NCBI RefSeq assembly: GCF_000025565.1
Contig: NC_014121.1
Location: 2,418,001 to 2,482,000, forward strand
Source of the DNA: Enterobacter cloacae subsp. cloacae ATCC 13047
GTDB taxonomy: Bacteria; Pseudomonadota; Gammaproteobacteria; Enterobacterales; Enterobacteriaceae
DNA length: 64,000 bases
Direction: 5' to 3'
Notes under the pieces: generated by a model
The model's input: the letters and a program-made list of their open reading frames with translations, nothing else
What the model was told of the DNA's origin: nothing
Database searches by the model: none
Part shown: in pieces, positions 1 through 64,000 of the stretch
How positions within the stretch are numbered: the stretch's first letter is position 1
How the letters are laid out: each line of letters starts with the position of its first letter
Made by a program: the position numbers and the translations under genes

Positions 1-380
1 CGCTGCCTTACGGGGGTAATAATGTTGTCGATCAACGCATCCATGGCGTGATCGCGGCGAAACTCGCCAATTTTTGCGCGCAGTTTTGCCGGGCTGGCAT
101 AGCGCAAAACGGTCATCATCTCTTCCTGGAAAGCGGCCCAGTTACCCTGGGTCATCACTTCCTTGTTCTCCAGCAAGGCTTTTACTTTCCCCACCGAAAC
201 GCCTGATTTCATCAGACGTTTGATCTCTTCAATACGCAGGATATCCTCGTCGTCGAACTGACGATGACCCCCTTCACTGCGCTGCGGCTTCAACAAACCA
301 TAACGGCGCTGCCAGGCACGCAGCGTAACGGGGTTGATACCGCATCGTTCGGCGACTTCGCCGATACTGTAATAGGCCAT
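1..380 (-). CDS. bluR: MerR-family repressor BluR, 3' end beyond window
   Basis: N-terminal 126 residues of a MerR-type regulator; the rest lies beyond the left edge. It begins [20 protein letters not shown], followed by a second recognition segment ([20 protein letters not shown]), the typical MerR winged helix-turn-helix in the first 70 residues. In E. coli BluR (YcgE) represses the ycgZ-ymgA-ariR operon and is released by BluF under blue light; the same partners follow here in the same order. The upstream gap to bluF contains TTGTACAA-like sites, suggesting autoregulation. The ligand or antagonist-binding C-terminal part cannot be judged. Confidence 0.9.
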
Positions 381-432
381 TAACTCCCTCACGCTCAATA
401 CTTCCATACCCAACCACAGCAACCTTATCAGA

Positions 433-453
433 TTGTACAAGCTATTTGTATAA
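433..453. promoter_or_regulatory. BluR-like half-sites upstream of bluR
   Basis: TTGTACAA (433-440) is followed 5 bases later by TTGTATAA (446-453), about 55 bases upstream of the bluR start. The first is identical to the core of the operator upstream of ycgZ. A third, weaker copy (TTGTACAG) sits at 558-565. Position and identity suggest that BluR also controls its own gene; this is inference from sequence only. Confidence 0.45.
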
Positions 454-570
454 CTAAGACCTCAGTTTGAAACAGGTGAATGGTGAGGACACCATCCACG
501 CCGTTAACTCTATTGTTGTCTAAATTCCGCCTTCCGTACAGTTAACTCTGCCAAAGGTTGTACAGCTTTA

Positions 571-1791
571 TCACAATCCAGACTTTTTCTCGGGCCACGA
601 AATTGCCGGAATGCCGCCATGTCGGGGGCTGGCAAACAGGTGTCCCTGGAACTGGGAAATTCCCGCAGATTCCAGCCACATCCACTCCTCAGCCTTCTCT
701 ACGCCAACGGCGCAGAACTGAATTTCCAGCGAGGAACAGCACTTGATAATCGCCTGAATGATGGCCTGACGCGGACCGCTTTTATGCACATCCAGCACCA
801 GATCGCGATTAATCTTAATTCTGTCCGGCTGGAACTGGGCCAGCAACTGCAGCCCGGCAAAACCGGCCCCGAAGTGATCGATCGTCACGCTGATACCGGC
901 ACTTTTTAACTGCCGGACCGAATGGGTAAACTCATCGAAGCGCGAGATGGCTTCACTTTCGGTGAATTCCACCACAATTTGCTCCGGCACAAAGCCGTTC
1001 GCGTCGATAGCGGTGAGCAGGAAATCGACGGCATGCGGGACATTGACCAGCGTCATGGGCAACAGGTTAATCGACAGCGTCTGATTCTGTAGCCCCAGCG
1101 CACTGGCCATGGAGAGCGCAACCTGTTTGCTGTGCAAATCTGCTGCGTAGACCTCTTCGCGCGGAAGCGCCGCAAAATAGGCCCGTGGCGAGTCGCCGGA
1201 TGGCGTGCGCAGCAGTGCCTCCCAGGAGACCACCTCCTGCATAAAGGGATCCACAATCGGCTGAAATGCAAAGCTGCAGTCCGCCCCTTTTGCTACCACC
1301 GGCGGTTGTGCGGATAACGGCGTCTCCTCGGGGATAAAATCCCAGGCATCGGCGGGCGGCAATTCAAAATAGTTGGCCTTCTCGGTTGCCTCAACGAACG
1401 TGCGGAAGAATTGCAGCGGACGATCGTTATAGGTCAGCTGATAGCGGGTCGTGCCCTTATTAAGCACCTGCTGAAGAACATCTTCCCGGTCGAAGTGACG
1501 CAAATCAAAGAGCTCCATCCCAACATTGCCAAAACGCCGGGAAGGTCCGTGATCGCGCATCAGTTCCACCACATTGTGGTGACGCGGATCGCGGCAGATC
1601 TGCTCATAAATGGCGGTCACGTTTTCGACTGGCCCTTCGAGCAACTGAAAAAAGTGCGTGCCGTTAAACAACAGGATCCCCGTGACGTCGGATTGTCGGT
1701 TTTTACTATCTGCAGCAGCGACCATGGTTTCCAGCGCTTTCACCGGAACGTCATCGCAGATATGGCTGCGGTATATGATGGTTGTCAGCAT
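571..1791 (-). CDS. bluF: Blue-light sensor with BLUF and degenerate EAL domains (BluF)
   Basis: 406 residues. Residues 1-95 form a BLUF flavin domain: Tyr7 in MLTTIIYRS and the Gln of FNGTHFFQLLEG (about residue 49) are the photocycle residues. The C-terminal half (about 170-400) is an EAL domain with SWEALLR, but the usual DDFGTG loop reads DHFGAG and other metal ligands are altered, so c-di-GMP hydrolysis is unlikely. In E. coli BluF binds BluR on illumination and lifts repression of the divergent ycgZ operon. The gene lies 190 bases upstream of bluR on the same strand, as in E. coli. Confidence 0.92.
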   Translation of the reverse strand: MLTTIIYRSHICDDVPVKALETMVAAADSKNRQSDVTGILLFNGTHFFQLLEGPVENVTAIYEQICRDPRHHNVVELMRDHGPSRRFGNVGMELFDLRHFDREDVLQQVLNKGTTRYQLTYNDRPLQFFRTFVEATEKANYFELPPADAWDFIPEETPLSAQPPVVAKGADCSFAFQPIVDPFMQEVVSWEALLRTPSGDSPRAYFAALPREEVYAADLHSKQVALSMASALGLQNQTLSINLLPMTLVNVPHAVDFLLTAIDANGFVPEQIVVEFTESEAISRFDEFTHSVRQLKSAGISVTIDHFGAGFAGLQLLAQFQPDRIKINRDLVLDVHKSGPRQAIIQAIIKCCSSLEIQFCAVGVEKAEEWMWLESAGISQFQGHLFASPRHGGIPAISWPEKKSGL

Positions 1792-1921
1792 GCTTTTCCT
1801 GAAGGGGTTAGGGGTTTGGCCACGAAAACGCGTGGATAGAGTTCTGTTATAGCATATTAATTGTCAGGCAAATAATTTACGTCTCAATGATTTAGGACGT
1901 TTGTGACCCGAATTTTCGATG

Positions 1922-1957
1922 TTGTACAACTTAACCACGACGCTTCAAGTTGTACAA
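1922..1957. promoter_or_regulatory. BluR operator, 11-bp inverted repeat
   Basis: Perfect 11-bp arms, TTGTACAACTT at 1922-1932 and AAGTTGTACAA at 1947-1957, separated by 14 bases. Each arm itself contains the palindrome TTGTACAA. It lies in the divergent bluF/ycgZ gap, where BluR is known to act in E. coli. Confidence 0.65.
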
Positions 1958-2043
1958 TATATTCTGTTACGATACCGTTACAAACCCCATCAATAACCCT
2001 CTGAAATGTAAAAGGTTTATAAAATATATCATAAAATATTTAA

Positions 2044-2072
2044 AAATCTGTACATTTTTAATGTACAGATTT
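2044..2072. promoter_or_regulatory. 12-bp perfect inverted repeat upstream of ycgZ
   Basis: AAATCTGTACAT (2044-2055), loop TTTTA, ATGTACAGATTT (2061-2072). No T-tract follows, so it is not an obvious terminator. Each arm has the hexamer TGTACA that is also the centre of the BluR-like sites at 1922 and 1950. It lies just upstream of a possible -10 (TATACC, 2083-2088) for ycgZ. It could be a second operator or a 5' UTR hairpin. Confidence 0.5.
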
Positions 2073-2132
2073 GGGATTTGTGTATACCTTAAATGTAACG
2101 TTAGTGATTACTAAATTTTACAGGAGCGAAAC

Positions 2133-2372
2133 ATGCAACAGAACGGTTACGTCGCAGATTCTGCCGCCGCTATTGCGCAGTACTTCGAAAAAGCCGCGCT
2201 TCCAACGCAACAGGAAACGCTGGGTGAAGTCGTGGTTGAAATTCTTAGCGACGGGCGAAACCTCAACCGCAAGTCGCTCTGCACCAAACTCTTAAGTCGC
2301 CTCGAAAAGGCCGAAGGGCCGGAAGAGGAACAGCATTACCACATGCTGCTTGGTTTGCTCTTCGAACGGTAA
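2133..2372 (+). CDS. ycgZ: YcgZ, two-component/stress connector protein
   Basis: 79 residues, matching E. coli YcgZ along its length, including QQETLGE, DGRNL and RKSLC. First gene of the BluR-repressed operon; in E. coli these small proteins act through the Rcs phosphorelay on colanic acid and biofilm genes. The start is set by AGGAG five bases upstream of ATG at 2133. The mature protein is soluble and helical with no signal peptide. Only 4 bases separate it from ymgA. Confidence 0.9.
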   Translation: MQQNGYVADSAAAIAQYFEKAALPTQQETLGEVVVEILSDGRNLNRKSLCTKLLSRLEKAEGPEEEQHYHMLLGLLFER

Positions 2373-2376
2373 CGTT

Positions 2377-2697
2377 ATGAATCGCAGTGACGCTGAAAGA
2401 CTCACAGACCAGCTTATCGGTGAAGCCGTGCTTTCCCTCCTGAAAGAACGGGGGCCACTGACGACCGATTCTCTGGTACAGCGTCTGCGTAAAATGCAAA
2501 TACATGAAAAGGATCCCCGGCGGCGGGAGACACTGGCGAGGGTGATAGCCGACATCGGCTCAAAAAACAGCGCCTTTATACGTCGCAGAACCGCGCAAGG
2601 ACGACCAATCAGAGAGGGATCTCTCAAGGATAACAGAGACAATGTAGTGCCGTTATTTGGTGATGGAAAACCGTCCAATCCCAGGAAAATACATTGA
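2377..2697 (+). CDS. ymgA: YmgA-family small regulatory protein
   Basis: 106 residues starting at ATG 2377, four bases after the ycgZ stop, so probably translationally coupled; there is no strong ribosome site. It resembles E. coli YmgA in the N-terminal helical part (AERLTDQLIGEAVLSLL), in an R-rich central segment and in the C-terminal KIH, but is about 16 residues longer, mainly in the basic, low-complexity C-terminal third. Part of the ycgZ-ymgA-ariR connector set. Confidence 0.8.
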   Translation: MNRSDAERLTDQLIGEAVLSLLKERGPLTTDSLVQRLRKMQIHEKDPRRRETLARVIADIGSKNSAFIRRRTAQGRPIREGSLKDNRDNVVPLFGDGKPSNPRKIH

Positions 2698-2726
2698 CTG
2701 CAATTTAACAGCTACGGTGAGAACAA

Positions 2727-3005
2727 ATGAGACAGAATATTCAGCCACAACCCGAATACCATTCGGCTTTTCTGGACAGCGCTTTGTCGGAGTATTTCCG
2801 CCACGCTGGCGATCGTTTTGCTGAAGAATCCGCGATTTTTTCTACTGCAGTACGTTGTGTCCTGGCCACGGAAGGTCACCTTACCAACAAAGCGATCATT
2901 CTCTGGCTGATCCAGACGCTGGAAGCGACGGATGACGTGGTTCAGGCCGACGTCATTCGTAAAACGCTGGAAATTGTTGTGGGTTACACAATGGACGACC
3001 TTTAA
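2727..3005 (+). CDS. ariR: AriR (YmgB), biofilm and acid-resistance regulator
   Basis: 92 residues; the C-terminal two thirds match E. coli AriR/YmgB closely, notably LSEYFRHAG, IHSLE-like IQTLEATDD and ADVIRKTLEIV. AriR is a small dimeric helical protein that lowers biofilm formation and aids acid survival. GGTGAG lies 5 bases before ATG 2727. It closes the operon; ymgC, present in E. coli, is absent and the next gene is fdhF. Confidence 0.88.
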   Translation: MRQNIQPQPEYHSAFLDSALSEYFRHAGDRFAEESAIFSTAVRCVLATEGHLTNKAIILWLIQTLEATDDVVQADVIRKTLEIVVGYTMDDL

Positions 3006-3016
3006 AATTAGCTAAC

Positions 3017-3056
3017 GTGTCATCGTCATAACTGTCGACCAGCCTGACGATGACAC
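3017..3056. promoter_or_regulatory. 12-bp inverted repeat, activator site for fdhF or ariR terminator
   Basis: GTGTCATCGTCA (3017-3028) and TGACGATGACAC (3045-3056) are perfect complements with a 16-base loop. There is no T-run behind it, only a C-rich stretch. Its centre lies about 65 bases upstream of the -24 element of the sigma54 promoter, a normal distance for an enhancer-binding protein such as FhlA. A weak terminator for ariR is the alternative. Confidence 0.5.
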
Positions 3057-3100
3057 CCCTCCCCCCCTCATAACACCCTGTGAAACACGCATCGTAAAGA

Positions 3101-3116
3101 TGGCACACTTCCTGCT
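3101..3116 (+). promoter_or_regulatory. Sigma54-type -24/-12 promoter of fdhF
   Basis: TGGCACACTTCCTGCT matches the sigma54 consensus TGGCAC-N5-TTGCW, with GG and GC separated by exactly 10 bases. The predicted transcript start lies about 55 bases before the fdhF ATG. E. coli fdhF is likewise sigma54 and FhlA dependent. Confidence 0.75.
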
Positions 3117-3181
3117 TACTCCTCTTTACGGGATCGGGCTCTCCGGTCATCTTGCTTCATTTCTTAACAGGTCTGTTATTG

Positions 3182-5332
3182 ATGAAAAAAATCGCCAGCG
3201 TCTGCCCTTACTGTGGTGCAGGCTGTAAATTAAACCTCGTTGTTGAAAATAACCGTATTATCCGTGCCGAAGCCGCAGACGGCGTAACCAATCAGGGCAC
3301 CTTGTGCCTGAAAGGCTTTTACGGCTGGGACTTCCTTAACGATACCCGCTTGCTCACCCCTCGCCTGACGCAACCGATGATCCGCTACCACAAAGGCGAA
3401 CCCTTTACCCCGGTCACCTGGGACGAGGCCATTCGTTATACCGCCAACAAGCTTAAAAACATTAAAGCGCAGTTCGGCCCGCGGTCCATCATGACCACCG
3501 GCTCTTCCCGGGGGACGGGCAATGAAACCAACTATGTGATGCAGAAATTCGCCCGTGCGGTACTCCATACCAACAACGTGGACTGCTGCGCACGCGTCTG
3601 CCACGGGCCTTCCGTGGCGGGTTTGCAGGAAACGCTGGGCAACGGCGCGATGAGTAATTCCATTAACGACATTGAACACTCAAAATGCCTGCTGGTTTTC
3701 GGATACAACTGCGCCGATTCCCATCCAATAGTCGCCCGCCGCGTGCTGAAAGCCCGTGAGAACGGTGCGAAAATTATCGTCTGCGATCCGCGTCGGATTG
3801 AAACAGCCCGCATTGCCGACCAACATCTGCAACTGAAAAACGGCAGCAATATGGCACTGGTTAACGCCTTTGGCTATGTGCTGCTGGAAGAGGAGTTGTA
3901 CGACAAAAACTACGTCGCACGCTTCACGGAGGGGCTTGAGGCCTACCGGCAGACGGTGAAAGAGTACGCGCCAGAGAAGGTCGAACATCTGACCGGCATT
4001 CCCGCCCACGATGTCCGCCAGGCGATGCGCACTTTCGCAGCGGCCCCTTCCGCGACCGTGATGTGGGGAATGGGCGTCACACAGTTTGGTCAGGCCGTAG
4101 ATGTGGTAAAAGGCCTTTCGAGTCTGGCGCTGTTAACCGGTAATCTTGGTCGCCCTGCCATCGGCGTCGGTCCCGTTCGCGGACAAAATAACGTGCAGGG
4201 AGCGTGTGACATGGGCGTTTTGCCCAATATGTTCCCCGGCTATCAGGACGTGACGGACCCGGCTGTCAGGCAGAAGTTCGCCGATGCCTGGGGAATTGAC
4301 GTTACGGTAATGGACGATCGCGTCGGCACGCGTATTACCGAGGTGCCGCATCTCGCCCTGGAAGGTAAAGTCAAAGCCTATTACATCATGGGGGAAGACC
4401 CGCTGCAGACCGAGGCCGACCTGGGCCTGGTACGCAGCGGCTTTGAGGCGCTCGACTTTGTGGTGGTTCAGGACATCTTCATGACCAAAACGGCGGAAGT
4501 GGCGGATGTTCTGTTACCCGCCACCTCCTGGGGCGAACACGGGGGCGTCTTTACCTGTGCCGATCGTGGCTTCCAGCGTTTCGGCAAGGCCGTCGAGGCC
4601 AGCGGCAACGTAAAACGCGACTGGGAGATCATCAGCCTGCTGGCGACAGAAATGGGCTATCCGATGCACTACACCTCAAACCAGCAGATCTGGGATGAGA
4701 TGCGCGCGCTGTGTCCGCTGTTCTACGGCGTAACATACGAAAAAATGGGCGAAATGGGCCATGTCCAGTGGCCATGCCCAACGCTCGATCACCCCGGCAC
4801 ACCGTACCTGTACAAAGATAATCACTTCGACACGCCAACCGGCAAAGGGCAACTGTTTGCCGCGCCCTGGCGAGCGCCCGCTGAAACACCTGACGAAGAC
4901 TATCCTCTGGTGCTCTGCACGGTGCGCGAAGTGGGACATTACTCCTGTCGTTCCATGACCGGGAACTGCGCCGCGCTGCAAAGCCTGGCCGACGAACCGG
5001 GTCGGGTGCAATTGAACCCGGCGGATGCGGAACAACGCGGTATCACTGACGGGCAACTGGTCTGGGTGCGTTCGCGCCGCGGTAAAGTGATTACCCGCGC
5101 CAGCCTCAGCGAACGCATCAATCCCAGGGCTGTATATATGACCTATCAGTGGTGGATTGGCGCCTGCAACGAACTGACGCAGGATAATCTTGATCCCATC
5201 TCCAAAACGCCGGAAACGAAGTATTGTGCGGTTCAGCTGGACGCCATTGAGGATCAACGCTGGGCTGAGGACTTTGCGGCATCGGCGTACCAGTCCATGA
5301 AGTCTCGGCTGATCAGTGCGGTGAATGTCTGA
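3182..5332 (+). CDS. fdhF: Formate dehydrogenase H homologue, cysteine form
   Basis: 716 residues, close to the 715 of E. coli FdhF. Formate oxidation at a molybdenum bis-MGD centre is the family function. The 4Fe-4S ligands Cys8, Cys11, Cys15 and Cys42 are present, as is the VRGQNNVQGACDMG loop with the active-site Arg. Codon 140, UGA for selenocysteine in E. coli, is TGC here (ARVCHGPSVAGL), so the enzyme does not need selenium; the neighbouring catalytic His is kept. Start chosen at ATG 3182 because MKKIASVCPYCGAGC matches the family; an upstream TTG in frame adds ten unrelated residues. It stands alone: no hydrogenase or formate-lyase genes are nearby, so the electron acceptor is unknown. 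Confidence 0.9.
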   Translation: MKKIASVCPYCGAGCKLNLVVENNRIIRAEAADGVTNQGTLCLKGFYGWDFLNDTRLLTPRLTQPMIRYHKGEPFTPVTWDEAIRYTANKLKNIKAQFGPRSIMTTGSSRGTGNETNYVMQKFARAVLHTNNVDCCARVCHGPSVAGLQETLGNGAMSNSINDIEHSKCLLVFGYNCADSHPIVARRVLKARENGAKIIVCDPRRIETARIADQHLQLKNGSNMALVNAFGYVLLEEELYDKNYVARFTEGLEAYRQTVKEYAPEKVEHLTGIPAHDVRQAMRTFAAAPSATVMWGMGVTQFGQAVDVVKGLSSLALLTGNLGRPAIGVGPVRGQNNVQGACDMGVLPNMFPGYQDVTDPAVRQKFADAWGIDVTVMDDRVGTRITEVPHLALEGKVKAYYIMGEDPLQTEADLGLVRSGFEALDFVVVQDIFMTKTAEVADVLLPATSWGEHGGVFTCADRGFQRFGKAVEASGNVKRDWEIISLLATEMGYPMHYTSNQQIWDEMRALCPLFYGVTYEKMGEMGHVQWPCPTLDHPGTPYLYKDNHFDTPTGKGQLFAAPWRAPAETPDEDYPLVLCTVREVGHYSCRSMTGNCAALQSLADEPGRVQLNPADAEQRGITDGQLVWVRSRRGKVITRASLSERINPRAVYMTYQWWIGACNELTQDNLDPISKTPETKYCAVQLDAIEDQRWAEDFAASAYQSMKSRLISAVNV

Positions 5333-5338
5333 GAAAAT

Positions 5339-5369
5339 GCCGGGTGGCGCTGCGCTTACCCGGCCTACG
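5339..5369. repeat. REP-type palindrome
   Basis: GCCGGGTGGCG and its inverted partner around TTACCCGGCC form the usual REP hairpin between the convergent fdhF and fliB genes. The same element occurs at 19525 and 28605. Confidence 0.8.
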
Positions 5370-5379
5370 TTACGGGCGT

Positions 5380-6597
5380 TTATCCAATCAACAGCAGGCA
5401 GGATAAATCATCGCCGCCATTGATTTTATCAATCGCAGCGTCCATGCGGGCATCAATGGTGTTATTGTGCATGGTCTTTTCGGAGAGGCTGGCGATGGTT
5501 TTCATTACCACCTGTTGGTCGATTTCGCCCTGCATCGATCTCACGCTGAGGATGAATTTGATATAGAAAAAGTCCAGCACGATACGATAAAACTGACGCA
5601 TCATCGTCGCCATGTTTTTGCCGGGGAAATAGCTACTGTAGAGTTTGTACAGCAGGTAATTGCGTAACACGTAAGGTTCTGACAAACAGGAATCCTCACA
5701 TAATTTGTGCCACTGCTGATTAATCGCGTCGAATTTCGTCTCCAGTTCCGCCGCGTCGCTAATACCGGCAACATCCAGGTATGCGGCAATTTGCTGATGC
5801 CCTTCAAGAATAAAACCATCCCGGGCTGAATCCTTCGCCACATTTGTGCCCATTACGGACAACGCCAGATATTTCATCGCGTTTGACTTCGCCAGATGAC
5901 CGGAATCCATCAGCGATTTTCCGCTTTGCAACTCATTGAGAAGCGCTTCGTAGAAATTTTCCACTTCAGCAAATTTATTATGCAGATCAAAGTTAACGTG
6001 CTGGAGACAAAGAATAAACTGCGCCAGCGCCATCAAATTTTCTTCTATATTGCGGGATGGCGACTGGATTAAATTCCAGGCGAAAAGATGGATCACCTGC
6101 TGTGTCTGCGAGACAGACTGGCGCTGCCCAATCAAATTGGTTTTATAGCCCGCCACGAGCTCATCCTGCTCCTGAAGCAGCATCGCATCCGGGTCAAACA
6201 GCACCCGCCGCACCACCTCCGGGCAGGAGAGCGTCATCGTGTGCCGTGTCTCATCCTGGTAGCGAGTTGAACTCCGGGGGTAAGTGCTGCAGGTATGCGA
6301 AAGCGCCTCTTCCCCCAGATCGCGGTGGACCATGCAGAGCTTGTTTTCATCGATAAAAGGACAGTCCCCTTTTTCGTTTAACTTCACTCTGGAGTAGCTG
6401 TTCTTACCCTTTCTCTGCAGGATAAGGTTCTTTTTGGCAATGGCGGCAATCTCTGTGTGCGGGGAGAGAACGTATTTCTGATGGGTTTTCTTGTCGATAG
6501 AGATTGTCCAGCCACGACAACATGACATTAAGCATTCTGGCCCAACACACTTAAATTTACAGACAAAAATCGGCTTGATGGTTTTGTGAATTTGCAT
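5380..6597 (-). CDS. fliB: FliB-type lysine-N-methylase
   Basis: 405 residues, similar in length to Salmonella FliB (about 400). The N-terminal Cys-rich motif (CKFKCVGPECLMSCCRGW) and a second cluster (CPFIDENKLC, then HTCSTYPR and LSCPE) match the family that methylates lysines on flagellin using S-adenosylmethionine and an iron-sulfur centre. Start set at ATG 6597 (MQIHKTIKPIF); an upstream ATG adds 15 residues with no family resemblance. No flagellar gene is in the window; the neighbours are fdhF and a fimbrial operon. Substrate is therefore uncertain. GC content is lower than in flanking core genes, consistent with transfer. Confidence 0.82.
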   Translation of the reverse strand: MQIHKTIKPIFVCKFKCVGPECLMSCCRGWTISIDKKTHQKYVLSPHTEIAAIAKKNLILQRKGKNSYSRVKLNEKGDCPFIDENKLCMVHRDLGEEALSHTCSTYPRSSTRYQDETRHTMTLSCPEVVRRVLFDPDAMLLQEQDELVAGYKTNLIGQRQSVSQTQQVIHLFAWNLIQSPSRNIEENLMALAQFILCLQHVNFDLHNKFAEVENFYEALLNELQSGKSLMDSGHLAKSNAMKYLALSVMGTNVAKDSARDGFILEGHQQIAAYLDVAGISDAAELETKFDAINQQWHKLCEDSCLSEPYVLRNYLLYKLYSSYFPGKNMATMMRQFYRIVLDFFYIKFILSVRSMQGEIDQQVVMKTIASLSEKTMHNNTIDARMDAAIDKINGGDDLSCLLLIG

Positions 6598-6685
6598 AGC
6601 GAAGGCGTCATTATATAAAGCATAAAAAATACCATGACGCACGCGCTATGCTAAAGGCGCATAACGGCGCACAAATTCAGGTAAT

Positions 6686-7330
6686 TTAGAGTATCAAAGA
6701 GAATGCGAGATAGTCACCGAGCCGGTTTGGGTAACTGTTCCTTTGCACCATTCGGCGAATAAGGGCAATCAGTTCAAAATCGGTTCGCAGATTAAACTTT
6801 TGCATCATTACATACTTTTGCGTAAAAACGGTTTTATCGCTGATCTTCAGCGCATGCGCGATCTGCACTACCGATAATCCCCGGTAAAAATTGGCCATAA
6901 TGCGTTTTTGCTGGGGTGATAATATTTTATGCTGACACTCTGCGCAGCTTTTTTGCTTCCAGCTGTTCCCCGCCAGCTCTGCGCGGTACCAGGCAATGAA
7001 CAGCACCTGGCTTATCCGATCAAGCGAAGCACGACGCGAAATAAAAATAATATCGTTAAAGCAGGAGGGTAAGGCAGAAAAATGATATTCATCTTCTACC
7101 AATCCGATCACAATCCCTTTCTGGCGCGCCTGTAATTCGGGAAAACAGACCAGCGCCTCCCCCATACAAAACGAGAGAACGATAATATCGGCGGCACTGA
7201 CGTTATCACGGCTAAGCTCCGCCTCGAAATGAATCTGCTGCTTAAAATTACGCAAAAAGAATTCCACAAAGAAACACTGCAGCCCATGGTGAAAAAATTG
7301 GTCTGTCTCTTGAATCAGAATATTCAACAT
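6686..7330 (-). CDS. LuxR-type fimbrial regulator
   Basis: 214 residues. The C-terminal part (about 137-192) is a LuxR helix-turn-helix: LSPQQKRIMANFYRGLSVVQ followed by ALKISDKTVFTQK. The N-terminal 120 residues look like a receiver-shaped domain, but no clear phospho-acceptor Asp pattern is visible. It is the last gene in the direction of the fimbrial operon, 51 bases after the minor subunit, and similar regulators (FimZ/FimW type) accompany type 1-like fimbriae. AT-rich relative to the neighbouring core genome. Activator or repressor role cannot be read from the sequence. Confidence 0.7.
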   Translation of the reverse strand: MLNILIQETDQFFHHGLQCFFVEFFLRNFKQQIHFEAELSRDNVSAADIIVLSFCMGEALVCFPELQARQKGIVIGLVEDEYHFSALPSCFNDIIFISRRASLDRISQVLFIAWYRAELAGNSWKQKSCAECQHKILSPQQKRIMANFYRGLSVVQIAHALKISDKTVFTQKYVMMQKFNLRTDFELIALIRRMVQRNSYPNRLGDYLAFSLIL

Positions 7331-7381
7331 AGCAAATACCGATGTGGGTCAGTCAATAAGCGTTATTAACGCGCGGGATTG

Positions 7382-7894
7382 TTAATTGTATTGCATGGTC
7401 ATCACAACAACTGCGCTGACACTGCCCGGCGTCGCGCCACCGGTTACAGATTTTACCGAAGCCTGCATGGCCATGGTCGCCGTTCTGTCCGGCGCAATAT
7501 TTTGCGTTATGCTGGACCCGGTCCCCTTCAGCGTTCCCGTTGCGGCCTCACGCATGGCTATCGCCACGTTTGTCGCCGAGCCGCTGTTCATGTAGTAGTC
7601 CGCACCGGCCGCCGGATCGGGGGTGCCGGTGAACGAGACCGTGACGCTGCGGGTCCCCGCCGGGCACTGGGTAAATTGCAAATTAAACGGCACCGGATCG
7701 GATGTCGATCCCGGCGTCGCCATATTAGTCGCCTGTATATTTCCAAGATTAATATCCAGGTTTGCGCTCCCGCCATTAAATACGCAGGGCGAGGCGATGA
7801 TATTTCCCGTCACGCCCAGATTAACGCTATCAGCTGCAATGACGTTCCAGCTGAATGCAAGGAGGAGCATCCCTCTCCTGAAGGGTAATTTCAT
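7382..7894 (-). CDS. Minor fimbrial subunit
   Basis: 170 residues with a signal peptide (about 1-21, ending near FSWNVIA|AD), the two Cys of pilin domains (SPCVFNG and TQCPAG) and the C-terminal beta strand with penultimate aromatic (MTMQYN) used for donor-strand exchange. An ATG three bases upstream (7897) is possible, but AGGTG is better spaced for 7894. Placed directly after the adhesin, it is likely a tip or adaptor subunit. Confidence 0.8.
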   Translation of the reverse strand: MKLPFRRGMLLLAFSWNVIAADSVNLGVTGNIIASPCVFNGGSANLDINLGNIQATNMATPGSTSDPVPFNLQFTQCPAGTRSVTVSFTGTPDPAAGADYYMNSGSATNVAIAMREAATGTLKGTGSSITQNIAPDRTATMAMQASVKSVTGGATPGSVSAVVVMTMQYN

Positions 7895-7905
7895 CATTTC
7901 ACCTG

Positions 7906-8853
7906 TTACTGGTAGGTCAAATTAAGGGTCGCGGAGGCATTTGCCGAGCCGGACTCAACGGATGTTAATGTCTGGAAATAGCGTGCCGTTAACGGAAGCG
8001 TCTCCTGCCCGCCTGCAGACTGTTTTAATAAAAGACGGCTGTTTAACGTCAGCGGCGAGCCGTTATAGAGAAGCTGCACGCCAACGCCTTTTGCGGTGCC
8101 GCTGTTTCCCTGCCCTGTTAATGCCATTACGCTGGTATTCGCACTGTCCGGGTTCTGTATTCCGCTCAGGGAAACCGAAATATTGGTGCCGGCGCTGCAG
8201 TTCAACCCGAGGTTTTGCGTATTCTGCGCAACTGCTGGCGTGGTCCCCACCACTGAGCCAAATGCTGCGGCCGAAATATCACCAATCGGGAACGTCAGCT
8301 GCGGCGTGGTGATGGTGCAGGCCAGCGCGTTGATTGTGCCGCCGGTCAGCTGCACGGTTAACCCGTCACGGTAAATACCGTCGCTGCCCTGCAGCGTCAC
8401 CGCCCCTATGGGGCCTGGCGTTAAGGCGCCGGACGATACCGGGCCAGTCACCACCAACTCGACCCAGCCCCCGTACCAGACCACATACGAGGTCTGCGCA
8501 CTATACGAGAACGTATTGCTCGGGTTCTCAAAATAGGCATTTGATGAAAGCCGAATGCCAATCCCGCTAACGTTGGTGTTGTAAACATGATTGCCGTAGC
8601 TGCTCAGCGCGGCATTGTTGTATCGCATGCTAAAACCCAACATAAGTGGATTGGTACACCCGCTAAGGTAGGTGCCGGTATTACTCGCCGCGCCGGAAAA
8701 AATCACCGTGCCGACAGGCGCATCGCGCTGAACATTGATTGTGCCCACCGACAGTGTAGAAAGCTGAGGCGTAATGGTGGTGCAGGTCCCGGCCCGGGCG
8801 ATATGCCATGCGCAAAGACAGCACAGCAGTAATAACATGTTGATCCGTTTCAT
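7906..8853 (-). CDS. Two-domain fimbrial tip adhesin
   Basis: 315 residues: a signal peptide (MKRINMLLLLCCLCAWHIARA), an N-terminal lectin-like domain of about 150 residues with a Cys pair (GTCTTI and SGCTN), then a pilin domain (about 175-315) with Cys in ALACTITTP and LGLNCSAG and the terminal LNLTYQ strand. This is the FimH-like layout, so it should cap the pilus and bind a receptor, which is unknown. ATG 8853 follows the usher stop by one base, with GGGAGC upstream. A longer frame would start inside the usher gene and is not used. Confidence 0.8.
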   Translation of the reverse strand: MKRINMLLLLCCLCAWHIARAGTCTTITPQLSTLSVGTINVQRDAPVGTVIFSGAASNTGTYLSGCTNPLMLGFSMRYNNAALSSYGNHVYNTNVSGIGIRLSSNAYFENPSNTFSYSAQTSYVVWYGGWVELVVTGPVSSGALTPGPIGAVTLQGSDGIYRDGLTVQLTGGTINALACTITTPQLTFPIGDISAAAFGSVVGTTPAVAQNTQNLGLNCSAGTNISVSLSGIQNPDSANTSVMALTGQGNSGTAKGVGVQLLYNGSPLTLNSRLLLKQSAGGQETLPLTARYFQTLTSVESGSANASATLNLTYQ

Positions 8854-8854
8854 C

Positions 8855-11392
8855 TTAATGCTCCCGGCGACACGAGACGCTGATGTCCGTGATGCCGCCG
8901 TATTGCGCTCCATTAGGCAGGCTAAAATCTGCCCGACACTGCTGGTGAGGTTGATGTCCCCATGTTGCCAGGGCCGTGCCCTGGTCGCGCAGGCCGGTTA
9001 AATAGACCTGGCCGCGATCGCCCACGATAAAGCTGCTCTTGTCATCATCCGCCAGGGTAACAACCGCGCCAAACGGCACGAACTGCTCAGGCGTCGTCAA
9101 CGTCATCAGCACCCGACGTCCTACTTTGGACAAATAATCGGCTTTTACCACCGCGCCGCGCGTAGGCGTGACCGTGCGGGTGTTGATCTCCAGCTCCACA
9201 TCGTCAGGCATATTTTCCGGATCGAGAGTGAGATCGTTTTTGCGGTATACGGAGAGGTTATTCACCACCGTATAGCCCCGGAAATCCGTTCGCACGCCGG
9301 ACTGATTACGAATATTCACGCCGTGCGCGCCCGGGGCTTTGATTAACGCGTTGGTTTCCCCCAGCGGCTGAGACAGCGTCACGCCATCAGCATGCGCGAG
9401 GATCCCCCCCTGCAAACCATAGCTAAGGCGCTCGCTATGTTTGTCGTACCCATAGCCCGCCGTAACTTCCCCGTACGTGCCTTTATAGTCGCCGTTGAGC
9501 GTACCGGTATAGCCCACGCCATCCGTACCGTAACCCTGCTGGATATTCCAGCTCAGGGCGCTATTGTCGAGGGCCACCCCGTTCATGCCGATACTGTGCG
9601 TCGTGCCACTGTTCTTGCTGGCGTTCAGGCCATAGTTAGCCCACGTCTGCGGCAGAAATTTATCCAGCGGTACGCTAACGGTCAGCGCCAGAAGCTGGTC
9701 GTTAGCGTAGGTCTTTGTACTTCCACTGCCGGACGACGGGCTGCCATTTTTGCTGTATGTCCAGCTCACGCCATAGCTGATGTTGTGCCAGTCATTGTTG
9801 TAGCCGACACTCCACGACGCCATGGGTCTGTCAGCGTTCCAGTAATCTTCCCGCGCGGCGCTGAGCGTCAGCGCGCCCCGGTCACCGCCCAGCGTCTGGC
9901 TCATGGTGAGCTCCAGGCGGTTACGCCGTCTGTCCTGAAGTGCGCCGCTGTTCCCCCAGGAGTCCAGCACGTCCTGGAGTCCGTAATAGCCGCGCGTTGA
10001 ATAACGGTACCCCGCAATCGAAAAGTTGGTGCCGGTATTAATTACGTTCTTGCTGTAACGCGCTCGCCAGGACTGCCCCTGCGTTTTTGCAGTATTGGCC
10101 GGCGTTGACCAGGCCTGGGTGACATCGACAGAAAGCGCGCCGAAATCCCCCATGTTTTTACCGGCGCCGACCGCAAGCGACTGATATTTGCTGGCACCCT
10201 GCCCCCCGCCATAGATCGTGATGCCTTTCTGAAGCCCATAAATCGCGGCGATCTGCCCGAACGGGGTTTTCTCCACGCTGCTGTTGTAGGCGCGATACTG
10301 TCCACCGGTGAGGGCATATTTCAGTCGCCCTTCGCGCTGCAATACCGGTACCGAGGCATACGGCAGCGTGAAATGCTGCTCGCTGCCATCGGCCTCTTTG
10401 ATGGTCACGTCTAAATCGCCCGCGCCGCCGGTGGGATACATATCGGTAATTTCAAACGCGCCCGGCGCCACGTAGCTTTGGTAGATCTGATAGCCATTCT
10501 GGCGAATCACCACCTGAGCATTGGTGCGCGCGATCCCGCGGACCACTGGGGCATAGCCTTTCAGGGAATCCGGTAACATGTCATCATCCGATGCCAGCTG
10601 AACCCCGCGAAAAGGCACGCTGTCAAAGACATCCGCCGGGGCGGAACTGTCCCCAAGGGTAAGCTGCGCTTTCAGGGGAATAACGGCACGTTGCAGATAG
10701 CTGTAGACCGTGTCCCATCGATCTTTCCCCGCGCCATCCCGTGACCAGGTGGTGTAGTTGCGTAGACGCCACGGGCCAATATTTATCCCCGGACGCAGGT
10801 TCGCATACTGGCTGTTGCTGCTGGCCCCCTCACCCGCTTTCGCCCGGCTGTTCGCGCCGCTGAGGCTGTAATTGAGCATGGCTGCCGTTATCCCCTCATC
10901 CCACATCTCCGGCGGCACATAGCCTCTTGCCGGCAGATCGATGGCGGCCTGCGGAATACTCAACACCAGACGCTGGGCACCAAACTGGAAATCGGCACTG
11001 GCCTGGGGAATCGCCTGAAGATTGACGCATTCACCGTGTCCTGCACTGAGCGCAGGAAATAATGCCGTTTTCACCCCCCAGCGTTTTAATTGCGCAAGAC
11101 TCAGACAAGGCTGCAATGACGCATCGCCGTTGTCGGCTTTGCTCGCGGTAAACTGAATATCCCCCGTCTCCAGAAACGCGTCGTCGACAATAATATCGAC
11201 ATGGTAGATCCCCGCTGCCTGCGAGCCTGATTCAAAGGCCGACAAATCGGCTTTATCCATGCCTGGATTATCCAGCTCAATTAATTCGGTGTTAAAGGCA
11301 ACACTGGCGTAGAGCGAGGTTGAGGATCCGCCAAACGCTAAGGCGATAAACATCGCCAGGCGTGCGGGTTTCATCGTGTTATTTACCGTCAT
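8855..11392 (-). CDS. Outer membrane fimbrial usher
   Basis: 845 residues, the size of FimD-like ushers. After a signal peptide it shows the N-terminal chaperone-binding domain (FNTELIELDNPGMDKADLSAF), a long 24-strand pore with the plug region, and two C-terminal domains ending in a Cys-containing ISVSC. It receives chaperone-subunit complexes and secretes the pilus. ATG 11374 (MKPARLAMF) is an equally good start six residues in. It is separated from the chaperone by 44 bases that include a perfect 8-bp hairpin (11424-11444). Confidence 0.9.
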   Translation of the reverse strand: MTVNNTMKPARLAMFIALAFGGSSTSLYASVAFNTELIELDNPGMDKADLSAFESGSQAAGIYHVDIIVDDAFLETGDIQFTASKADNGDASLQPCLSLAQLKRWGVKTALFPALSAGHGECVNLQAIPQASADFQFGAQRLVLSIPQAAIDLPARGYVPPEMWDEGITAAMLNYSLSGANSRAKAGEGASSNSQYANLRPGINIGPWRLRNYTTWSRDGAGKDRWDTVYSYLQRAVIPLKAQLTLGDSSAPADVFDSVPFRGVQLASDDDMLPDSLKGYAPVVRGIARTNAQVVIRQNGYQIYQSYVAPGAFEITDMYPTGGAGDLDVTIKEADGSEQHFTLPYASVPVLQREGRLKYALTGGQYRAYNSSVEKTPFGQIAAIYGLQKGITIYGGGQGASKYQSLAVGAGKNMGDFGALSVDVTQAWSTPANTAKTQGQSWRARYSKNVINTGTNFSIAGYRYSTRGYYGLQDVLDSWGNSGALQDRRRNRLELTMSQTLGGDRGALTLSAAREDYWNADRPMASWSVGYNNDWHNISYGVSWTYSKNGSPSSGSGSTKTYANDQLLALTVSVPLDKFLPQTWANYGLNASKNSGTTHSIGMNGVALDNSALSWNIQQGYGTDGVGYTGTLNGDYKGTYGEVTAGYGYDKHSERLSYGLQGGILAHADGVTLSQPLGETNALIKAPGAHGVNIRNQSGVRTDFRGYTVVNNLSVYRKNDLTLDPENMPDDVELEINTRTVTPTRGAVVKADYLSKVGRRVLMTLTTPEQFVPFGAVVTLADDDKSSFIVGDRGQVYLTGLRDQGTALATWGHQPHQQCRADFSLPNGAQYGGITDISVSCRREH

Positions 11393-11436
11393 TGCGAATT
11401 ACCGGGTTAATGCAGGCGTTGCCGTTTGTGAAAGGA

Positions 11437-12114
11437 TCACAAACTGGCTTGATGTAATACGCCGGGACTGCCATAGTCGTTGATAATTTTAAACGTGAGT
11501 GAATTTCCCCTTGCCTCATTGGGTAATACAAACCGGGCTGAGGCGCCGGGTAACACGTAGGTCACATCGTCCAGTTTTTTCCCCCCCAGCGTAATTTCAT
11601 TAAAATTGACGACATATTGCGTGGGGTTGTTGACCTGAATTTCATTCCCGGCGCGTTGCCAGGTTAATTTATTAGCCTGTTCTTCTGGCGTAGACGCCCG
11701 CAAACTTTCTGGCCGGTAGATCAGTTTGATGCGCGTTTTCACTGCTATTTGCAGGGCGTTCGTCTGTTTTGATGCTGAAGGGATCGCTTTAATATTCAGC
11801 CAAAATAAACTTTCCTGCTGCTGAGGCAGTGCACCCGCCATCACAATTCGCTCGACGTTTTTTTGCCCGCCATCCAGTCGGTATAACGGTGGTGTAATAA
11901 TAAAAGGCGCTTTACCTGAATTACCTTCCGGCACATCTATCCATGACTGAATTAAATAAGGCGTCGCGTCAGGATTATTAATGCTTATTGACGCCTCTTT
12001 TTTTGTCCCATCGAAAATGATACGGGTGCCGCCAATAATCACTCCGGCCTGCGCTGTGCTCAGCGTCAGTGCTGACAGCGCTACGGCCAGTCCGGTTGTG
12101 TTGATAAAACGCAT
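11437..12114 (-). CDS. Periplasmic fimbrial chaperone
   Basis: 225 residues in two immunoglobulin-like domains. It has a signal peptide (MRFINTTGLAVALSALTLSTAQA), the FimC/PapD-type N-terminal strand GVIIGGTRIIFDGTKKEAS, and the chaperone signature around SLFWLNIKAIP and KTRIKLIYRP. It folds subunits by donor-strand complementation and passes them to the usher. The start at 12114 is supported by GAGG six bases upstream; ATG 12126 in frame is less likely. Confidence 0.9.
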   Translation of the reverse strand: MRFINTTGLAVALSALTLSTAQAGVIIGGTRIIFDGTKKEASISINNPDATPYLIQSWIDVPEGNSGKAPFIITPPLYRLDGGQKNVERIVMAGALPQQQESLFWLNIKAIPSASKQTNALQIAVKTRIKLIYRPESLRASTPEEQANKLTWQRAGNEIQVNNPTQYVVNFNEITLGGKKLDDVTYVLPGASARFVLPNEARGNSLTFKIINDYGSPGVLHQASL

Positions 12115-12132
12115 TGTAAACCTCATACCACA

Positions 12133-12153
12133 AAGGGGCCGGGATGGCCCCCT
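12133..12153 (-). terminator. Intercistronic hairpin between major pilin and chaperone
   Basis: On the minus strand GGGGCC-ATCCC-GGCCCC is followed by TTT. A partial terminator here would give more pilin mRNA than chaperone and usher mRNA, as in many pilus operons. Confidence 0.5.
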
Positions 12154-12171
12154 GCACATTGCTGCAAACGA

Positions 12172-12705
12172 TTAGTTGTAAACCACGGAGAAGTTAGCGA
12201 CAGAATTCGCCGGACCGGCGGTGACAGTCGCTGCGGTGGAAATATACTGAGCGTAGAAACTCAGGGTATTATCCGCGGTGCTGCTCAGCACATAGCTATA
12301 GCTGTTGCTGCCGTGAAGCGGCAGATCCGCCTTATCCGCACTCATCAGGTTGATTGCCACTCCGGTCGCCGCTCCCGCCGCAGACGAATCAATCGCCAGC
12401 AGGCTGGAATTGGTGGCATCTGGCGTACCATCAAAGCGAACCTTCGCGTTGGTCACCGTCACCGGGCAATTTTTCAACACGATATTAAATTGCGTGGCTG
12501 CGGTTCTGGCCCCGGTGGTTGGAAATTCGGTCTTATAATAATCACCTAATACCACCACCTGGTTCTGCGAAGCCACATCAACGTCACAGGCGGAATCCAG
12601 AATATTTCCGTTAAAATTAACGGTACCTGCTGCGGCGAAAGCGTGGGTTGCTGTCAGGGCGGACCCCACTGCCAGCAGGGTTATCATCATTTTATTTTTC
12701 ATCAT
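12172..12705 (-). CDS. Major fimbrial subunit (type 1-like pilin)
   Basis: 177 residues with a signal peptide ending at THAFA|AAG, the pilin Cys pair (DSACDVD and LKNCPVT) and a C-terminal polymerisation strand ANFSVVYN. FimA-like. First gene of the six-gene operon, as expected for the most abundant product. The start at 12705 is preceded by AGGA; an in-frame ATG three bases later and one upstream exist. Expression is probably governed by the 350-base divergent region carrying three identical-type palindromes. Confidence 0.88.
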   Translation of the reverse strand: MMKNKMMITLLAVGSALTATHAFAAAGTVNFNGNILDSACDVDVASQNQVVVLGDYYKTEFPTTGARTAATQFNIVLKNCPVTVTNAKVRFDGTPDATNSSLLAIDSSAAGAATGVAINLMSADKADLPLHGSNSYSYVLSSTADNTLSFYAQYISTAATVTAGPANSVANFSVVYN

Positions 12706-12817
12706 CAAATCCTGTATCACTTTATTTATTACTGAAATCCAGATTACATAATTCGGGCTTCATCAGCCGATGACCGAAATTTATACAACTCTTTTTCGGT
12801 ACACAATCTATTTTGAG

Positions 12818-12831
12818 GTCTAGCTGTAGAC
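12818..12831. promoter_or_regulatory. Palindromic operator 1, GTCTA-N4-TAGAC
   Basis: GTCTAGCTGTAGAC, perfect 5-bp arms with a 4-base spacer, extended on both sides to A-R-GTCTA. It lies upstream of a plausible pilin promoter on the minus strand (-10 TATAAA at 12785-12780, -35 near 12801-12806). Arm and spacer lengths equal those of FNR-family sites (TTGAT-N4-ATCAA). Confidence 0.65.
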
Positions 12832-12891
12832 TTCTCTTTAACAAAATAAATACATTTCAGTTTTGAAATTTCTTAAGCCTTTCTATTTCCA

Positions 12892-12905
12892 GTCTACTTT
12901 TAGAC
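12892..12905. promoter_or_regulatory. Palindromic operator 2, GTCTA-N4-TAGAC
   Basis: GTCTACTTTTAGAC, perfect arms. Centre-to-centre distance from site 1 is 74 bp, close to seven helical turns, so bound proteins could face the same side. Confidence 0.65.
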
Positions 12906-12956
12906 CCCTAATTTACGTCCTTAGAATTCATATAATTAGGCTCGTCATTTACTGCG

Positions 12957-12970
12957 GTCTATTTTTGGAC
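12957..12970. promoter_or_regulatory. Palindromic operator 3, GTCTA-N4-TGGAC
   Basis: GTCTATTTTTGGAC, one mismatch from the other two sites and 65 bp from site 2. It is nearest to the regulator gene starting at 13059 and may serve autoregulation. Confidence 0.6.
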
Positions 12971-13058
12971 CCATCTTAAATATTCCACGACTCGCTGTTT
13001 TTTAAGATAATTCTCTATATCGATCAAATAATGATCGCGTCCGTGAGTGAGGTATCTG

Positions 13059-13718
13059 ATGAACACCCGAATGGCTCCCAGTCTCGATAATGAAAAAGCC
13101 ACCGTGCTTACGGCTAAACCCTATAAGCACATCGAGAAATTAATTGATCATCTTCTTCCATTGGCAGAGAGGCGCATACTGTCCCGGGGGGAAGTGCTCC
13201 ACTATTATGCAAACGACGTGCGTCAGTGTTTTTTATTGCTCCAGGGCAGCGTGGCGTTGCACCGTCGGGGAGATGGCATCGTCTTAAATTCTGAATCCGC
13301 GCCGTTTATTCTTGGCGTGAGTAGCCAGTTCTCCTCAGAGCACCTGTATGTCAGGGCGCTGGAGACCTCCGAACTCGCCGGGGTTTCGCTGGAGCGTTTT
13401 AACGGCGTGATTGCGCAACACAATTTATGGGAGCCGTTTTCGCATCTGCTGATCTATACCGCCTCCCGGGTCTATGAGCACTGCTCGCGGATCTCGCAGA
13501 TGTCGGCCTATGACATCATCCGTTTTCAGCTGGTTGAATTGATGCAGGAGCCCGAAGCAATACGGCTGAACACCACGGCGGCCGCCTATATACAAAGTCG
13601 CACCTGGCTTTCGCGTAGCGGGATAATGCGGATCCTGGCCGAACTGCGCACCGGGAAGTACATTACGATGGAGCGCGGCGTGCTGCTTGATGTCCACCAT
13701 CTGCCGCGGAAATACTGA
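13059..13718 (+). CDS. CRP-like winged-helix regulator (IprA/YaiV type), copy 1
   Basis: 219 residues. The N-terminal part (about 25-110) resembles a cyclic-nucleotide-binding-like beta barrel (CFLLLQGSVALHRRGDG), without a recognisable nucleotide-binding signature. The C-terminal 50 residues form a CRP-type winged helix with LSRSGIMRILAEL as recognition helix (from about residue 184). It resembles the IprA/YaiV family. ATG 13059 is preferred to an upstream GTG (13047) because GAGG is correctly spaced. Divergent from the fimbrial operon across a region with three palindromes, it is the best candidate for binding them. Confidence 0.75.
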   Translation: MNTRMAPSLDNEKATVLTAKPYKHIEKLIDHLLPLAERRILSRGEVLHYYANDVRQCFLLLQGSVALHRRGDGIVLNSESAPFILGVSSQFSSEHLYVRALETSELAGVSLERFNGVIAQHNLWEPFSHLLIYTASRVYEHCSRISQMSAYDIIRFQLVELMQEPEAIRLNTTAAAYIQSRTWLSRSGIMRILAELRTGKYITMERGVLLDVHHLPRKY

Positions 13719-13784
13719 TTCAGGTGATGTCGGTAATAAGGAGTAACGCTATAATCAGAAAGATGATTCTTTCAGGTTCAGGTT

Positions 13785-14414
13785 ATGTCCTCCACAGAAA
13801 AACCCCATCGTGGTTCTCCCTATGCGCAAGCGCTGATTACGCACTTACAACCTTATTCTACTGTCCGTCATCTCGATCGCGGGGAGCAGCTGGATCTGGT
13901 GGTTGATGGCCGGGGAATGAGTTATTTGATTCTGGAAGGGACCGTTGCCATTTACCGACGCAGCGACAATCTGATGCTGTCGACCGCGAAAAGCCCGGCG
14001 TTATTTGGAGTGGCTAATATTAATGACATCTTTTTTGACGACTACCTGAAAACGGTGACCCCCTGCAAGATTGGAACGCTGACCGCAGAGCAGCTCCACG
14101 TCATTATTCAGGAGAAGGCGCTGTGGGGGTTGATATCAAACCACCTGATGTTTATGTACAACCGGCTCTATAACACCGTCATGCCAAAGGGTGCCCCGAC
14201 GGCCTATGAGATGATCCGCCAGCAGCTGATGTTATTAATGAATGAAGATGAATCTTATCGCCGGGAGATAACCGCAGAACGCTACATTCGCGATAAAACC
14301 CAGCTTTCCCGCAGCGGCGTGATGCGTATCCTGGCCGATCTCAAAACGGGGGGCTTTATTGAAATGGAAGATGGCAGGCTGATTAAAATCAATAAACTTC
14401 CCGCCCGGTACTGA
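13785..14414 (+). CDS. CRP-like winged-helix regulator (IprA/YaiV type), copy 2
   Basis: 209 residues, a paralogue of the preceding gene: same layout, and in the last 36 residues 21 are identical, including the recognition helix LSRSGVMRILADL. N-terminal sensor parts are more diverged, so the two may respond to different signals while reading the same DNA. It follows copy 1 after 66 bases, with no terminator between them, and is closed by a strong terminator. Function in E. coli relatives (IprA) concerns hydrogen peroxide resistance; a fimbrial role here is inferred from position. Confidence 0.75.
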   Translation: MSSTEKPHRGSPYAQALITHLQPYSTVRHLDRGEQLDLVVDGRGMSYLILEGTVAIYRRSDNLMLSTAKSPALFGVANINDIFFDDYLKTVTPCKIGTLTAEQLHVIIQEKALWGLISNHLMFMYNRLYNTVMPKGAPTAYEMIRQQLMLLMNEDESYRREITAERYIRDKTQLSRSGVMRILADLKTGGFIEMEDGRLIKINKLPARY

Positions 14415-14425
14415 ATTGCAGACAC

Positions 14426-14451
14426 AAAAAAGGCCGCACTCGCGGCCTTTT
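14426..14451. terminator. Bidirectional rho-independent terminator
   Basis: GGCCGC-ACTC-GCGGCC flanked by A6 on the left and T4 on the right. It serves the regulator pair on the plus strand and, reading the other way, ydiH. Confidence 0.85.
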
Positions 14452-14458
14452 CACTCTC

Positions 14459-14653
14459 TCAATGGACGTGAACGCCCAAGCGCCAGGCAAAATAGATCTC
14501 TTCTTTCAGTTCATTCGAAGAGAGCGCCAGCAAATCTGTAAACTCCAGTTCAAGCTGTTTCAGCTTTTTCAGGTACTGCGCCGGAGACAGGTTGCTGTTA
14601 TCGCGACGTAAATATTCAATTGCCAGTTGCGTTGGGGTTATTTCAGTATCCAT
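14459..14653 (-). CDS. ydiH: YdiH, conserved small protein
   Basis: 64 residues, nearly the 62-residue E. coli YdiH: TPTQLAIEYLRRD, LSPAQYLKKLKQLELEF and ELKEEIYFAWRLGVH. Function unknown; helical, soluble, no signal peptide. ATG 14653 is preceded by GAGGA; an upstream ATG (14674) is not conserved. This gene marks the left end of colinearity with E. coli 38 min. Confidence 0.88.
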   Translation of the reverse strand: MDTEITPTQLAIEYLRRDNSNLSPAQYLKKLKQLELEFTDLLALSSNELKEEIYFAWRLGVHVH

Positions 14654-14738
14654 GATGTCCTCACTTGTGTACAAATCCTGACCAGTATATCACAACACCC
14701 TGGCGAGATTTTGACCAAATGCAAAAACATCAGGAAAT

Positions 14739-15149
14739 TTATACCACCGCCGTCGTCAGCCTGGATGAGCAGCACAGCCGATCCTGCTCATCGAGAATAT
14801 CAATCTGCCACACCTGATGACGGCTACCGGCGTGCAGCGCGCGGCAAATACCGCGCACTCGCCCGCTGCGCACCGAGCGAATATGGTTGGCGTTCACCTC
14901 AAGCCCGACGACCTTCTGCTCCCCTTTGGTGCAGAGATACCCCGCCACCGAGCCCAGGGTTTCGGCCAGCACCACGGACGCACCGCCGTGCAGTAAACCA
15001 AACGGCTGGTGCGTACGATGATCGACAGGCATGGTGGCCTCCAGATCGTCTTCCCCAATGCGGATAAACTGGATATCCAGCAACCCGACCATATTCCCCT
15101 CGCCCATGGCGTTTAACGCCTGTAGCGTGACGGCACGTTTCCAGATCAT
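14739..15149 (-). CDS. menI: 1,4-dihydroxy-2-naphthoyl-CoA thioesterase MenI
   Basis: 136 residues, same as E. coli MenI (YdiI). Hotdog-fold thioesterase; Glu63 in LLHGGASVVLAETLGS is the catalytic acid. It releases 1,4-dihydroxy-2-naphthoate from its CoA ester in menaquinone synthesis. The start overlaps the ydiJ stop (ATGA), so the two are translationally coupled. Confidence 0.93.
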   Translation of the reverse strand: MIWKRAVTLQALNAMGEGNMVGLLDIQFIRIGEDDLEATMPVDHRTHQPFGLLHGGASVVLAETLGSVAGYLCTKGEQKVVGLEVNANHIRSVRSGRVRGICRALHAGSRHQVWQIDILDEQDRLCCSSRLTTAVV

Positions 15150-18100
15150 CCGATAATCTCCAGTAAAGCCTGTAACGGATGGCGTACCCCGTTACCTTCA
15201 ACACGTTTCACCTGGCTACGACAGGAGTAGCCCGTTGCCAGGCAGCGGTTTCGCGGCAAGCGCTGCATCGCCTGATGCCATGACAGCTCGTAAATACCGA
15301 GCGAGTTGGCGTGATTCTTCACTTCATGCCCGTAAGTGCCTGCCATGCCGCAGCAACCGACGCTGACGCTCTCAAGCTTCGCGCCAAAGCGGGCAAAAAT
15401 AGAGGCCCATTGCGCAGGTGCGCCCGGCAGCGCGGTGACTTCGGTACAGTGACCAAACAGGTACCACGGCTCACCGCTGACCTCCATGGCGCTGGTCTGC
15501 TCGAGAGCCGCCGGCAGCCACTCGTGCACCAGCATAACGTGGAACGCCCCGCGTTTATCGCCCAGCGTCTGCTTATATTCATCGCGATAGCAGAGCACCA
15601 GCGCCGGATCGACACCCACCATCGGCATGCCCAGCCCGGCGACCCGGTTAAGGAAATCAGACGTTTTTTGCGCCGTTTTCGCGAAGCGGTTGAGGAAGCC
15701 TTTAATGTGTTGCGCCTTACCGTTAGGTGAGAACGGCAGAACCACCGGCTGATACCCCAGTTTTTCCGCCAGACGGACAAAATCGGCCACCACCTGCGCG
15801 TCGTAATAGCTGGTAAACGGATCCTGCACCACCAGCACCACCTTCGCTTTTTGCTCAGGACTTAACGCCTCAAGCTGCTCCAGGGTCATGTTTGCCGAGC
15901 GGTGCCCCACCAGCTGACGCTGCAGCGACGGCACCGAGAGCAACGGCAGATCCACCATTCCGATATGTTTTTCGGAAAGCTTGCGCACCAGCGGCTGATT
16001 GATAAAGAAGTTGAACGTCTTTGGCGCCCGGGCCATCAGCGGGGCATAGCTCTCCACCGTTGCCACCAGATGGTCGCGCATCGGGCGCAGATAGCGCGTG
16101 TGGTAGAGCTGCAGGAAGCGCGAGCGGAACTCCGGTACGTCTATCTTAATCGGGCACTGGGTCGAACAGGCTTTACAGGCCAGGCAGCCGGACATGGCCT
16201 CTTTCACCTCATGGGAGAAATCATACTCGCCCTTATTCGCATGCCAGCTGTTGCGGGTGCGCTCAATCAGGGAACGCAGGCTGGCCCGTTTTTCCGGCAA
16301 CTCCTGCTCCAGCTTGAGCGGGTCGATACCGCGATCGGCCAGCAAACGCAGCCATTCGCGTACCAGCGTCGCCCGCCCTTTTGGCGAGTGGATGCGGTTG
16401 CTGGTGATTTTCATCGACGGGCACATCGGGCTTTTCACGTCGAAGTTAAAGCACAGGCCGTTGCCGTTACACTCCAGCGCCCCACGCCAGGACGCGCGCA
16501 CGGCAATGGGGATTTGTCTGTCGTACGTGCCGCGCTTGACGGCATCCACCTGCAGCATGGGCGCGTCCACGCCTTCCGGAGGACAAATTTTCCCCGGGTT
16601 GAGACGGTTATTGGGATCGAACGCCGCTTTGACCTTGCGCAGCTCGCCGAAGAGCTGTTCACCGAAGAACGCCGGGCTGTACTCGGCGCGGAATCCTTTT
16701 CCGTGTTCCCCCCACAGCAGGCCACCATATTTCGCCGTTAAGGCCACCACCTCATCGGAGATCTGTTTCATCAGGATCTCCTGCTGCGGATCGCACATGT
16801 CCAGGGCCGGACGCACATGCAGCACCCCGGCATCAACGTGGCCGAACATGCCATAGCTCAGGCCGTGGCTGTCCAGCAGCGCACGGAATTCAACAATATA
16901 ATCCGCCAGATGCTCAGGGGGAACGCAGGTATCTTCGGCAAACGGAATCGGCTTCGCGGCGCCTTTGGCATTGCCGAGCAGCCCCACCGCTTTTTACGCA
17001 TCGCGTAGATACGCTCAATGCCGGCCAGGTCGTTACAGAGCTGCCAGCCAATGACCCCGCCTTCGCCGTGGGCGATCAGTTCATCAAGCCGCTGACAGAG
17101 CGTGGTCACCTGGCTATCGATAAGTTCTGCATCGTCTCCGGCAAATTCAACGATGTTAAGCCCTAGCATCTCTTTGTCCGGCACATCGGTAATCAGCTCC
17201 CGCACCGAGTGCCAGACGATATCTTCCCGCGCCAGATTAAGCACCTTCGAGTCAACGGTTTCCACCGACAGCGCCTGCGCCTCCACCATAAACGGGGCAT
17301 TACGCAGCGCGGAATCAAAGGAGTCATATTTGACGTTCACCAAGCGGCGCACTTTGGGCAGCCGGGTGATATCCAGCCGCGCCTCGGTAATAAACGCCAG
17401 CGTTCCTTCGGAGCCGGTCAGCACACGGGTCAAATCAAACTGGGTCAGTTCGTCGTTAAAGACGTGACGCAGGTCGTAACCGGTCAGGAAACGGTTCAGT
17501 TTGGGGAATTTGTCGAGGATCAGCTGGCGGTTATCGCGACAGCGTTCCAGCACGGTGCGATAGATGCGCCCGCTTGCGGTGTTCTCTTTACCCAGCGTTT
17601 CCGCCAGCTCGACCGGCACAGGCTGGGTATCCAGGATATCGCCGCCCAGCAGCACCGCCCGTACGCCCAGAACATGATCGGAGGTTTTTCCGTAGACCAG
17701 CGAACCCTGCCCGGAGGCATCGGTGTTGATCATCCCGCCGATGGTTGCCCGGTTGCTGGTAGAAAGCTCCGGCGCAAAAAAGTAGCCGTAGGGCTTCAGA
17801 TACTGGTTGAGCTGATCCTTAATCACGCCCGCTTCAACGCGAACCCATCCCTCTTCAGGATTGATCTCGATGATGCGGTTCATATAGCGCGACATATCAA
17901 TGATGATGCCCTGGTTCAGGGCCTGGCCATTTGTTCCGGTGCCGCCGCCGCGCGGGGTGAACACCAGAGCGCTAAAACGCTCTTGCGTCGCCAGCCGGGC
18001 AATCAGCGCCACATCGGCCGTTGAACGTGGAAAGACGACTGCATCGGGAAGAAGCTGGTAAATACTGTTATCGGTCGCCATCGTCAGCCTGTCGGCATAG

Positions 18101-18201
18101 TTCGTGGCGGTATCACCTGTAAAACCCTGTTGCTCCAGTGCCTGCAAAAAATTAAGCACCAGCTGAACGACGCCAGGTGCTTGGGAAATCTGTGGGATCA
18201 T
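15146..18201 (-). pseudogene. ydiJ: YdiJ FAD-linked oxidoreductase, one-base frameshift
   Basis: Two overlapping frames together give full-length E. coli YdiJ (1018 residues). The N-terminal frame (18201 to about 16996) has the FAD-binding type 4 domain (FTPRGGGTGTNGQ, LSTSNRATIGGMINTDASGQ). The C-terminal frame carries the oxidase C-domain and a ferredoxin/CCG part with CLACKACSTQCPIK and GCCGMAGTYGHE. The frames separate at a T-run (16991-16995): the family needs six A in ATGCGTAAAAAAGCGGTGGG on the coding strand, but five are present. Adding one base gives exactly 3057 nt. In E. coli YdiJ is a D-2-hydroxyglutarate dehydrogenase-like enzyme. Sequencing error is as likely as real inactivation. 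Confidence 0.88.
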
Positions 18202-18226
18202 GACTGTCGACCCTAATTAGAGTAGT

Positions 18227-18242
18227 GTGAAATCGTTTGCGT
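18227..18242. promoter_or_regulatory. Possible PurR site in ydiJ/ydiK divergent region
   Basis: GTGAAATCGTTTGCGT matches 12 of 16 positions of the PurR consensus ACGCAAACGTTTGCGT, with the right half perfect and the left half poor. Confidence 0.3.
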
Positions 18243-18400
18243 TGTGTCTGGAAAGTTTTATCACATTTTTTTCTTATGTGCTTCGCTGAATTACGGGCAA
18301 AATCCGCCTGTCAAAAATCGCTGATATCATTAATGATTAGAGTGACGCGGTTATCCGTTCCCGCCAGCCTCGCTGGTGTTTATTAAGGAAAGTTTCATTT

Positions 18401-19516
18401 ATGGTCAATCTTCGCCAGCCCAGGGATGTTGCGCAAATTTTGCTGTCGGTGCTGTTTCTGGCCCTCATGATTATTGCGTGTCTGTGGATTGTTCAACCTT
18501 TCATACTTGGCTTCGCCTGGGCCGCAACGGTGGTCGTGGCGACCTGGCCGGTGCTGTTACGTTTGCAGAAACTGCTGTTTGGCCGCCGCGGTCTGGCGGT
18601 ACTGGTCATGACGCTGCTGCTGTTCCTGCTGTTTATTATTCCGATTGCGCTGCTGGTGAACAGCCTTGTCGATTCCAGTGGCCCGGTTATTCGCGCCGTC
18701 ACCAGCGGTGATTTAACGCTGCCGGATCTCGCCTGGCTGAACAGCATTCCGGTGGTAGGCGCCAAACTTTACAGCGGCTGGCATAGCCTGCTGGAGATGG
18801 GCGGCAGCGCGTTGATGGCGAAAGTGCGTCCGTATATTGGCACCACCACCACCTGGTTTGTGGGTCAGGCGGCACATATTGGTCGCTTTATGATGCACTG
18901 TGCGCTGATGCTGGTCTTCAGCGCCCTGCTCTACTGGCGCGGTGAGCAGGTAGCGTTGGGCGTACGCCATTTCGCTACCCGACTGGCCGGTAAACGCGGC
19001 GATGCCGCAGTTCTGCTGGCGGCGCAGGCCGTGCGGGCGGTTGCGCTTGGGGTGGTCGTCACGGCGCTGGTGCAGGCGGTGCTGGGCGGTATTGGCCTGG
19101 CCATTTCTGGCGTGCCGTACGCTACCGTCTTTACGGTGGTGATGCTGATGACCTGTCTTGCACAACTGGGGCCGTTGCTGGTGCTGGTCCCCAGCATCAT
19201 CTGGCTTTACTGGACGGGGGATACCACGTGGGGAACCGTTCTGCTGGTCTGGAGCTGCGTGGTCGGCACCATGGATAACGTGATTCGTCCCATCCTCATC
19301 CGCATGGGCGCGGACCTGCCGCTGATCCTGATCCTCTCCGGCGTCATTGGCGGGTTAATCGCCTTTGGGATGATCGGTCTGTTTATTGGACCGGTGCTGC
19401 TTGCCGTCACCTGGCGTCTCTTCTCCGCCTGGGTACACGAAGTGCCGCCGCCGGGCACCGACCCGGATGTGATTTTGAGCGAACTCGAAGAGCTGGAAGA
19501 GAAGAATACGCAGTAA
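18401..19516 (+). CDS. ydiK: YdiK, AI-2E family inner membrane transporter
   Basis: 371 residues, one more than E. coli YdiK. The PF01594-type protein has about eight membrane segments: two N-terminal pairs (residues about 12-50 and 65-90), and a C-terminal group with the conserved GTMDNVIRPILI and IGGLIAFGMIGLFIGPVLLA. The family exports small molecules (TqsA for AI-2) or ions; the YdiK substrate is unknown. AAGGA lies 11 bases upstream. Divergent from ydiJ across 200 bases. Confidence 0.88.
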   Translation: MVNLRQPRDVAQILLSVLFLALMIIACLWIVQPFILGFAWAATVVVATWPVLLRLQKLLFGRRGLAVLVMTLLLFLLFIIPIALLVNSLVDSSGPVIRAVTSGDLTLPDLAWLNSIPVVGAKLYSGWHSLLEMGGSALMAKVRPYIGTTTTWFVGQAAHIGRFMMHCALMLVFSALLYWRGEQVALGVRHFATRLAGKRGDAAVLLAAQAVRAVALGVVVTALVQAVLGGIGLAISGVPYATVFTVVMLMTCLAQLGPLLVLVPSIIWLYWTGDTTWGTVLLVWSCVVGTMDNVIRPILIRMGADLPLILILSGVIGGLIAFGMIGLFIGPVLLAVTWRLFSAWVHEVPPPGTDPDVILSELEELEEKNTQ

Positions 19517-19524
19517 AAGGGATT

Positions 19525-19555
19525 GCCGGGTGGCGTTGACGCTTACCCGGCCTAC
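19525..19555. repeat. REP-type palindrome
   Basis: GCCGGGTGGCGTTGACGCTT followed by ACCCGGCCTAC, between ydiK and rprA. Near-identical to the elements at 5339 and 28605. Confidence 0.8.
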
Positions 19556-19725
19556 ATTCTCCCCGGCAATACTTAAATGTTGCTAAACTATTTATTCGTT
19601 GCGCACTGGTCCGACCCGCCTTTTTTGCTCTAAGTCCGCTATTCACCTCAAGAAATCTTTACTTCTCTTTAACTATTGAGACGAATCTGATCGACGCTCA
19701 AGGTTGGCATGCCTACTATTAGCTC

Positions 19726-19830
19726 ACGGTTATAAATCAACACCTTGATTTATAAGCATGGAAATCCCCTGAGTGAAACAACGAATTGCTGTGTGTAGTC
19801 TTTGCCCATCTCCCACGATGGGCTTTTTTT
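19726..19830 (+). ncRNA. rprA: RprA small regulatory RNA
   Basis: About 105 nt, almost identical to E. coli RprA: the ACGGTTATAAATCAAC 5' end and its stem-loop partner TTGATTTATAAGC, the GGAAATCCCCTG segment, and the 3' terminator CCCATC-TCCCAC-GATGGG with T8. A -10 box TACTAT lies at 19714-19719. RprA pairs with the rpoS leader with Hfq to raise RpoS translation, and also targets csgD and ydaM; its promoter is RcsB controlled. The location next to ydiK is as in E. coli. Confidence 0.95.
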
Positions 19831-19837
19831 ATCCTGG

Positions 19838-22213
19838 CTACGCGTGCTGAACCTGACAGGTGCTTAGCATGCGCCATTCAGCAGGCAGCACCCGCGTCTC
19901 TCCCGTCACATTGACCGTCACCACGTCGCGAATATCCGCCGACGATGCCCCCACCTGCAGCTCAAACTCGCCCGGCTCGACAATGCGTTTGCCGTCCCGA
20001 CGGGTAAAGTTGAACATCTCCACGGGCAGCGTAAAGGTGAGCGTGGCCGTTTCGCCCGGCGCGAGCGCCACGCGCTGGAACGCTTTCAGCTCCTGAAGCG
20101 GCCGCACCTGCGTGGCAACCTTATCCCGGACGTACACCTGCACCACATCGCTGCCGCTGCGTTCACCGCGGTTGGTGACGTCAATACTCAACACAACTTC
20201 GCCGTCCACCGGTACGCTGTTTTGCGCGAGGCGTGCTGCGCCCCAGTTAAATTGCGTCCAGCCAAGACCGAAACCAAAGGGATAGCGGGAGCCAAAGTGG
20301 AACGCGAATGGCGTGCCGCCGCTTTTCAGCTTGTGGTTGTAGTAGTACGGCATGGCGCCCGCACTTTTCGGCACGCTCACCACCAGACGTCCCTGCGGCT
20401 CCACGCGGCCGGTTAACACATCGGCAATTGCCCAACCCCCTTCCTGCCCAGGCGCCCAGGCCATCATCAGCGCCGCGACCTTATCTTCCAGCCCCTGAAG
20501 ATTGTACGGCCGCCCACCGGTCATCACGACAATCACCGGTTTGCCCGTGGCGACCAGGGCTTCCAGCAGCTGTTGCTGAACGCCAGGCAGGTTCAGGGAA
20601 TCGGTATCGGATCCTTCCCCTACCGTGCCGCTCTGGAACAAACCGGCGAGGTCGCCGACGCAGGCCACCACCACGTCGCTCTCCTGCGCGGCGTTCACTG
20701 CTTCGGGGATCAGCGCGGTACTTTGCGACACCGGCGACTGCTGCATCGGTTTGCCCCCGCTGTCACCCGGGAAGACCGGCGCGCCCGCCATTCGTTTTTC
20801 GATGATGTGACACCCTTTGGCATAACGCACGTTCGACGCGCCCAGATAGTGCTCCAGCGCCGCGCGCGGAGTCGTCACCTGCGACGTTTCGTCAACCATA
20901 TCGCTGATAATCAAATGCACCGGGAAGCTGTAGCCGCTGAGCAACGCCAGCGGATCGTCCGCCGTGGGGCCCACCACCGCCACGCGGGGTTTGCCGCCGA
21001 GAGGCAAAATGCCGTTATTCTCCAGCAGCGTCAGCGAACGGGTCGCCACCTCACGTGCAACCTGCCGGGTGGTCTCATTTTGCAAATCAATGCCACTTTC
21101 ATCGGCATACGGGTTTTCAAACAGGCCGAGACGGAATTTTTCGGTCAGCACGCGTCCTACAATCTCGTCCACTTTCGCCATGGAGATCAGACCACGCTCA
21201 ACGGCCTCGGCCAGATGGCGGGCGCAGTCATCTTTCGGCAACTCAACATCAAGCCCGGCGTTAAAGGCCAGCGCGGCGGATTCGGTCGCATCATGCGAGA
21301 CCCCGTGATGCTGATGTAGCAGGCTGACGCCGCCATAGTCCGCCACAACGATCCCGTCAAAGCCCCACTGTTCGCGCAGGACGGTGGTCAGCAGGAAGTG
21401 GTCACTGTGCCCCGGCTGATTGTCGATATCGTGGTACGCAGGCATCACCGACCCGGCATTGGCCAGCTTCACCGCCATTTCAAACGGCAGCAGGAAGGTA
21501 TCATTCAGTTCGCTAAAGCCCAGATGAACCGGGGCATGGTTACGCGCCCCCTCGCTGAACGAGTGGCCCACATAGTGCTTAAGCGTGGCCAGCAGATCGC
21601 GTTTATCGCCCTGCAGCCCTTTAACGTAGGCCGTGGCCATCACACCCACCAGCCAGGGATCTTCGCCAAAGGTCTCTTCCGTGCGCCCCCAGCGCACATC
21701 GCGGGAGACATCCAGCACCGGGGCCAGCCCCTGCTGGCACCCCACAGAGCGCGCCTCTTTGCCTATCTGTTCGGCAGCCCGCTGTACCAGCGCCGGATCC
21801 CAGGTTGAACCGTAGTTGAGCGACGACGGGAACAGCGTGGCCGCTTTGCACAACAACCCCACCAGACACTCCTCATGGAACAGCGCCGGAATGCCGAGCC
21901 GCGTCTCTTCCATCATCATGCGCTGCAGACGGTTGGCGGCGCGCACGCCGGTTTGCGCATCAACGATATGGGTACCCAGCGGACGGGTAATCTGCCCGAC
22001 GCCCAGCTTAAGCCGTTCGCTGAGCGAGGCCTGTTCACTCACCCCCGCGAATTCGTCACTCAAGTCGCTGCGTTCACGGTGGTTGCCGTTTTCATCGAGG
22101 ATCAGCCAGTACGCGTGCATCTGGGCGAACTTCTCTTCCGGGGTCATGCGTGCCAGCAAGTCGGCGACGCGCTCGTGCACGGGACGTCCCGCGTCCTTAT
22201 AGATTGCAGTCAT
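19838..22213 (-). CDS. GH3 beta-glycosidase (glucosidase/xylosidase)
   Basis: 791 residues with the three-domain GH3 layout: TIM barrel (1 to about 350), alpha/beta sandwich (about 390-600) and a C-terminal fibronectin III-like domain (about 660-770). Asp292 in DGIVVADYGG fits the nucleophile; KHYVGHS and RWGRTEETFGEDP are family motifs. No signal peptide, so cytoplasmic, acting on oligosaccharides brought in by the adjacent symporter, whose stop lies three bases upstream. Sequence cannot separate beta-glucosidase from beta-xylosidase. The pair is not present at this place in E. coli, where ydiL follows rprA. Confidence 0.88.
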   Translation of the reverse strand: MTAIYKDAGRPVHERVADLLARMTPEEKFAQMHAYWLILDENGNHRERSDLSDEFAGVSEQASLSERLKLGVGQITRPLGTHIVDAQTGVRAANRLQRMMMEETRLGIPALFHEECLVGLLCKAATLFPSSLNYGSTWDPALVQRAAEQIGKEARSVGCQQGLAPVLDVSRDVRWGRTEETFGEDPWLVGVMATAYVKGLQGDKRDLLATLKHYVGHSFSEGARNHAPVHLGFSELNDTFLLPFEMAVKLANAGSVMPAYHDIDNQPGHSDHFLLTTVLREQWGFDGIVVADYGGVSLLHQHHGVSHDATESAALAFNAGLDVELPKDDCARHLAEAVERGLISMAKVDEIVGRVLTEKFRLGLFENPYADESGIDLQNETTRQVAREVATRSLTLLENNGILPLGGKPRVAVVGPTADDPLALLSGYSFPVHLIISDMVDETSQVTTPRAALEHYLGASNVRYAKGCHIIEKRMAGAPVFPGDSGGKPMQQSPVSQSTALIPEAVNAAQESDVVVACVGDLAGLFQSGTVGEGSDTDSLNLPGVQQQLLEALVATGKPVIVVMTGGRPYNLQGLEDKVAALMMAWAPGQEGGWAIADVLTGRVEPQGRLVVSVPKSAGAMPYYYNHKLKSGGTPFAFHFGSRYPFGFGLGWTQFNWGAARLAQNSVPVDGEVVLSIDVTNRGERSGSDVVQVYVRDKVATQVRPLQELKAFQRVALAPGETATLTFTLPVEMFNFTRRDGKRIVEPGEFELQVGASSADIRDVVTVNVTGETRVLPAEWRMLSTCQVQHA

Positions 22214-22216
22214 GTT

Positions 22217-23617
22217 TTACTCCTGTAGGGCGGAAGGGGCAGCCGGGCTGAGTTGCCCTGCTTCTGGCCGCACGTCGCGCTTGCTGGCCAGTTCGCGGGC
22301 GATGGAATCCACCAGCCGACTGTTGAGTTTGTAGATGGCAAGCAGCGCGACCATGCAGAGGAACAGCACGCACGGAATGAGGGTAAACAGTGCGTTAATG
22401 GTCGTGAGTACGTGCGGCGTCTGGGTTGCCTGGCCTGGCGCGTAATCCACCATCCCGAGCACCCAACCCACCACTGCCCCACCCAACGCCAGACCAAATT
22501 TGATGGCGAACAGCGCGGTGGAGAAGACCAGACCATCGAGCCGGCGACCGCTGCGGTGCTCTTCATAGTCGACCACATCGGAGAACATGGTCCACTGCAG
22601 CGGCGTGGTCAGGTTCTGGATGAAGCTAAAGACAATATTGAGGCCGAAAATCAGCCAGACCTGTGAAGGCGGCAGGAAGAAGATCAGCGCCCCAAAAATC
22701 ACGAAGGAAATAATGGTCCACTGATAGGCACGTACGCGGTCAAATTTCCCCAGCAGCCGTTCGGATAATAATGCGCCACTTAAGGAGGCCACCATCCCGG
22801 AGACGATAAAGGCAAACACCAGTTCCGGACGCAACAGCACATAATTCACGTAATACATCGTGGCAGAGCCGCGCGTCACGACCGCCGTTAACAGCAAAAT
22901 ATTAAACAGGAACACAATTCGCCACTGGCTGTTCCCGGCCAGCAGTTTTAAATCGGTGAGCATGGAGCCAGAAGTATCATTCCGCGGAGAATAGCGCTCG
23001 CGGGTCATCAGGAAGCAGCAGAAGAATAAAATAATCCCCAGTAATCCCATCAGGCTCATGGCATAGAAATAGCCTTTCTGTACGTTGCCCTGTCCAAGAT
23101 GCGAAACCAACGGCAAAGCGATAACCGTCACAATCAACCCGCCGATAAACGACAGGCCAAAGCGCCACGACTGCAGCGAATGGCGCTCGCGCGGATCCAG
23201 CGTCAGCGCGCCCGGCATGGCGCAGTAAGGGACGTTAATGGCGGAATAGATGAGGCTTAAAATCCCGTAGGTCACACAGGCATAGACGATTTTCGCCGTG
23301 GGCCCGACGTCGGGAACGTAGAACGTAATGAGGCAGCTTACGCCAAACGGAATGGCAAACCACAGCAGCCATGGACGGAAACGACCGTGACGCGTTTGGG
23401 TGCGATCCACCAGCGCGCCGATACAGGGATCAATAAAGGCATCGACCACGCGCACCACTAAAAACATGGTGCCCATAATGGCCGCGGGTAAACCGAAAAC
23501 GTCTGTATAGAAATAAGCAAGAAATAACGTCGCTGTTTGCCAGACCAGCGCACTGGCCATATCACCTAAGCCATAACCTATTTTATCTTTGGTACGCAGT
23601 ACAGAGGAGATTGTCAT
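22217..23617 (-). CDS. GPH-family sugar:cation symporter
   Basis: 466 residues, 12 predicted membrane helices. GPH family marks: N-terminal KIGYGLGDMAS, the VVDAFIDPCIGALVDRTQTRHGRFRPWL loop after helix 2 (read in parts) and the downstream LTLDPRERHS. Related to YicJ/XynP-type carriers of beta-glucosides or xylosides. It is the first gene of a two-gene operon with the GH3 enzyme; no dedicated regulator is adjacent. Confidence 0.87.
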   Translation of the reverse strand: MTISSVLRTKDKIGYGLGDMASALVWQTATLFLAYFYTDVFGLPAAIMGTMFLVVRVVDAFIDPCIGALVDRTQTRHGRFRPWLLWFAIPFGVSCLITFYVPDVGPTAKIVYACVTYGILSLIYSAINVPYCAMPGALTLDPRERHSLQSWRFGLSFIGGLIVTVIALPLVSHLGQGNVQKGYFYAMSLMGLLGIILFFCCFLMTRERYSPRNDTSGSMLTDLKLLAGNSQWRIVFLFNILLLTAVVTRGSATMYYVNYVLLRPELVFAFIVSGMVASLSGALLSERLLGKFDRVRAYQWTIISFVIFGALIFFLPPSQVWLIFGLNIVFSFIQNLTTPLQWTMFSDVVDYEEHRSGRRLDGLVFSTALFAIKFGLALGGAVVGWVLGMVDYAPGQATQTPHVLTTINALFTLIPCVLFLCMVALLAIYKLNSRLVDSIARELASKRDVRPEAGQLSPAAPSALQE

Positions 23618-23725
23618 TTGTTATTTGCCTTTTATCAGGTTAAAACGTATTTCAACCAGTTGCGCAAAATCGTGTTGATTTGCGCGGTAAGGCTCAAGTA
23701 TTAGCAACCCTTTGTGTGCTAACAA

Positions 23726-23745
23726 TTGTCTAAATTAACAGACAA
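23726..23745. promoter_or_regulatory. Inverted repeat upstream of the symporter-glycosidase operon
   Basis: TTGTCT-N8-AGACAA, perfect 6-bp arms, about 110 bases upstream of the symporter start. A candidate operator; the regulator is not in the window. Confidence 0.45.
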
Positions 23746-23802
23746 ATTATGATATTTGGTTTTTTACTTTATTTGTGATGGGGAGCAAATATAAGCGGAA
23801 AT

Positions 23803-23834
23803 AAAAAAGGCGAGGATTATTTCCCTCGCCTTTT
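23803..23834 (-). terminator. Terminator of ppsA
   Basis: GGCGAGG and CCTCGCC arms with A6 before and T4 after, 16 bases beyond the ppsA stop. Confidence 0.85.
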
Positions 23835-23849
23835 CAGATACGGAAGACG

Positions 23850-26228
<2,379 letters not shown>

Positions 26229-26315
26229 CGAAACAATCCTTTTGTGATATTTGATCGGAGTAAGAAACACCTGACTACGTATTTATACTGGCATATTTAT
26301 TTACGCTAAAAAAAC

Positions 26316-26331
26316 GGTGAATCGTGTAAGC
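26316..26331. promoter_or_regulatory. Cra (FruR) site upstream of ppsA
   Basis: GGTGAATCGTGTAAGC fits the Cra consensus RSTGAAWCSNTHHW except at one position. Cra activates ppsA in E. coli from a site of very similar sequence and place. Confidence 0.6.
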
Positions 26332-26563
26332 AATTTAAATTTTCAACTTTTCGGATACTTTCCCTCCACCGGATAAGCCGATGATTCCTATATATTCAGC
26401 CAAAAACCACAAAAATGACGTCGCTATTTGAAAAATGAAATCCACTTTTCAGGAAAATCAAAAACACCATTTCATTTTAAATTCAGATAACTTCTTTGCT
26501 GTGCAATTAACTTTTTTAATTTATGCTTTCAGACAATTAGGTCCGATATTCAGGGTGGATAAA

Positions 26564-27397
26564 ATGGATAATGCTGTCGATCGCCACGTTTTTTATATTT
26601 CTGATGGTACGGCGATTACCGCCGAGGTGCTGGGGCATGCGGTGATGTCACAGTTCCCCGTTTCGATTAACAGCATCACGCTGCCGTTTGTGGAAAATGA
26701 GAGCCGCGCGCGCGCGGTCAAGGACCAGATTGATGCCATTTACCAGCAGACGGGCGTGCGCCCGCTGGTGTTCTACTCCATCGTGATCCCGGAAATTCGC
26801 AACATCATTCTGCAAAGCGAAGGCTTTTGTCAGGATATCGTGCAGGCGCTGGTGGCCCCGCTGCAGAGCGAACTGAAGCTCGACCCGACCCCCATCGCCC
26901 ACCGAACCCACGGGCTGAACCCTGGCAACCTGACCAAATACGATGCGCGTATCGCCGCCATTGACTACACCCTGGCGCATGACGACGGCATCTCGCTGCG
27001 AAACCTCGACCAGGCGCAGGTCATTTTGCTGGGCGTCTCGCGCTGCGGCAAAACCCCTACCAGCCTCTACCTGGCGATGCAGTTTGGTATTCGTGCCGCC
27101 AACTACCCGTTCATTGCCGATGATATGGACAATCTGGTGCTGCCTGCCGCCCTGAAGCCGCTGCAGCACAAGCTGTTCGGGCTGACCATTAATCCGGAGC
27201 GCCTTGCCGCCATCCGCGAAGAGCGCCGCGAGAACAGCCGCTACGCCTCCATGCGCCAGTGTCGAATGGAAGTCTCCGAAGTGGAAGCGCTGTACCGCAA
27301 AAACCAGATCCCTTGGCTGAACAGCACCAACTATTCGGTCGAAGAGATCGCCACCAAAATTCTCGACATCATGGGTCTTAATCGCCGCATGTACTAA
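26564..27397 (+). CDS. ppsR: PEP synthase regulatory protein PpsR
   Basis: 277 residues, as E. coli PpsR (YdiA). A bifunctional enzyme that inactivates PpsA by ADP-dependent phosphorylation and reactivates it by Pi-dependent dephosphorylation. The P-loop is [27 protein letters not shown] and the C-terminal [11 protein letters not shown] are conserved. ATG 26564 (MDNAVDR) is chosen although the frame is open 43 codons upstream. Divergent from ppsA across 335 bases. Confidence 0.93.
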
Positions 27398-27408
27398 TAT
27401 GCTAGTAC
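27391..27408. promoter_or_regulatory. TrpR operator of aroH
   Basis: GTACTAATATGCTAGTAC matches the TrpR palindrome GTACTAGTTAACTAGTAC at 14 of 18 positions. It overlaps the last codon and stop of ppsR. E. coli aroH is TrpR repressed. Confidence 0.75.
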
Positions 27409-27549
27409 ATTAGCTCAGATTCAGGTATCATCCACCACATCCTCGGGGCGGAGCCGCCCCGAACTTGAAATCAGCAGGGATTGGTTTAAGGTGATGCCCA
27501 TCACTTCCCGGTAGTCTGCCGATGAAGCAAAAAATTTCTGAGACATTCC

Positions 27550-28597
27550 ATGAATAAAACCGACGAACTCCGCACAGCGCGCATTGACAGCCTGGTTACA
27601 CCGGCTGAACTGGCACAGCGGCATCCACTTTCCGCAGGCGTTGCGGAGCATGTTACGGCCTCGCGCCGACGCATTGAAAAAATTCTTAATGGTGAAGACA
27701 AACGTCTTCTGGTGGTAATTGGCCCCTGCTCGATCCATGACCTGGACGCGGCGATGGATTATGCAAAACGGCTACAGGGGCTGCGGGAACAACACCAGCA
27801 TCGCCTTGAGATCGTGATGCGGACCTACTTTGAAAAACCCCGTACCGTGGTGGGCTGGAAAGGATTAATTTCAGACCCCGATCTCAACGGCAGCTATCGC
27901 GTTAACCATGGGATTGAGCTGGCACGTAAGCTGCTTTTGCAGGTGAATGAGCTGGGCGTTCCCACGGCCACCGAGTTTCTCGATATGGTGACCGGCCAGT
28001 TTATCGCCGATCTGATCAGCTGGGGCGCGATTGGCGCGCGGACCACCGAGAGCCAGATCCACCGTGAAATGGCCTCTGCCCTCTCCTGCCCGGTCGGGTT
28101 TAAAAACGGAACCGATGGCAACACCCGGATTGCGGTCGATGCGATCCGCGCTGCGCGTGCCAGCCACATGTTCCTCTCGCCGGATAAGAGCGGTCAGATG
28201 ACCATCTACCAGACCAGCGGCAACCCGTACGGGCATATCATTATGCGCGGCGGCAAGAAACCGAACTATCACGCCGGGGATATCGCCGCGGCCTGTGAAA
28301 CGCTGGCCGAGTTCGATCTGCCGGAACATCTGGTGGTGGACTTCAGCCACGGTAACTGTCAGAAACAGCACCGTCGCCAGCTGGATGTCTGCGATGAGAT
28401 CTGCCAGCAGATCCGCAGCGGTTCAAGCGCCATTGCGGGCATTATGGCCGAAAGCTTTATCCGCGAAGGCACGCAGAAAATCGTGTCGGGTCCAGCCGCT
28501 GGTTTACGGCCAGTCGATCACCGACCCGTGCCTGAGCTGGGAAGACAGCGAACTGCTGCTGGAGAAGCTGGCGTCGGCGGTAGATTCGCGCTTCTGA
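27550..28597 (+). pseudogene. aroH: Trp-sensitive DAHP synthase AroH, one-base frameshift near the 3' end
   Basis: Class I DAHP synthase joining PEP and erythrose-4-phosphate, first step of the shikimate pathway. Residues 1-314 match E. coli AroH, including IGPCSIHD, RTYFEKPRT and the metal-binding segment VDFSHGNCQK. After EGTQKIVSG the frame breaks: an extra C at 28492-28493 (GGTCCAGCC for GGTCAGCC). The correct C-terminus, PLVYGQSITDPCLSWED to SAVDSRF, continues in the next frame and stops at 28597; removing one base gives 348 residues, the E. coli length. As read, the uncorrected frame runs through the REP repeats to 28689. Likely a sequence error, otherwise a damaged enzyme. Confidence 0.88.
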
Positions 28598-28604
28598 TGT
28601 TATT

Positions 28605-28634
28605 GTCGGGTGGCGCTGCGCTTACCCGACCTAC
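28605..28634. repeat. REP-type palindrome
   Basis: GTCGGGTGGCGCTGCGCTTA followed by CCCGACCTAC, just after aroH. Confidence 0.8.
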
Positions 28635-28641
28635 GATCCGT

Positions 28642-28688
28642 GCCCTTCTCCCTCTCCCTGTGGGAGAGGGTCGGGGTGAGGGCATCTG
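28642..28688. repeat. Palindromic repeat, CCCTCTCCC-TGT-GGGAGAGGG type
   Basis: Perfect 9-bp stem with a 3-base loop followed by TCGGGGTGAGGGC. Elements of this form are scattered through gamma-proteobacterial genomes. It adjoins the REP element and may end aroH transcription. Confidence 0.65.
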
Positions 28689-28763
28689 ACCGCACTTCAC
28701 CCACAAATTTGATCCTCTCACCCTTTTTTCACAAAAACGCTTGCCGCGAATTTGCAGTTTATT

Positions 28764-28782
28764 GATAATGATTATCATTGTT
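28764..28782. promoter_or_regulatory. Fur box of the heme operon
   Basis: GATAATGATTATCATTGTT matches 16 of 19 positions of the Fur consensus, 25 bases upstream of hemP. Iron-replete repression of hemP-hemRSTUV is expected. Confidence 0.85.
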
Positions 28783-28807
28783 ACATTGATTGTTATTTAT
28801 AAACATT

Positions 28808-28990
28808 ATGTCACGTACGGATAACACTGCGGCAACGCCGCCAAAAACAGACACAGTATCCGCCCCCGCCGAGCGTCGCATTGACAGCAAAACCCTGCTG
28901 GGCGATGAGGGACGGGTCATTATCGAGCATGACGGTCAACGCTACCTGCTGCGCCAGACCCATGCCGGAAAATTGATCCTCACAAAATAA
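28808..28990 (+). CDS. hemP: Hemin uptake protein HemP
   Basis: 60 residues: a variable N-terminus, then the HemP signature [20 protein letters not shown] and YLLRQT..GKLILTK. Small, acidic to neutral and soluble. Corresponds to E. coli ydiE, which holds the same place beside aroH but without a heme operon behind it. ATG 28808 is chosen over an upstream ATG (28790) that lies nearer the Fur box. Confidence 0.88.
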
Positions 28991-29066
28991 ACAACACAAA
29001 AACTCCGCCAGCCACCCAGGTGAACCCCAGGCAGCCAGCGCTTTCAATTCTTAATGGAGAGTTGCT

Positions 29067-31052
29067 ATGCCACACCTGCCTTCCGCGCCTTTACGTCCGT
29101 CACTTCTGGCGCTGGCGATTGTCAGCACCCTGCCGGGCGTCGCGTTTGCTACCACAGATGAAATGACCGTGACCGCCACGGGTAACGCCCGTAGCGCCTT
29201 CGAAGCCCCCATGATGGTAAGCGTGATTGACGCCAGCACACCGGATAAACAAACTGCCAGCTCGGCAGCCGACCTGCTGCGTAACGTCCCCGGCCTAACG
29301 CTCGATGGCACCGGACGTACCAACGGCCAGGACGTTAACCTGCGCGGTTATGACCGTCGCGGCGTGCTGGTACTGGTTGACGGCGTGCGCCAGGGAACCG
29401 ACACCGGCCACCTGAACAGCACGTTCCTCGATCCGGCGCTGATTAAACGTATCGAAGTGGTGCGCGGTCCGTCGGCCCTGCTGTACGGCAGCGGCGCGCT
29501 GGGCGGTGTGATTGCCTATGACACCGTCGATGCCAAAGATCTGCTTGAGCCGGGTAAAAACAGCGGCTATCGGGTGTTCGCTACCGGTGCGACGGGCGAT
29601 CACAGCATCGGCATGGGGGCCAGCGCCTATGGCCGCACCGATACCCTGGACGGGCTGCTCTCCTGGTCGAGCCGGGATCGTGGCGATCTGCGCCAGAGTG
29701 ACGGCACCACCGCCCCGAACGACGAATCCATTCAGAACATGCTGGCGAAGGGTAGCTGGAAAATCGACGCGGCCCAGAGCCTGAGCGGCTCCCTGCGCTA
29801 TTACAATAACGCTGCACAGGAGCCGAAAAACCCGCAAACCAGTACAGCAGACAGCAGCAGTAACCCGCTGACCGACCGCTCCACCATCCAGCGTGACGCG
29901 CAGCTCGGCTATCACCTTGCTCCACAGGGTAACGACTGGCTGAACGCCGACGCGAAAATTTACTGGTCCGAAGCACGTATCAACGCCCAGAACATCGACG
30001 GCAGCGGTGAGTTTCGCAAACAGACCACCAAAGGCGGCAAAGTGGAGAACCGCACCCGCCTGTTCAGCGATTCCTTTGCCTCACATCTGCTGACCTACGG
30101 CGGTGAGTATTATCGTCAGGAGCAACGCCCGGGCGGGGCAACAACGGGCTTCCCGCAGGCACAAATCGATTTCAGCTCCGGCTGGCTGCAGGATGAAATC
30201 ACCCTGCGCGACCTCCCCGTGACCCTTCTTGGCGGCACGCGCTACGACAACTACCGCGGCAGCAGCGACGGCTACAAGGATGTGGATGCCGATAAGTGGT
30301 CCTCCCGTGCCGGGTTAACCGTCAGCCCGACCGACTGGCTGATGCTGTTCGGCTCTTACGCGCAGGCGTTCCGCGCGCCAACCATGGGCGAAATGTATAA
30401 CGACGGCAAACACTTCTCCATTGGCCGCTTCTATACCAACTACTGGGTGCCCAACCCCAATCTGCGCCCGGAAACCAACGAAACGCAGGAGTATGGTTTT
30501 GGTCTGCGCTTTGATGATGTGATGCTGGCCAACGATGCGCTGGAGTTTAAAGCCAGCTATTTCGATACCAACGCCAAAGACTACATCTCCACCACCGTCA
30601 ATTTTGCGGCGGCGACCACCATGTCATATAACGTCCCGAACGCCAAAATCTGGGGCTGGGACGTGATGGCGAAATACTCCGCCGACCTGTTCAACCTCGA
30701 CCTCGCCTATAACCGCACGCGCGGAAAAGATACCGACACGGGCGAGTATATTTCCAGCATCAACCCGGATACCGTCACCAGCAAGCTGGATATTCCGCTG
30801 GCACAAAGCGGCTTCTCCGTCGGCTGGATCGGCACCTTTGTCGATCGCTCAACCCACATCAGCAGCAGCTACAGCGAGCAACCCGGCTACGCGGTTAATG
30901 ATTTCTACGTGAGCTACACCGGCCAGGCACAGCTTAAAGGCGTCACCACGACGCTGGTGCTGGGCAACGCCTTCGACAAACAATACTGGTCGCCACAGGG
31001 CATTCCGCAGGATGGCCGAAACGGGAAGATTTTCGTCAGTTATCAATGGTAA
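29067..31052 (+). CDS. hemR: TonB-dependent heme receptor HemR
   Basis: 661 residues. Signal peptide to about residue 29 (LPGVAFA|TTD), TonB box region DEMTVTATG, plug domain with LRGYDRRGVLVLVDGVRQG and RIEVVRGPSALLYGSGALGG, then a 22-strand barrel. The heme receptor motif FRAPTMGEMYND...VPNPNLRPE is present, with His in the loop between (GKHFS). Resembles Yersinia HemR. GGAGAG precedes ATG 29067. Takes heme from host proteins across the outer membrane using TonB energy. Confidence 0.92.
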   Translation: MPHLPSAPLRPSLLALAIVSTLPGVAFATTDEMTVTATGNARSAFEAPMMVSVIDASTPDKQTASSAADLLRNVPGLTLDGTGRTNGQDVNLRGYDRRGVLVLVDGVRQGTDTGHLNSTFLDPALIKRIEVVRGPSALLYGSGALGGVIAYDTVDAKDLLEPGKNSGYRVFATGATGDHSIGMGASAYGRTDTLDGLLSWSSRDRGDLRQSDGTTAPNDESIQNMLAKGSWKIDAAQSLSGSLRYYNNAAQEPKNPQTSTADSSSNPLTDRSTIQRDAQLGYHLAPQGNDWLNADAKIYWSEARINAQNIDGSGEFRKQTTKGGKVENRTRLFSDSFASHLLTYGGEYYRQEQRPGGATTGFPQAQIDFSSGWLQDEITLRDLPVTLLGGTRYDNYRGSSDGYKDVDADKWSSRAGLTVSPTDWLMLFGSYAQAFRAPTMGEMYNDGKHFSIGRFYTNYWVPNPNLRPETNETQEYGFGLRFDDVMLANDALEFKASYFDTNAKDYISTTVNFAAATTMSYNVPNAKIWGWDVMAKYSADLFNLDLAYNRTRGKDTDTGEYISSINPDTVTSKLDIPLAQSGFSVGWIGTFVDRSTHISSSYSEQPGYAVNDFYVSYTGQAQLKGVTTTLVLGNAFDKQYWSPQGIPQDGRNGKIFVSYQW

Positions 31053-31097
31053 TCCCCGCCCCGGCTGTCCGGGGCAATGCTTTGAGAGGAAAAGACA

Positions 31098-32126
31098 ATG
31101 AATCACTACACACGCTGGCTTGAGCTAAAAGAAGAAAATCCGGGTAAGTACGCGCGCGACATTGCAGGTTTAATGAACATCAGCGAAGCCGAGCTGACCT
31201 TCGCCCGTGTGGGCCATGACGCCTGGCGCCTGCGCGGTGACGTCCGCGAGATCCTGGCCGCGCTGGAAGCGGTGGGCGAAACCAAATGCATCTGCCGCAA
31301 CGACTACGCCGTTCACGAGCAGGTCGGCGCCTTTACCCATCAACACCTGAGCGGCCACGCCGGGCTGATCCTCAACCCGCGCGCGCTGGATCTGCGCCTG
31401 TTCCTTAACCAGTGGGCGAGCGTATTTCATATCAGCGAGGCCACCGCCCACGGCGAGCGGCAGAGCATTCAGTTCTTCGACCACCTGGGCGACGCCCTGC
31501 TGAAGGTTTACGCCACGGATAACACCGACCTCACCGCCTGGGGCGATCTGCTCACCCGCTTTATCTTTGCCGGGAATCCGCCGCTGGCGTTGAAAACGGC
31601 CGATGTCCCGGCTCACGCTGAAAACCCGGACGCCTCGCTCGTGGACACAGAGTGGCGTGCCATGACCGACGTGCATCAGTTCTTCAGCCTGCTCAAGCGT
31701 CACAACCTCAGCCGCCAGCAGGCGTTTCGCCTGGTGGGCGACGATCTGGCCTGCAGGGTCGACAACACCGCACTGGCCCAGCTGCTGGAAACGGCACGCC
31801 AGGACGGGAACGAAATTATGATTTTCGTCGGCAACCGCGGCTGCGTGCAGATCTTCACCGGCGTGGTGGAAAAACTGATGCCGATGAAGGGCTGGCTGAA
31901 CATCTTCAACCCGGCTTTCACCCTCCATCTGCTGGAAGGCGCCATCGCAGAATCCTGGGTCACGCGCAAACCGACGTCTGACGGGCATGTCACCAGCCTG
32001 GAGCTGTTTGCCGCCGACGGCACGCAGATTGCCCAGCTGTACGGCCAGCGGAGCGAAGGCGAACCCGAGCAGAGTCAGTGGCGCAGCCAGATCGACGCCT
32101 TAACGGCAAAAGGGCTGGCCGCATGA
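31098..32126 (+). CDS. hemS: Heme-degrading/trafficking protein HemS
   Basis: 342 residues, the HemS/ChuS/HmuS length, built from two repeated halves (about 1-165 and 180-342). Cytoplasmic protein that accepts heme from the ABC importer and degrades or hands it on. Motifs: YARDIAGLMNISEAEL near the N-terminus and GNRGCVQIFTGVVEKL in the second half. AGAGGAAA lies just upstream. Its stop overlaps the hemT start (ATGA). Confidence 0.9.
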   Translation: MNHYTRWLELKEENPGKYARDIAGLMNISEAELTFARVGHDAWRLRGDVREILAALEAVGETKCICRNDYAVHEQVGAFTHQHLSGHAGLILNPRALDLRLFLNQWASVFHISEATAHGERQSIQFFDHLGDALLKVYATDNTDLTAWGDLLTRFIFAGNPPLALKTADVPAHAENPDASLVDTEWRAMTDVHQFFSLLKRHNLSRQQAFRLVGDDLACRVDNTALAQLLETARQDGNEIMIFVGNRGCVQIFTGVVEKLMPMKGWLNIFNPAFTLHLLEGAIAESWVTRKPTSDGHVTSLELFAADGTQIAQLYGQRSEGEPEQSQWRSQIDALTAKGLAA

Positions 32127-32944
32127 AAAAATGGCTTGCCCTGATCAGCGCCCTGCCGCTGCTGGCATTTGCTGCGCCGCAGGAGAAAATCGTCGCGCTC
32201 GGCGGCGACGTCACCGAGATTGTCTATGCGCTCAACGCGGCATCTTCGCTGGTGGCACGCGACAGCACCAGCCAATGGCCACAGGCGGCGAACACGCTGC
32301 CGGACGTGGGCTATCTGCGCCAGCTGAATGCCGAAGGCATTTTGTCCATGCGCCCCACGCTGGTGCTGGCCAGTGCACAGGCACAGCCGTCTCTGGCGTT
32401 AAAACAGGTAGAGCAAAGTCACGTCAGGGTGATCACCGTTCCGGCAGGCAATGACCTCAACGTTATCGATGAAAAGGTTCGGGTTATCGCTGAGGCGACA
32501 CACCGCGAGGCAGAAGGGAAAACCCTGCGCAACTCGCTGCGTCAGGCGCTGTCGGCGCTTCCCGTGTCACCGCTCAATAAACGGGTGCTGTTTATTCTCA
32601 ACCACGGCGGGATGACCGCGATGGCCGCCGGGCAACAAACCGCAGCGGATGCTGCCATTCGTGCGGCAGGTCTGCAGAACGCGATGCAGGGCTTCACTCG
32701 CTATCAGCCGCTGTCTCAGGAAGGCGTTATCGCCAGTCAGCCCGACCTGGTGGTGATCTCGCAGGATGGCGTGAACGCTCTGGGTGGGGCGGATGCGGTA
32801 TGGCAACTACCCGGTCTGGCGCAAACTCCAGCGGGACGTCACCGGCAGATGCTGGCCATCGACGATATGGCGCTGTTGGGCTTTAGCGTGCGAACGCCAC
32901 AGGCCATCCAGCAGTTACGCCGTAAAGCGGAGCAATTGCCCTGA
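32123..32944 (+). CDS. hemT: Periplasmic heme-binding protein HemT
   Basis: 273 residues with signal peptide MKKWLALISALPLLAFA and a type III substrate-binding fold: KIVALGGDVTEIVYALNA at the start of the first lobe, and a Tyr of VGYLRQLNAEGIL that may coordinate heme. Delivers heme to HemUV. Overlaps hemS by four bases and hemU by one. Confidence 0.9.
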   Translation: MKKWLALISALPLLAFAAPQEKIVALGGDVTEIVYALNAASSLVARDSTSQWPQAANTLPDVGYLRQLNAEGILSMRPTLVLASAQAQPSLALKQVEQSHVRVITVPAGNDLNVIDEKVRVIAEATHREAEGKTLRNSLRQALSALPVSPLNKRVLFILNHGGMTAMAAGQQTAADAAIRAAGLQNAMQGFTRYQPLSQEGVIASQPDLVVISQDGVNALGGADAVWQLPGLAQTPAGRHRQMLAIDDMALLGFSVRTPQAIQQLRRKAEQLP

Positions 32945-33936
32945 TGTCCCGACGCGCCGTACTGGCATTGTGGTTGCTGGCCGCGCTGCTGGCCGTCATG
33001 ACGCTGGCGGCCAGCGGTGTGGGCGCGTTGCGCCTGCCGGTCAGCCTGCTGTGGAGCGGCAGCGACGACGCGCTGCGTCAGATCTGGCTGACAATCCGCC
33101 TGCCCCGCGTGCTGCTGGCGCTGGCAATCGGCGGCTCACTGGCGCTGGCGGGCTGTGTGATGCAGGGACTGTTTCGTAACCCGCTGGCCGATCCGGGCCT
33201 GCTGGGGATCAGCAGCGGCGCAGCACTCGCCGTCGCGCTGTGGGTGGTTATTCCGCTCTCGCTGCCCGCGCTGGTGATGCTGTACGCCCCGATGCTGGCG
33301 GCGTTTCTCGGCGCGCTGGCCGCCACATTCGTCATTTTCCTGCTCAGCCGGCAGCGTGACAGTTCCCTGTCGCGACTGCTGCTGGTGGGGATTGCCATCA
33401 ATGCCCTGTGCGGGGCGGCCGTCGGCGTGCTGTCATGGCTCAGTAATGATGCCCAGCTTCGCCAGCTCTCACTCTGGGGCATGGGCAGCCTCGGCCAGGC
33501 CCAGTGGTCAACGCTGCTGGCCGTCTGTTCGCTGATGGTTCCCACCGTGCTGGTTATCTGGCGCCTGGCTGGCGCACTTAATTTGCTGCAGCTTGGCGAG
33601 GAAGAGGCGCACTACCTCGGGGTGGAGGTGGCCGTTGTACAGCGGCTCCTGCTGCTGTGCAGCGCCCTGCTGGTGGCCGCCGCGGTGGCCGTCAGCGGCG
33701 TCATCGGCTTTGTTGGCCTTGTGGTGCCACACCTGGTGCGCATGTGGCTGGGGGCCGACCACCGGGCGGTGATCCCCGGCTCGGTGCTGGCCGGTGCGTT
33801 ACTGTTGCTGGCTGCCGATACGCTGGCACGCACCCTGGTCGCCCCGGCGGAAATGCCGGTCGGTTTATTGACCAGTCTTCTCGGTGCGCCGTGGTTCCTG
33901 TGGCTTATCTTTCGTCGCGGAGGTGCGCATGGCTGA
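32944..33936 (+). CDS. hemU: Heme ABC transporter permease HemU
   Basis: 330 residues, FecCD family, about nine to ten membrane helices. Family marks: [36 protein letters not shown] and the coupling helix region [19 protein letters not shown]. Start ATG 32944 overlaps the hemT stop (TGATG). Confidence 0.92.
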
Positions 33937-34708
33937 ACGCTACTGTGCGGAAAATATGGTCTTTCACGCCGGGCAACGGACGCTGATCGACGACGTGTCG
34001 CTGACCCTCTCTCAGGGCGAACTGGTGGCGTTGATTGGCCCCAACGGTGCCGGAAAATCGACCTTGTTACGCCTGCTTACCGGCTATCTCAAACCCGCGA
34101 GCGGACGGTGCAGTCTTGCAGGAACGCCGCTTGCGGCCTGGCCGCCGGACAGACTCTCCCGCTACCGGGCGGTCATGCGCCAGAATACCCAGCTCGGATT
34201 CGACTGGCCGGTAGAAGCGGTGATCGGGATGGGGCGAGCGCCGTGGACGCGCCGCCCTGAGGCGTCGGTGATTGAGGAGGTGATGGCTATCTCCGGCTGT
34301 TTACCGCTGGCGGGCAGGCAGTTTGCGGCGCTCTCCGGCGGGGAGCAGCAACGCGTCCAACTCGCCCGCGCGCTGGCACAGCTCTGGTGCGACGGTGCGC
34401 CGCGCGGCTGGCTGTTTCTGGATGAACCCACGTCCGCGCTGGATCTTTACCACCAGCAGCATCTGCTGCGCCTGCTCTCTTCCCTGACCCGTCGGGGGCA
34501 TTTGCATGTCTGTGTGGTGCTGCACGATCTCAATCTGGCGGCGCTGTGGGCGGATCGGATCCTGCTGTTACATAACGGCAAAATGGTCGCTCAGGGGGCC
34601 CCGGAGGCGGTTCTGCAGGCCGATACGCTGACGCGCTGGTACGGCGCGCAGGTGCAGGTTGGCCGACACCCGGCTCATGCTGCACCTCAGGTATTTCTCG
34701 CCCCCTGA
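33929..34708 (+). CDS. hemV: Heme ABC transporter ATPase HemV
   Basis: 259 residues. Walker [11 protein letters not shown]-loop MRQNTQ, signature [16 protein letters not shown], Walker [13 protein letters not shown] and switch His in [11 protein letters not shown]. Powers HemU. Overlaps hemU by eight bases and the end of the convergent LysR gene by 22 bases. Confidence 0.93.
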
Positions 34709-35598
34709 TCGGGCTGATAAAAATCTTTCAGGGTTTCCAGCAAGGCATGCGCCGCTTTTGAGAGCTGCGTGTGCCCTGGATGGATCACCCCGATACATTT
34801 TTCTATCGGCGGGCTGTCCAGCGGAATACAGACCGCACCCAGCGATGTCATCTGCGCCTCGCACAGCGCCGGTACGGCACTGCCGCCCAGCCCGCTGGCG
34901 ACCATCCTTCCTACCGTCACCAGCTGATGGCTCTCCAGCGCCACCTCCAGCTTGCGGCCGCTACGGGCCAGCTCCTCTTCCATCATCAGGCGCACCGCCG
35001 AGGGGCGCTGCAGGGTAATGAAATCCAGCGTCAGCAGTTCATTCCAGGAAAGGCGTTTTTTCACCGCAAGGGGGGACGCTTTCGGCACAATGGCGACAAA
35101 CCGGTCGAGGCCCAGCGGCGTAAACAGCAGGTTATGCGTCGGCGCTGGTTCAAAGGCGATCCCCATCTCGACCCGCCCTTCCCGCACCATCTCAATCACC
35201 TGTTCGTTGATGACATCATGCACGGTGACGTTGATCCCGGCATGGCGATCGCGAAACGCTTTCAGCACCTCCGGCAGGACGTTAGCCGCAAACGACGGCA
35301 TGGCCGCGACCGAGATTTTGCCGCGCTGCAACGTAAAGCACTGGTGCATTGCCTCTTCCACGTTATCCCAGTCAGCCAGCAGCTGCCGCGCCATCGGTAA
35401 AAAGGTTTCGCCCTCCTGCGTCAGGGTGACCTTACGCGTGCTTCGCTGCAGCAGCGGGCCCCCCAGCGCATCCTCCAGCCCTTTAATCGTCAGGCTGAGG
35501 GCAGGCTGAGAAAGATTTAACCGTTCGCTGGCGTGCGCAAAATTGAGAGTGTGAGCTACCGCTAAAAACGCGCGTAACTGTTTGACACTCATTCTCAT
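34687..35598 (-). CDS. LysR-family regulator of the hydroxybutyrate operon
   Basis: 303 residues. LysR helix-turn-helix at 5-62 ([28 protein letters not shown], in parts) and a C-terminal effector domain. Transcribed away from the CoA-transferase gene, with a 32-bp palindrome in the 140-base gap that overlaps its own ribosome site, the arrangement of an autoregulated LysR gene. Inducer presumably hydroxybutyrate, acetoacetate or a CoA ester; this is inferred from the neighbours. AGGA precedes ATG 35598. Confidence 0.83.
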
Positions 35599-35606
35599 TT
35601 TTCATC

Positions 35607-35638
35607 CTGTTAACTAATTGAAAAAATTTAGTTAACAG
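35607..35638. promoter_or_regulatory. Long inverted repeat, LysR operator candidate
   Basis: CTGTTAACTAA (35607-35617), ten bases, TTAGTTAACAG (35628-35638): perfect 11-bp arms with centres 21 bp apart, two helical turns. Each arm has a GTTAAC palindrome. Confidence 0.65.
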
Positions 35639-35738
35639 AAAATTAATAAAAAAACCAAATGAGTGAGTCACAAATTCAAAATTAACAAAAGAGTCGTCGC
35701 CCCCAATGATACCGCCACGGACAACAGGAGGGATGGCT

Positions 35739-36446
35739 ATGGCAGGACTGGATAAACGCGTCGGCAGCTATGCGCAGGCGCTGGAGGGGCTGGCGGACGG
35801 GATGACATTGCTGGCGGGCGGCTTTGGCCTGTGCGGTATTCCTGAAAATCTGATTGCGGAAGTCAAACGCCGTCAGGTGCAGGGCCTGACGGTGGTATCG
35901 AACAACTGCGGCGTGGATGGTTTCGGGCTCGGGCTGCTGCTGGAGACGCGCCAGGTGCGGAAGGTGGTGGCGTCTTACGTCGGCGAGAACGCGCTGTTCG
36001 AACAGCAGGTGCTGAGCGGCGAGCTGGAGGTTGAGCTGACGCCCCAGGGCACGCTGGCCGAAAAGGTGCGCGCGGGCGGGGCCGGTATTCCGGCATTTTA
36101 CACGGCCACCGGCTATGGCACGCCCGTGGCCGCCGGGAAAGAGGTACGTCAGTTTGCCGGTAAGCACTACATCCTTGAAGAGGCCATTACAGGCGATTTT
36201 GCGCTGATCAAAGGCTGGAAAGCGGACTGGTACGGCAACGTTATCTACCGCCACACCGCGCAAAATTTCAACCCGCTAATGGCCACCGCAGGACGGATAA
36301 CCGTGGTGGAGGTGGAAGAGATTGTCCCGCCGGGTGAGCTGCCGCCGTCCGCCATTCATACCCCGGGAATTTATGTCGACAGGCTGATTGTCGGCCAGTT
36401 TGAGAAACGCATTGAACAGCGCACGCTGCGCGCAGAGGGAGTCTGA
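35739..36446 (+). CDS. scoA: 3-oxoacid CoA-transferase subunit A
   Basis: 235 residues, SCOT/AtoD family: [15 protein letters not shown] at about 25-40 and [11 protein letters not shown]. With subunit B it moves CoA from succinyl-CoA or acetyl-CoA to acetoacetate. Start at ATG 35739 because AGGAGG is seven bases upstream; an ATG at 35733 sits on that site. Symbol is by analogy, as AtoD is equally apt. Confidence 0.85.
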
Positions 36447-36448
36447 CC

Positions 36449-37105
36449 ATGTTAACCCGCGAACAGATGGCCATGCGCGTCGCCCGTGAGCTGCGCGACG
36501 GTTACTACGTCAACCTGGGGATCGGTATCCCGACGCTGGTGGCGAACTACATCCCCGCCGGCATGGACGTGATGCTCCAGTCAGAAAACGGACTGCTGGG
36601 GATGGGGGAATTTCCCGATGCGCAGAGCCTTGATGCCGACATGATTAACGCCGGTAAGCAGACCGTCACCGCGCGAACCGGTGCCGCCATTTTCGACTCG
36701 GCCCAGTCCTTCGCCATGATCCGGGGGGGTCACGTCGACCTCACGGTGCTCGGGGCGTTTGAGGTGGACATGGAAGGCAACATCGCCTCGTGGATGATCC
36801 CCGGAAAGATGGTGAAAGGCATGGGCGGCGCCATGGATCTTGTCGCCGGGGCGCAGAACATCATTGTCGTGATGACCCACGCGTCGAAGAGCGGTGAGTC
36901 CAAACTGCTGTCGCGCTGCACGCTACCGCTCACCGGCGTGGGCTGCATCCGCCGGGTGTTAACCGACCTGGCCCTGCTGGAAATTAAAGACGGTGCGTTC
37001 ATTCTGCGTGAATACGCCCCCGGCGTCGGCATTGACGAGATCGTCAGCAAAACTGCCGGAAAAATCATCGTGGCGGACGACGTTCGCGAAATGCGCTTTA
37101 GCTGA
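36449..37105 (+). CDS. scoB: 3-oxoacid CoA-transferase subunit B
   Basis: 218 residues. Catalytic Glu46 in MLQSENGLLGMG forms the glutamyl-CoA intermediate; GIGIPTLVANYI and GGHVDLTVLGAFEVD are family motifs. Two bases separate it from subunit A, GAGGGAG upstream. Confidence 0.88.
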   Translation: MLTREQMAMRVARELRDGYYVNLGIGIPTLVANYIPAGMDVMLQSENGLLGMGEFPDAQSLDADMINAGKQTVTARTGAAIFDSAQSFAMIRGGHVDLTVLGAFEVDMEGNIASWMIPGKMVKGMGGAMDLVAGAQNIIVVMTHASKSGESKLLSRCTLPLTGVGCIRRVLTDLALLEIKDGAFILREYAPGVGIDEIVSKTAGKIIVADDVREMRFS

Positions 37106-37114
37106 GGACTCAAC

Positions 37115-38296
37115 ATGAAAAACGTCATGATAGTCGGGGCAACGCGAACGCCGATTGGCAGTTTTCGCGGTTCGCTCTCTCCCCTTTCCGCCGTTGAACT
37201 TGGTGCTGTCGCGGTGCGCCGCCTGCTTGAGGAGAGCTCGCTTTCGGCAGGTGACACAGACGAACTGATTTTTGGGCAGGTGCTGACGGCAGGCTGCGGA
37301 CAAAACCCGGCACGTCAGACGGCTATCGCCGCCGGACTGCCCGTCAGTACCCCTGCCACCACGGTCAATCTGGTCTGCGGCGCGGGGCTGAAGGCGGTAC
37401 AGCTTGCGGCACAGGCTATCCGCTGTGGAGACGCAGAGGTGGTGATCGCGGGCGGTCAGGAGAGCATGAGCAATGCCCCTTACCTACTGGATGGCGCCCG
37501 TTCCGGGCTGCGTTTTGGCCACACAGGCCTGCAGGACAGCATGATCGTCGACGGCCTGTGGGATGCGTTTAACGATTACCACATGGGGATCACTGCGGAA
37601 AACGTCGCCCGGCAGTACGGCATTTCACGCGAACAGCAGGATGCCTTCGCCGCCGGGTCACAGCAAAAGGCGGCGTCTGCCATCGAATCTGCTCGCTTTG
37701 AGGCCGAGATTACCCCTGTAACGGTGAAACAGGGCAAGAAGCCGCCATTGGTGATTCGTCATGACGAACAACCCCGGCCAGGAACCACCGCAGAACAGCT
37801 TGCGCAACTACGCCCCGCGTTTCGCCAGGAGGACGGCACGGTCACGGCGGGGAATGCCTCCACCCTGAACGATGGCGCCGCCGCGGTGTTGCTGATGAGC
37901 GAAGAAAAAGCGCGGGCGAGCGGACTACCGGTGCTGGGCCGGATCGTGAGCTACGCCGTTACCGGGGTTGACCCGTCCGTAATGGGCATCGGCCCCGTCA
38001 GCGCCTGCCAGACCGCGCTGGCGCGGGCAGGCTGGACGCTGGATGAGGTGGATCTCATCGAAGCCAACGAAGCTTTTGCCGCGCAGGCGCTGGCGGTTGG
38101 TAACCTGCTTGGCTGGGATGCGCGCAAGGTGAACGTTAACGGTGGCGCTATCGCGCTGGGCCATCCGATTGGTGCATCCGGCTGTCGGATCCTTGTGACG
38201 CTGCTGCATGAGATGCAGCGCCGTGACGCCAAAAAAGGGCTGGTCACTCTGTGCATAGGCGGCGGGCAAGGCATTGCGCTGACCGTCGAGCGTTAA
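37115..38296 (+). CDS. atoB: Acetyl-CoA C-acetyltransferase (thiolase)
   Basis: 393 residues. Cys88 in [11 protein letters not shown], His in [14 protein letters not shown] and the second Cys in LCIGGGQG form the thiolase catalytic set. Splits acetoacetyl-CoA into two acetyl-CoA, the last step of the pathway encoded here. TGAGGA precedes the ATG. Confidence 0.9.
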
Positions 38297-38339
38297 ACCT
38301 CTCGTGAATACCCGAATATAACAACAGTAAGGAGTCGCA

Positions 38340-39731
38340 ATGAGTGTGTTAATTGCCCTGGCGGCGCTGGCGCTGCTGATGCTGGCGGCCTATCGCGGAT
38401 ATAGCGTTATTCTTTTTGCGCCCATTGCGGCGCTGGGTGCCGTGCTGTTAACCGACCCGGGCGCTGTCGGCCCGACGTTTACCGGCCTGTTTATGGAAAA
38501 GATGGTGGGCTTCGTCAAGCTCTACTTCCCGGTGTTCCTGCTGGGCGCCGTGTTTGGCAAGCTGATTGAACTCTCCGGCTTCTCACGCTCCATTGTTGCC
38601 GCAGCGATTCAAATCCTTGGCCGCCGCCACGCCATTCCGGTGATTGTGCTGGTCTGCGCACTGTTAACCTACGGCGGCGTGTCGCTCTTTGTGGTGGCGT
38701 TTGCCGTTTATCCTTTCGCCGCCGAACTGTTTCGCCAGAGCGGGATCCCCAAACGGCTGATCCCGGCGACCGTGGCGCTGGGGGCGTTCTCGTTCACCAT
38801 GGACGCCCTGCCCGGCACGCCGCAGATCCAGAATATTATCCCCACCAGCTTCTTCGGCACTAATGCCTGGGCTGCCCCCTGGCTGGGGCTGATTGGCTCG
38901 CTGTTTATTATCTGCTTTGGCCTGCTCTGGCTGGAGCGCCAGCGGCGGAAAGCGCTAAATAACAATGAAGGTTACGGCACGGATCTGAAAAACGAACCGG
39001 AAACGCCGGACAACATTAACCTTCCCCATCCGCTGATTGCGATTTCCCCCCTGCTGGTGGTGGGGATCCTCAACCTGCTGTTTACCCGCTGGATCCCCGG
39101 CTGGTATGGCACCAGCCACGAGCTGACCCTGCCCGGACTGGCAAAGCCGATTGTGACCGAGGTCAGCAAGATCACCGCCATCTGGGCCGTGGAAGCTGCG
39201 CTGATTTCCGGTATCGTGCTGGTGCTGATCTTTGGCTTTCGCAACATCCGGGGACGTCTGGCGGAAGGCAGCCGGACGGCAGTGAGCGGCGCGATCCTGG
39301 CGGCGATGAATACCGCCTCGGAATATGGTTTCGGTGCAGTTATCGCCGCCCTGCCCGGCTTTCTGGTCTTATCCCACGCGCTGGCGGCTATTCCGAACCC
39401 GTTACTGAATGAAGCGATCAGCGTGACCGTTCTCGCCGGGATCACCGGTTCGGCTTCAGGTGGGATGAGCATTGCGCTGGCGGCCATGGCAGACAGCTTT
39501 GTCGCCGCCGCCCATGCCGCGAATATTCCGCTGGAGGTCCTGCACCGGGTGGCTTCTATGGCCAGCGGTGGCATGGATACACTCCCCCATAACGGCGCGG
39601 TGATTACGCTGCTGGCCATCACCGGTCTTAGCCATCGTCAGGCCTATGGCGGTATTTTCGCCATCACGATCATCAAAAGTCTGGCGGTGCTTTTTGTCAT
39701 TGCCGTGTTCTATCTCACCGGCATTGTGTAA
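38340..39731 (+). CDS. GntP-family permease, probably for hydroxybutyrate or acetoacetate
   Basis: 463 residues, about 12 membrane helices. Recognised by the GntP family pattern: LYFPVFLLGAVFGKLIELSG, DALPGTPQIQN and the C-terminal ASGGMDTLPHNGAVITLL. The family carries gluconate and other small acids; members in hydroxybutyrate operons import D-3-hydroxybutyrate. AAGGAG lies seven bases upstream. Substrate is inferred from the operon. Confidence 0.82.
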   Translation: MSVLIALAALALLMLAAYRGYSVILFAPIAALGAVLLTDPGAVGPTFTGLFMEKMVGFVKLYFPVFLLGAVFGKLIELSGFSRSIVAAAIQILGRRHAIPVIVLVCALLTYGGVSLFVVAFAVYPFAAELFRQSGIPKRLIPATVALGAFSFTMDALPGTPQIQNIIPTSFFGTNAWAAPWLGLIGSLFIICFGLLWLERQRRKALNNNEGYGTDLKNEPETPDNINLPHPLIAISPLLVVGILNLLFTRWIPGWYGTSHELTLPGLAKPIVTEVSKITAIWAVEAALISGIVLVLIFGFRNIRGRLAEGSRTAVSGAILAAMNTASEYGFGAVIAALPGFLVLSHALAAIPNPLLNEAISVTVLAGITGSASGGMSIALAAMADSFVAAAHAANIPLEVLHRVASMASGGMDTLPHNGAVITLLAITGLSHRQAYGGIFAITIIKSLAVLFVIAVFYLTGIV

Positions 39732-39741
39732 GGAGAATAAA

Positions 39742-40512
39742 ATGAATCTGAACGGTAAAACGGCGCTGGTGACCGGCTCGACCAGCGGTATTGGTCTGGG
39801 CATCGCCCGCGTACTGGCAAAGGCCGGAGCGCAGCTGATCCTCAACGGTTTTGGCGACAGTGACGCAGCAAGAGAAGAGATCGCCCGGCTGGGGAAAAAA
39901 CCGGGCTATCACGATGCAGATCTGCGTGACGCCCTGCAAATCGATGCGATGATGCGCTACGCCGACACGCAGTTCGGCGGGGTGGATATTCTTATCAATA
40001 ATGCCGGCATACAGCATGTCGCCCCGGTTGAGGCGTTCCCGGTGGAGAAATGGAACGACATTATTGCCATTAACCTGTCGTCGGTGTTTCACACCAGCCG
40101 ACTGGCGCTGCCTGCAATGCGCGAGAAAAACTGGGGACGCATCATTAATATCGCCTCCGTGCATGGGCTGGTGGCGTCAAAAGAGAAGTCAGCCTATGTC
40201 GCCGCCAAGCATGGGGTGGTCGGTTTTACAAAATCCCTGGCGCTGGAGACTGCCCGCACCGGTATTACTGCTAACGCCATCTGCCCGGGATGGGTACTTA
40301 CGCCGCTGGTTCAGCAGCAGATCGACAAACGTATCGCAGAAGGTGTGCCTGCGGATCGGGCGCGCGAGCAGTTGCTTGCGGAGAAACAGCCATCAGGAGA
40401 GTTTGTTACGCCAGAACAGCTGGGTGAACTGGCGCTGTTTTTATGTAGCGACAGCGCCGTGCACGTGCGGGGCGCGGCATGGAATATGGACGGCGGGTGG
40501 GTCGCCCAGTGA
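39742..40512 (+). CDS. bdhA: 3-hydroxybutyrate dehydrogenase
   Basis: 256 residues, short-chain dehydrogenase. NAD site GSTSGIG, NNAG, catalytic Ser in NIASVHG and Tyr-x3-Lys in YVAAKHG. The segment VHGLVASKEKSAYVAAKHGV and the C-terminal GAAWNMDGGWVAQ are typical of D-3-hydroxybutyrate dehydrogenase. Oxidises hydroxybutyrate to acetoacetate. Last gene of the operon, AAGGAG upstream. Confidence 0.88.
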   Translation: MNLNGKTALVTGSTSGIGLGIARVLAKAGAQLILNGFGDSDAAREEIARLGKKPGYHDADLRDALQIDAMMRYADTQFGGVDILINNAGIQHVAPVEAFPVEKWNDIIAINLSSVFHTSRLALPAMREKNWGRIINIASVHGLVASKEKSAYVAAKHGVVGFTKSLALETARTGITANAICPGWVLTPLVQQQIDKRIAEGVPADRAREQLLAEKQPSGEFVTPEQLGELALFLCSDSAVHVRGAAWNMDGGWVAQ

Positions 40513-40518
40513 CGTATC

Positions 40519-40545
40519 GGCCAGGCAAGCCTGTGCTTCCCGGCC
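40519..40545. repeat. Imperfect hairpin between bdhA and selO
   Basis: GGCCAGGCAAGC, CTGT, GCTTCCCGGCC: a stem with one bulge and one mismatch, REP-like, between convergent genes. May act as a terminator for both; no T-run. Confidence 0.45.
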
Positions 40546-40551
40546 ATAACA

Positions 40552-41994
40552 TTAGCTTGAGCAGCTGACCTCCAGCCGCTTGCCCCAGTCAGGCGGGCGG
40601 CTGACATAATCGTCGTCCCGGTCGGCAAACGGCGTGCGCAACGCTACGTGCAGCCGGTGTAATTCCGCATATTCACCTTGCTCCGCCTGCTCAATCGCCC
40701 GCTGCGCCAGCCAGTTGCGCAAGACCATCGCCGGGTTCGCCGCGTTCATCTGCGCCTGCCGGGTCGCGTCATCCACCTGCTCTTGTTGCAGGCGCGCGCG
40801 GTAAGTGGCAAACCAGTCGTCAAACGCCTGTCGGTCGATAAACTCATCGCGCAGCGGTGAGGCAGCGCTATGCTGCTCTGTCTGGCCGAGCATACGGAAG
40901 GTACGGGTATAGTCGCTGCCCTCACGCGCCATGAGCGCAAACAAGCCATTCAGAATAGTGTTATCGCCCTTCTCCTGCGTCATCAGCCCCAGCTTGTTGC
41001 GCATCAGCGTGCCGTATTCGCGCAGCAATGTCTCCTGATAGCCGTCGAGCGCATCATTCAGGGCATCAACGTCGATAAACGGCGACAGGGATTGCGCCAG
41101 ACGCTGCAGATTCCACAGCCCCACCGCCGGCTGATTGTCAAAGCTGTAGCGCCCCTGATAGTCCGAGTGGTTGCAGATATACCCCGGCTGATAGTCATCG
41201 AGAAAACCAAACGGACCGTAATCAAAGGTCAGCCCCAGAATTGACATGTTGTCGGTGTTCATCACGCCATGAGCAAAGCCTACGGACTGCCAGCGGGCAA
41301 TCATGATTGCCGTGCGGGCAACCACATCCCGGAACCAGAGGTGGTATTTGTCGGCCTCGTCCTGTAACTGCGGCCAGTGCCGTCGGATGGCGTAATCGGC
41401 AAGCTGGCGTACGTTTTCCGGCTCGCGGCGATAATAAAAGTGTTCAAAATGGCCGAAACGCAGATGGCTTTGCGCAATGCGCATCAGCATCGCGCCTTTT
41501 TCTACCGTTTCGCGGACCACCGGGGTGTCACTGGTCACTATCGTCAGCGCGCGCGTGGTGGGAATACCCAGCGCATGCATCGCTTCCGACGCCAGACTTT
41601 CACGGATGGTTGAGCGCAGTACCGCGCGCCCGTCGCCCATGCGTGAATAGGGTGTGAGACCCGCCCCTTTCAGGTGCCAGTCGACCGTCTCTCCGCCGGG
41701 GAGCTGTTGTTCGCCGAGCAGGATCCCACGGCCGTCCCCCAGCTGTCCCGCCCAGACGCCAAACTGGTGTCCGCTATAGACCTGAGCGAGGGGCTGCATG
41801 CCATCGAGCAGCGTTTCCCCTCCCCAGACGCCCGCGCCGTCTGAAGGCTGGAACATTTCCGGTGGGATAGCCAGGTCGTTCGCCAGCGAATCGTTATGCC
41901 AGACAAGACGGGAATGATGTAATGGTGTTGGTTTGAGTGCGGTATAAAAACCCGGCAACTCGTCATGCCAGTGCGCAGTAAAAGACAGGGTCAT
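40552..41994 (-). CDS. selO: Protein adenylyltransferase SelO (YdiU)
   Basis: 480 residues, close to the 478 of E. coli YdiU. A pseudokinase that transfers AMP to Ser, Thr or Tyr of proteins under oxidative stress. Conserved: [18 protein letters not shown], the ATP-site Lys in [22 protein letters not shown] (in parts), [12 protein letters not shown] and DYGPFGFLD. Carries the C-terminal Cys pair region (SCSS). E. coli places it directly after ydiE; here about 11 kb of accessory operons intervene. Confidence 0.92.
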
Positions 41995-42058
41995 AAGTCC
42001 TCCTGCTTTTAGTGTAGAGGGTTTACCCGGACTTAAACACGGGCGAAAGAAAGGGTTA

Positions 42059-42769
42059 TCACTGAACCAGCGTGGTGACGCGCTCTGCAGTTACGGCAGG
42101 CCACAGCGCCCCCTGCATGGCACCAAAATTGAAGGATAAAACGCGCTGCAACAGGGCATGATCGTCAATACCGGCGACGAGCACAGACTGACAATGTGAC
42201 GTTATTTGCCACAGAATAGCGCGCATAAAGGGCTCAAAAGAAAGCGCTGCCGCGTGCTGCTGGATAAACCCTTTGTCCAGAATGACACGTTTAAACAAAC
42301 CATCATAAACGGCTTTAAGCGAGGCTTCACCGGCACCAAAGTTTGCCAGCACTAGCGGAAAATGAATCGCCATTCTCGCCAGTTCAGGATCGTCTTTTCC
42401 GTTATTTAAACCTGGATAATTCTCATTAACAGTAAACTCAAGAAACGGATAACGCTCAAGTATTGAAACAGCGTTCCCATTACTTAATAAAAACTCAACT
42501 ATTACAGGTGTAATATTGATCCATGCAATTAACTGATGCTGAATAAAAAACAGTTTGCAGGTATCAAGCAATTGCAGTTTTTCTTGAAACAGCGCTAACT
42601 CTTCTGCCGGCGTCAGACGTGGGATAACGAGTTCAGTGGGGATCCGTACAACGCTGCCGACGCCAGTAAAGTTAACCGTCACCTCTAATCCTTTAAGCTC
42701 ACCGGCATTATTGCGGGCAGGCTGGAGCAACAGCTCAGACTGGTAGGCATTATCTAACGTAATAATCAT
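42059..42769 (-). CDS. ydiV: YdiV, EAL-like anti-FlhDC factor
   Basis: 236 residues (E. coli 237). A degenerate EAL domain lacking the EAL and DDFGTG metal ligands. In Salmonella it binds FlhD and blocks flagellar gene activation under poor nutrition. Matches at [58 protein letters not shown] (read in parts) and the C-terminal ITTLVQ-like VTTLVQ. Standing alone with an AT-rich upstream region. Confidence 0.88.
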
Positions 42770-43004
42770 TGCACTCGCCCCGCATTAAAGATGAGAGAGG
42801 ACATCCTGGAGCAATTGCTGACACAATTCCACTGTCTTGATTTTAATAAGTTTAATTTCATTAGATCCGTATTAATTTTCAGATTTATCCCTGAATCTAA
42901 AATAATCTTATCCTGGTTGCTGCGTAATAGCCAGTTTTAGATAAAACAGACACATAAGGACATAAGTAATTTGTTGTAAATTTAACTTTAATCATCTTAT
43001 TTGC

Positions 43005-43038
43005 AAAAAAACGGCATGGTTTAATTGTGCCATGCCGT
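43005..43038 (-). terminator. Terminator of the btuCED-nlpC side
   Basis: ACGGCATGG and CCATGCCGT arms, loop about 10 bases, with T6 on the minus strand; 24 bases beyond the nlpC stop. Confidence 0.85.
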
Positions 43039-43062
43039 CAGAAATGCGTGGTCGGTGGCGGA

Positions 43063-43527
43063 CTAAATACGTCGTGCCTGCCAGAAATTTTTACGCCAGT
43101 AAACATTATCGAGGGAAGAACGCATCACCCCACGACTGGTCGAGGCATGAATAAACTGGTTATCCGTATCATAAATGCCAACATGCAGACCACTTTCACC
43201 CGAGCCGGTTTTGAAAAAAACCAGGTCGCCGGGTAACAACTCATCTTTATCAATTTCGGTACCGATTTCAGCCTGTTTGCGCGTTTCGCGTGGAAGCTGC
43301 AAATCAAACTTATCCCGGAACGTCATCAGCACGAAGCCGGAGCAATCCACCCCACCGCGACTCATGCCACCGTAGCGATACGGTGTCCCGCGCCAGTTGC
43401 TCAGCTGATCGTTCAGGCTGGCAATCACGGTGATTGAATCTGAAAGTCGTGGGTTAGGCGGCGGTGCGCGATGGCTACTGCATCCCGCAAGAAATAACGC
43501 TGCCACCATGAGAAACCAGAATCGCAT
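43063..43527 (-). CDS. nlpC: NlpC/P60 family lipoprotein
   Basis: 154 residues. Signal peptide with lipobox LAGC (Cys16), then the cysteine peptidase domain: Cys in GVDCSGFVLMTF, His in SGLHVGIYDTDNQFIHA and a further polar residue downstream. Likely an outer membrane-anchored cell wall peptidase. Same place next to btuD as in E. coli. Confidence 0.92.
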   Translation of the reverse strand: MRFWFLMVAALFLAGCSSHRAPPPNPRLSDSITVIASLNDQLSNWRGTPYRYGGMSRGGVDCSGFVLMTFRDKFDLQLPRETRKQAEIGTEIDKDELLPGDLVFFKTGSGESGLHVGIYDTDNQFIHASTSRGVMRSSLDNVYWRKNFWQARRI

Positions 43528-43601
43528 GTCCAGACGAATCCTCTGCTTTTTTTATTCTTTTCGTAATTTAGCGTGCAATGGCGCTAACAGGCAAGAAACG
43601 G

Positions 43602-44357
43602 TTACTCGTGTGCGGTAGAAATCAGCATCTTATGCCCTTCGATATCCAGCCTGCGGAACGGCATATGGTAAGCACGAGCGAGATTTGGCGGCGTAAGGAC
43701 GCTATCACGCGTGCCGCTGGCAATCATCTTCCCGCGCGCCAGAAGCCAGACGCTGTGCGCATGGCGCAGCGTATGGTTCAGGTCATGGCTGCTCATCACC
43801 ACGGCAATGCCTTGTCGACACAGCGCGCTGAGGAGCGTGTCCAGCGCCGCCTGTTGCGCCACGTCCAGACCACTCATCGGCTCGTCCAGCAACAACAGTC
43901 GCCCGTGAGGGTTGCCCGCCGGATGGATCTGAAGGATCACCGCCGCCAGACGGACGCGCTGCCACTCGCCACCGGAAAGCTGGCTGGCATGCCGGGAAAG
44001 TTTGTCCTCTAACCCCAACGCCGCCGCCACTTCGGTGAGCAGCGCGGTCTGCTGTTTATCGTGCAGATGCAGCATCAGATAGTGCCAGACCGGCATCGCA
44101 AACGGCGGGACCTGCTGCTGAACAAGGTAGCTCCGCCGGTGCGCCAGCGCGACCGCCGACCAGTCACTCAGGGGGCTATCGAGCAAGGTGATCGAGCCTG
44201 GCCCGACTGTCAGCCCCGCCATGCGCGCCAGCAGCGTACTCTTCCCTGCCCCGTTCGGCCCCACCAGATGCAGGATTTCACCTGCACGGATGGCCGCCGT
44301 CACCGGCTCCAGACGCCCCGTCTCGGCAACGTCCGTGAGCTGCATCAGCTGCGTCAT
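43602..44357 (-). CDS. btuD: Vitamin B12 ABC transporter ATPase BtuD
   Basis: 251 residues. Walker [10 protein letters not shown], signature [13 protein letters not shown], Walker [13 protein letters not shown], switch His in SSHDLN. Partner of BtuC in cobalamin import. Its ATG overlaps the btuE stop. Confidence 0.93.
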
Positions 44358-44908
44358 TATTTCGCCAGCGCCAGCTTGATTGACTCCATGACGATAGGAT
44401 CTTCAGGCGTCATATCCGGAGAAAAACGCTGAACGACCTGGCCGTCACGACCAATCAGGAATTTTTCGAAATTCCACAGGATGTCGTCCGGATAGAGCGG
44501 TGCTCGCCCTTTGCTGGCCATACGCTCGTAAAAGCCACTGCCTTCCGGTGCCACGGCGGTCGGCGCGGCGGCCACCAGTTTGGCGTACAGCGGGTGACGA
44601 TTTTCGCCATTCACATCAATTTTGCTGAACATCGGGAACGTCACGCCATAGGTGGTGCTGCAAAACGTTTTGATCTCCTCTTCGCTGCCCGGCTCCTGAC
44701 CCAGGAACTGATTGCACGGGAAGCCCAGCACGATAAAGCCGTCTTTCTCCCAGGCTTTCTGAATGTTCTCCAGCTGCTCGTACTGCGGCGTCAGACCACA
44801 TTTGGAGGCCACGTTCACAATGAGCAACACGTTGCCTTTGTAGCGTTCCAGGGTGGTTTTGTCCCCGTCGATGGTGGTCACTTCGGTATTCAGAATATCA
44901 GACTGCAT
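44357..44908 (-). CDS. btuE: Glutathione peroxidase-like protein BtuE
   Basis: 183 residues, E. coli length. Active-site Cys37 in [16 protein letters not shown], plus [12 protein letters not shown] and [14 protein letters not shown] thioredoxin-dependent peroxidase; despite its name it is not needed for B12 transport. Located between btuC and btuD. Confidence 0.92.
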
Positions 44909-44930
44909 AGCATTTCCTCAGGTTATCGAT

Positions 44931-45912
44931 TTAACGTCCAGCTTTTAATAGTAGCCAGATAAACACCGGCGCGCCCAGCGTGGCGGTGACCACACCGATG
45001 GGCAACTCAGCGGCGTTCAGGGCGAGCCTGGCGATGATATCCGCCACCAGCAGCGTTGCCGCACCGGCCACTGCCGAGGCGGGAAGTAAGATTCGATGGT
45101 CGGTGGTGCCACACAGACGCAGCATGTGCGGGATAACCAGCCCGATAAAGCCAATCGCCCCCGCCAGCGCCACGCTCACTCCCACCAGCCAGCCGATTGC
45201 AATCACCAGCGCGTTGCGCCAGACGCCAATCGGCATCCCGAGCTGGCGGGCTGAGGTTTCACCAAGAGCGAGAATATTCAGCGGCTGCGACTGCATGCCC
45301 GCCCACAGTATGACCGGGACCAGCAGCACCATCAGCCAGCCCTGCCGCCAGTCTACGCCGCCAAACCCGCCCATCATCCAGTACATCAGCTGACGCAGAT
45401 CGAACGAGGTGGAGAAGTAGACCGCCCAGGTCATCAACGCGCTGCAGATGATCCCCAACGCAACCCCGGCAAGCAGCAGCCGACTGGTTGATAAATGGCG
45501 TCGTGCGAAGCGCAGAAGAATGAGGGTGATCAGCAATGCCCCGAGAATGGCGCTTAGGCTAACGCCCCAGGGGGGAAAGCGCCCCACCGCCGAGCATCAC
45601 CGCGGCAATCAGCCCTACACCGGCGCCATTTGAGACACCGAGCAGCCCCGGCTCTGCCAGAGGGTTTTCAAACAACGCCTGCATAATGGTGCCTGAGAGC
45701 GCCAGCGCGGCACCGACCAGGATCACCGCCAGCGTGCGCGGCAGACGAATTTGCCAGACGAAAAGCTGCCCTTCAGGACCAAACCAGCGTGCCGGGCTTA
45801 GCCACTGGTCGCCGGCACACAGGCTGAAACCGGCGGCAACAAAAAGCAGCAGCACCAGCAAAAGCAGGCGGCGTCGATCGGAACGCTGTTGGCGATGGGC
45901 AAAATCAAGCAT
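44931..45912 (-). pseudogene. btuC: Vitamin B12 ABC permease BtuC, one-base frameshift
   Basis: Two frames give complete BtuC. The N-terminal frame from 45912 has [19 protein letters not shown] and [16 protein letters not shown], then ends early at [10 protein letters not shown]. The second frame resumes at [15 protein letters not shown] and runs to the conserved [15 protein letters not shown]. The break lies in a G6/A3 run (45570-45578, coding CTTTCCCCCC). Total span 982 nt; one base less gives 326 residues, exactly as E. coli. Probably a homopolymer error. About ten membrane helices, FecCD family. Confidence 0.9.
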
Positions 45913-45976
45913 GTGTACGGTTTTATTAGCGTGAGATGTAATTGATTTTACGGCGGGTTTGCCAGCGAGAGCAAAG

Positions 45977-46003
45977 AAAAAAGGCCGCGAGAGCGGCCTT
46001 TTT
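45977..46003 (-). terminator. Terminator after ihfA
   Basis: GGCCGC-GAGA-GCGGCC with A6 on one side and T5 on the other, 12 bases beyond the ihfA stop; may work in both directions. Confidence 0.85.
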
Positions 46004-46015
46004 AGTTAGTTCATA

Positions 46016-46315
46016 TTACTCTGTTTTGGGCGTTGCGTTTTCGACACGGCTTTTTAACTTCTGTCCGGGTCTGAAGGTCACCACGCGGCGGGCTGTAATG
46101 GGAATATCTTCCCCCGTCTTCGGGTTACGGCCCGGACGTTGGTTTTTGTCTCGCAAATCAAAATTGCCAAAGCCGGAGAGTTTTACCTGCTCACCATTTT
46201 CCAGAGCACGACGGATCTCTTCGAAAAACAGCTCTACCAGCTCTTTGGCATCCCGTTTGCTAAGCCCAAGCTTATCAAACAGATATTCTGACATTTCAGC
46301 TTTTGTAAGCGCCAT
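46016..46315 (-). CDS. ihfA: Integration host factor alpha subunit
   Basis: 99 residues, as E. coli. DNA-bending protein with the beta-arm [20 protein letters not shown] and [16 protein letters not shown]. Pairs with IhfB. Follows pheT by four bases, as in E. coli, so part of the pheMST-ihfA transcript. IHF also assists sigma54 promoters such as the one proposed for fdhF. Confidence 0.95.
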
Positions 46316-46319
46316 AGGT

Positions 46320-48707
46320 TCAATCCCTCAATGATGCCTGGAATCGCTCTTTTAATGCCTCTACACATTTGGCGACGGTAGCGGCAATCTCCTCTTCTTC
46401 GAGTGTACGGCTGGTATCCTGAAGGATAAGGCTGATAGCGAGGCTCTTGAAACCTTCTGCTACGCCCTTGCCGCGGTACACGTCAAATAAGTTTACGCCA
46501 ACTACCTGATTTACGCCAACTTTCTTACACTCGGCCAAAATATCTGCTGCAGGCACGTTTTCAGCGACCACAACCGCGATATCACGGCGGTTTGCCGGGA
46601 AGCGAGAGACGTCCTGCGCCTGTGGAATCACGCGGTCTGCAACCGGACTCCATTCCAGCTCAAACACGATGGTACGGCCGTTCAGGTCCAGTTTACGTTC
46701 CAGCTCAGGATGAACAACGCCAATAAAACCAATGCGTTTGCCCGCTAAATAGATAGCCGCACTTTGACCCGGATGGAGCGCCGGAATGGCTTCTGCACGG
46801 AATTTAATTTCAGATAATTTACCGGTCAGATCGAGAATTGCTTCCAGATCGCCCTTCATATCGTAGAAATCAACCGTGCCTTTTGCCAGGTCCCAGTGCT
46901 CTTCATAGCGATTACCGCTGATGGCGCCAGCCAGCATGAGATCCTGACGGATGCCTAAATTTGCCTGATTATCCGGCACAAAGCGCAAACCGCTTTCGAA
47001 AATTCGCACACGGTTTTGCTGACGATTCTGGTTGTAGACAATCGTGCCCAGCAGGCCGGTCCACAGAGACAGGCGCATTGCCGACATCTCGCTGGAGATC
47101 GGGCTTGGCAGGATCAGCGCTTCCTGGCCTGGATGGATCAGCTGCTGCAGCTTAGGATCGACAAAACTGTAGGTGATCACTTCCTGATAACCTTTGTCGT
47201 TCAGCATGGTTTTCACACGCTTCAGGGAGAGATCGGCTTCACGGTGGGAGCCCATCACCAGACCGGCCTGTACCGGCTCGTCAGGGATGTTGTTGTAGCC
47301 GTAGACGCGGGCCACTTCTTCCACCAGATCTTCTTCAATCTCCATGTCGAAACGCCATGATGGCGCAACGGCTTTCCACTCGTCCTGTCCTTCCGTCACG
47401 TCGCAACCCAGACGCTTCAGAATATCGGTGACCTGTGCATCGGCAACGTGGTGGCCAATCAGGCGATCCAATTTGCTGCGACGCAGGGTAATGGTCGCGC
47501 GCTTCGGCAGGGTGTTTTCGTTGGTCACATCAATAACCGGGCCCGCTTCGCCGCCGCAGATGTCGATCAGCAGACGGGTCGCACGTTCCATCGCTTTGTA
47601 CTGCAGCGCCGGGTCAACGCCGCGCTCGTAGCGGTGAGAGGCATCGGTGTGCAGACCATGACGACGTGCGCGACCGGTAATAGAGAGCGGGCTGAAGAAG
47701 GCACATTCCAGCAGAACGTTTTGCGTTTCATCGTTCACGCCAGAGTGTTCGCCACCGAAGATGCCGCCCATCGCCAGCGCCTTACCGTGATCGGCAATCA
47801 CCAGCGTGTCGGCATTCAGTTTTGCTTCGCTGCCGTCCAGCAGAACCAGGTTTTCACCCTCTTTCGCCATACGCACGATAATCCCGCCGTCGATACGATC
47901 TTTATCGAACGCGTGCATTGGCTGGCCCAGTTCCAGCAGAACATAGTTGGTCACGTCAACAACCGCATCGATAGAACGGATACCGCAGCGACGCAGTTTT
48001 TCTTTCATCCACAGCGGGGTTGGCGCTTTGACGTTGATACCTTTCACTACACGACCGAGGTAGCGTGGGCAGGCCTCAGGCGCGTCTACCTGAATAGGCA
48101 GCACGTCGCTGATGGTAGCAGCAACCGGGGCGATTTCCGGCGCGTTCAGTTCGGTCTGGTTCAGCACCGCAACATCGCGAGCCACGCCGATAATCCCTAA
48201 GCAGTCTGCACGGTTTGGCGTCACGCTGATTTCGATGGTGTTGTCATCGAGCTTCAGGTATTCGCGGATATCGGTGCCGATTGGCGCATCCAGCGGCAGT
48301 TCAATAATGCCGTTGTGATCGTCGGAAATACCCAGCTCGGAGAACGAGCACAGCATGCCTTCAGACGGCTCGCCGCGCAGTTTGGCCGCTTTAATTTTGA
48401 AATCGCCCGGCAGCACAGCGCCGACAGTCGCCACGGCCACTTTCAGGCCCTGACGGCAGTTTGGCGCGCCGCAGACGATATCCAGCAGACGATCGCCACC
48501 CACATTAACTTTGGTGACGCGCAATTTGTCAGCGTTAGGATGCTGACCACATTCAACCACTTCGCCCACAACCACGCCGGTGAAGGCGCCAGAAACCGGC
48601 TCTACACCGTCAACTTCCAGACCCGCCATGGTGATCTGGTTGGAAAGCGCTTCGCTGTCCAGCGTGGTGTTCACCCATTCGCGTAACCACAGTTCACTGA
48701 ATTTCAT
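46320..48707 (-). CDS. pheT: Phenylalanyl-tRNA synthetase beta subunit
   Basis: 795 residues. N-terminal tRNA-binding (EMAP-like) domain (about 40-150), B3/B4 editing domain, B5 and the C-terminal ferredoxin-fold anticodon-binding domain ([12 protein letters not shown] onward). Forms an alpha2beta2 enzyme with PheS, whose gene ends 15 bases upstream. Confidence 0.96.
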
Positions 48708-48722
48708 TGTTCTGTCCTGCCC

Positions 48723-49794
<1,072 letters not shown>

Positions 49795-49843
49795 TATCTG
49801 GCGCTGTTTTTCGTTTCATCTTTCACGCGCTAGCCTCCTGAAG

Positions 49844-49888
49844 TCAGGTGCTAAAGTAAAAGAAGAAGCGGAAAATAGCAGCATTCAT
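49844..49888 (-). CDS. pheM: PheM leader peptide
   Basis: Fourteen codons, [14 protein letters not shown], five Phe among them, identical in design to the E. coli leader. Translation speed senses Phe-tRNA and controls the downstream terminator. Confidence 0.93.
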
Positions 49889-50037
49889 GCTTGCGTTACC
49901 TTGTGTGGTAAAAACCGTTAAGACCTTATTGAAAAGCCTGCACGGATAAAAGTCAATCTTCTGATAAGGTTATACCCTAAATAATTCGGAACGAACGCAG
50001 CCAACGGAGGTACAGCTTGAAGTATGACGGGTATATG

Positions 50038-50064
50038 AAAAGAGGGAGCCAGGCCCCCTCTCTC
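50038..50064 (-). terminator. Terminator after rplT
   Basis: On the minus strand GAGGGGGCC and GGCTCCCTC arms followed by TTTTC, eight bases beyond the rplT stop. Partial readthrough to pheM is expected from E. coli. Confidence 0.7.
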
Positions 50065-50071
50065 AACTGGC

Positions 50072-50449
<378 letters not shown>

Positions 50450-50478
50450 CTAAGTTAAAAAAGTTAAACGTTAACGAC

Positions 50479-50700
<222 letters not shown>

Positions 50701-50773
50701 TTAAATAAACGAAACATAGGCGAGCAAAACCTATGAGGCCCGAAGGCTCCACAGATTTTGCTGCTTGAAGGCC

Positions 50774-51319
<546 letters not shown>

Positions 51320-53248
51320 TTATTCCTCCAGTTGTTGAAGACTGCGGCTGCGAATCTCTTGTTGCAGCTTCTCAATCACTTCACTTACGTCCAGGCTGCC
51401 CAGGTCTTTACCACGGCGGGTGCGAACGGCAACTTTGCCTGCTTCCACCTCTTTATCACCACAGACCAACATATACGGGACACGACGTAAAGTGTGCTCG
51501 CGGATTTTAAAGCCAATCTTCTCATTTCTCAAGTCTGCTTTTACGCGAATGCCCGCATTTTGTAGTTTCTGCGTCAATTCTTTAACGTAATCCGCCTGAG
51601 AATCGGTAATGTTCATGACCACTACCTGCACCGGCGCAAGCCAGGTTGGGAAGAAGCCCGCGAACTCTTCGGTCAGGATGCCAATGAAGCGCTCCAGAGA
51701 ACCAAGAATAGCACGGTGAATCATTACAGGGACCTGACGCTCGTTGTCTTCGCCAACATAAGAGGCGCTTAAACGCTGAGGCAGGGAGAAGTCCAGCTGT
51801 ACTGTGCCGCACTGCCAAGCTCTGTCGAGACAGTCATACAGGGTAAATTCAATTTTCGGACCGTAGAAGGCGCCCTCACCCAGCTGGTATTCAAACGGAA
51901 TTCCGTTCTCTTCCAGCGCCACGGCGAGATCCGCTTCTGCACGATCCCAGGTCTCATCGCTACCGATACGTTTTTCCGGACGCGTTGAGAGTTTGACCAC
52001 GATCTTCTCGAAGCCAAAGGTACTGTACATATCGTAGACCATACGAATACAGGCGTTAACTTCATCACGTACCTGATCTTCAGTACAGAAGATATGCGCA
52101 TCATCCTGCGTAAAGCCACGAACACGCATCAGACCGTGCAGCGCACCTGATGGCTCGTTACGGTGGCAGCTACCGAATTCTGCCATACGCAGGGGCAGAT
52201 CGCGGTAAGATTTCAGACCCTGGTTAAAGATCTGAACGTGGCCCGGGCAGTTCATTGGCTTGATGCAGTATTCACGGTTCTCAGAAGAGGTGGTGAACAT
52301 CGCATCTTTGTAGTTGTCCCAGTGGCCGGTTTTTTCCCACAGCACACGGTCCATCATGAACGGACCTTTCACTTCCTGATACTGGTACTCTTTCAGCTTG
52401 GAACGCACGAAGGTTTCCAGTTCACGGAAAATAGTCCAGCCGTCGTTATGCCAGAAGACCATACCCGGTGCTTCTTCCTGCATATGGTACAGGTCAAGCT
52501 GTTTACCGATTTTACGGTGGTCACGCTTCGCCGCCTCTTCCAGGCGCTGCAGGTAGGCGTTCAGGGCTTTTTTATCTGCCCACGCGGTACCATAAATACG
52601 CTGCAACATCTTGTTGTTGCTATCGCCACGCCAGTAGGCGCCAGCAATTTTCATCAGTTTGAAGTGATGGCAGAAGCGCATGTTCGGCACGTGCGGCCCG
52701 CGGCACATGTCGATGTATTCCTGGTGATGATACAAGCCAGGCTTGTCATCATGAGCAATGTTCTCATCAAGAATAGAGACTTTATAGCTCTCGCCACGCT
52801 TCACGAAGGTTTCACGCGCTTCGTGCCAGCTGACTTTCTTCTTAATGACGTCATAGTTGGTTTCGGCGAGCTCGTGCATACGTTTCTCGAGCGCGTCGAT
52901 ATCTTCCTGGGTCAGGGTGTGGTCAAGGTCAACGTCGTAGTAGAAGCCGTTGTCGATAACCGGGCCGATCGCCATTTTGGTGTTTGGCCACAGCTGTTTG
53001 ATGGCATGACCTAACAGGTGCGCACAGGAGTGACGAATGATCTCCAGACCTTCTTCATCTTTTGCGGTGATGATAGACAGTTGCGCGTCGTTTTCGATCA
53101 GATCGGATGCATCAACCAGCTCACCGTTCACACGGCCCGCGATGGTCGCTTTCGCGAGTCCAGGACCGATGTCCAGGGCAACATCCATTGGGCTAACGGC
53201 GTGGTCGAAATGGCGTTGGCTGCCATCAGGAAGAGTAATTACAGGCAT
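51320..53248 (-). CDS. thrS: Threonyl-tRNA synthetase
   Basis: 642 residues. TGS domain (1-60), editing domain with [10 protein letters not shown] and zinc ligands, catalytic class II core ([26 protein letters not shown]), anticodon-binding C-terminus. AAGGATATAAA precedes the ATG as in E. coli, where ThrRS binds its own leader to block translation. Confidence 0.96.
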
Positions 53249-53554
53249 TTTATATCCTTATTTGCAGTGATGCCCCACACATAAGAGCATATACAAAGAA
53301 AATAATCATAGTTTAACAAGAGATTACGACACCATCTGACCAACAATCGTCAAATTGGCTCGTCATCCTGCACCTGCCAAAATCAGAATAATGCCGGTTT
53401 ACGGCAGGCTTTCTAATGGTAACACTAATGACAGGGCGTATGCACCCTCTGCGACCAGTTTGAACGTATGAGGGCACGATCGCCTGCCAGAGCTCGCAAT
53501 ACCCGATTGTTGAGCTATTCTTGAACAGGTCCTGACACAGCCATGAGGCATCAC
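53249..53554. other. thrS leader and promoter region, no gene seen
   Basis: About 300 bases. The 90 bases next to thrS hold the expected 5' UTR with short stems (GTGGGGCATCAC near 53262-53282). The rest shows no conserved ORF; the arpB pseudogene found here in E. coli is not recognisable. Confidence 0.5.
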
Positions 53555-53647
53555 ATGAATGTATCCAGTAGAACCGTAGTGATATTGAATATACTTTCTG
53601 CTGCCGGTTTAGCGTTGATCCTTGCCGAGAGATTTCATTGGTTCTAG
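53555..53647 (+). CDS. Candidate 30-residue membrane protein
   Basis: ATG at 53555 preceded by GAGG with six-base spacing. Residues begin MNVSSRTVVILNIL and continue through a single hydrophobic helix (to about residue 23) to ERFHWF and stop. The polar start, helix and aromatic end are usual for single-pass small membrane proteins. Lies 85 bases before yniD on the same strand. Too short for certainty; not recognised by name. Confidence 0.55.
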   Translation: MNVSSRTVVILNILSAAGLALILAERFHWF

Positions 53648-53732
53648 CCCAACCGGTGATGTGGCATAACCTTCTGTCCCCGACAGCGCGTATTTTGATA
53701 GACTGAAGGCATCAACAGACAAGGATTAGGTT

Positions 53733-53840
53733 ATGCCAACAAAACGATTTGCCGTCAAACACTGGAAAATGGTGCTGGTCTTAATTGCCATCTGCGGTGC
53801 AATGCTGCTATTGCGTTGGGCGGCGATGATTTGGGGCTAA
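53733..53840 (+). CDS. yniD: YniD small membrane protein
   Basis: 35 residues, as E. coli YniD, with nearly identical sequence: MPTKRF..KHWKMV, a hydrophobic helix, then LLLRWAAMIWG. AAGGA lies seven bases upstream of ATG. Function unknown. Position between thrS and ydiY is conserved. Confidence 0.88.
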   Translation: MPTKRFAVKHWKMVLVLIAICGAMLLLRWAAMIWG

Positions 53841-53886
53841 GCGGGAATTTGACGCAACGGCGTACAGAATAAAACACGTTATCGAT

Positions 53887-53926
53887 ATTCCACCTGTTTT
53901 TCGTCAAGGCGAAATACAGGTGGAAT
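53887..53926. other. Long 17-bp hairpin
   Basis: ATTCCACCTGT then TTTTTCG, six-base loop TCAAGG, CGAAAT then ACAGGTGGAAT: 17 paired positions with one mismatch. Sits between yniD and a convergent small gene; probably a terminator though no T-run follows. Confidence 0.55.
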
Positions 53927-53947
53927 AATGGCGTACACAATTACCTG

Positions 53948-54157
53948 TCAGGACCATTCACCTGCTACCAGTTTATGTACATCAAACGCGTCATTCATTG
54001 ATTGACCGGTAGACGGCGCGCCCGGCGCGATGTTTGACCCGGCTTCAACGTCAGAAGCGCGAGTCATTCCAACCTGACTGGCATCATCTGCAGCGAATAC
54101 ACCAAACGAAAGTGCAGAAAGCACCATAGCTGCAGCAGTATTTTTGATTTTTTTCAT
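53948..54157 (-). CDS. Small secreted protein of unknown function
   Basis: 69 residues from ATG 54157: signal peptide MKKIKNTAAAMVLSALSFGVFA then a 47-residue acidic mature part (ADDASQVGMTRASDVEAGSN, then IAPGAPSTGQSMNDAFDVHK, LVAGEWS). No Cys, no lipobox. Not recognised. An extended frame to 54274 adds 39 residues before the signal peptide and is unlikely. Ribosome site is weak (AGAGAA). Confidence 0.65.
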   Translation of the reverse strand: MKKIKNTAAAMVLSALSFGVFAADDASQVGMTRASDVEAGSNIAPGAPSTGQSMNDAFDVHKLVAGEWS

Positions 54158-54385
54158 ACTATTATTCTCTTTCTGAAGACATGCAATACTTCTCAAGGCA
54201 AATAAATGCCTGTGTATTGAGTATAACGCTGGTTCATCCTTTTGCCTCGCCTGGTTATTATCAATTTGTGTCAAATAAACAGAATGCGGTCTGACCAGGA
54301 TGAATTATGAAGAAATTAAGAAGATTTTTGAGGACCAATTATTTTAAAACGGCGTTTAATATAAAACAGCACAGTTTCTGAAAAT

Positions 54386-54412
54386 AAAAAACGGGCCGAA
54401 ATAATCGGCCCG
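54386..54412 (-). terminator. Terminator of ydiY
   Basis: CGGGCCGA-AATAA-TCGGCCCG with T6 on the minus strand, seven bases after the ydiY stop. Confidence 0.88.
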
Positions 54413-54418
54413 TCTGCA

Positions 54419-55177
54419 TTACATCTTATAGCCCAGTGAAACGGTGGTTCTGCGGTCGGTATGATCCGGCGCAGTCTCTGGAGGCGAAGAGTTCCAGGTC
54501 ACGTTATAGGCCACTTTCAGGCCAAAGTGTTCGTTGATGTCCACATTCAGCGCTGTCTCAGAATTCAGCGTTGTGTCCTCGGCGCCAAACACAGAAACAC
54601 CCTGGGTGAACTTCGTGTTGTCGGTCATCTGCCAGGCGTAGGTACCAGACGCATAGCCGAGCGGTTGCGTTTTGGTATCGCCGTCGGTGAACTCGTCATA
54701 ACGGACACCCGGACCGAATTCGAAGCGGAAGCTATGAACCGGACCGTTCAGGAACTGACGACCATAACCTGCGGTGAACACATCGCGTTGACGATAGCCG
54801 TTGTAGCGGTCAGTCAGCCAGCTTGCCTGGCCAAACAGGTAGTCATAGTCAGTCATGTTGTAACGGCTACGTCCACCTACCGCGTATTTCTCGGAGGAGC
54901 GTTCATCGTTAGCGGAGGTGTTGCTGGCGTTTCCCCACAGAGACCAGGCGGTGGTGTTACCGTACCAGGTCAACGTGCTATCCGCCGTCAGAGAGGAGCT
55001 TTTCGTGTTACCGGATTGCGCCAGGTACCCGGCGTTCAAATTACCTTCAAAAGGTTTTTTCGCCGCGGTGGGATCGTCCATGACAGTAAAAACGGAATCA
55101 TCAGCGGTTGCGCTCATAGCCGCAAACACGCCACCCGCCAGCATCAGTGCAGCGGGCACTGTCTTCAAAAGCTTCAT
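54419..55177 (-). CDS. ydiY: YdiY, outer membrane barrel protein (DUF481 type)
   Basis: 252 residues, as E. coli YdiY. Signal peptide to about residue 25 (FAAMSATA|DD), then repeated amphipathic strands with NLNAGYLAQSGNTKSSSL, GRQFLNGPVHSFRFEFGPG and a terminal aromatic-rich strand TTVSLGYKM. Acid-induced in E. coli, function unknown. Start ATG 55177 has AAGGAG close upstream; the longer frame adds 41 unrelated residues. Confidence 0.9.
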   Translation of the reverse strand: MKLLKTVPAALMLAGGVFAAMSATADDSVFTVMDDPTAAKKPFEGNLNAGYLAQSGNTKSSSLTADSTLTWYGNTTAWSLWGNASNTSANDERSSEKYAVGGRSRYNMTDYDYLFGQASWLTDRYNGYRQRDVFTAGYGRQFLNGPVHSFRFEFGPGVRYDEFTDGDTKTQPLGYASGTYAWQMTDNTKFTQGVSVFGAEDTTLNSETALNVDINEHFGLKVAYNVTWNSSPPETAPDHTDRRTTVSLGYKM

Positions 55178-55472
55178 TTTATTAAGGAGTCCGTACAACA
55201 AAAAAAGAGACCACACGGTCCCGGAAACTTTCTTGAGGATCAATGACAAGGCGTCCAGAGAAAGGTAACAAATTATAAAAAGCCGCAAATAACATAGCAA
55301 TGTTTTCTTATTTCATTTTTTGAATAAGAACGATCCCAAAATGCGTTTTATTTTATATATCGCTTAGCCTTCGCTTTGTCATTATTCATATTGAAAATCA
55401 TACTGTTATTTACATTGCCTTCCTGCCAAATGGTGCCAGACTAAAAGGAACCCACGCTAAAAGGAGGTAATG

Positions 55473-56405
55473 ATGGTTTCTATCTACACTCTGACGCTCT
55501 CCCCTTCCCTCGATTCCGCCACCCTCACGCCGCAGATTTACCCGGAAGGTAAACTTCGCTGCAGTGCCCCGGTGTTTGAGCCCGGCGGCGGGGGGATCAA
55601 CGTGGCACGCGCCATCACCCATCTCGGTGGGAAAGCCACGGCGATATTCCCCGCAGGCGGAGCCACCGGCGAACATCTTGTCTCTCTGCTGGCTGATGAA
55701 CAGGTCGCCGTGGAGACGGTCGAGGCCAAAGACTGGACGCGTCAAAATCTGCACGTGCACGTGGAGTCCAGCGGAGAGCAATATCGCTTTGTGATGCCAG
55801 GCGCCAGACTGAGCGACGACGAGTTCCGTCAGCTTGAAGAGAAAGTGCTGACGATTGAAAGCGGTTCACTGCTGGTCATCAGCGGCAGTCTGCCACCCGG
55901 TGTCAGTACGGAAAAGCTGACGGCGCTCATTCGGGCCGCACAGCAGCGCGGCATCCGCTGTATTGTAGACAGCAGCGGCGAGGCGTTGCAGGCAGCGTTA
56001 GAGCCGGGCAATCTTGAGCTGGTCAAACCAAACCAGAAAGAGCTGAGCGCGCTGGTTAACCGCGAACTCACTCAGCCGGATGATGTGCGCAGCGCGGCCC
56101 AGGAGCTGGTGCGCACGGGTAAAGCGCGGCGCGTGGTGGTCTCTCTTGGCCCGCAGGGGGCGCTGGCCGTGGATGAAACGGGGTCAGTGCAGGTTGTCCC
56201 GCCGCCGATGAAAAGCCAGAGCACAGTAGGCGCAGGCGACAGCATGGTTGGGGCAATGACGCTAAAACTGGCGCAGGGCGCGAAGCTGCTGGAGATGACA
56301 CGCTACGGCGTGGCGGCAGGTAGCGCGGCAACCATCAACCAGGGAACGCGGCTGTGTTCGCTGGCCGATACGCAAAAAATTGTCGATTACCTGTCCCGAA
56401 ATTAA
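55473..56405 (+). CDS. pfkB: 6-phosphofructokinase II
   Basis: 310 residues. PfkB/ribokinase fold: GGGGINVARAI near 40-50 and STVGAGDSMVGAM with catalytic Asp. Minor, ATP-inhibited phosphofructokinase of glycolysis. AGGAGG favours the second of two adjacent ATGs (55473). Confidence 0.94.
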   Translation: MVSIYTLTLSPSLDSATLTPQIYPEGKLRCSAPVFEPGGGGINVARAITHLGGKATAIFPAGGATGEHLVSLLADEQVAVETVEAKDWTRQNLHVHVESSGEQYRFVMPGARLSDDEFRQLEEKVLTIESGSLLVISGSLPPGVSTEKLTALIRAAQQRGIRCIVDSSGEALQAALEPGNLELVKPNQKELSALVNRELTQPDDVRSAAQELVRTGKARRVVVSLGPQGALAVDETGSVQVVPPPMKSQSTVGAGDSMVGAMTLKLAQGAKLLEMTRYGVAAGSAATINQGTRLCSLADTQKIVDYLSRN

Positions 56406-56410
56406 CCCGC

Positions 56411-56435
56411 TTTCCCCTTCGCGCTGAAGGGGAAA
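56411..56435 (+). terminator. Hairpin after pfkB
   Basis: TTTCCCCTTC-GCGCT-GAAGGGGAAA, a 10-bp perfect stem five bases past the pfkB stop; no T-run, so termination is probable but not certain. Confidence 0.55.
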
Positions 56436-56508
56436 TGCAGTGCAAAGTCGCCAAACACACACTATCGACTATGCTAAGAAAACTTTCATGATAACAACGA
56501 GGTGAATT

Positions 56509-56799
56509 ATGAGCAGTGGTGACATCACCCGCTACGTCGTTACCGTCAACATTCATGAAGCATCGCTGACCGAGCTGAATGAGCTTAACAACGCCTTTAC
56601 CCGGGCCAATTTCCTGCTCACGCTGACGGATGAAGAAGGCAATATTCATGATTTAGGCACGCTGGCATTCGGCCTGATAAGCGCCCTCAGCGAAGAGGAG
56701 GTTCGCGCGCTGGCGGAAAGCCTGGCTGAGAGCGTGACAGATAAACCTGCCGAAATTGATGTGGATACCTGGGAAACCTGGCAGAAAAAAGAACAATAA
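56509..56799 (+). CDS. ydiZ: YdiZ, conserved protein of unknown function
   Basis: 96 residues, E. coli length: YVVTVNIHEASLTELNELNN, LTLTDEEGNIHDLGTL and FGLISALSEEEV. Soluble, no signal peptide. GAGGTG lies upstream of ATG 56509. Confidence 0.9.
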   Translation: MSSGDITRYVVTVNIHEASLTELNELNNAFTRANFLLTLTDEEGNIHDLGTLAFGLISALSEEEVRALAESLAESVTDKPAEIDVDTWETWQKKEQ

Positions 56800-56904
56800 G
56801 TGCCCTGCATGAAGGTAAACCGCTCAGGTGTGCGTTAGTTCGTATTTTTTTACCGCAGTTATGCGCTAACTTTATGATCTGGCAGACAACATGGGAGAGA
56901 GATC

Positions 56905-57765
56905 ATGTGGCAGGCTATCAGTCATCTTTTACGTGAACAACTGGGCGAAGGTGAAATTGAACTGCGTAACGAACTGCCAGGCGGAGAGATCCACGCAGCA
57001 TGGCACATACGCTACTCAGGGCGCGATCTCTTCGTAAAATGCGACGAGAGAGAGTTGCTCCCGATTTTCACCGCCGAAGCCGATCAGCTGGAACTGTTGT
57101 CGCGCAGCAAAACGGTCACCGTCCCGGAGGTGCTGGCCGTGGGCAGCGACCGCGACTACAGCTTTCTGGTGATGGAATACCTCCCTGCCCGTCCGCTGGA
57201 TGCCCACAATGCGTTTATTCTGGGACAGCAGATAGCGCGCCTGCATCAATGGAGCGACCAGCCGCAGTTTGGTCTCGACTTTGATAACGATCTCTCCACC
57301 ACACCACAACCGAATGCCTGGCAACGCCGCTGGTCGACCTTTTTTGCCGAGCAGCGTATCGGCTGGCAGCTTGAACTCGCCGCCGAGAAAGGCCTCGAAT
57401 TTGGCAACATTGATGCTATCGTCGAGCATATACAGCAGCGCCTGGCCTCTCATCAGCCTCAGCCTTCTTTGCTGCACGGCGATTTGTGGTCCGATAACTG
57501 CGCGCTGGGCCCCAATGGGCCGTATATATACGATCCGGCCTGCTACTGGGGCGACAGAGAGTGCGACCTCGCCATGCTGCCCCTGCACCCCGAGCAGCCG
57601 CCACAAATTTATGACGGCTATCAGTCAATCTCCCCCTTACCGCAGGGCTTCCTCGACCGTCAGCCGGTGTATCAGCTTTATACCCTGATGAACCGCGCAA
57701 TCCTGTTCGGGGGTGAGCATCTGGTGAACGCACAGCGGGCGCTTGAGCGCGTACTGGCCGCGTGA
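56905..57765 (+). CDS. yniA: Fructosamine kinase family protein YniA
   Basis: 286 residues. Phosphotransferase motif LLHGDLWSDNCALG and metal site YDPACYWGDRECDLAML; LFVKCDERELLP carries the ATP-binding Lys. The family phosphorylates glycated (ketosamine) lysines for repair. GAGAGAG precedes ATG. Confidence 0.92.
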   Translation: MWQAISHLLREQLGEGEIELRNELPGGEIHAAWHIRYSGRDLFVKCDERELLPIFTAEADQLELLSRSKTVTVPEVLAVGSDRDYSFLVMEYLPARPLDAHNAFILGQQIARLHQWSDQPQFGLDFDNDLSTTPQPNAWQRRWSTFFAEQRIGWQLELAAEKGLEFGNIDAIVEHIQQRLASHQPQPSLLHGDLWSDNCALGPNGPYIYDPACYWGDRECDLAMLPLHPEQPPQIYDGYQSISPLPQGFLDRQPVYQLYTLMNRAILFGGEHLVNAQRALERVLAA

Positions 57766-57774
57766 AGGCAGGAC

Positions 57775-57793
57775 GGGTGGCCTCAGGCCACCC
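57775..57793. terminator. Hairpin between convergent yniA and yniB
   Basis: GGGTGGCCT-C-AGGCCACCC, perfect 9-bp arms; no clear T-run on either strand. Confidence 0.5.
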
Positions 57794-57798
57794 TGTGA

Positions 57799-58335
57799 TT
57801 ATAAAAAGCCGAGCAGTGAGAAAAAGAAGTAGCCCGCCACAATAATGATCACCGGCAGGACATAGAGCGGAAAGATTTGCAGGAAGATAGAGTGACGCGG
57901 CACCACGATGCGGGACTCGATCTGCTCACGCGTCATCCCTTCCGGGCCTTTGGCCTGTTCCAGAATCATCTGGTCTTCCACCCCTTCACGTAAAAAACGG
58001 GTCTGACGGCTCATGCGTGCGCCTGACGCCTGTAACGCCATGGCGATAAAAATCAGCGCATAAATCACCCAAAACCCGATATTCAGCTGCTGGTGAAAGT
58101 CCGGCGTGGGCGAGTTGAACCAGAAGATATTCAAAAATGGCGTGTTAAAACGCATCATCTCAATCATGACATGCGCAAAATCAAGCATGACCGCATTGAT
58201 ACCCGGCTGTTTTTCGCTGTGATCGTACATAAACTTGAGCACAGAAATCAGCGTAGAAATAACGGCAGGAATAAAAATCACCCAGCCAGCAACCCGTTTT
58301 AAGACAGCTATGCGTCCAGCTTGTTGATACGTCAT
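57799..58335 (-). CDS. yniB: YniB inner membrane protein
   Basis: 178 residues, about four membrane helices (VAGWVIFIPAVISTLISVL, IGFWVIYALIFIAMALQ, IFPLYVLPVIIIVAGYFFF among them). Function unknown; conserved in place in E. coli. Confidence 0.88.
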   Translation of the reverse strand: MTYQQAGRIAVLKRVAGWVIFIPAVISTLISVLKFMYDHSEKQPGINAVMLDFAHVMIEMMRFNTPFLNIFWFNSPTPDFHQQLNIGFWVIYALIFIAMALQASGARMSRQTRFLREGVEDQMILEQAKGPEGMTREQIESRIVVPRHSIFLQIFPLYVLPVIIIVAGYFFFSLLGFL

Positions 58336-58483
58336 CAGTTCCTCTTCATAAAGACGCGTTATTTGTGGCTAAGTCTACCTCCTGACCGTCATTTTCGCCC
58401 GATCTTTAAAGGCAATATGCTAAATTGCAGATTGTACTTAGCACGTATCGTCTGTCGTACACCCTTAATAAGGAGACGTTGTG

Positions 58484-59155
58484 ATGTCGACACCGCGCCA
58501 AATTCTTGCCGCTATTTTTGACATGGATGGATTACTGATCGATTCCGAACCGCTCTGGGATCGTGCTGAACTGGACGTCATGGCCAGCCTCGGCGTCGAT
58601 ATCAGCCGCCGCCATGAACTTCCGGATACGCTGGGCTTGCGTATCGATATGGTGGTTGACCTGTGGTATGCCCATCAGCCATGGGTGGGCCCGGATCGCG
58701 ATGAGGTCACCGCCCGCATTATCAGCCGCGCCATTGCGCTGGTGGAAGAGTCCAGGCCGCTGCTGCCGGGCGTCCGTGAAGCTGTCGCCTTGTGCAAGGC
58801 GCAGGGGCTGAAGGTGGGACTGGCCTCCGCCTCCCCGCTGCACATGCTGGAAAAAGTGCTCACCATGTTCGAGCTGCGTGACAGTTTCGATGCGCTGGCC
58901 TCTGCGGAAAAGCTCCCCTACAGTAAGCCCCATCCCCAGGTGTATATGGACTGTGCCGCTAAGCTCGGTCTTGATCCGCTAACCTGCGTGGCGCTGGAAG
59001 ATTCTGTTAACGGCATGGTGGCCTCAAAAGCTGCGCGGATGCGTTCCATTGTCGTTCCTGCTGAAGAGGGCCGACACGATCCCCGTTTTGCGCTTGCCGA
59101 CGTGAAGCTAAACTCCCTGGCTGACCTGACGGTGCAACACCTGCGAGGCGAATAA
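58484..59155 (+). CDS. hxpB: Hexitol phosphatase / 2-deoxyglucose-6-phosphatase HxpB (YniC)
   Basis: 223 residues, HAD superfamily: motif I IFDMDGLLIDSEPLWDRAEL with nucleophile Asp, motif II LASASPL, Lys of LPYSKPHPQ and acidic motif VALEDSVNG. Dephosphorylates sugar and hexitol phosphates. ATG 58484 follows AAGGAG by eight bases; a GTG just before it is less likely. Confidence 0.93.
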   Translation: MSTPRQILAAIFDMDGLLIDSEPLWDRAELDVMASLGVDISRRHELPDTLGLRIDMVVDLWYAHQPWVGPDRDEVTARIISRAIALVEESRPLLPGVREAVALCKAQGLKVGLASASPLHMLEKVLTMFELRDSFDALASAEKLPYSKPHPQVYMDCAAKLGLDPLTCVALEDSVNGMVASKAARMRSIVVPAEEGRHDPRFALADVKLNSLADLTVQHLRGE

Positions 59156-59194
59156 ACGCTCTGTTTCAGGCAGCCTCGTGCTGCCTGAAAATAA

Positions 59195-59213
59195 AATAAA
59201 ACACCGTTCCATT
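59195..59213. promoter_or_regulatory. KdgR-type operator upstream of kduD
   Basis: AATAAAACACCGTTCCATT agrees with the KdgR consensus AATRAAAYRNYRTTTYATT at 18 of 19 positions, 72 bases before the kduD ATG. Confidence 0.6.
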
Positions 59214-59284
59214 TCGGTTGCATTTCTCACGCCCGACTCCTATTCTAAGTTTCAGAACGACAATCACCTGCTTCTGAGGCGCGA

Positions 59285-60046
59285 ATGATACTGGATACCT
59301 TTACTCTTTCAGGAAAAGTGGCCATCGTCACCGGATGCGATACCGGTCTGGGGCAAGGCATGGCCATCGCGCTGGCACAGGCGGGCTGCGATATCGTGGG
59401 CGTCAACCGTAAAGCGCCTGAGCAAACAGCGGCCAGCGTGACGGGGCTCGGCAGACGGTTTACGGCCATTCGGGCCGACCTCGGCCAGCAGGCGAGTCTT
59501 CAGGGCGTTGTGGAGCATGCCGTCGCTGAGATGGGGCGCGTCGATATTCTGGTGAATAACGCCGGGACGATTCGCCGGGAAGATGCGCTGGCGTTCACGG
59601 AAAAGGACTGGGATGAGGTGATCGACCTCAATCTGAAATCCGTCTTCTTCCTCTCACAGGCCGTGGCAAAGCAGTTTATCGCCCAGGGTCAGGGTGGGAA
59701 AATCATCAACATCGCCTCAATGCTCTCCTTCCAGGGCGGCATCCGCGTGCCCTCTTATACCGCCTCAAAAAGTGGCGTGCTGGGGATCACCCGTCTGCTG
59801 GCGAACGAGTGGGCGGCGCATGGCATTAACGTCAACGCTATCGCACCGGGTTACATGGCGACCAATAATACGCAGCAGCTGCGTGATGACGAGCAGCGTA
59901 GCCAGGAAATCCTTGACCGCATTCCTGCCGGGCGTTGGGGCGTACCGGAAGATCTGCAGGGCCCGGTGGTGTTTTTGGCCTCCGCCGCCTCAGACTACGT
60001 GAACGGCCATACCCTGGCCGTCGACGGGGGCTGGCTGGCGCGTTGA
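59285..60046 (+). CDS. kduD: 2-dehydro-3-deoxy-D-gluconate 5-dehydrogenase KduD
   Basis: 253 residues, as E. coli KduD. Short-chain dehydrogenase: TGCDTGLGQG, NNAG, catalytic Ser in IASMLSFQGG and YTASKSG. Interconverts 2,5-diketo-3-deoxygluconate and 2-keto-3-deoxygluconate in pectate and glucuronate breakdown. Its usual partner kduI is not adjacent, yet a KdgR-like site remains. Confidence 0.9.
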   Translation: MILDTFTLSGKVAIVTGCDTGLGQGMAIALAQAGCDIVGVNRKAPEQTAASVTGLGRRFTAIRADLGQQASLQGVVEHAVAEMGRVDILVNNAGTIRREDALAFTEKDWDEVIDLNLKSVFFLSQAVAKQFIAQGQGGKIINIASMLSFQGGIRVPSYTASKSGVLGITRLLANEWAAHGINVNAIAPGYMATNNTQQLRDDEQRSQEILDRIPAGRWGVPEDLQGPVVFLASAASDYVNGHTLAVDGGWLAR

Positions 60047-60107
60047 CCCGCTTTGTGACAAAGAGTTACACCGTCACCTCTTTCGCCTACTGTATAAAAA
60101 CCCTATA

Positions 60108-60123
60108 CTGTATGAATTGACAG
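60108..60123. promoter_or_regulatory. LexA box of ydjM
   Basis: CTGTATGAATTGACAG, full CTGT-N8-ACAG match, 17 bases before the ydjM ATG; a poorer partner half (CTGTATAAAAA) begins at 60090. E. coli ydjM is an SOS gene. Confidence 0.85.
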
Positions 60124-60139
60124 TTTCCTGGGTTTTATC

Positions 60140-60730
60140 ATGACGGCGGAAGGCCACCTGCTTTTTTCCATTGCGTGCGCAGTATTTGCCAAAAACGCTG
60201 AGCTTACCCCCGTGCTTGCACAGGGGGACTGGTGGCATATTGTTCCTTCTGCCGTGCTGACCTGCCTGTTGCCCGACATCGACCATCCTAAATCTTTTCT
60301 TGGGCAACGCCTGAAGTGGATCTCAAAACCTATCGCCCGTGCGTTTGGCCATCGCGGGTTTACGCACAGCCTGCTGGCCGTGTTTGCCCTGCTGACGCTG
60401 TTCTATTTAAAAGTACCTGAAAGCTGGATAGTGCCCGCCGATGCCATTCAGGGCATGGTGCTGGGCTATTTGAGTCATATTCTCGCCGATATGCTGACGC
60501 CTGCTGGCGTGCCGCTGCTGTGGCCCTGCCGCTGGCGTTTCCGCCTGCCTGTTCTCGTTCCTCAGAAAGGGAATCAGCTTGAGCGCGTGTTGTGCATGGC
60601 TCTGTTCGCCTATGCCGTCTGGATGCCGCAGACATTGCCCGAAAACAGTGCAGTGCGCTGGTCATCTCAGATGATCAATTCGCTGCAATTTCAGTTCAAT
60701 CGCTTTATTCATCACCAGATTGAACAGTAA
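60140..60730 (+). CDS. ydjM: YdjM, SOS-inducible inner membrane protein
   Basis: 196 residues, four to five membrane helices; DUF457/metal-dependent hydrolase-like features DIDHPKS and FGHRGFTHSLLA with conserved His and Asp. Matches E. coli YdjM. Directly downstream of a LexA box. Biochemical role unknown. Confidence 0.92.
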   Translation: MTAEGHLLFSIACAVFAKNAELTPVLAQGDWWHIVPSAVLTCLLPDIDHPKSFLGQRLKWISKPIARAFGHRGFTHSLLAVFALLTLFYLKVPESWIVPADAIQGMVLGYLSHILADMLTPAGVPLLWPCRWRFRLPVLVPQKGNQLERVLCMALFAYAVWMPQTLPENSAVRWSSQMINSLQFQFNRFIHHQIEQ

Positions 60731-60857
60731 ACCAGCAAAATTATCGCATTTGTCATAACCCATTCCATTTGGATATAAGCGCGACATCACACTTCTGCTA
60801 ACCTTGCGCCAACAGGACCGGTAAAAACCGGCCACATAATAAATCAGGAGAACGGGG

Positions 60858-62249
60858 ATGAATTTTCCACTCATCGCGAACATTGTCGTGTTCGTTATAT
60901 TGCTATTGATTCTCGCCCAGGCGCGCCACAAACAGTGGAGCCTGGCGAAGAAAGTGCTGGTGGGTCTGGTCATGGGTGTCGTGTTTGGCCTGGCCTTACA
61001 TGCCGTCTACGGCTCCGATAGCCCGATACTGAAAGACTCCATTCAGTGGTTCAATATTGTCGGTAACGGCTATGTCCAGTTGCTGCAGATGATCGTCATG
61101 CCGCTGGTATTTGCCTCTATTCTGAGCGCTGTTGCTCGCCTGCATAACGCTACGCAGTTGGGTAAAATCAGTTTCCTGACCATTGGTACGCTGCTGTTTA
61201 CCACGCTGATTGCTGCGCTGGTGGGTGTGCTGGTGACCAACCTGTTCGGCCTGACCGCCGAGGGTCTGGTTCAGGGTACCGCTGAAACCGCGCGTCTGAC
61301 CGCAATTCAGACCAACTACGTGGGTAAAGTCGCTGACCTGACGGTGCCGCAGATGGTGCTCTCCTTCATTCCGAAGAACCCGTTTGCTGACCTGACAGGC
61401 GCCAGCCCAACTTCCATCATCAGCGTGGTGATTTTTGCTGCCTTCCTGGGCGTGGCGGCACTGAAGCTGCTGAAAGACGATGCGCCGAAAGGCGAGCGCG
61501 TGCTGACCGCTATCGATACCCTGCAAAGCTGGGTGATGAAGCTGGTTCGTCTGGTGATGCAGCTGACCCCTTACGGTGTTCTGGCGCTGATGACCAAAGT
61601 GGTTGCTGGCTCTAACCTGCAGGACATCATTAAGCTGGGCAGCTTCGTTGTCGCCTCTTATCTGGGTCTGGGCATTATGTTTGTCGTACACGGCATCCTG
61701 CTGGGTGTGAACGGCGTAAGCCCGCTGAAATACTTCCGTAAAGTCTGGCCGGTGCTGACCTTTGCCTTCACCAGCCGTTCCAGCGCCGCATCTATTCCGC
61801 TGAACGTCGAAGCGCAGACTCGTCGCCTGGGTGTACCTGAGTCTATCGCCAGCTTCTCGGCCTCCTTTGGTGCCACGATTGGTCAGAACGGGTGTGCGGG
61901 TCTCTACCCGGCGATGCTGGCCGTGATGGTTGCGCCAACGGTTGGGATCAATCCGCTGGATCCGGTCTGGATTGCTACGCTGGTCGGTATTGTCACCATT
62001 AGCTCCGCAGGCGTTGCGGGCGTGGGCGGCGGTGCTACCTTCGCCGCGCTGATTGTTCTGCCTGCGCTGGGCCTGCCGGTGACGCTGGTGGCCCTGCTGA
62101 TCTCCGTTGAACCGCTGATCGACATGGGGCGTACCGCCCTGAACGTGAGCGGCTCAATGACGGCCGGTACGCTGACCAGCCAGTGGCTGAAGCAGACCGA
62201 CAAAGCCATCCTGGATAGTGAAGAGGACGCCGAGCTGGCGCACCGTTAA
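60858..62249 (+). CDS. tcyP: L-cystine symporter TcyP
   Basis: 463 residues, DAACS family (YdjN in E. coli), 8-10 membrane helices and re-entrant loops: [30 protein letters not shown] and [16 protein letters not shown]. Imports cystine and sulfocysteine; CysB controlled in E. coli. GGAG lies upstream of ATG 60858. Confidence 0.93.
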
Positions 62250-62261
62250 TCATTGAAAATA

Positions 62262-62288
62262 AAAAGCCGCCGTCAGGCGGTTTTTTTA
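62262..62288. terminator. Terminator between tcyP and cedA
   Basis: CCGCC-GTCA-GGCGG followed by T7 on the plus strand, with A5 in front, so it can also serve cedA. Confidence 0.88.
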
Positions 62289-62301
62289 TACGTGTTATTT
62301 T

Positions 62302-62535
62302 TCAAACTTCTTCATCCTGTCGAATTTGTACCGCCCACCGCTGGGCCGCTTCCGGCACGGTAAACACCGGAGAACGACGGAAATGCTCGCCAATCAGCAC
62401 AAAGGCCACATATTTGCCACGTAACTGCCAGACATCGCGATAGCCATCCACCTTCAGCGCATGTTCAGGGGGAGCGGGTTCGACACGGGGCACGTAGCTA
62501 ATAACCTGGCGATTTTGTTGACGAAGAGGTTTCAT
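62302..62535 (-). CDS. cedA: Cell division activator CedA
   Basis: 77 residues starting MKPLRQQNRQ, like E. coli CedA: YVPRVEPAPPEHA, RDVWQLRGKYVAFVL, SPVFTVPEAAQRWA. DNA-binding protein that counteracts division arrest after over-replication. ATG 62550 in frame adds five residues; neither start has a strong ribosome site. Confidence 0.85.
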   Translation of the reverse strand: MKPLRQQNRQVISYVPRVEPAPPEHALKVDGYRDVWQLRGKYVAFVLIGEHFRRSPVFTVPEAAQRWAVQIRQDEEV

Positions 62536-62738
62536 AAGCGACTGGTTCATTAAAGCACATTCTGAAAGCAGGAAATTTCTATGATAGCCGATCCTGCCCC
62601 CACGCGTCGCGCCTTGCGTGTGGTGGACCGCCTCTTTTACTAAGGCGGTGTCTGAAAAAGCTGAGTTCGCCTGCCCTTTCCGTACATTGTTCTATAGTTA
62701 ACAGGGTTTTTTAGGAATGAATAAAGGAGAAGCGTGCA

Positions 62739-64000
62739 ATGTCGAACAAAGATAACACACATCAATCACCCATTCATGGCACTGAAGAATCACAGCCGGG
62801 TATGGACTCCCTTGCACCTGAAGATGGCTCTCATCGCCCTTCACCGGGCCCCTCAGCCCCTGGCGAGCAGCCCACCGCGCCCGGTAGCATGAAATCGCCG
62901 GACACCGGCAATGAGAAGCTAAAATCACTCGAGCCACACCGCAAAGGCGGAGAAGGCTATGCATTGACCACCAATCAGGGGGTGCGCATCGCTGACGATC
63001 AGAATTCCCTGCGCGCGGGATCCCGCGGACCGACTCTGCTGGAAGACTTCATCCTGCGGGAAAAAATTACCCACTTTGACCATGAGCGTATCCCGGAGCG
63101 TATCGTGCACGCGCGCGGTTCCGCCGCTCACGGCTATTTCCAGCCCTACAAGAGCCTGAAGGAAATCACCAAAGCTGACTTCCTTTCAGACCCGGATAAG
63201 ATCACCCCCGTGTTTGTGCGCTTTTCCACCGTGCAGGGTGGCGCAGGTTCGGCTGATACCGTGCGAGATATTCGCGGCTTTGCCACCAAGTTTTATACCG
63301 AAGAGGGTATCTTCGACCTGGTCGGCAATAACACCCCGGTCTTTTTCATTCAGGATGCGCATAAATTTCCTGACTTTGTCCATGCGGTAAAACCGGAGCC
63401 CCACTGGGCGATACCGCAGGGACAAAGTGCGCATGACACCTTCTGGGACTATGTCTCCCTGCAACCCGAGACGTTACACAACGTGATGTGGGCGATGTCT
63501 GACCGCGGGATCCCGCGCAGCTATCGCACCATGGAAGGGTTTGGCATTCATACCTTCCGGATGATCAACGCCGAGGGCAAAGCGACGTTTGTCCGTTTCC
63601 ACTGGAAACCGGTCGCCGGGAAAGCCTCGCTGGTGTGGGATGAAGCCCAGAAGCTGACCGGGCGCGATCCGGACTTCCATCGCCGCGAGCTGTGGGAATC
63701 CATTGAAGCGGGCGACTTCCCGGAATATGAGCTGGGGTTACAGCTGATCCCGGAAGAGGACGAATTCAAATTCGATTTTGACCTGCTGGATCCGACCAAA
63801 CTGATCCCCGAGGAGCTGGTACCGGTTCAGCTGGTGGGCAAAATGGTGCTTAACCGCAACCCGGATAACTTCTTTGCCGAGAACGAACAGGCGGCCTTCC
63901 ACCCCGGGCATATCGTCCCGGGCCTGAATTTCACCAACGATCCGCTGCTGCAGGGGCGACTGTTCTCCTACACCGATACGCAGATCAGCCGACTCGGCGG
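62739..64000 (+). CDS. katE: Catalase HPII, 5' part
   Basis: First 420 codons of KatE; the rest lies beyond the right edge (E. coli 753 residues). A 75-residue hydrophilic N-terminal extension typical of large-subunit catalases precedes the barrel. Distal His124 in [14 protein letters not shown] and the Asn of [21 protein letters not shown] are in place. Heme-dependent H2O2 removal in stationary phase, RpoS controlled in E. coli. AAGGAG lies upstream of ATG 62739. Confidence 0.95.

What the first reader, a model, noticed from the sequence alone, without database searches (positions are those of the whole stretch)
12818..12970. Three copies of a new FNR-geometry palindrome in the fimbrial control region
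GTCTA-N4-TAGAC occurs twice perfectly (12818-12831, 12892-12905) and once with a single mismatch (12957-12970) inside 153 bases separating the pilin gene from two CRP-like regulators. Arm length and spacer equal FNR/CRP-class sites but the sequence is different, and sites 1 and 2 lie 74 bp apart, near seven helical turns. I know of no named regulator with this motif. It is likely the recognition site of the IprA/YaiV-type proteins next door.
Basis: partly seen in the sequence, partly recalled or inferred. Interest (0 to 1): 0.75.

Follow-up and report, generated by a model that had tools for sequence, protein, structure and literature searches.

The report
Operator sites of a pilus regulator
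Three short mirror-image DNA signals between a pilus operon and its neighbouring regulator genes are very probably docking sites for one of those regulators, whose protein family had no DNA target that I could find in print; related bacteria carry a second version of the signal together with a one-residue change in the protein's DNA-reading helix.

Summary
In detail: GTCTA-N4-TAGAC occurs at 12818-12831, 12892-12905 and, with one mismatch, 12957-12970. The two perfect copies are the only ones in the 5.6 Mb genome. Of 14 named relatives, the 13 with an intact first regulator gene (A, 13059-13718) keep three sites at nearly fixed spacing while the DNA between them diverges.

Across the family, 43 of 48 distinct A proteins have such a site within 450 bp upstream; shuffles give 0.14. 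The site lies about 11-12 nt from predicted -35 boxes on both sides, towards pilin and towards A. A is predicted to have the CRP fold and carries an HTH_46 DNA-binding domain.

If the residue aligned with CRP Thr182 is Gly, sites are GTCTA-type (62; no GTGTA palindrome; 2 hybrids). If Ser/Thr, they are GTGTA-N4-TACAC (14 of 14). That switch happened only once in A, so it supports the model without being statistical proof.

Best reading: operators of A, probably activating both divergent promoters. Binding was not tested. A and its partner B are distant relatives of IprA, not IprA itself.

The parts
12818..12831 (.). Site 1, perfect palindrome GTCTA-GCTG-TAGAC; pilin-proximal operator
   Evidence: kept in all 13 named relatives with intact A; ends 11 nt from the predicted pilin -35 box
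12892..12905 (.). Site 2, perfect palindrome GTCTA-CTTT-TAGAC; middle operator of unknown role
   Evidence: kept with at most one mismatch in the same 13 relatives
12957..12970 (.). Site 3, GTCTA-TTTT-TGGAC, one mismatch; A-proximal operator
   Evidence: a perfect palindrome in 12 of 13 named relatives; ends 12 nt from the predicted -35 box of A
12801..12806 (-). Predicted -35 box of the pilin promoter (TTGTGT)
   Evidence: Read; offset supported over 43 loci; not tested by experiment
12778..12783 (-). Predicted -10 box of the pilin promoter (TAAATT), spacer 17
   Evidence: Read
12983..12988 (+). Predicted -35 box of the A promoter (TTCCAC)
   Evidence: Read
13006..13011 (+). Predicted -10 box of the A promoter (GATAAT), spacer 17
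   Evidence: Read
13059..13718 (+). Regulator A, 219 aa (start chosen by the conserved ATG of the relatives), CRP fold with HTH_46 domain; proposed reader of the sites
13608..13637 (+). Codons of LSRSGIMRIL, the predicted recognition helix of A; Gly188 is the position that differs between clades
   Evidence: Alignment A1, alignment to CRP, comparison with sites
13785..14414 (+). Regulator B, 209 aa, HTH_46 paralog of A in tandem
   Evidence: HTH_46 88.1 bits; separate clade from A
12172..12702 (-). Pilin gene, first gene of the divergent chaperone-usher operon
   Evidence: Pfam Fimbrial, 78.1 bits
11437..12120 (-). Pilus chaperone gene (PapD-like)
8855..11392 (-). Outer-membrane usher gene
7906..8850 (-). 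Fimbrial tip protein with an MrkD-like receptor-binding domain

Best explanation
The three palindromes are operators of regulator A (13059-13718), a protein predicted to have the CRP fold, with an HTH_46 DNA-binding domain. A dimer reads one GTCTA half-site with each recognition helix. Bound about 53 bp upstream of the predicted start points of the two divergent promoters, it most likely activates the pilus operon and its own A-B operon. Site 1 serves the pilin promoter, site 3 serves A's promoter, and site 2 is an extra site of unknown role. Shown by computation: conservation of the sites, their linkage to A, the promoter-like geometry and the predicted fold. Inferred: that A is the binder, that it binds as a dimer, that it activates, and that an unknown signal controls it. 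My confidence that A binds these sites is about 0.85; that it acts mainly as an activator, about 0.6.
For: Sites kept in 13 of 14 named loci; the 14th has a truncated A and no site. 43 of 48 distinct A proteins have a site within 450 bp; dinucleotide shuffles give 0.14 (50 rounds, maximum 1); other HTH_46 genes 4 of 156. In the own genus, 33 genomes with A hold 104 perfect sites and 28 without hold 21. 15 of 22 perfect GTCTA palindromes in 30 A-bearing genomes lie upstream of an A gene. Recognition-helix residue and half-site base go together: Gly 62 C-type and 0 G-type (2 hybrid), Ser/Thr 14 G-type and 0 C-type; six further Ser-type loci agree. Conserved distance from the site to -35-like boxes on both sides. 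Where A and the pilin operon are about 2 kb apart (L208), each has its own copy. G140 shows A sites and no B among its matches (19 of 25 candidates scored). Predicted CRP fold and alignment of Arg186 and Arg191 with CRP Arg180 and Arg185.
Against: No binding data. The residue switch occurred once in A (one independent pair). Five of 48 A genes lack a site by the pattern (L042, L060, L065, L204; L066 has a one-base variant), and so do L235, L241, L273 and L274 (near-sites in L241, L273 and L274). A GTCTA site before a MASE1-GGDEF-EAL gene is present in three genomes without a detected A (G144, G591, G602), so A may not be the only reader. Seven of 22 perfect sites in A-bearing genomes are not at A genes. 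About -53 is not a classical activator position of CRP (-41.5 or -61.5; recalled).
Confidence: 0.75

Rival explanations
1. A binds the sites but acts mainly as a repressor, for example by bridging sites 1 to 3 into a DNA loop that silences both divergent promoters.
For: Three sites in one divergent region in most own-genus loci (26 of 29); autoregulation is common for such genes (general knowledge).
Against: The sites lie upstream of the predicted -35 boxes and do not cover the core promoter. 23 of the 43 loci have a single site within 450 bp, so looping is not needed. Spacing between sites is not helically constant across genera.
Confidence: 0.2
2. A and B bind as a heterodimer, each reading one half-site.
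For: B carries the same class of helix residue as A in 36 of 39 loci; the three exceptions, all of one genus (A Gly, B Ser), are the loci with the hybrid operator GTGTA-ATTT-TAGA(C/T). In B the residue class changes four times on the best tree, at least twice on starred branches.
Against: L241 also has A Gly and B Ser but its nearest site is GTCTG-TTTT-TAGAC, not a hybrid. L232 (A Ser, B Ala) keeps GTGTA. Some A loci have no B beside them yet keep palindromes (L044, L046, L057, L064, L206). The hybrid-locus A also differs at the residue aligned with CRP Arg185, which may by itself explain an odd site.
Confidence: 0.15
3. Another regulator reads the sites (FNR, CRP, a LuxR-type protein, or another HTH_46 paralog) and A is only a neighbour.
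For: LuxR-type genes lie near some of the loci (L052, L208). A GTCTA site persists before a MASE1-GGDEF-EAL gene in genomes without a detected A.
Against: Site and A are strongly linked across genomes, and the site version goes with A's recognition helix. The half-site differs from the CRP and FNR consensus (recalled).
Confidence: 0.1
4. The sites are chance matches or neutral leftovers kept by common descent.
For: Many of the compared loci are close relatives, so their sites are not independent.
Against: Spacers inside and between the sites diverge while the arms persist, and site 3 is symmetric in 12 of 13 named relatives. Loci whose A is only 49-65% identical keep the GTCTA arms.
Confidence: 0.02

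Closest known systems
CRP/FNR superfamily (E. coli CRP, P. aeruginosa Vfr, FNR)
   Same: Predicted fold over most of the length; recognition helix with arginines aligned to CRP Arg180 and Arg185; 5-4-5 palindrome geometry as for FNR (FNR site recalled).
   Different: Half-site GTCTA or GTGTA; Glu181 replaced by Ser; cNMP-binding domain below its cut-off; operator about 11-12 nt upstream of predicted -35 boxes.
IprA/YaiV (NCBIfam NF008810)
   Same: HTH_46 domain and overall protein layout. In S. Typhimurium an iprA deletion lowers fim and other fimbrial expression according to a review (PMC6527747, passages, citing Herman et al. 2016, not held).
   Different: A and B score 71.2 and 77.9 bits against a cut-off of 359. 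IprA-type genes lie beside an autotransporter gene and have no GT[CG]TA palindrome upstream in my set.
Other fimbrial regulators of enteric bacteria (PapB, FimZ, PapX; recalled)
   Same: Regulator genes beside a chaperone-usher operon.
   Different: Other protein families (recalled; a PapB review, PMC12388093, was seen as a search listing only).

Membership tests
HTH_46 (PF15977) | Domain score above the Pfam gathering cut-off (29.3 bits) | tested here: met
   A 87.7 bits, B 88.1 bits
CRP/FNR superfamily | Overall CRP fold | tested here: met
CRP/FNR superfamily | Recognition helix with equivalents of CRP Arg180, Glu181 and Arg185 | tested here: inconclusive
   Arg180 and Arg185 positions kept (Arg, or Lys in some relatives), Glu181 replaced by Ser
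cAMP-responsive CRP | cNMP-binding domain above cut-off, with the phosphate-binding Glu72 and Arg82 (recalled) | tested here: not met
   PF00027 22.9 bits in A, below 27.5, and not listed for B; in the HMM alignment Glu72 falls in a gap and Arg82 pairs with Glu
FNR | Four conserved cysteines for an iron-sulphur cluster (recalled) and TTGAT-N4-ATCAA sites (recalled) | tested here: not met
   Only Cys57 and Cys142 are nearly invariant in 30 A proteins; the site sequence differs
IprA (NF008810) | Score above the equivalog cut-off of 359 bits | tested here: not met
   71.2 and 77.9 bits
Operator of regulator A | Sites conserved upstream of orthologous A genes more often than chance | tested here: met
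   43 of 48 against a shuffle mean of 0.14
Operator of regulator A | Site version changes repeatedly and independently with the recognition helix | tested here: inconclusive
   Perfect association among palindromic sites but only one change in A
Operator of regulator A | Direct binding of the palindrome by the regulator | not testable with these tools
   Needs EMSA or footprinting

The most novel reading that the evidence does not exclude
A family of paired CRP-fold regulators reads its operators with a one-residue code (Gly reads GTCTA, Ser/Thr reads GTGTA, at the position aligned with CRP Thr182) and works as A:B heterodimers, so that mixed pairs use asymmetric hybrid operators such as GTGTA-ATTT-TAGAC with each half facing a fixed direction relative to the promoter.
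Probability: 0.15. Interest if true: 0.8.

Novelty: new variant of a known kind. Interest (0 to 1): 0.6.

Why it matters
HTH_46 proteins are numerous and little studied in enteric bacteria: 5 in this genome, 13 matches in one genome (G250) and 101 of 295 family genomes with a match above the cut-off. The one member for which I found a described phenotype, IprA (passages), has no binding site named in the passages I saw. A concrete operator, with a conserved position relative to promoter-like boxes and a natural second version, makes a family of fimbrial regulators testable by simple binding assays and lets their targets be read from genomes. A switch at a position that contacts the DNA backbone in CRP (Table 1 of PMC12531629, passage) would be an unexpected way for this fold to choose its base.

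Tried and rejected
FNR or CRP site: the half-site differs from the recalled consensus, so this was dropped. IprA proper as binder: rejected by NCBIfam scores. The over-represented GTCAA-N4-TTGAC upstream of IprA-type genes is the inner part of a longer hairpin (GCCCGTC...GACGGGC) after the autotransporter gene, read as a terminator and not as an operator. ATGTC-N7-GACAT upstream of B genes was set aside as probably lying in A's coding end; this was not checked further. GTGTAATTTTACAC in L147 and L162 lies upstream of a TetR-like gene (named from its sequence by eye) and over 400 bp from the HTH_46 gene; taken as unrelated. The GTGTA copy before an EAL gene in L207 sits inside a longer palindrome and was not counted as evidence. 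TTAAG-N6-CTTAA upstream of SRSR-type paralogs was seen and not followed.

Rows dropped before counts: the 48 A and 47 B rows come from a subset of 102 of 204 proteins chosen by a helix pattern that admits only G, S, T or C at the variable place, so other letters were excluded beforehand; identical proteins were collapsed. In one search a site means GT[CG][TC]A-N4-T[AG][CG]AC, so C-type includes GTCCA arms. One search used only A genes that have a site and left out L060 and L204; its pilin-side rows for L054 (the L208 locus), L061 and L062 face B or a LuxR-type gene instead of pilin. In one search locus L266 was misregistered because it starts near a contig end, and L243 is the window itself. 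The three A-less genomes with two or more perfect sites (G627, G638, G639) were not examined. The position list was cut short, so off-locus sites of later genomes were not seen. Pilin neighbours were checked with Pfam in the window and in seven relatives and otherwise read from ORFs.

Literature: no paper in the library holds HTH_46 or PF15977. YaiV is in 13 papers (listing; passages of two of them). GTCTA with TAGAC, 'binding site' and 'regulator' gave two Corynebacterium TetR papers (listing only). Searches gave nothing on this locus (listings only). The main IprA paper (PMC4966445) is not held, so its content is known only through citing passages. Of PMC12531629 I saw the outline, abstract and one passage. 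These searches cover an open-access subset only.

Full report
WHAT IS THERE. Two perfect copies and one copy with a single mismatch lie in the 356-bp gap between the pilin start (12702) and the likely start of the first regulator gene (13059). In the 5.6 Mb genome these are the only perfect copies, and 15 places match with up to one mismatch, three of them here. The left gene is a pilin, followed by chaperone, usher and a tip protein with an MrkD-like receptor-binding domain. The two right-hand genes (here A and B) each carry an HTH_46 domain.

CONSERVATION. A scan of named genomes gave 14 loci from Enterobacter, Lelliottia, Klebsiella michiganensis and K. grimontii. The 13 with an intact A have three sites each with at most one mismatch, 72-73 and 64-65 bp apart (74 and 65 in the window); site 3 is a perfect palindrome in 12 of the 13. 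The intervening DNA is diverged, while the palindromes and two promoter-like blocks stand out. The 14th locus (L023) has only the last 111 residues of A and no site. In the window's own genus, 33 of 61 genomes have a match to A, 34 matches in all, one of them a broken gene. Of 29 loci oriented and scanned (L243-L271, the window included), 26 show three sites, L265 and L269 show two, and L266 was misregistered but has three perfect sites. The other five matches: G366 two sites, G612 two, and none at G631, at the second copy of G615 and at the broken gene of G605.

CO-OCCURRENCE. In those 61 genomes, the 33 with A hold 104 perfect sites and the 28 without hold 21; 31 of 33 against 3 of 28 have two or more (one-sided Mann-Whitney p about 1e-8, not corrected for relatedness). 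In 30 genomes of 19 genera with an A match, 15 of 22 perfect GTCTA palindromes lie upstream of an A gene (one search places compared). The 14-mer GTGTAATTTTACAC has 18 places in the same genomes, 17 of them in an A/B locus (one search compared).

TWO VERSIONS OF THE SITE. A search of 392 family genomes found A homologs in 30. Most upstream regions carry either GTCTA-N4-TAGAC or GTGTA-ATTT-TACAC. I collected 204 distinct HTH_46 proteins. Over-represented 5-4-5 palindromes upstream were GTCTA (22 proteins) and GTGTA (18); a third, GTCAA (8), turned out to be part of a terminator-like hairpin. In a 102-row tree A and B fall into separate clades of 48 and 47 rows. Of the 48 A rows, 43 have a site within 450 bp (dinucleotide shuffles: mean 0.14, maximum 1 in 50 rounds); of the other 156 HTH_46 genes, 4 do. 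By those four are two B genes that share A's site (L061, L062) and two cases beside a TetR-like gene (L147, L162). With Gly at the residue aligned with CRP Thr182, the sites are 62 C-type, 0 G-type and 2 hybrid; with Ser or Thr they are 0 C-type and 14 G-type; one Cys-type A has GTCCA-N4-TGGAC. Six further Ser-type loci all have a GTGTA palindrome, three of them with another spacer. The alignment that pairs Gly188 with Thr182, Ser187 with Glu181, Arg186 with Arg180 and Arg191 with Arg185 is (CRP numbers recalled and as in PMC12531629). In CRP, Arg180, Glu181 and Arg185 contact bases and Thr182 the backbone (Table 1 of PMC12531629, passage).

HOW MUCH THE COVARIATION PROVES. The Ser/Thr proteins form one group in the A tree (one change, support 97/91), so there is one independent contrast and no sign test is possible. 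In B the same residue class changes four times on the best tree, at least twice on starred branches. In 39 loci with both genes the class agrees in 36; the three exceptions are the loci of one genus with the hybrid site (GTGTAATTTTAGAC in L067 and L163, GTGTAATTTTAGAT in L066). In these three a second half-conserved copy (GTGTAATTTTGGAT, or GTGTAATTCTGGAT in L163) faces the pilin, read by eye. This fits both proteins using the same DNA, but L241 (A Gly, B Ser) has GTCTG-TTTT-TAGAC and no hybrid.

PROMOTER GEOMETRY. In 43 A loci I scored consensus -35 and -10 hexamers at every gap from the outermost site. On the pilin side the best offset is gap 11 with spacer 17 (mean 6.28 of 12; mean over all offsets 3.74, sd 0.83). 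On the A side the best are gap 11 with spacer 18 and gap 12 with spacer 17 (6.19 and 5.84; mean 3.70, sd 0.66). These rows are related, so the scores describe rather than test. In 23 of the 43 loci one palindrome stands alone within 450 bp of A, with similar boxes on both sides in many of them. In L208, where A and the pilin operon are about 2 kb apart, each has its own copy. The predicted -35 boxes are poor matches to consensus, the sites lie just upstream of them, and on the pilin side an A-rich stretch lies between. This favours activation, but it is inference. The centre falls near -53 if the -10 hexamer starts at -12.

LIMITS. No binding, expression or start-site data exist here. Several A-like genes lack a site by the pattern: L042, L060, L065, L204 and the variant L066 among the 48, and L235, L241, L273 and L274 outside them (near-sites in L241, L273 and L274). 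A GTCTA site before a MASE1-GGDEF-EAL gene is present in genomes with A (G607, G603, G599) and in genomes without a detected A (G144, G591, G602), and with one mismatch in this genome, so A may not be the only reader of the motif.

VERDICT. The finding is real. It marks the probable operators of a little-studied type of CRP-fold regulator at a pilus locus. The kind (palindromic operators of a CRP-fold protein beside its own gene) is known; the site, its link to this subfamily and the natural second version are new as far as the searches named in Tried and rejected reach.

Noticed in passing
L032:2077-2090 (G000:C3:3811876-3811889); L276, L277, L278, L279, L284, L285: A GTCTA-type palindrome (one mismatch in this genome, perfect in six relatives examined) lies before a MASE1-GGDEF-EAL gene, that is, a likely cyclic-di-GMP enzyme; three of those relatives have no detected A.
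   Followed up: partly
L024:2018-2031 (G000:C3:873017-873030): The same letters as site 3 lie between what look like leuA and leuO (gene names recalled from the sequences).
   Followed up: no
L066, L067, L163: In one genus (3 of 3 genomes held) the pair is A Gly / B Ser and two hybrid-looking operators face outwards, GTGTA on the promoter-distal side in both.
   Followed up: partly
L023 and L275 (G605): An Enterobacter cloacae strain (M-7) has a truncated A and no sites; G605 has a broken A gene, no site at that place, and a contig of the same length, so it may be the same genome.
   Followed up: no
G000:C3:1167275, 4303984, 2860651 (L035-L037): Three further HTH_46 paralogs in this genome, none with a GTCTA-type site (up to one mismatch) in the 8-10 kb fetched around it.
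   Followed up: partly
L007-type (IprA-like) loci: A conserved long hairpin with GTCAAGGATTTGAC at its core lies between an autotransporter gene and the IprA-type gene in several relatives; probably a terminator.
   Followed up: partly
L098, L096, L127, L102, L109, L110: HTH_46 paralogs with SRSR or SKSR helices have TTAAG-N6-CTTAA upstream, possibly another operator of the family.
   Followed up: no
L207:2954-2967: GTGTAATTTTACAC inside a longer palindrome, 63 bp upstream of a gene with an EAL domain, in a genome with a Thr-type A.
   Followed up: no
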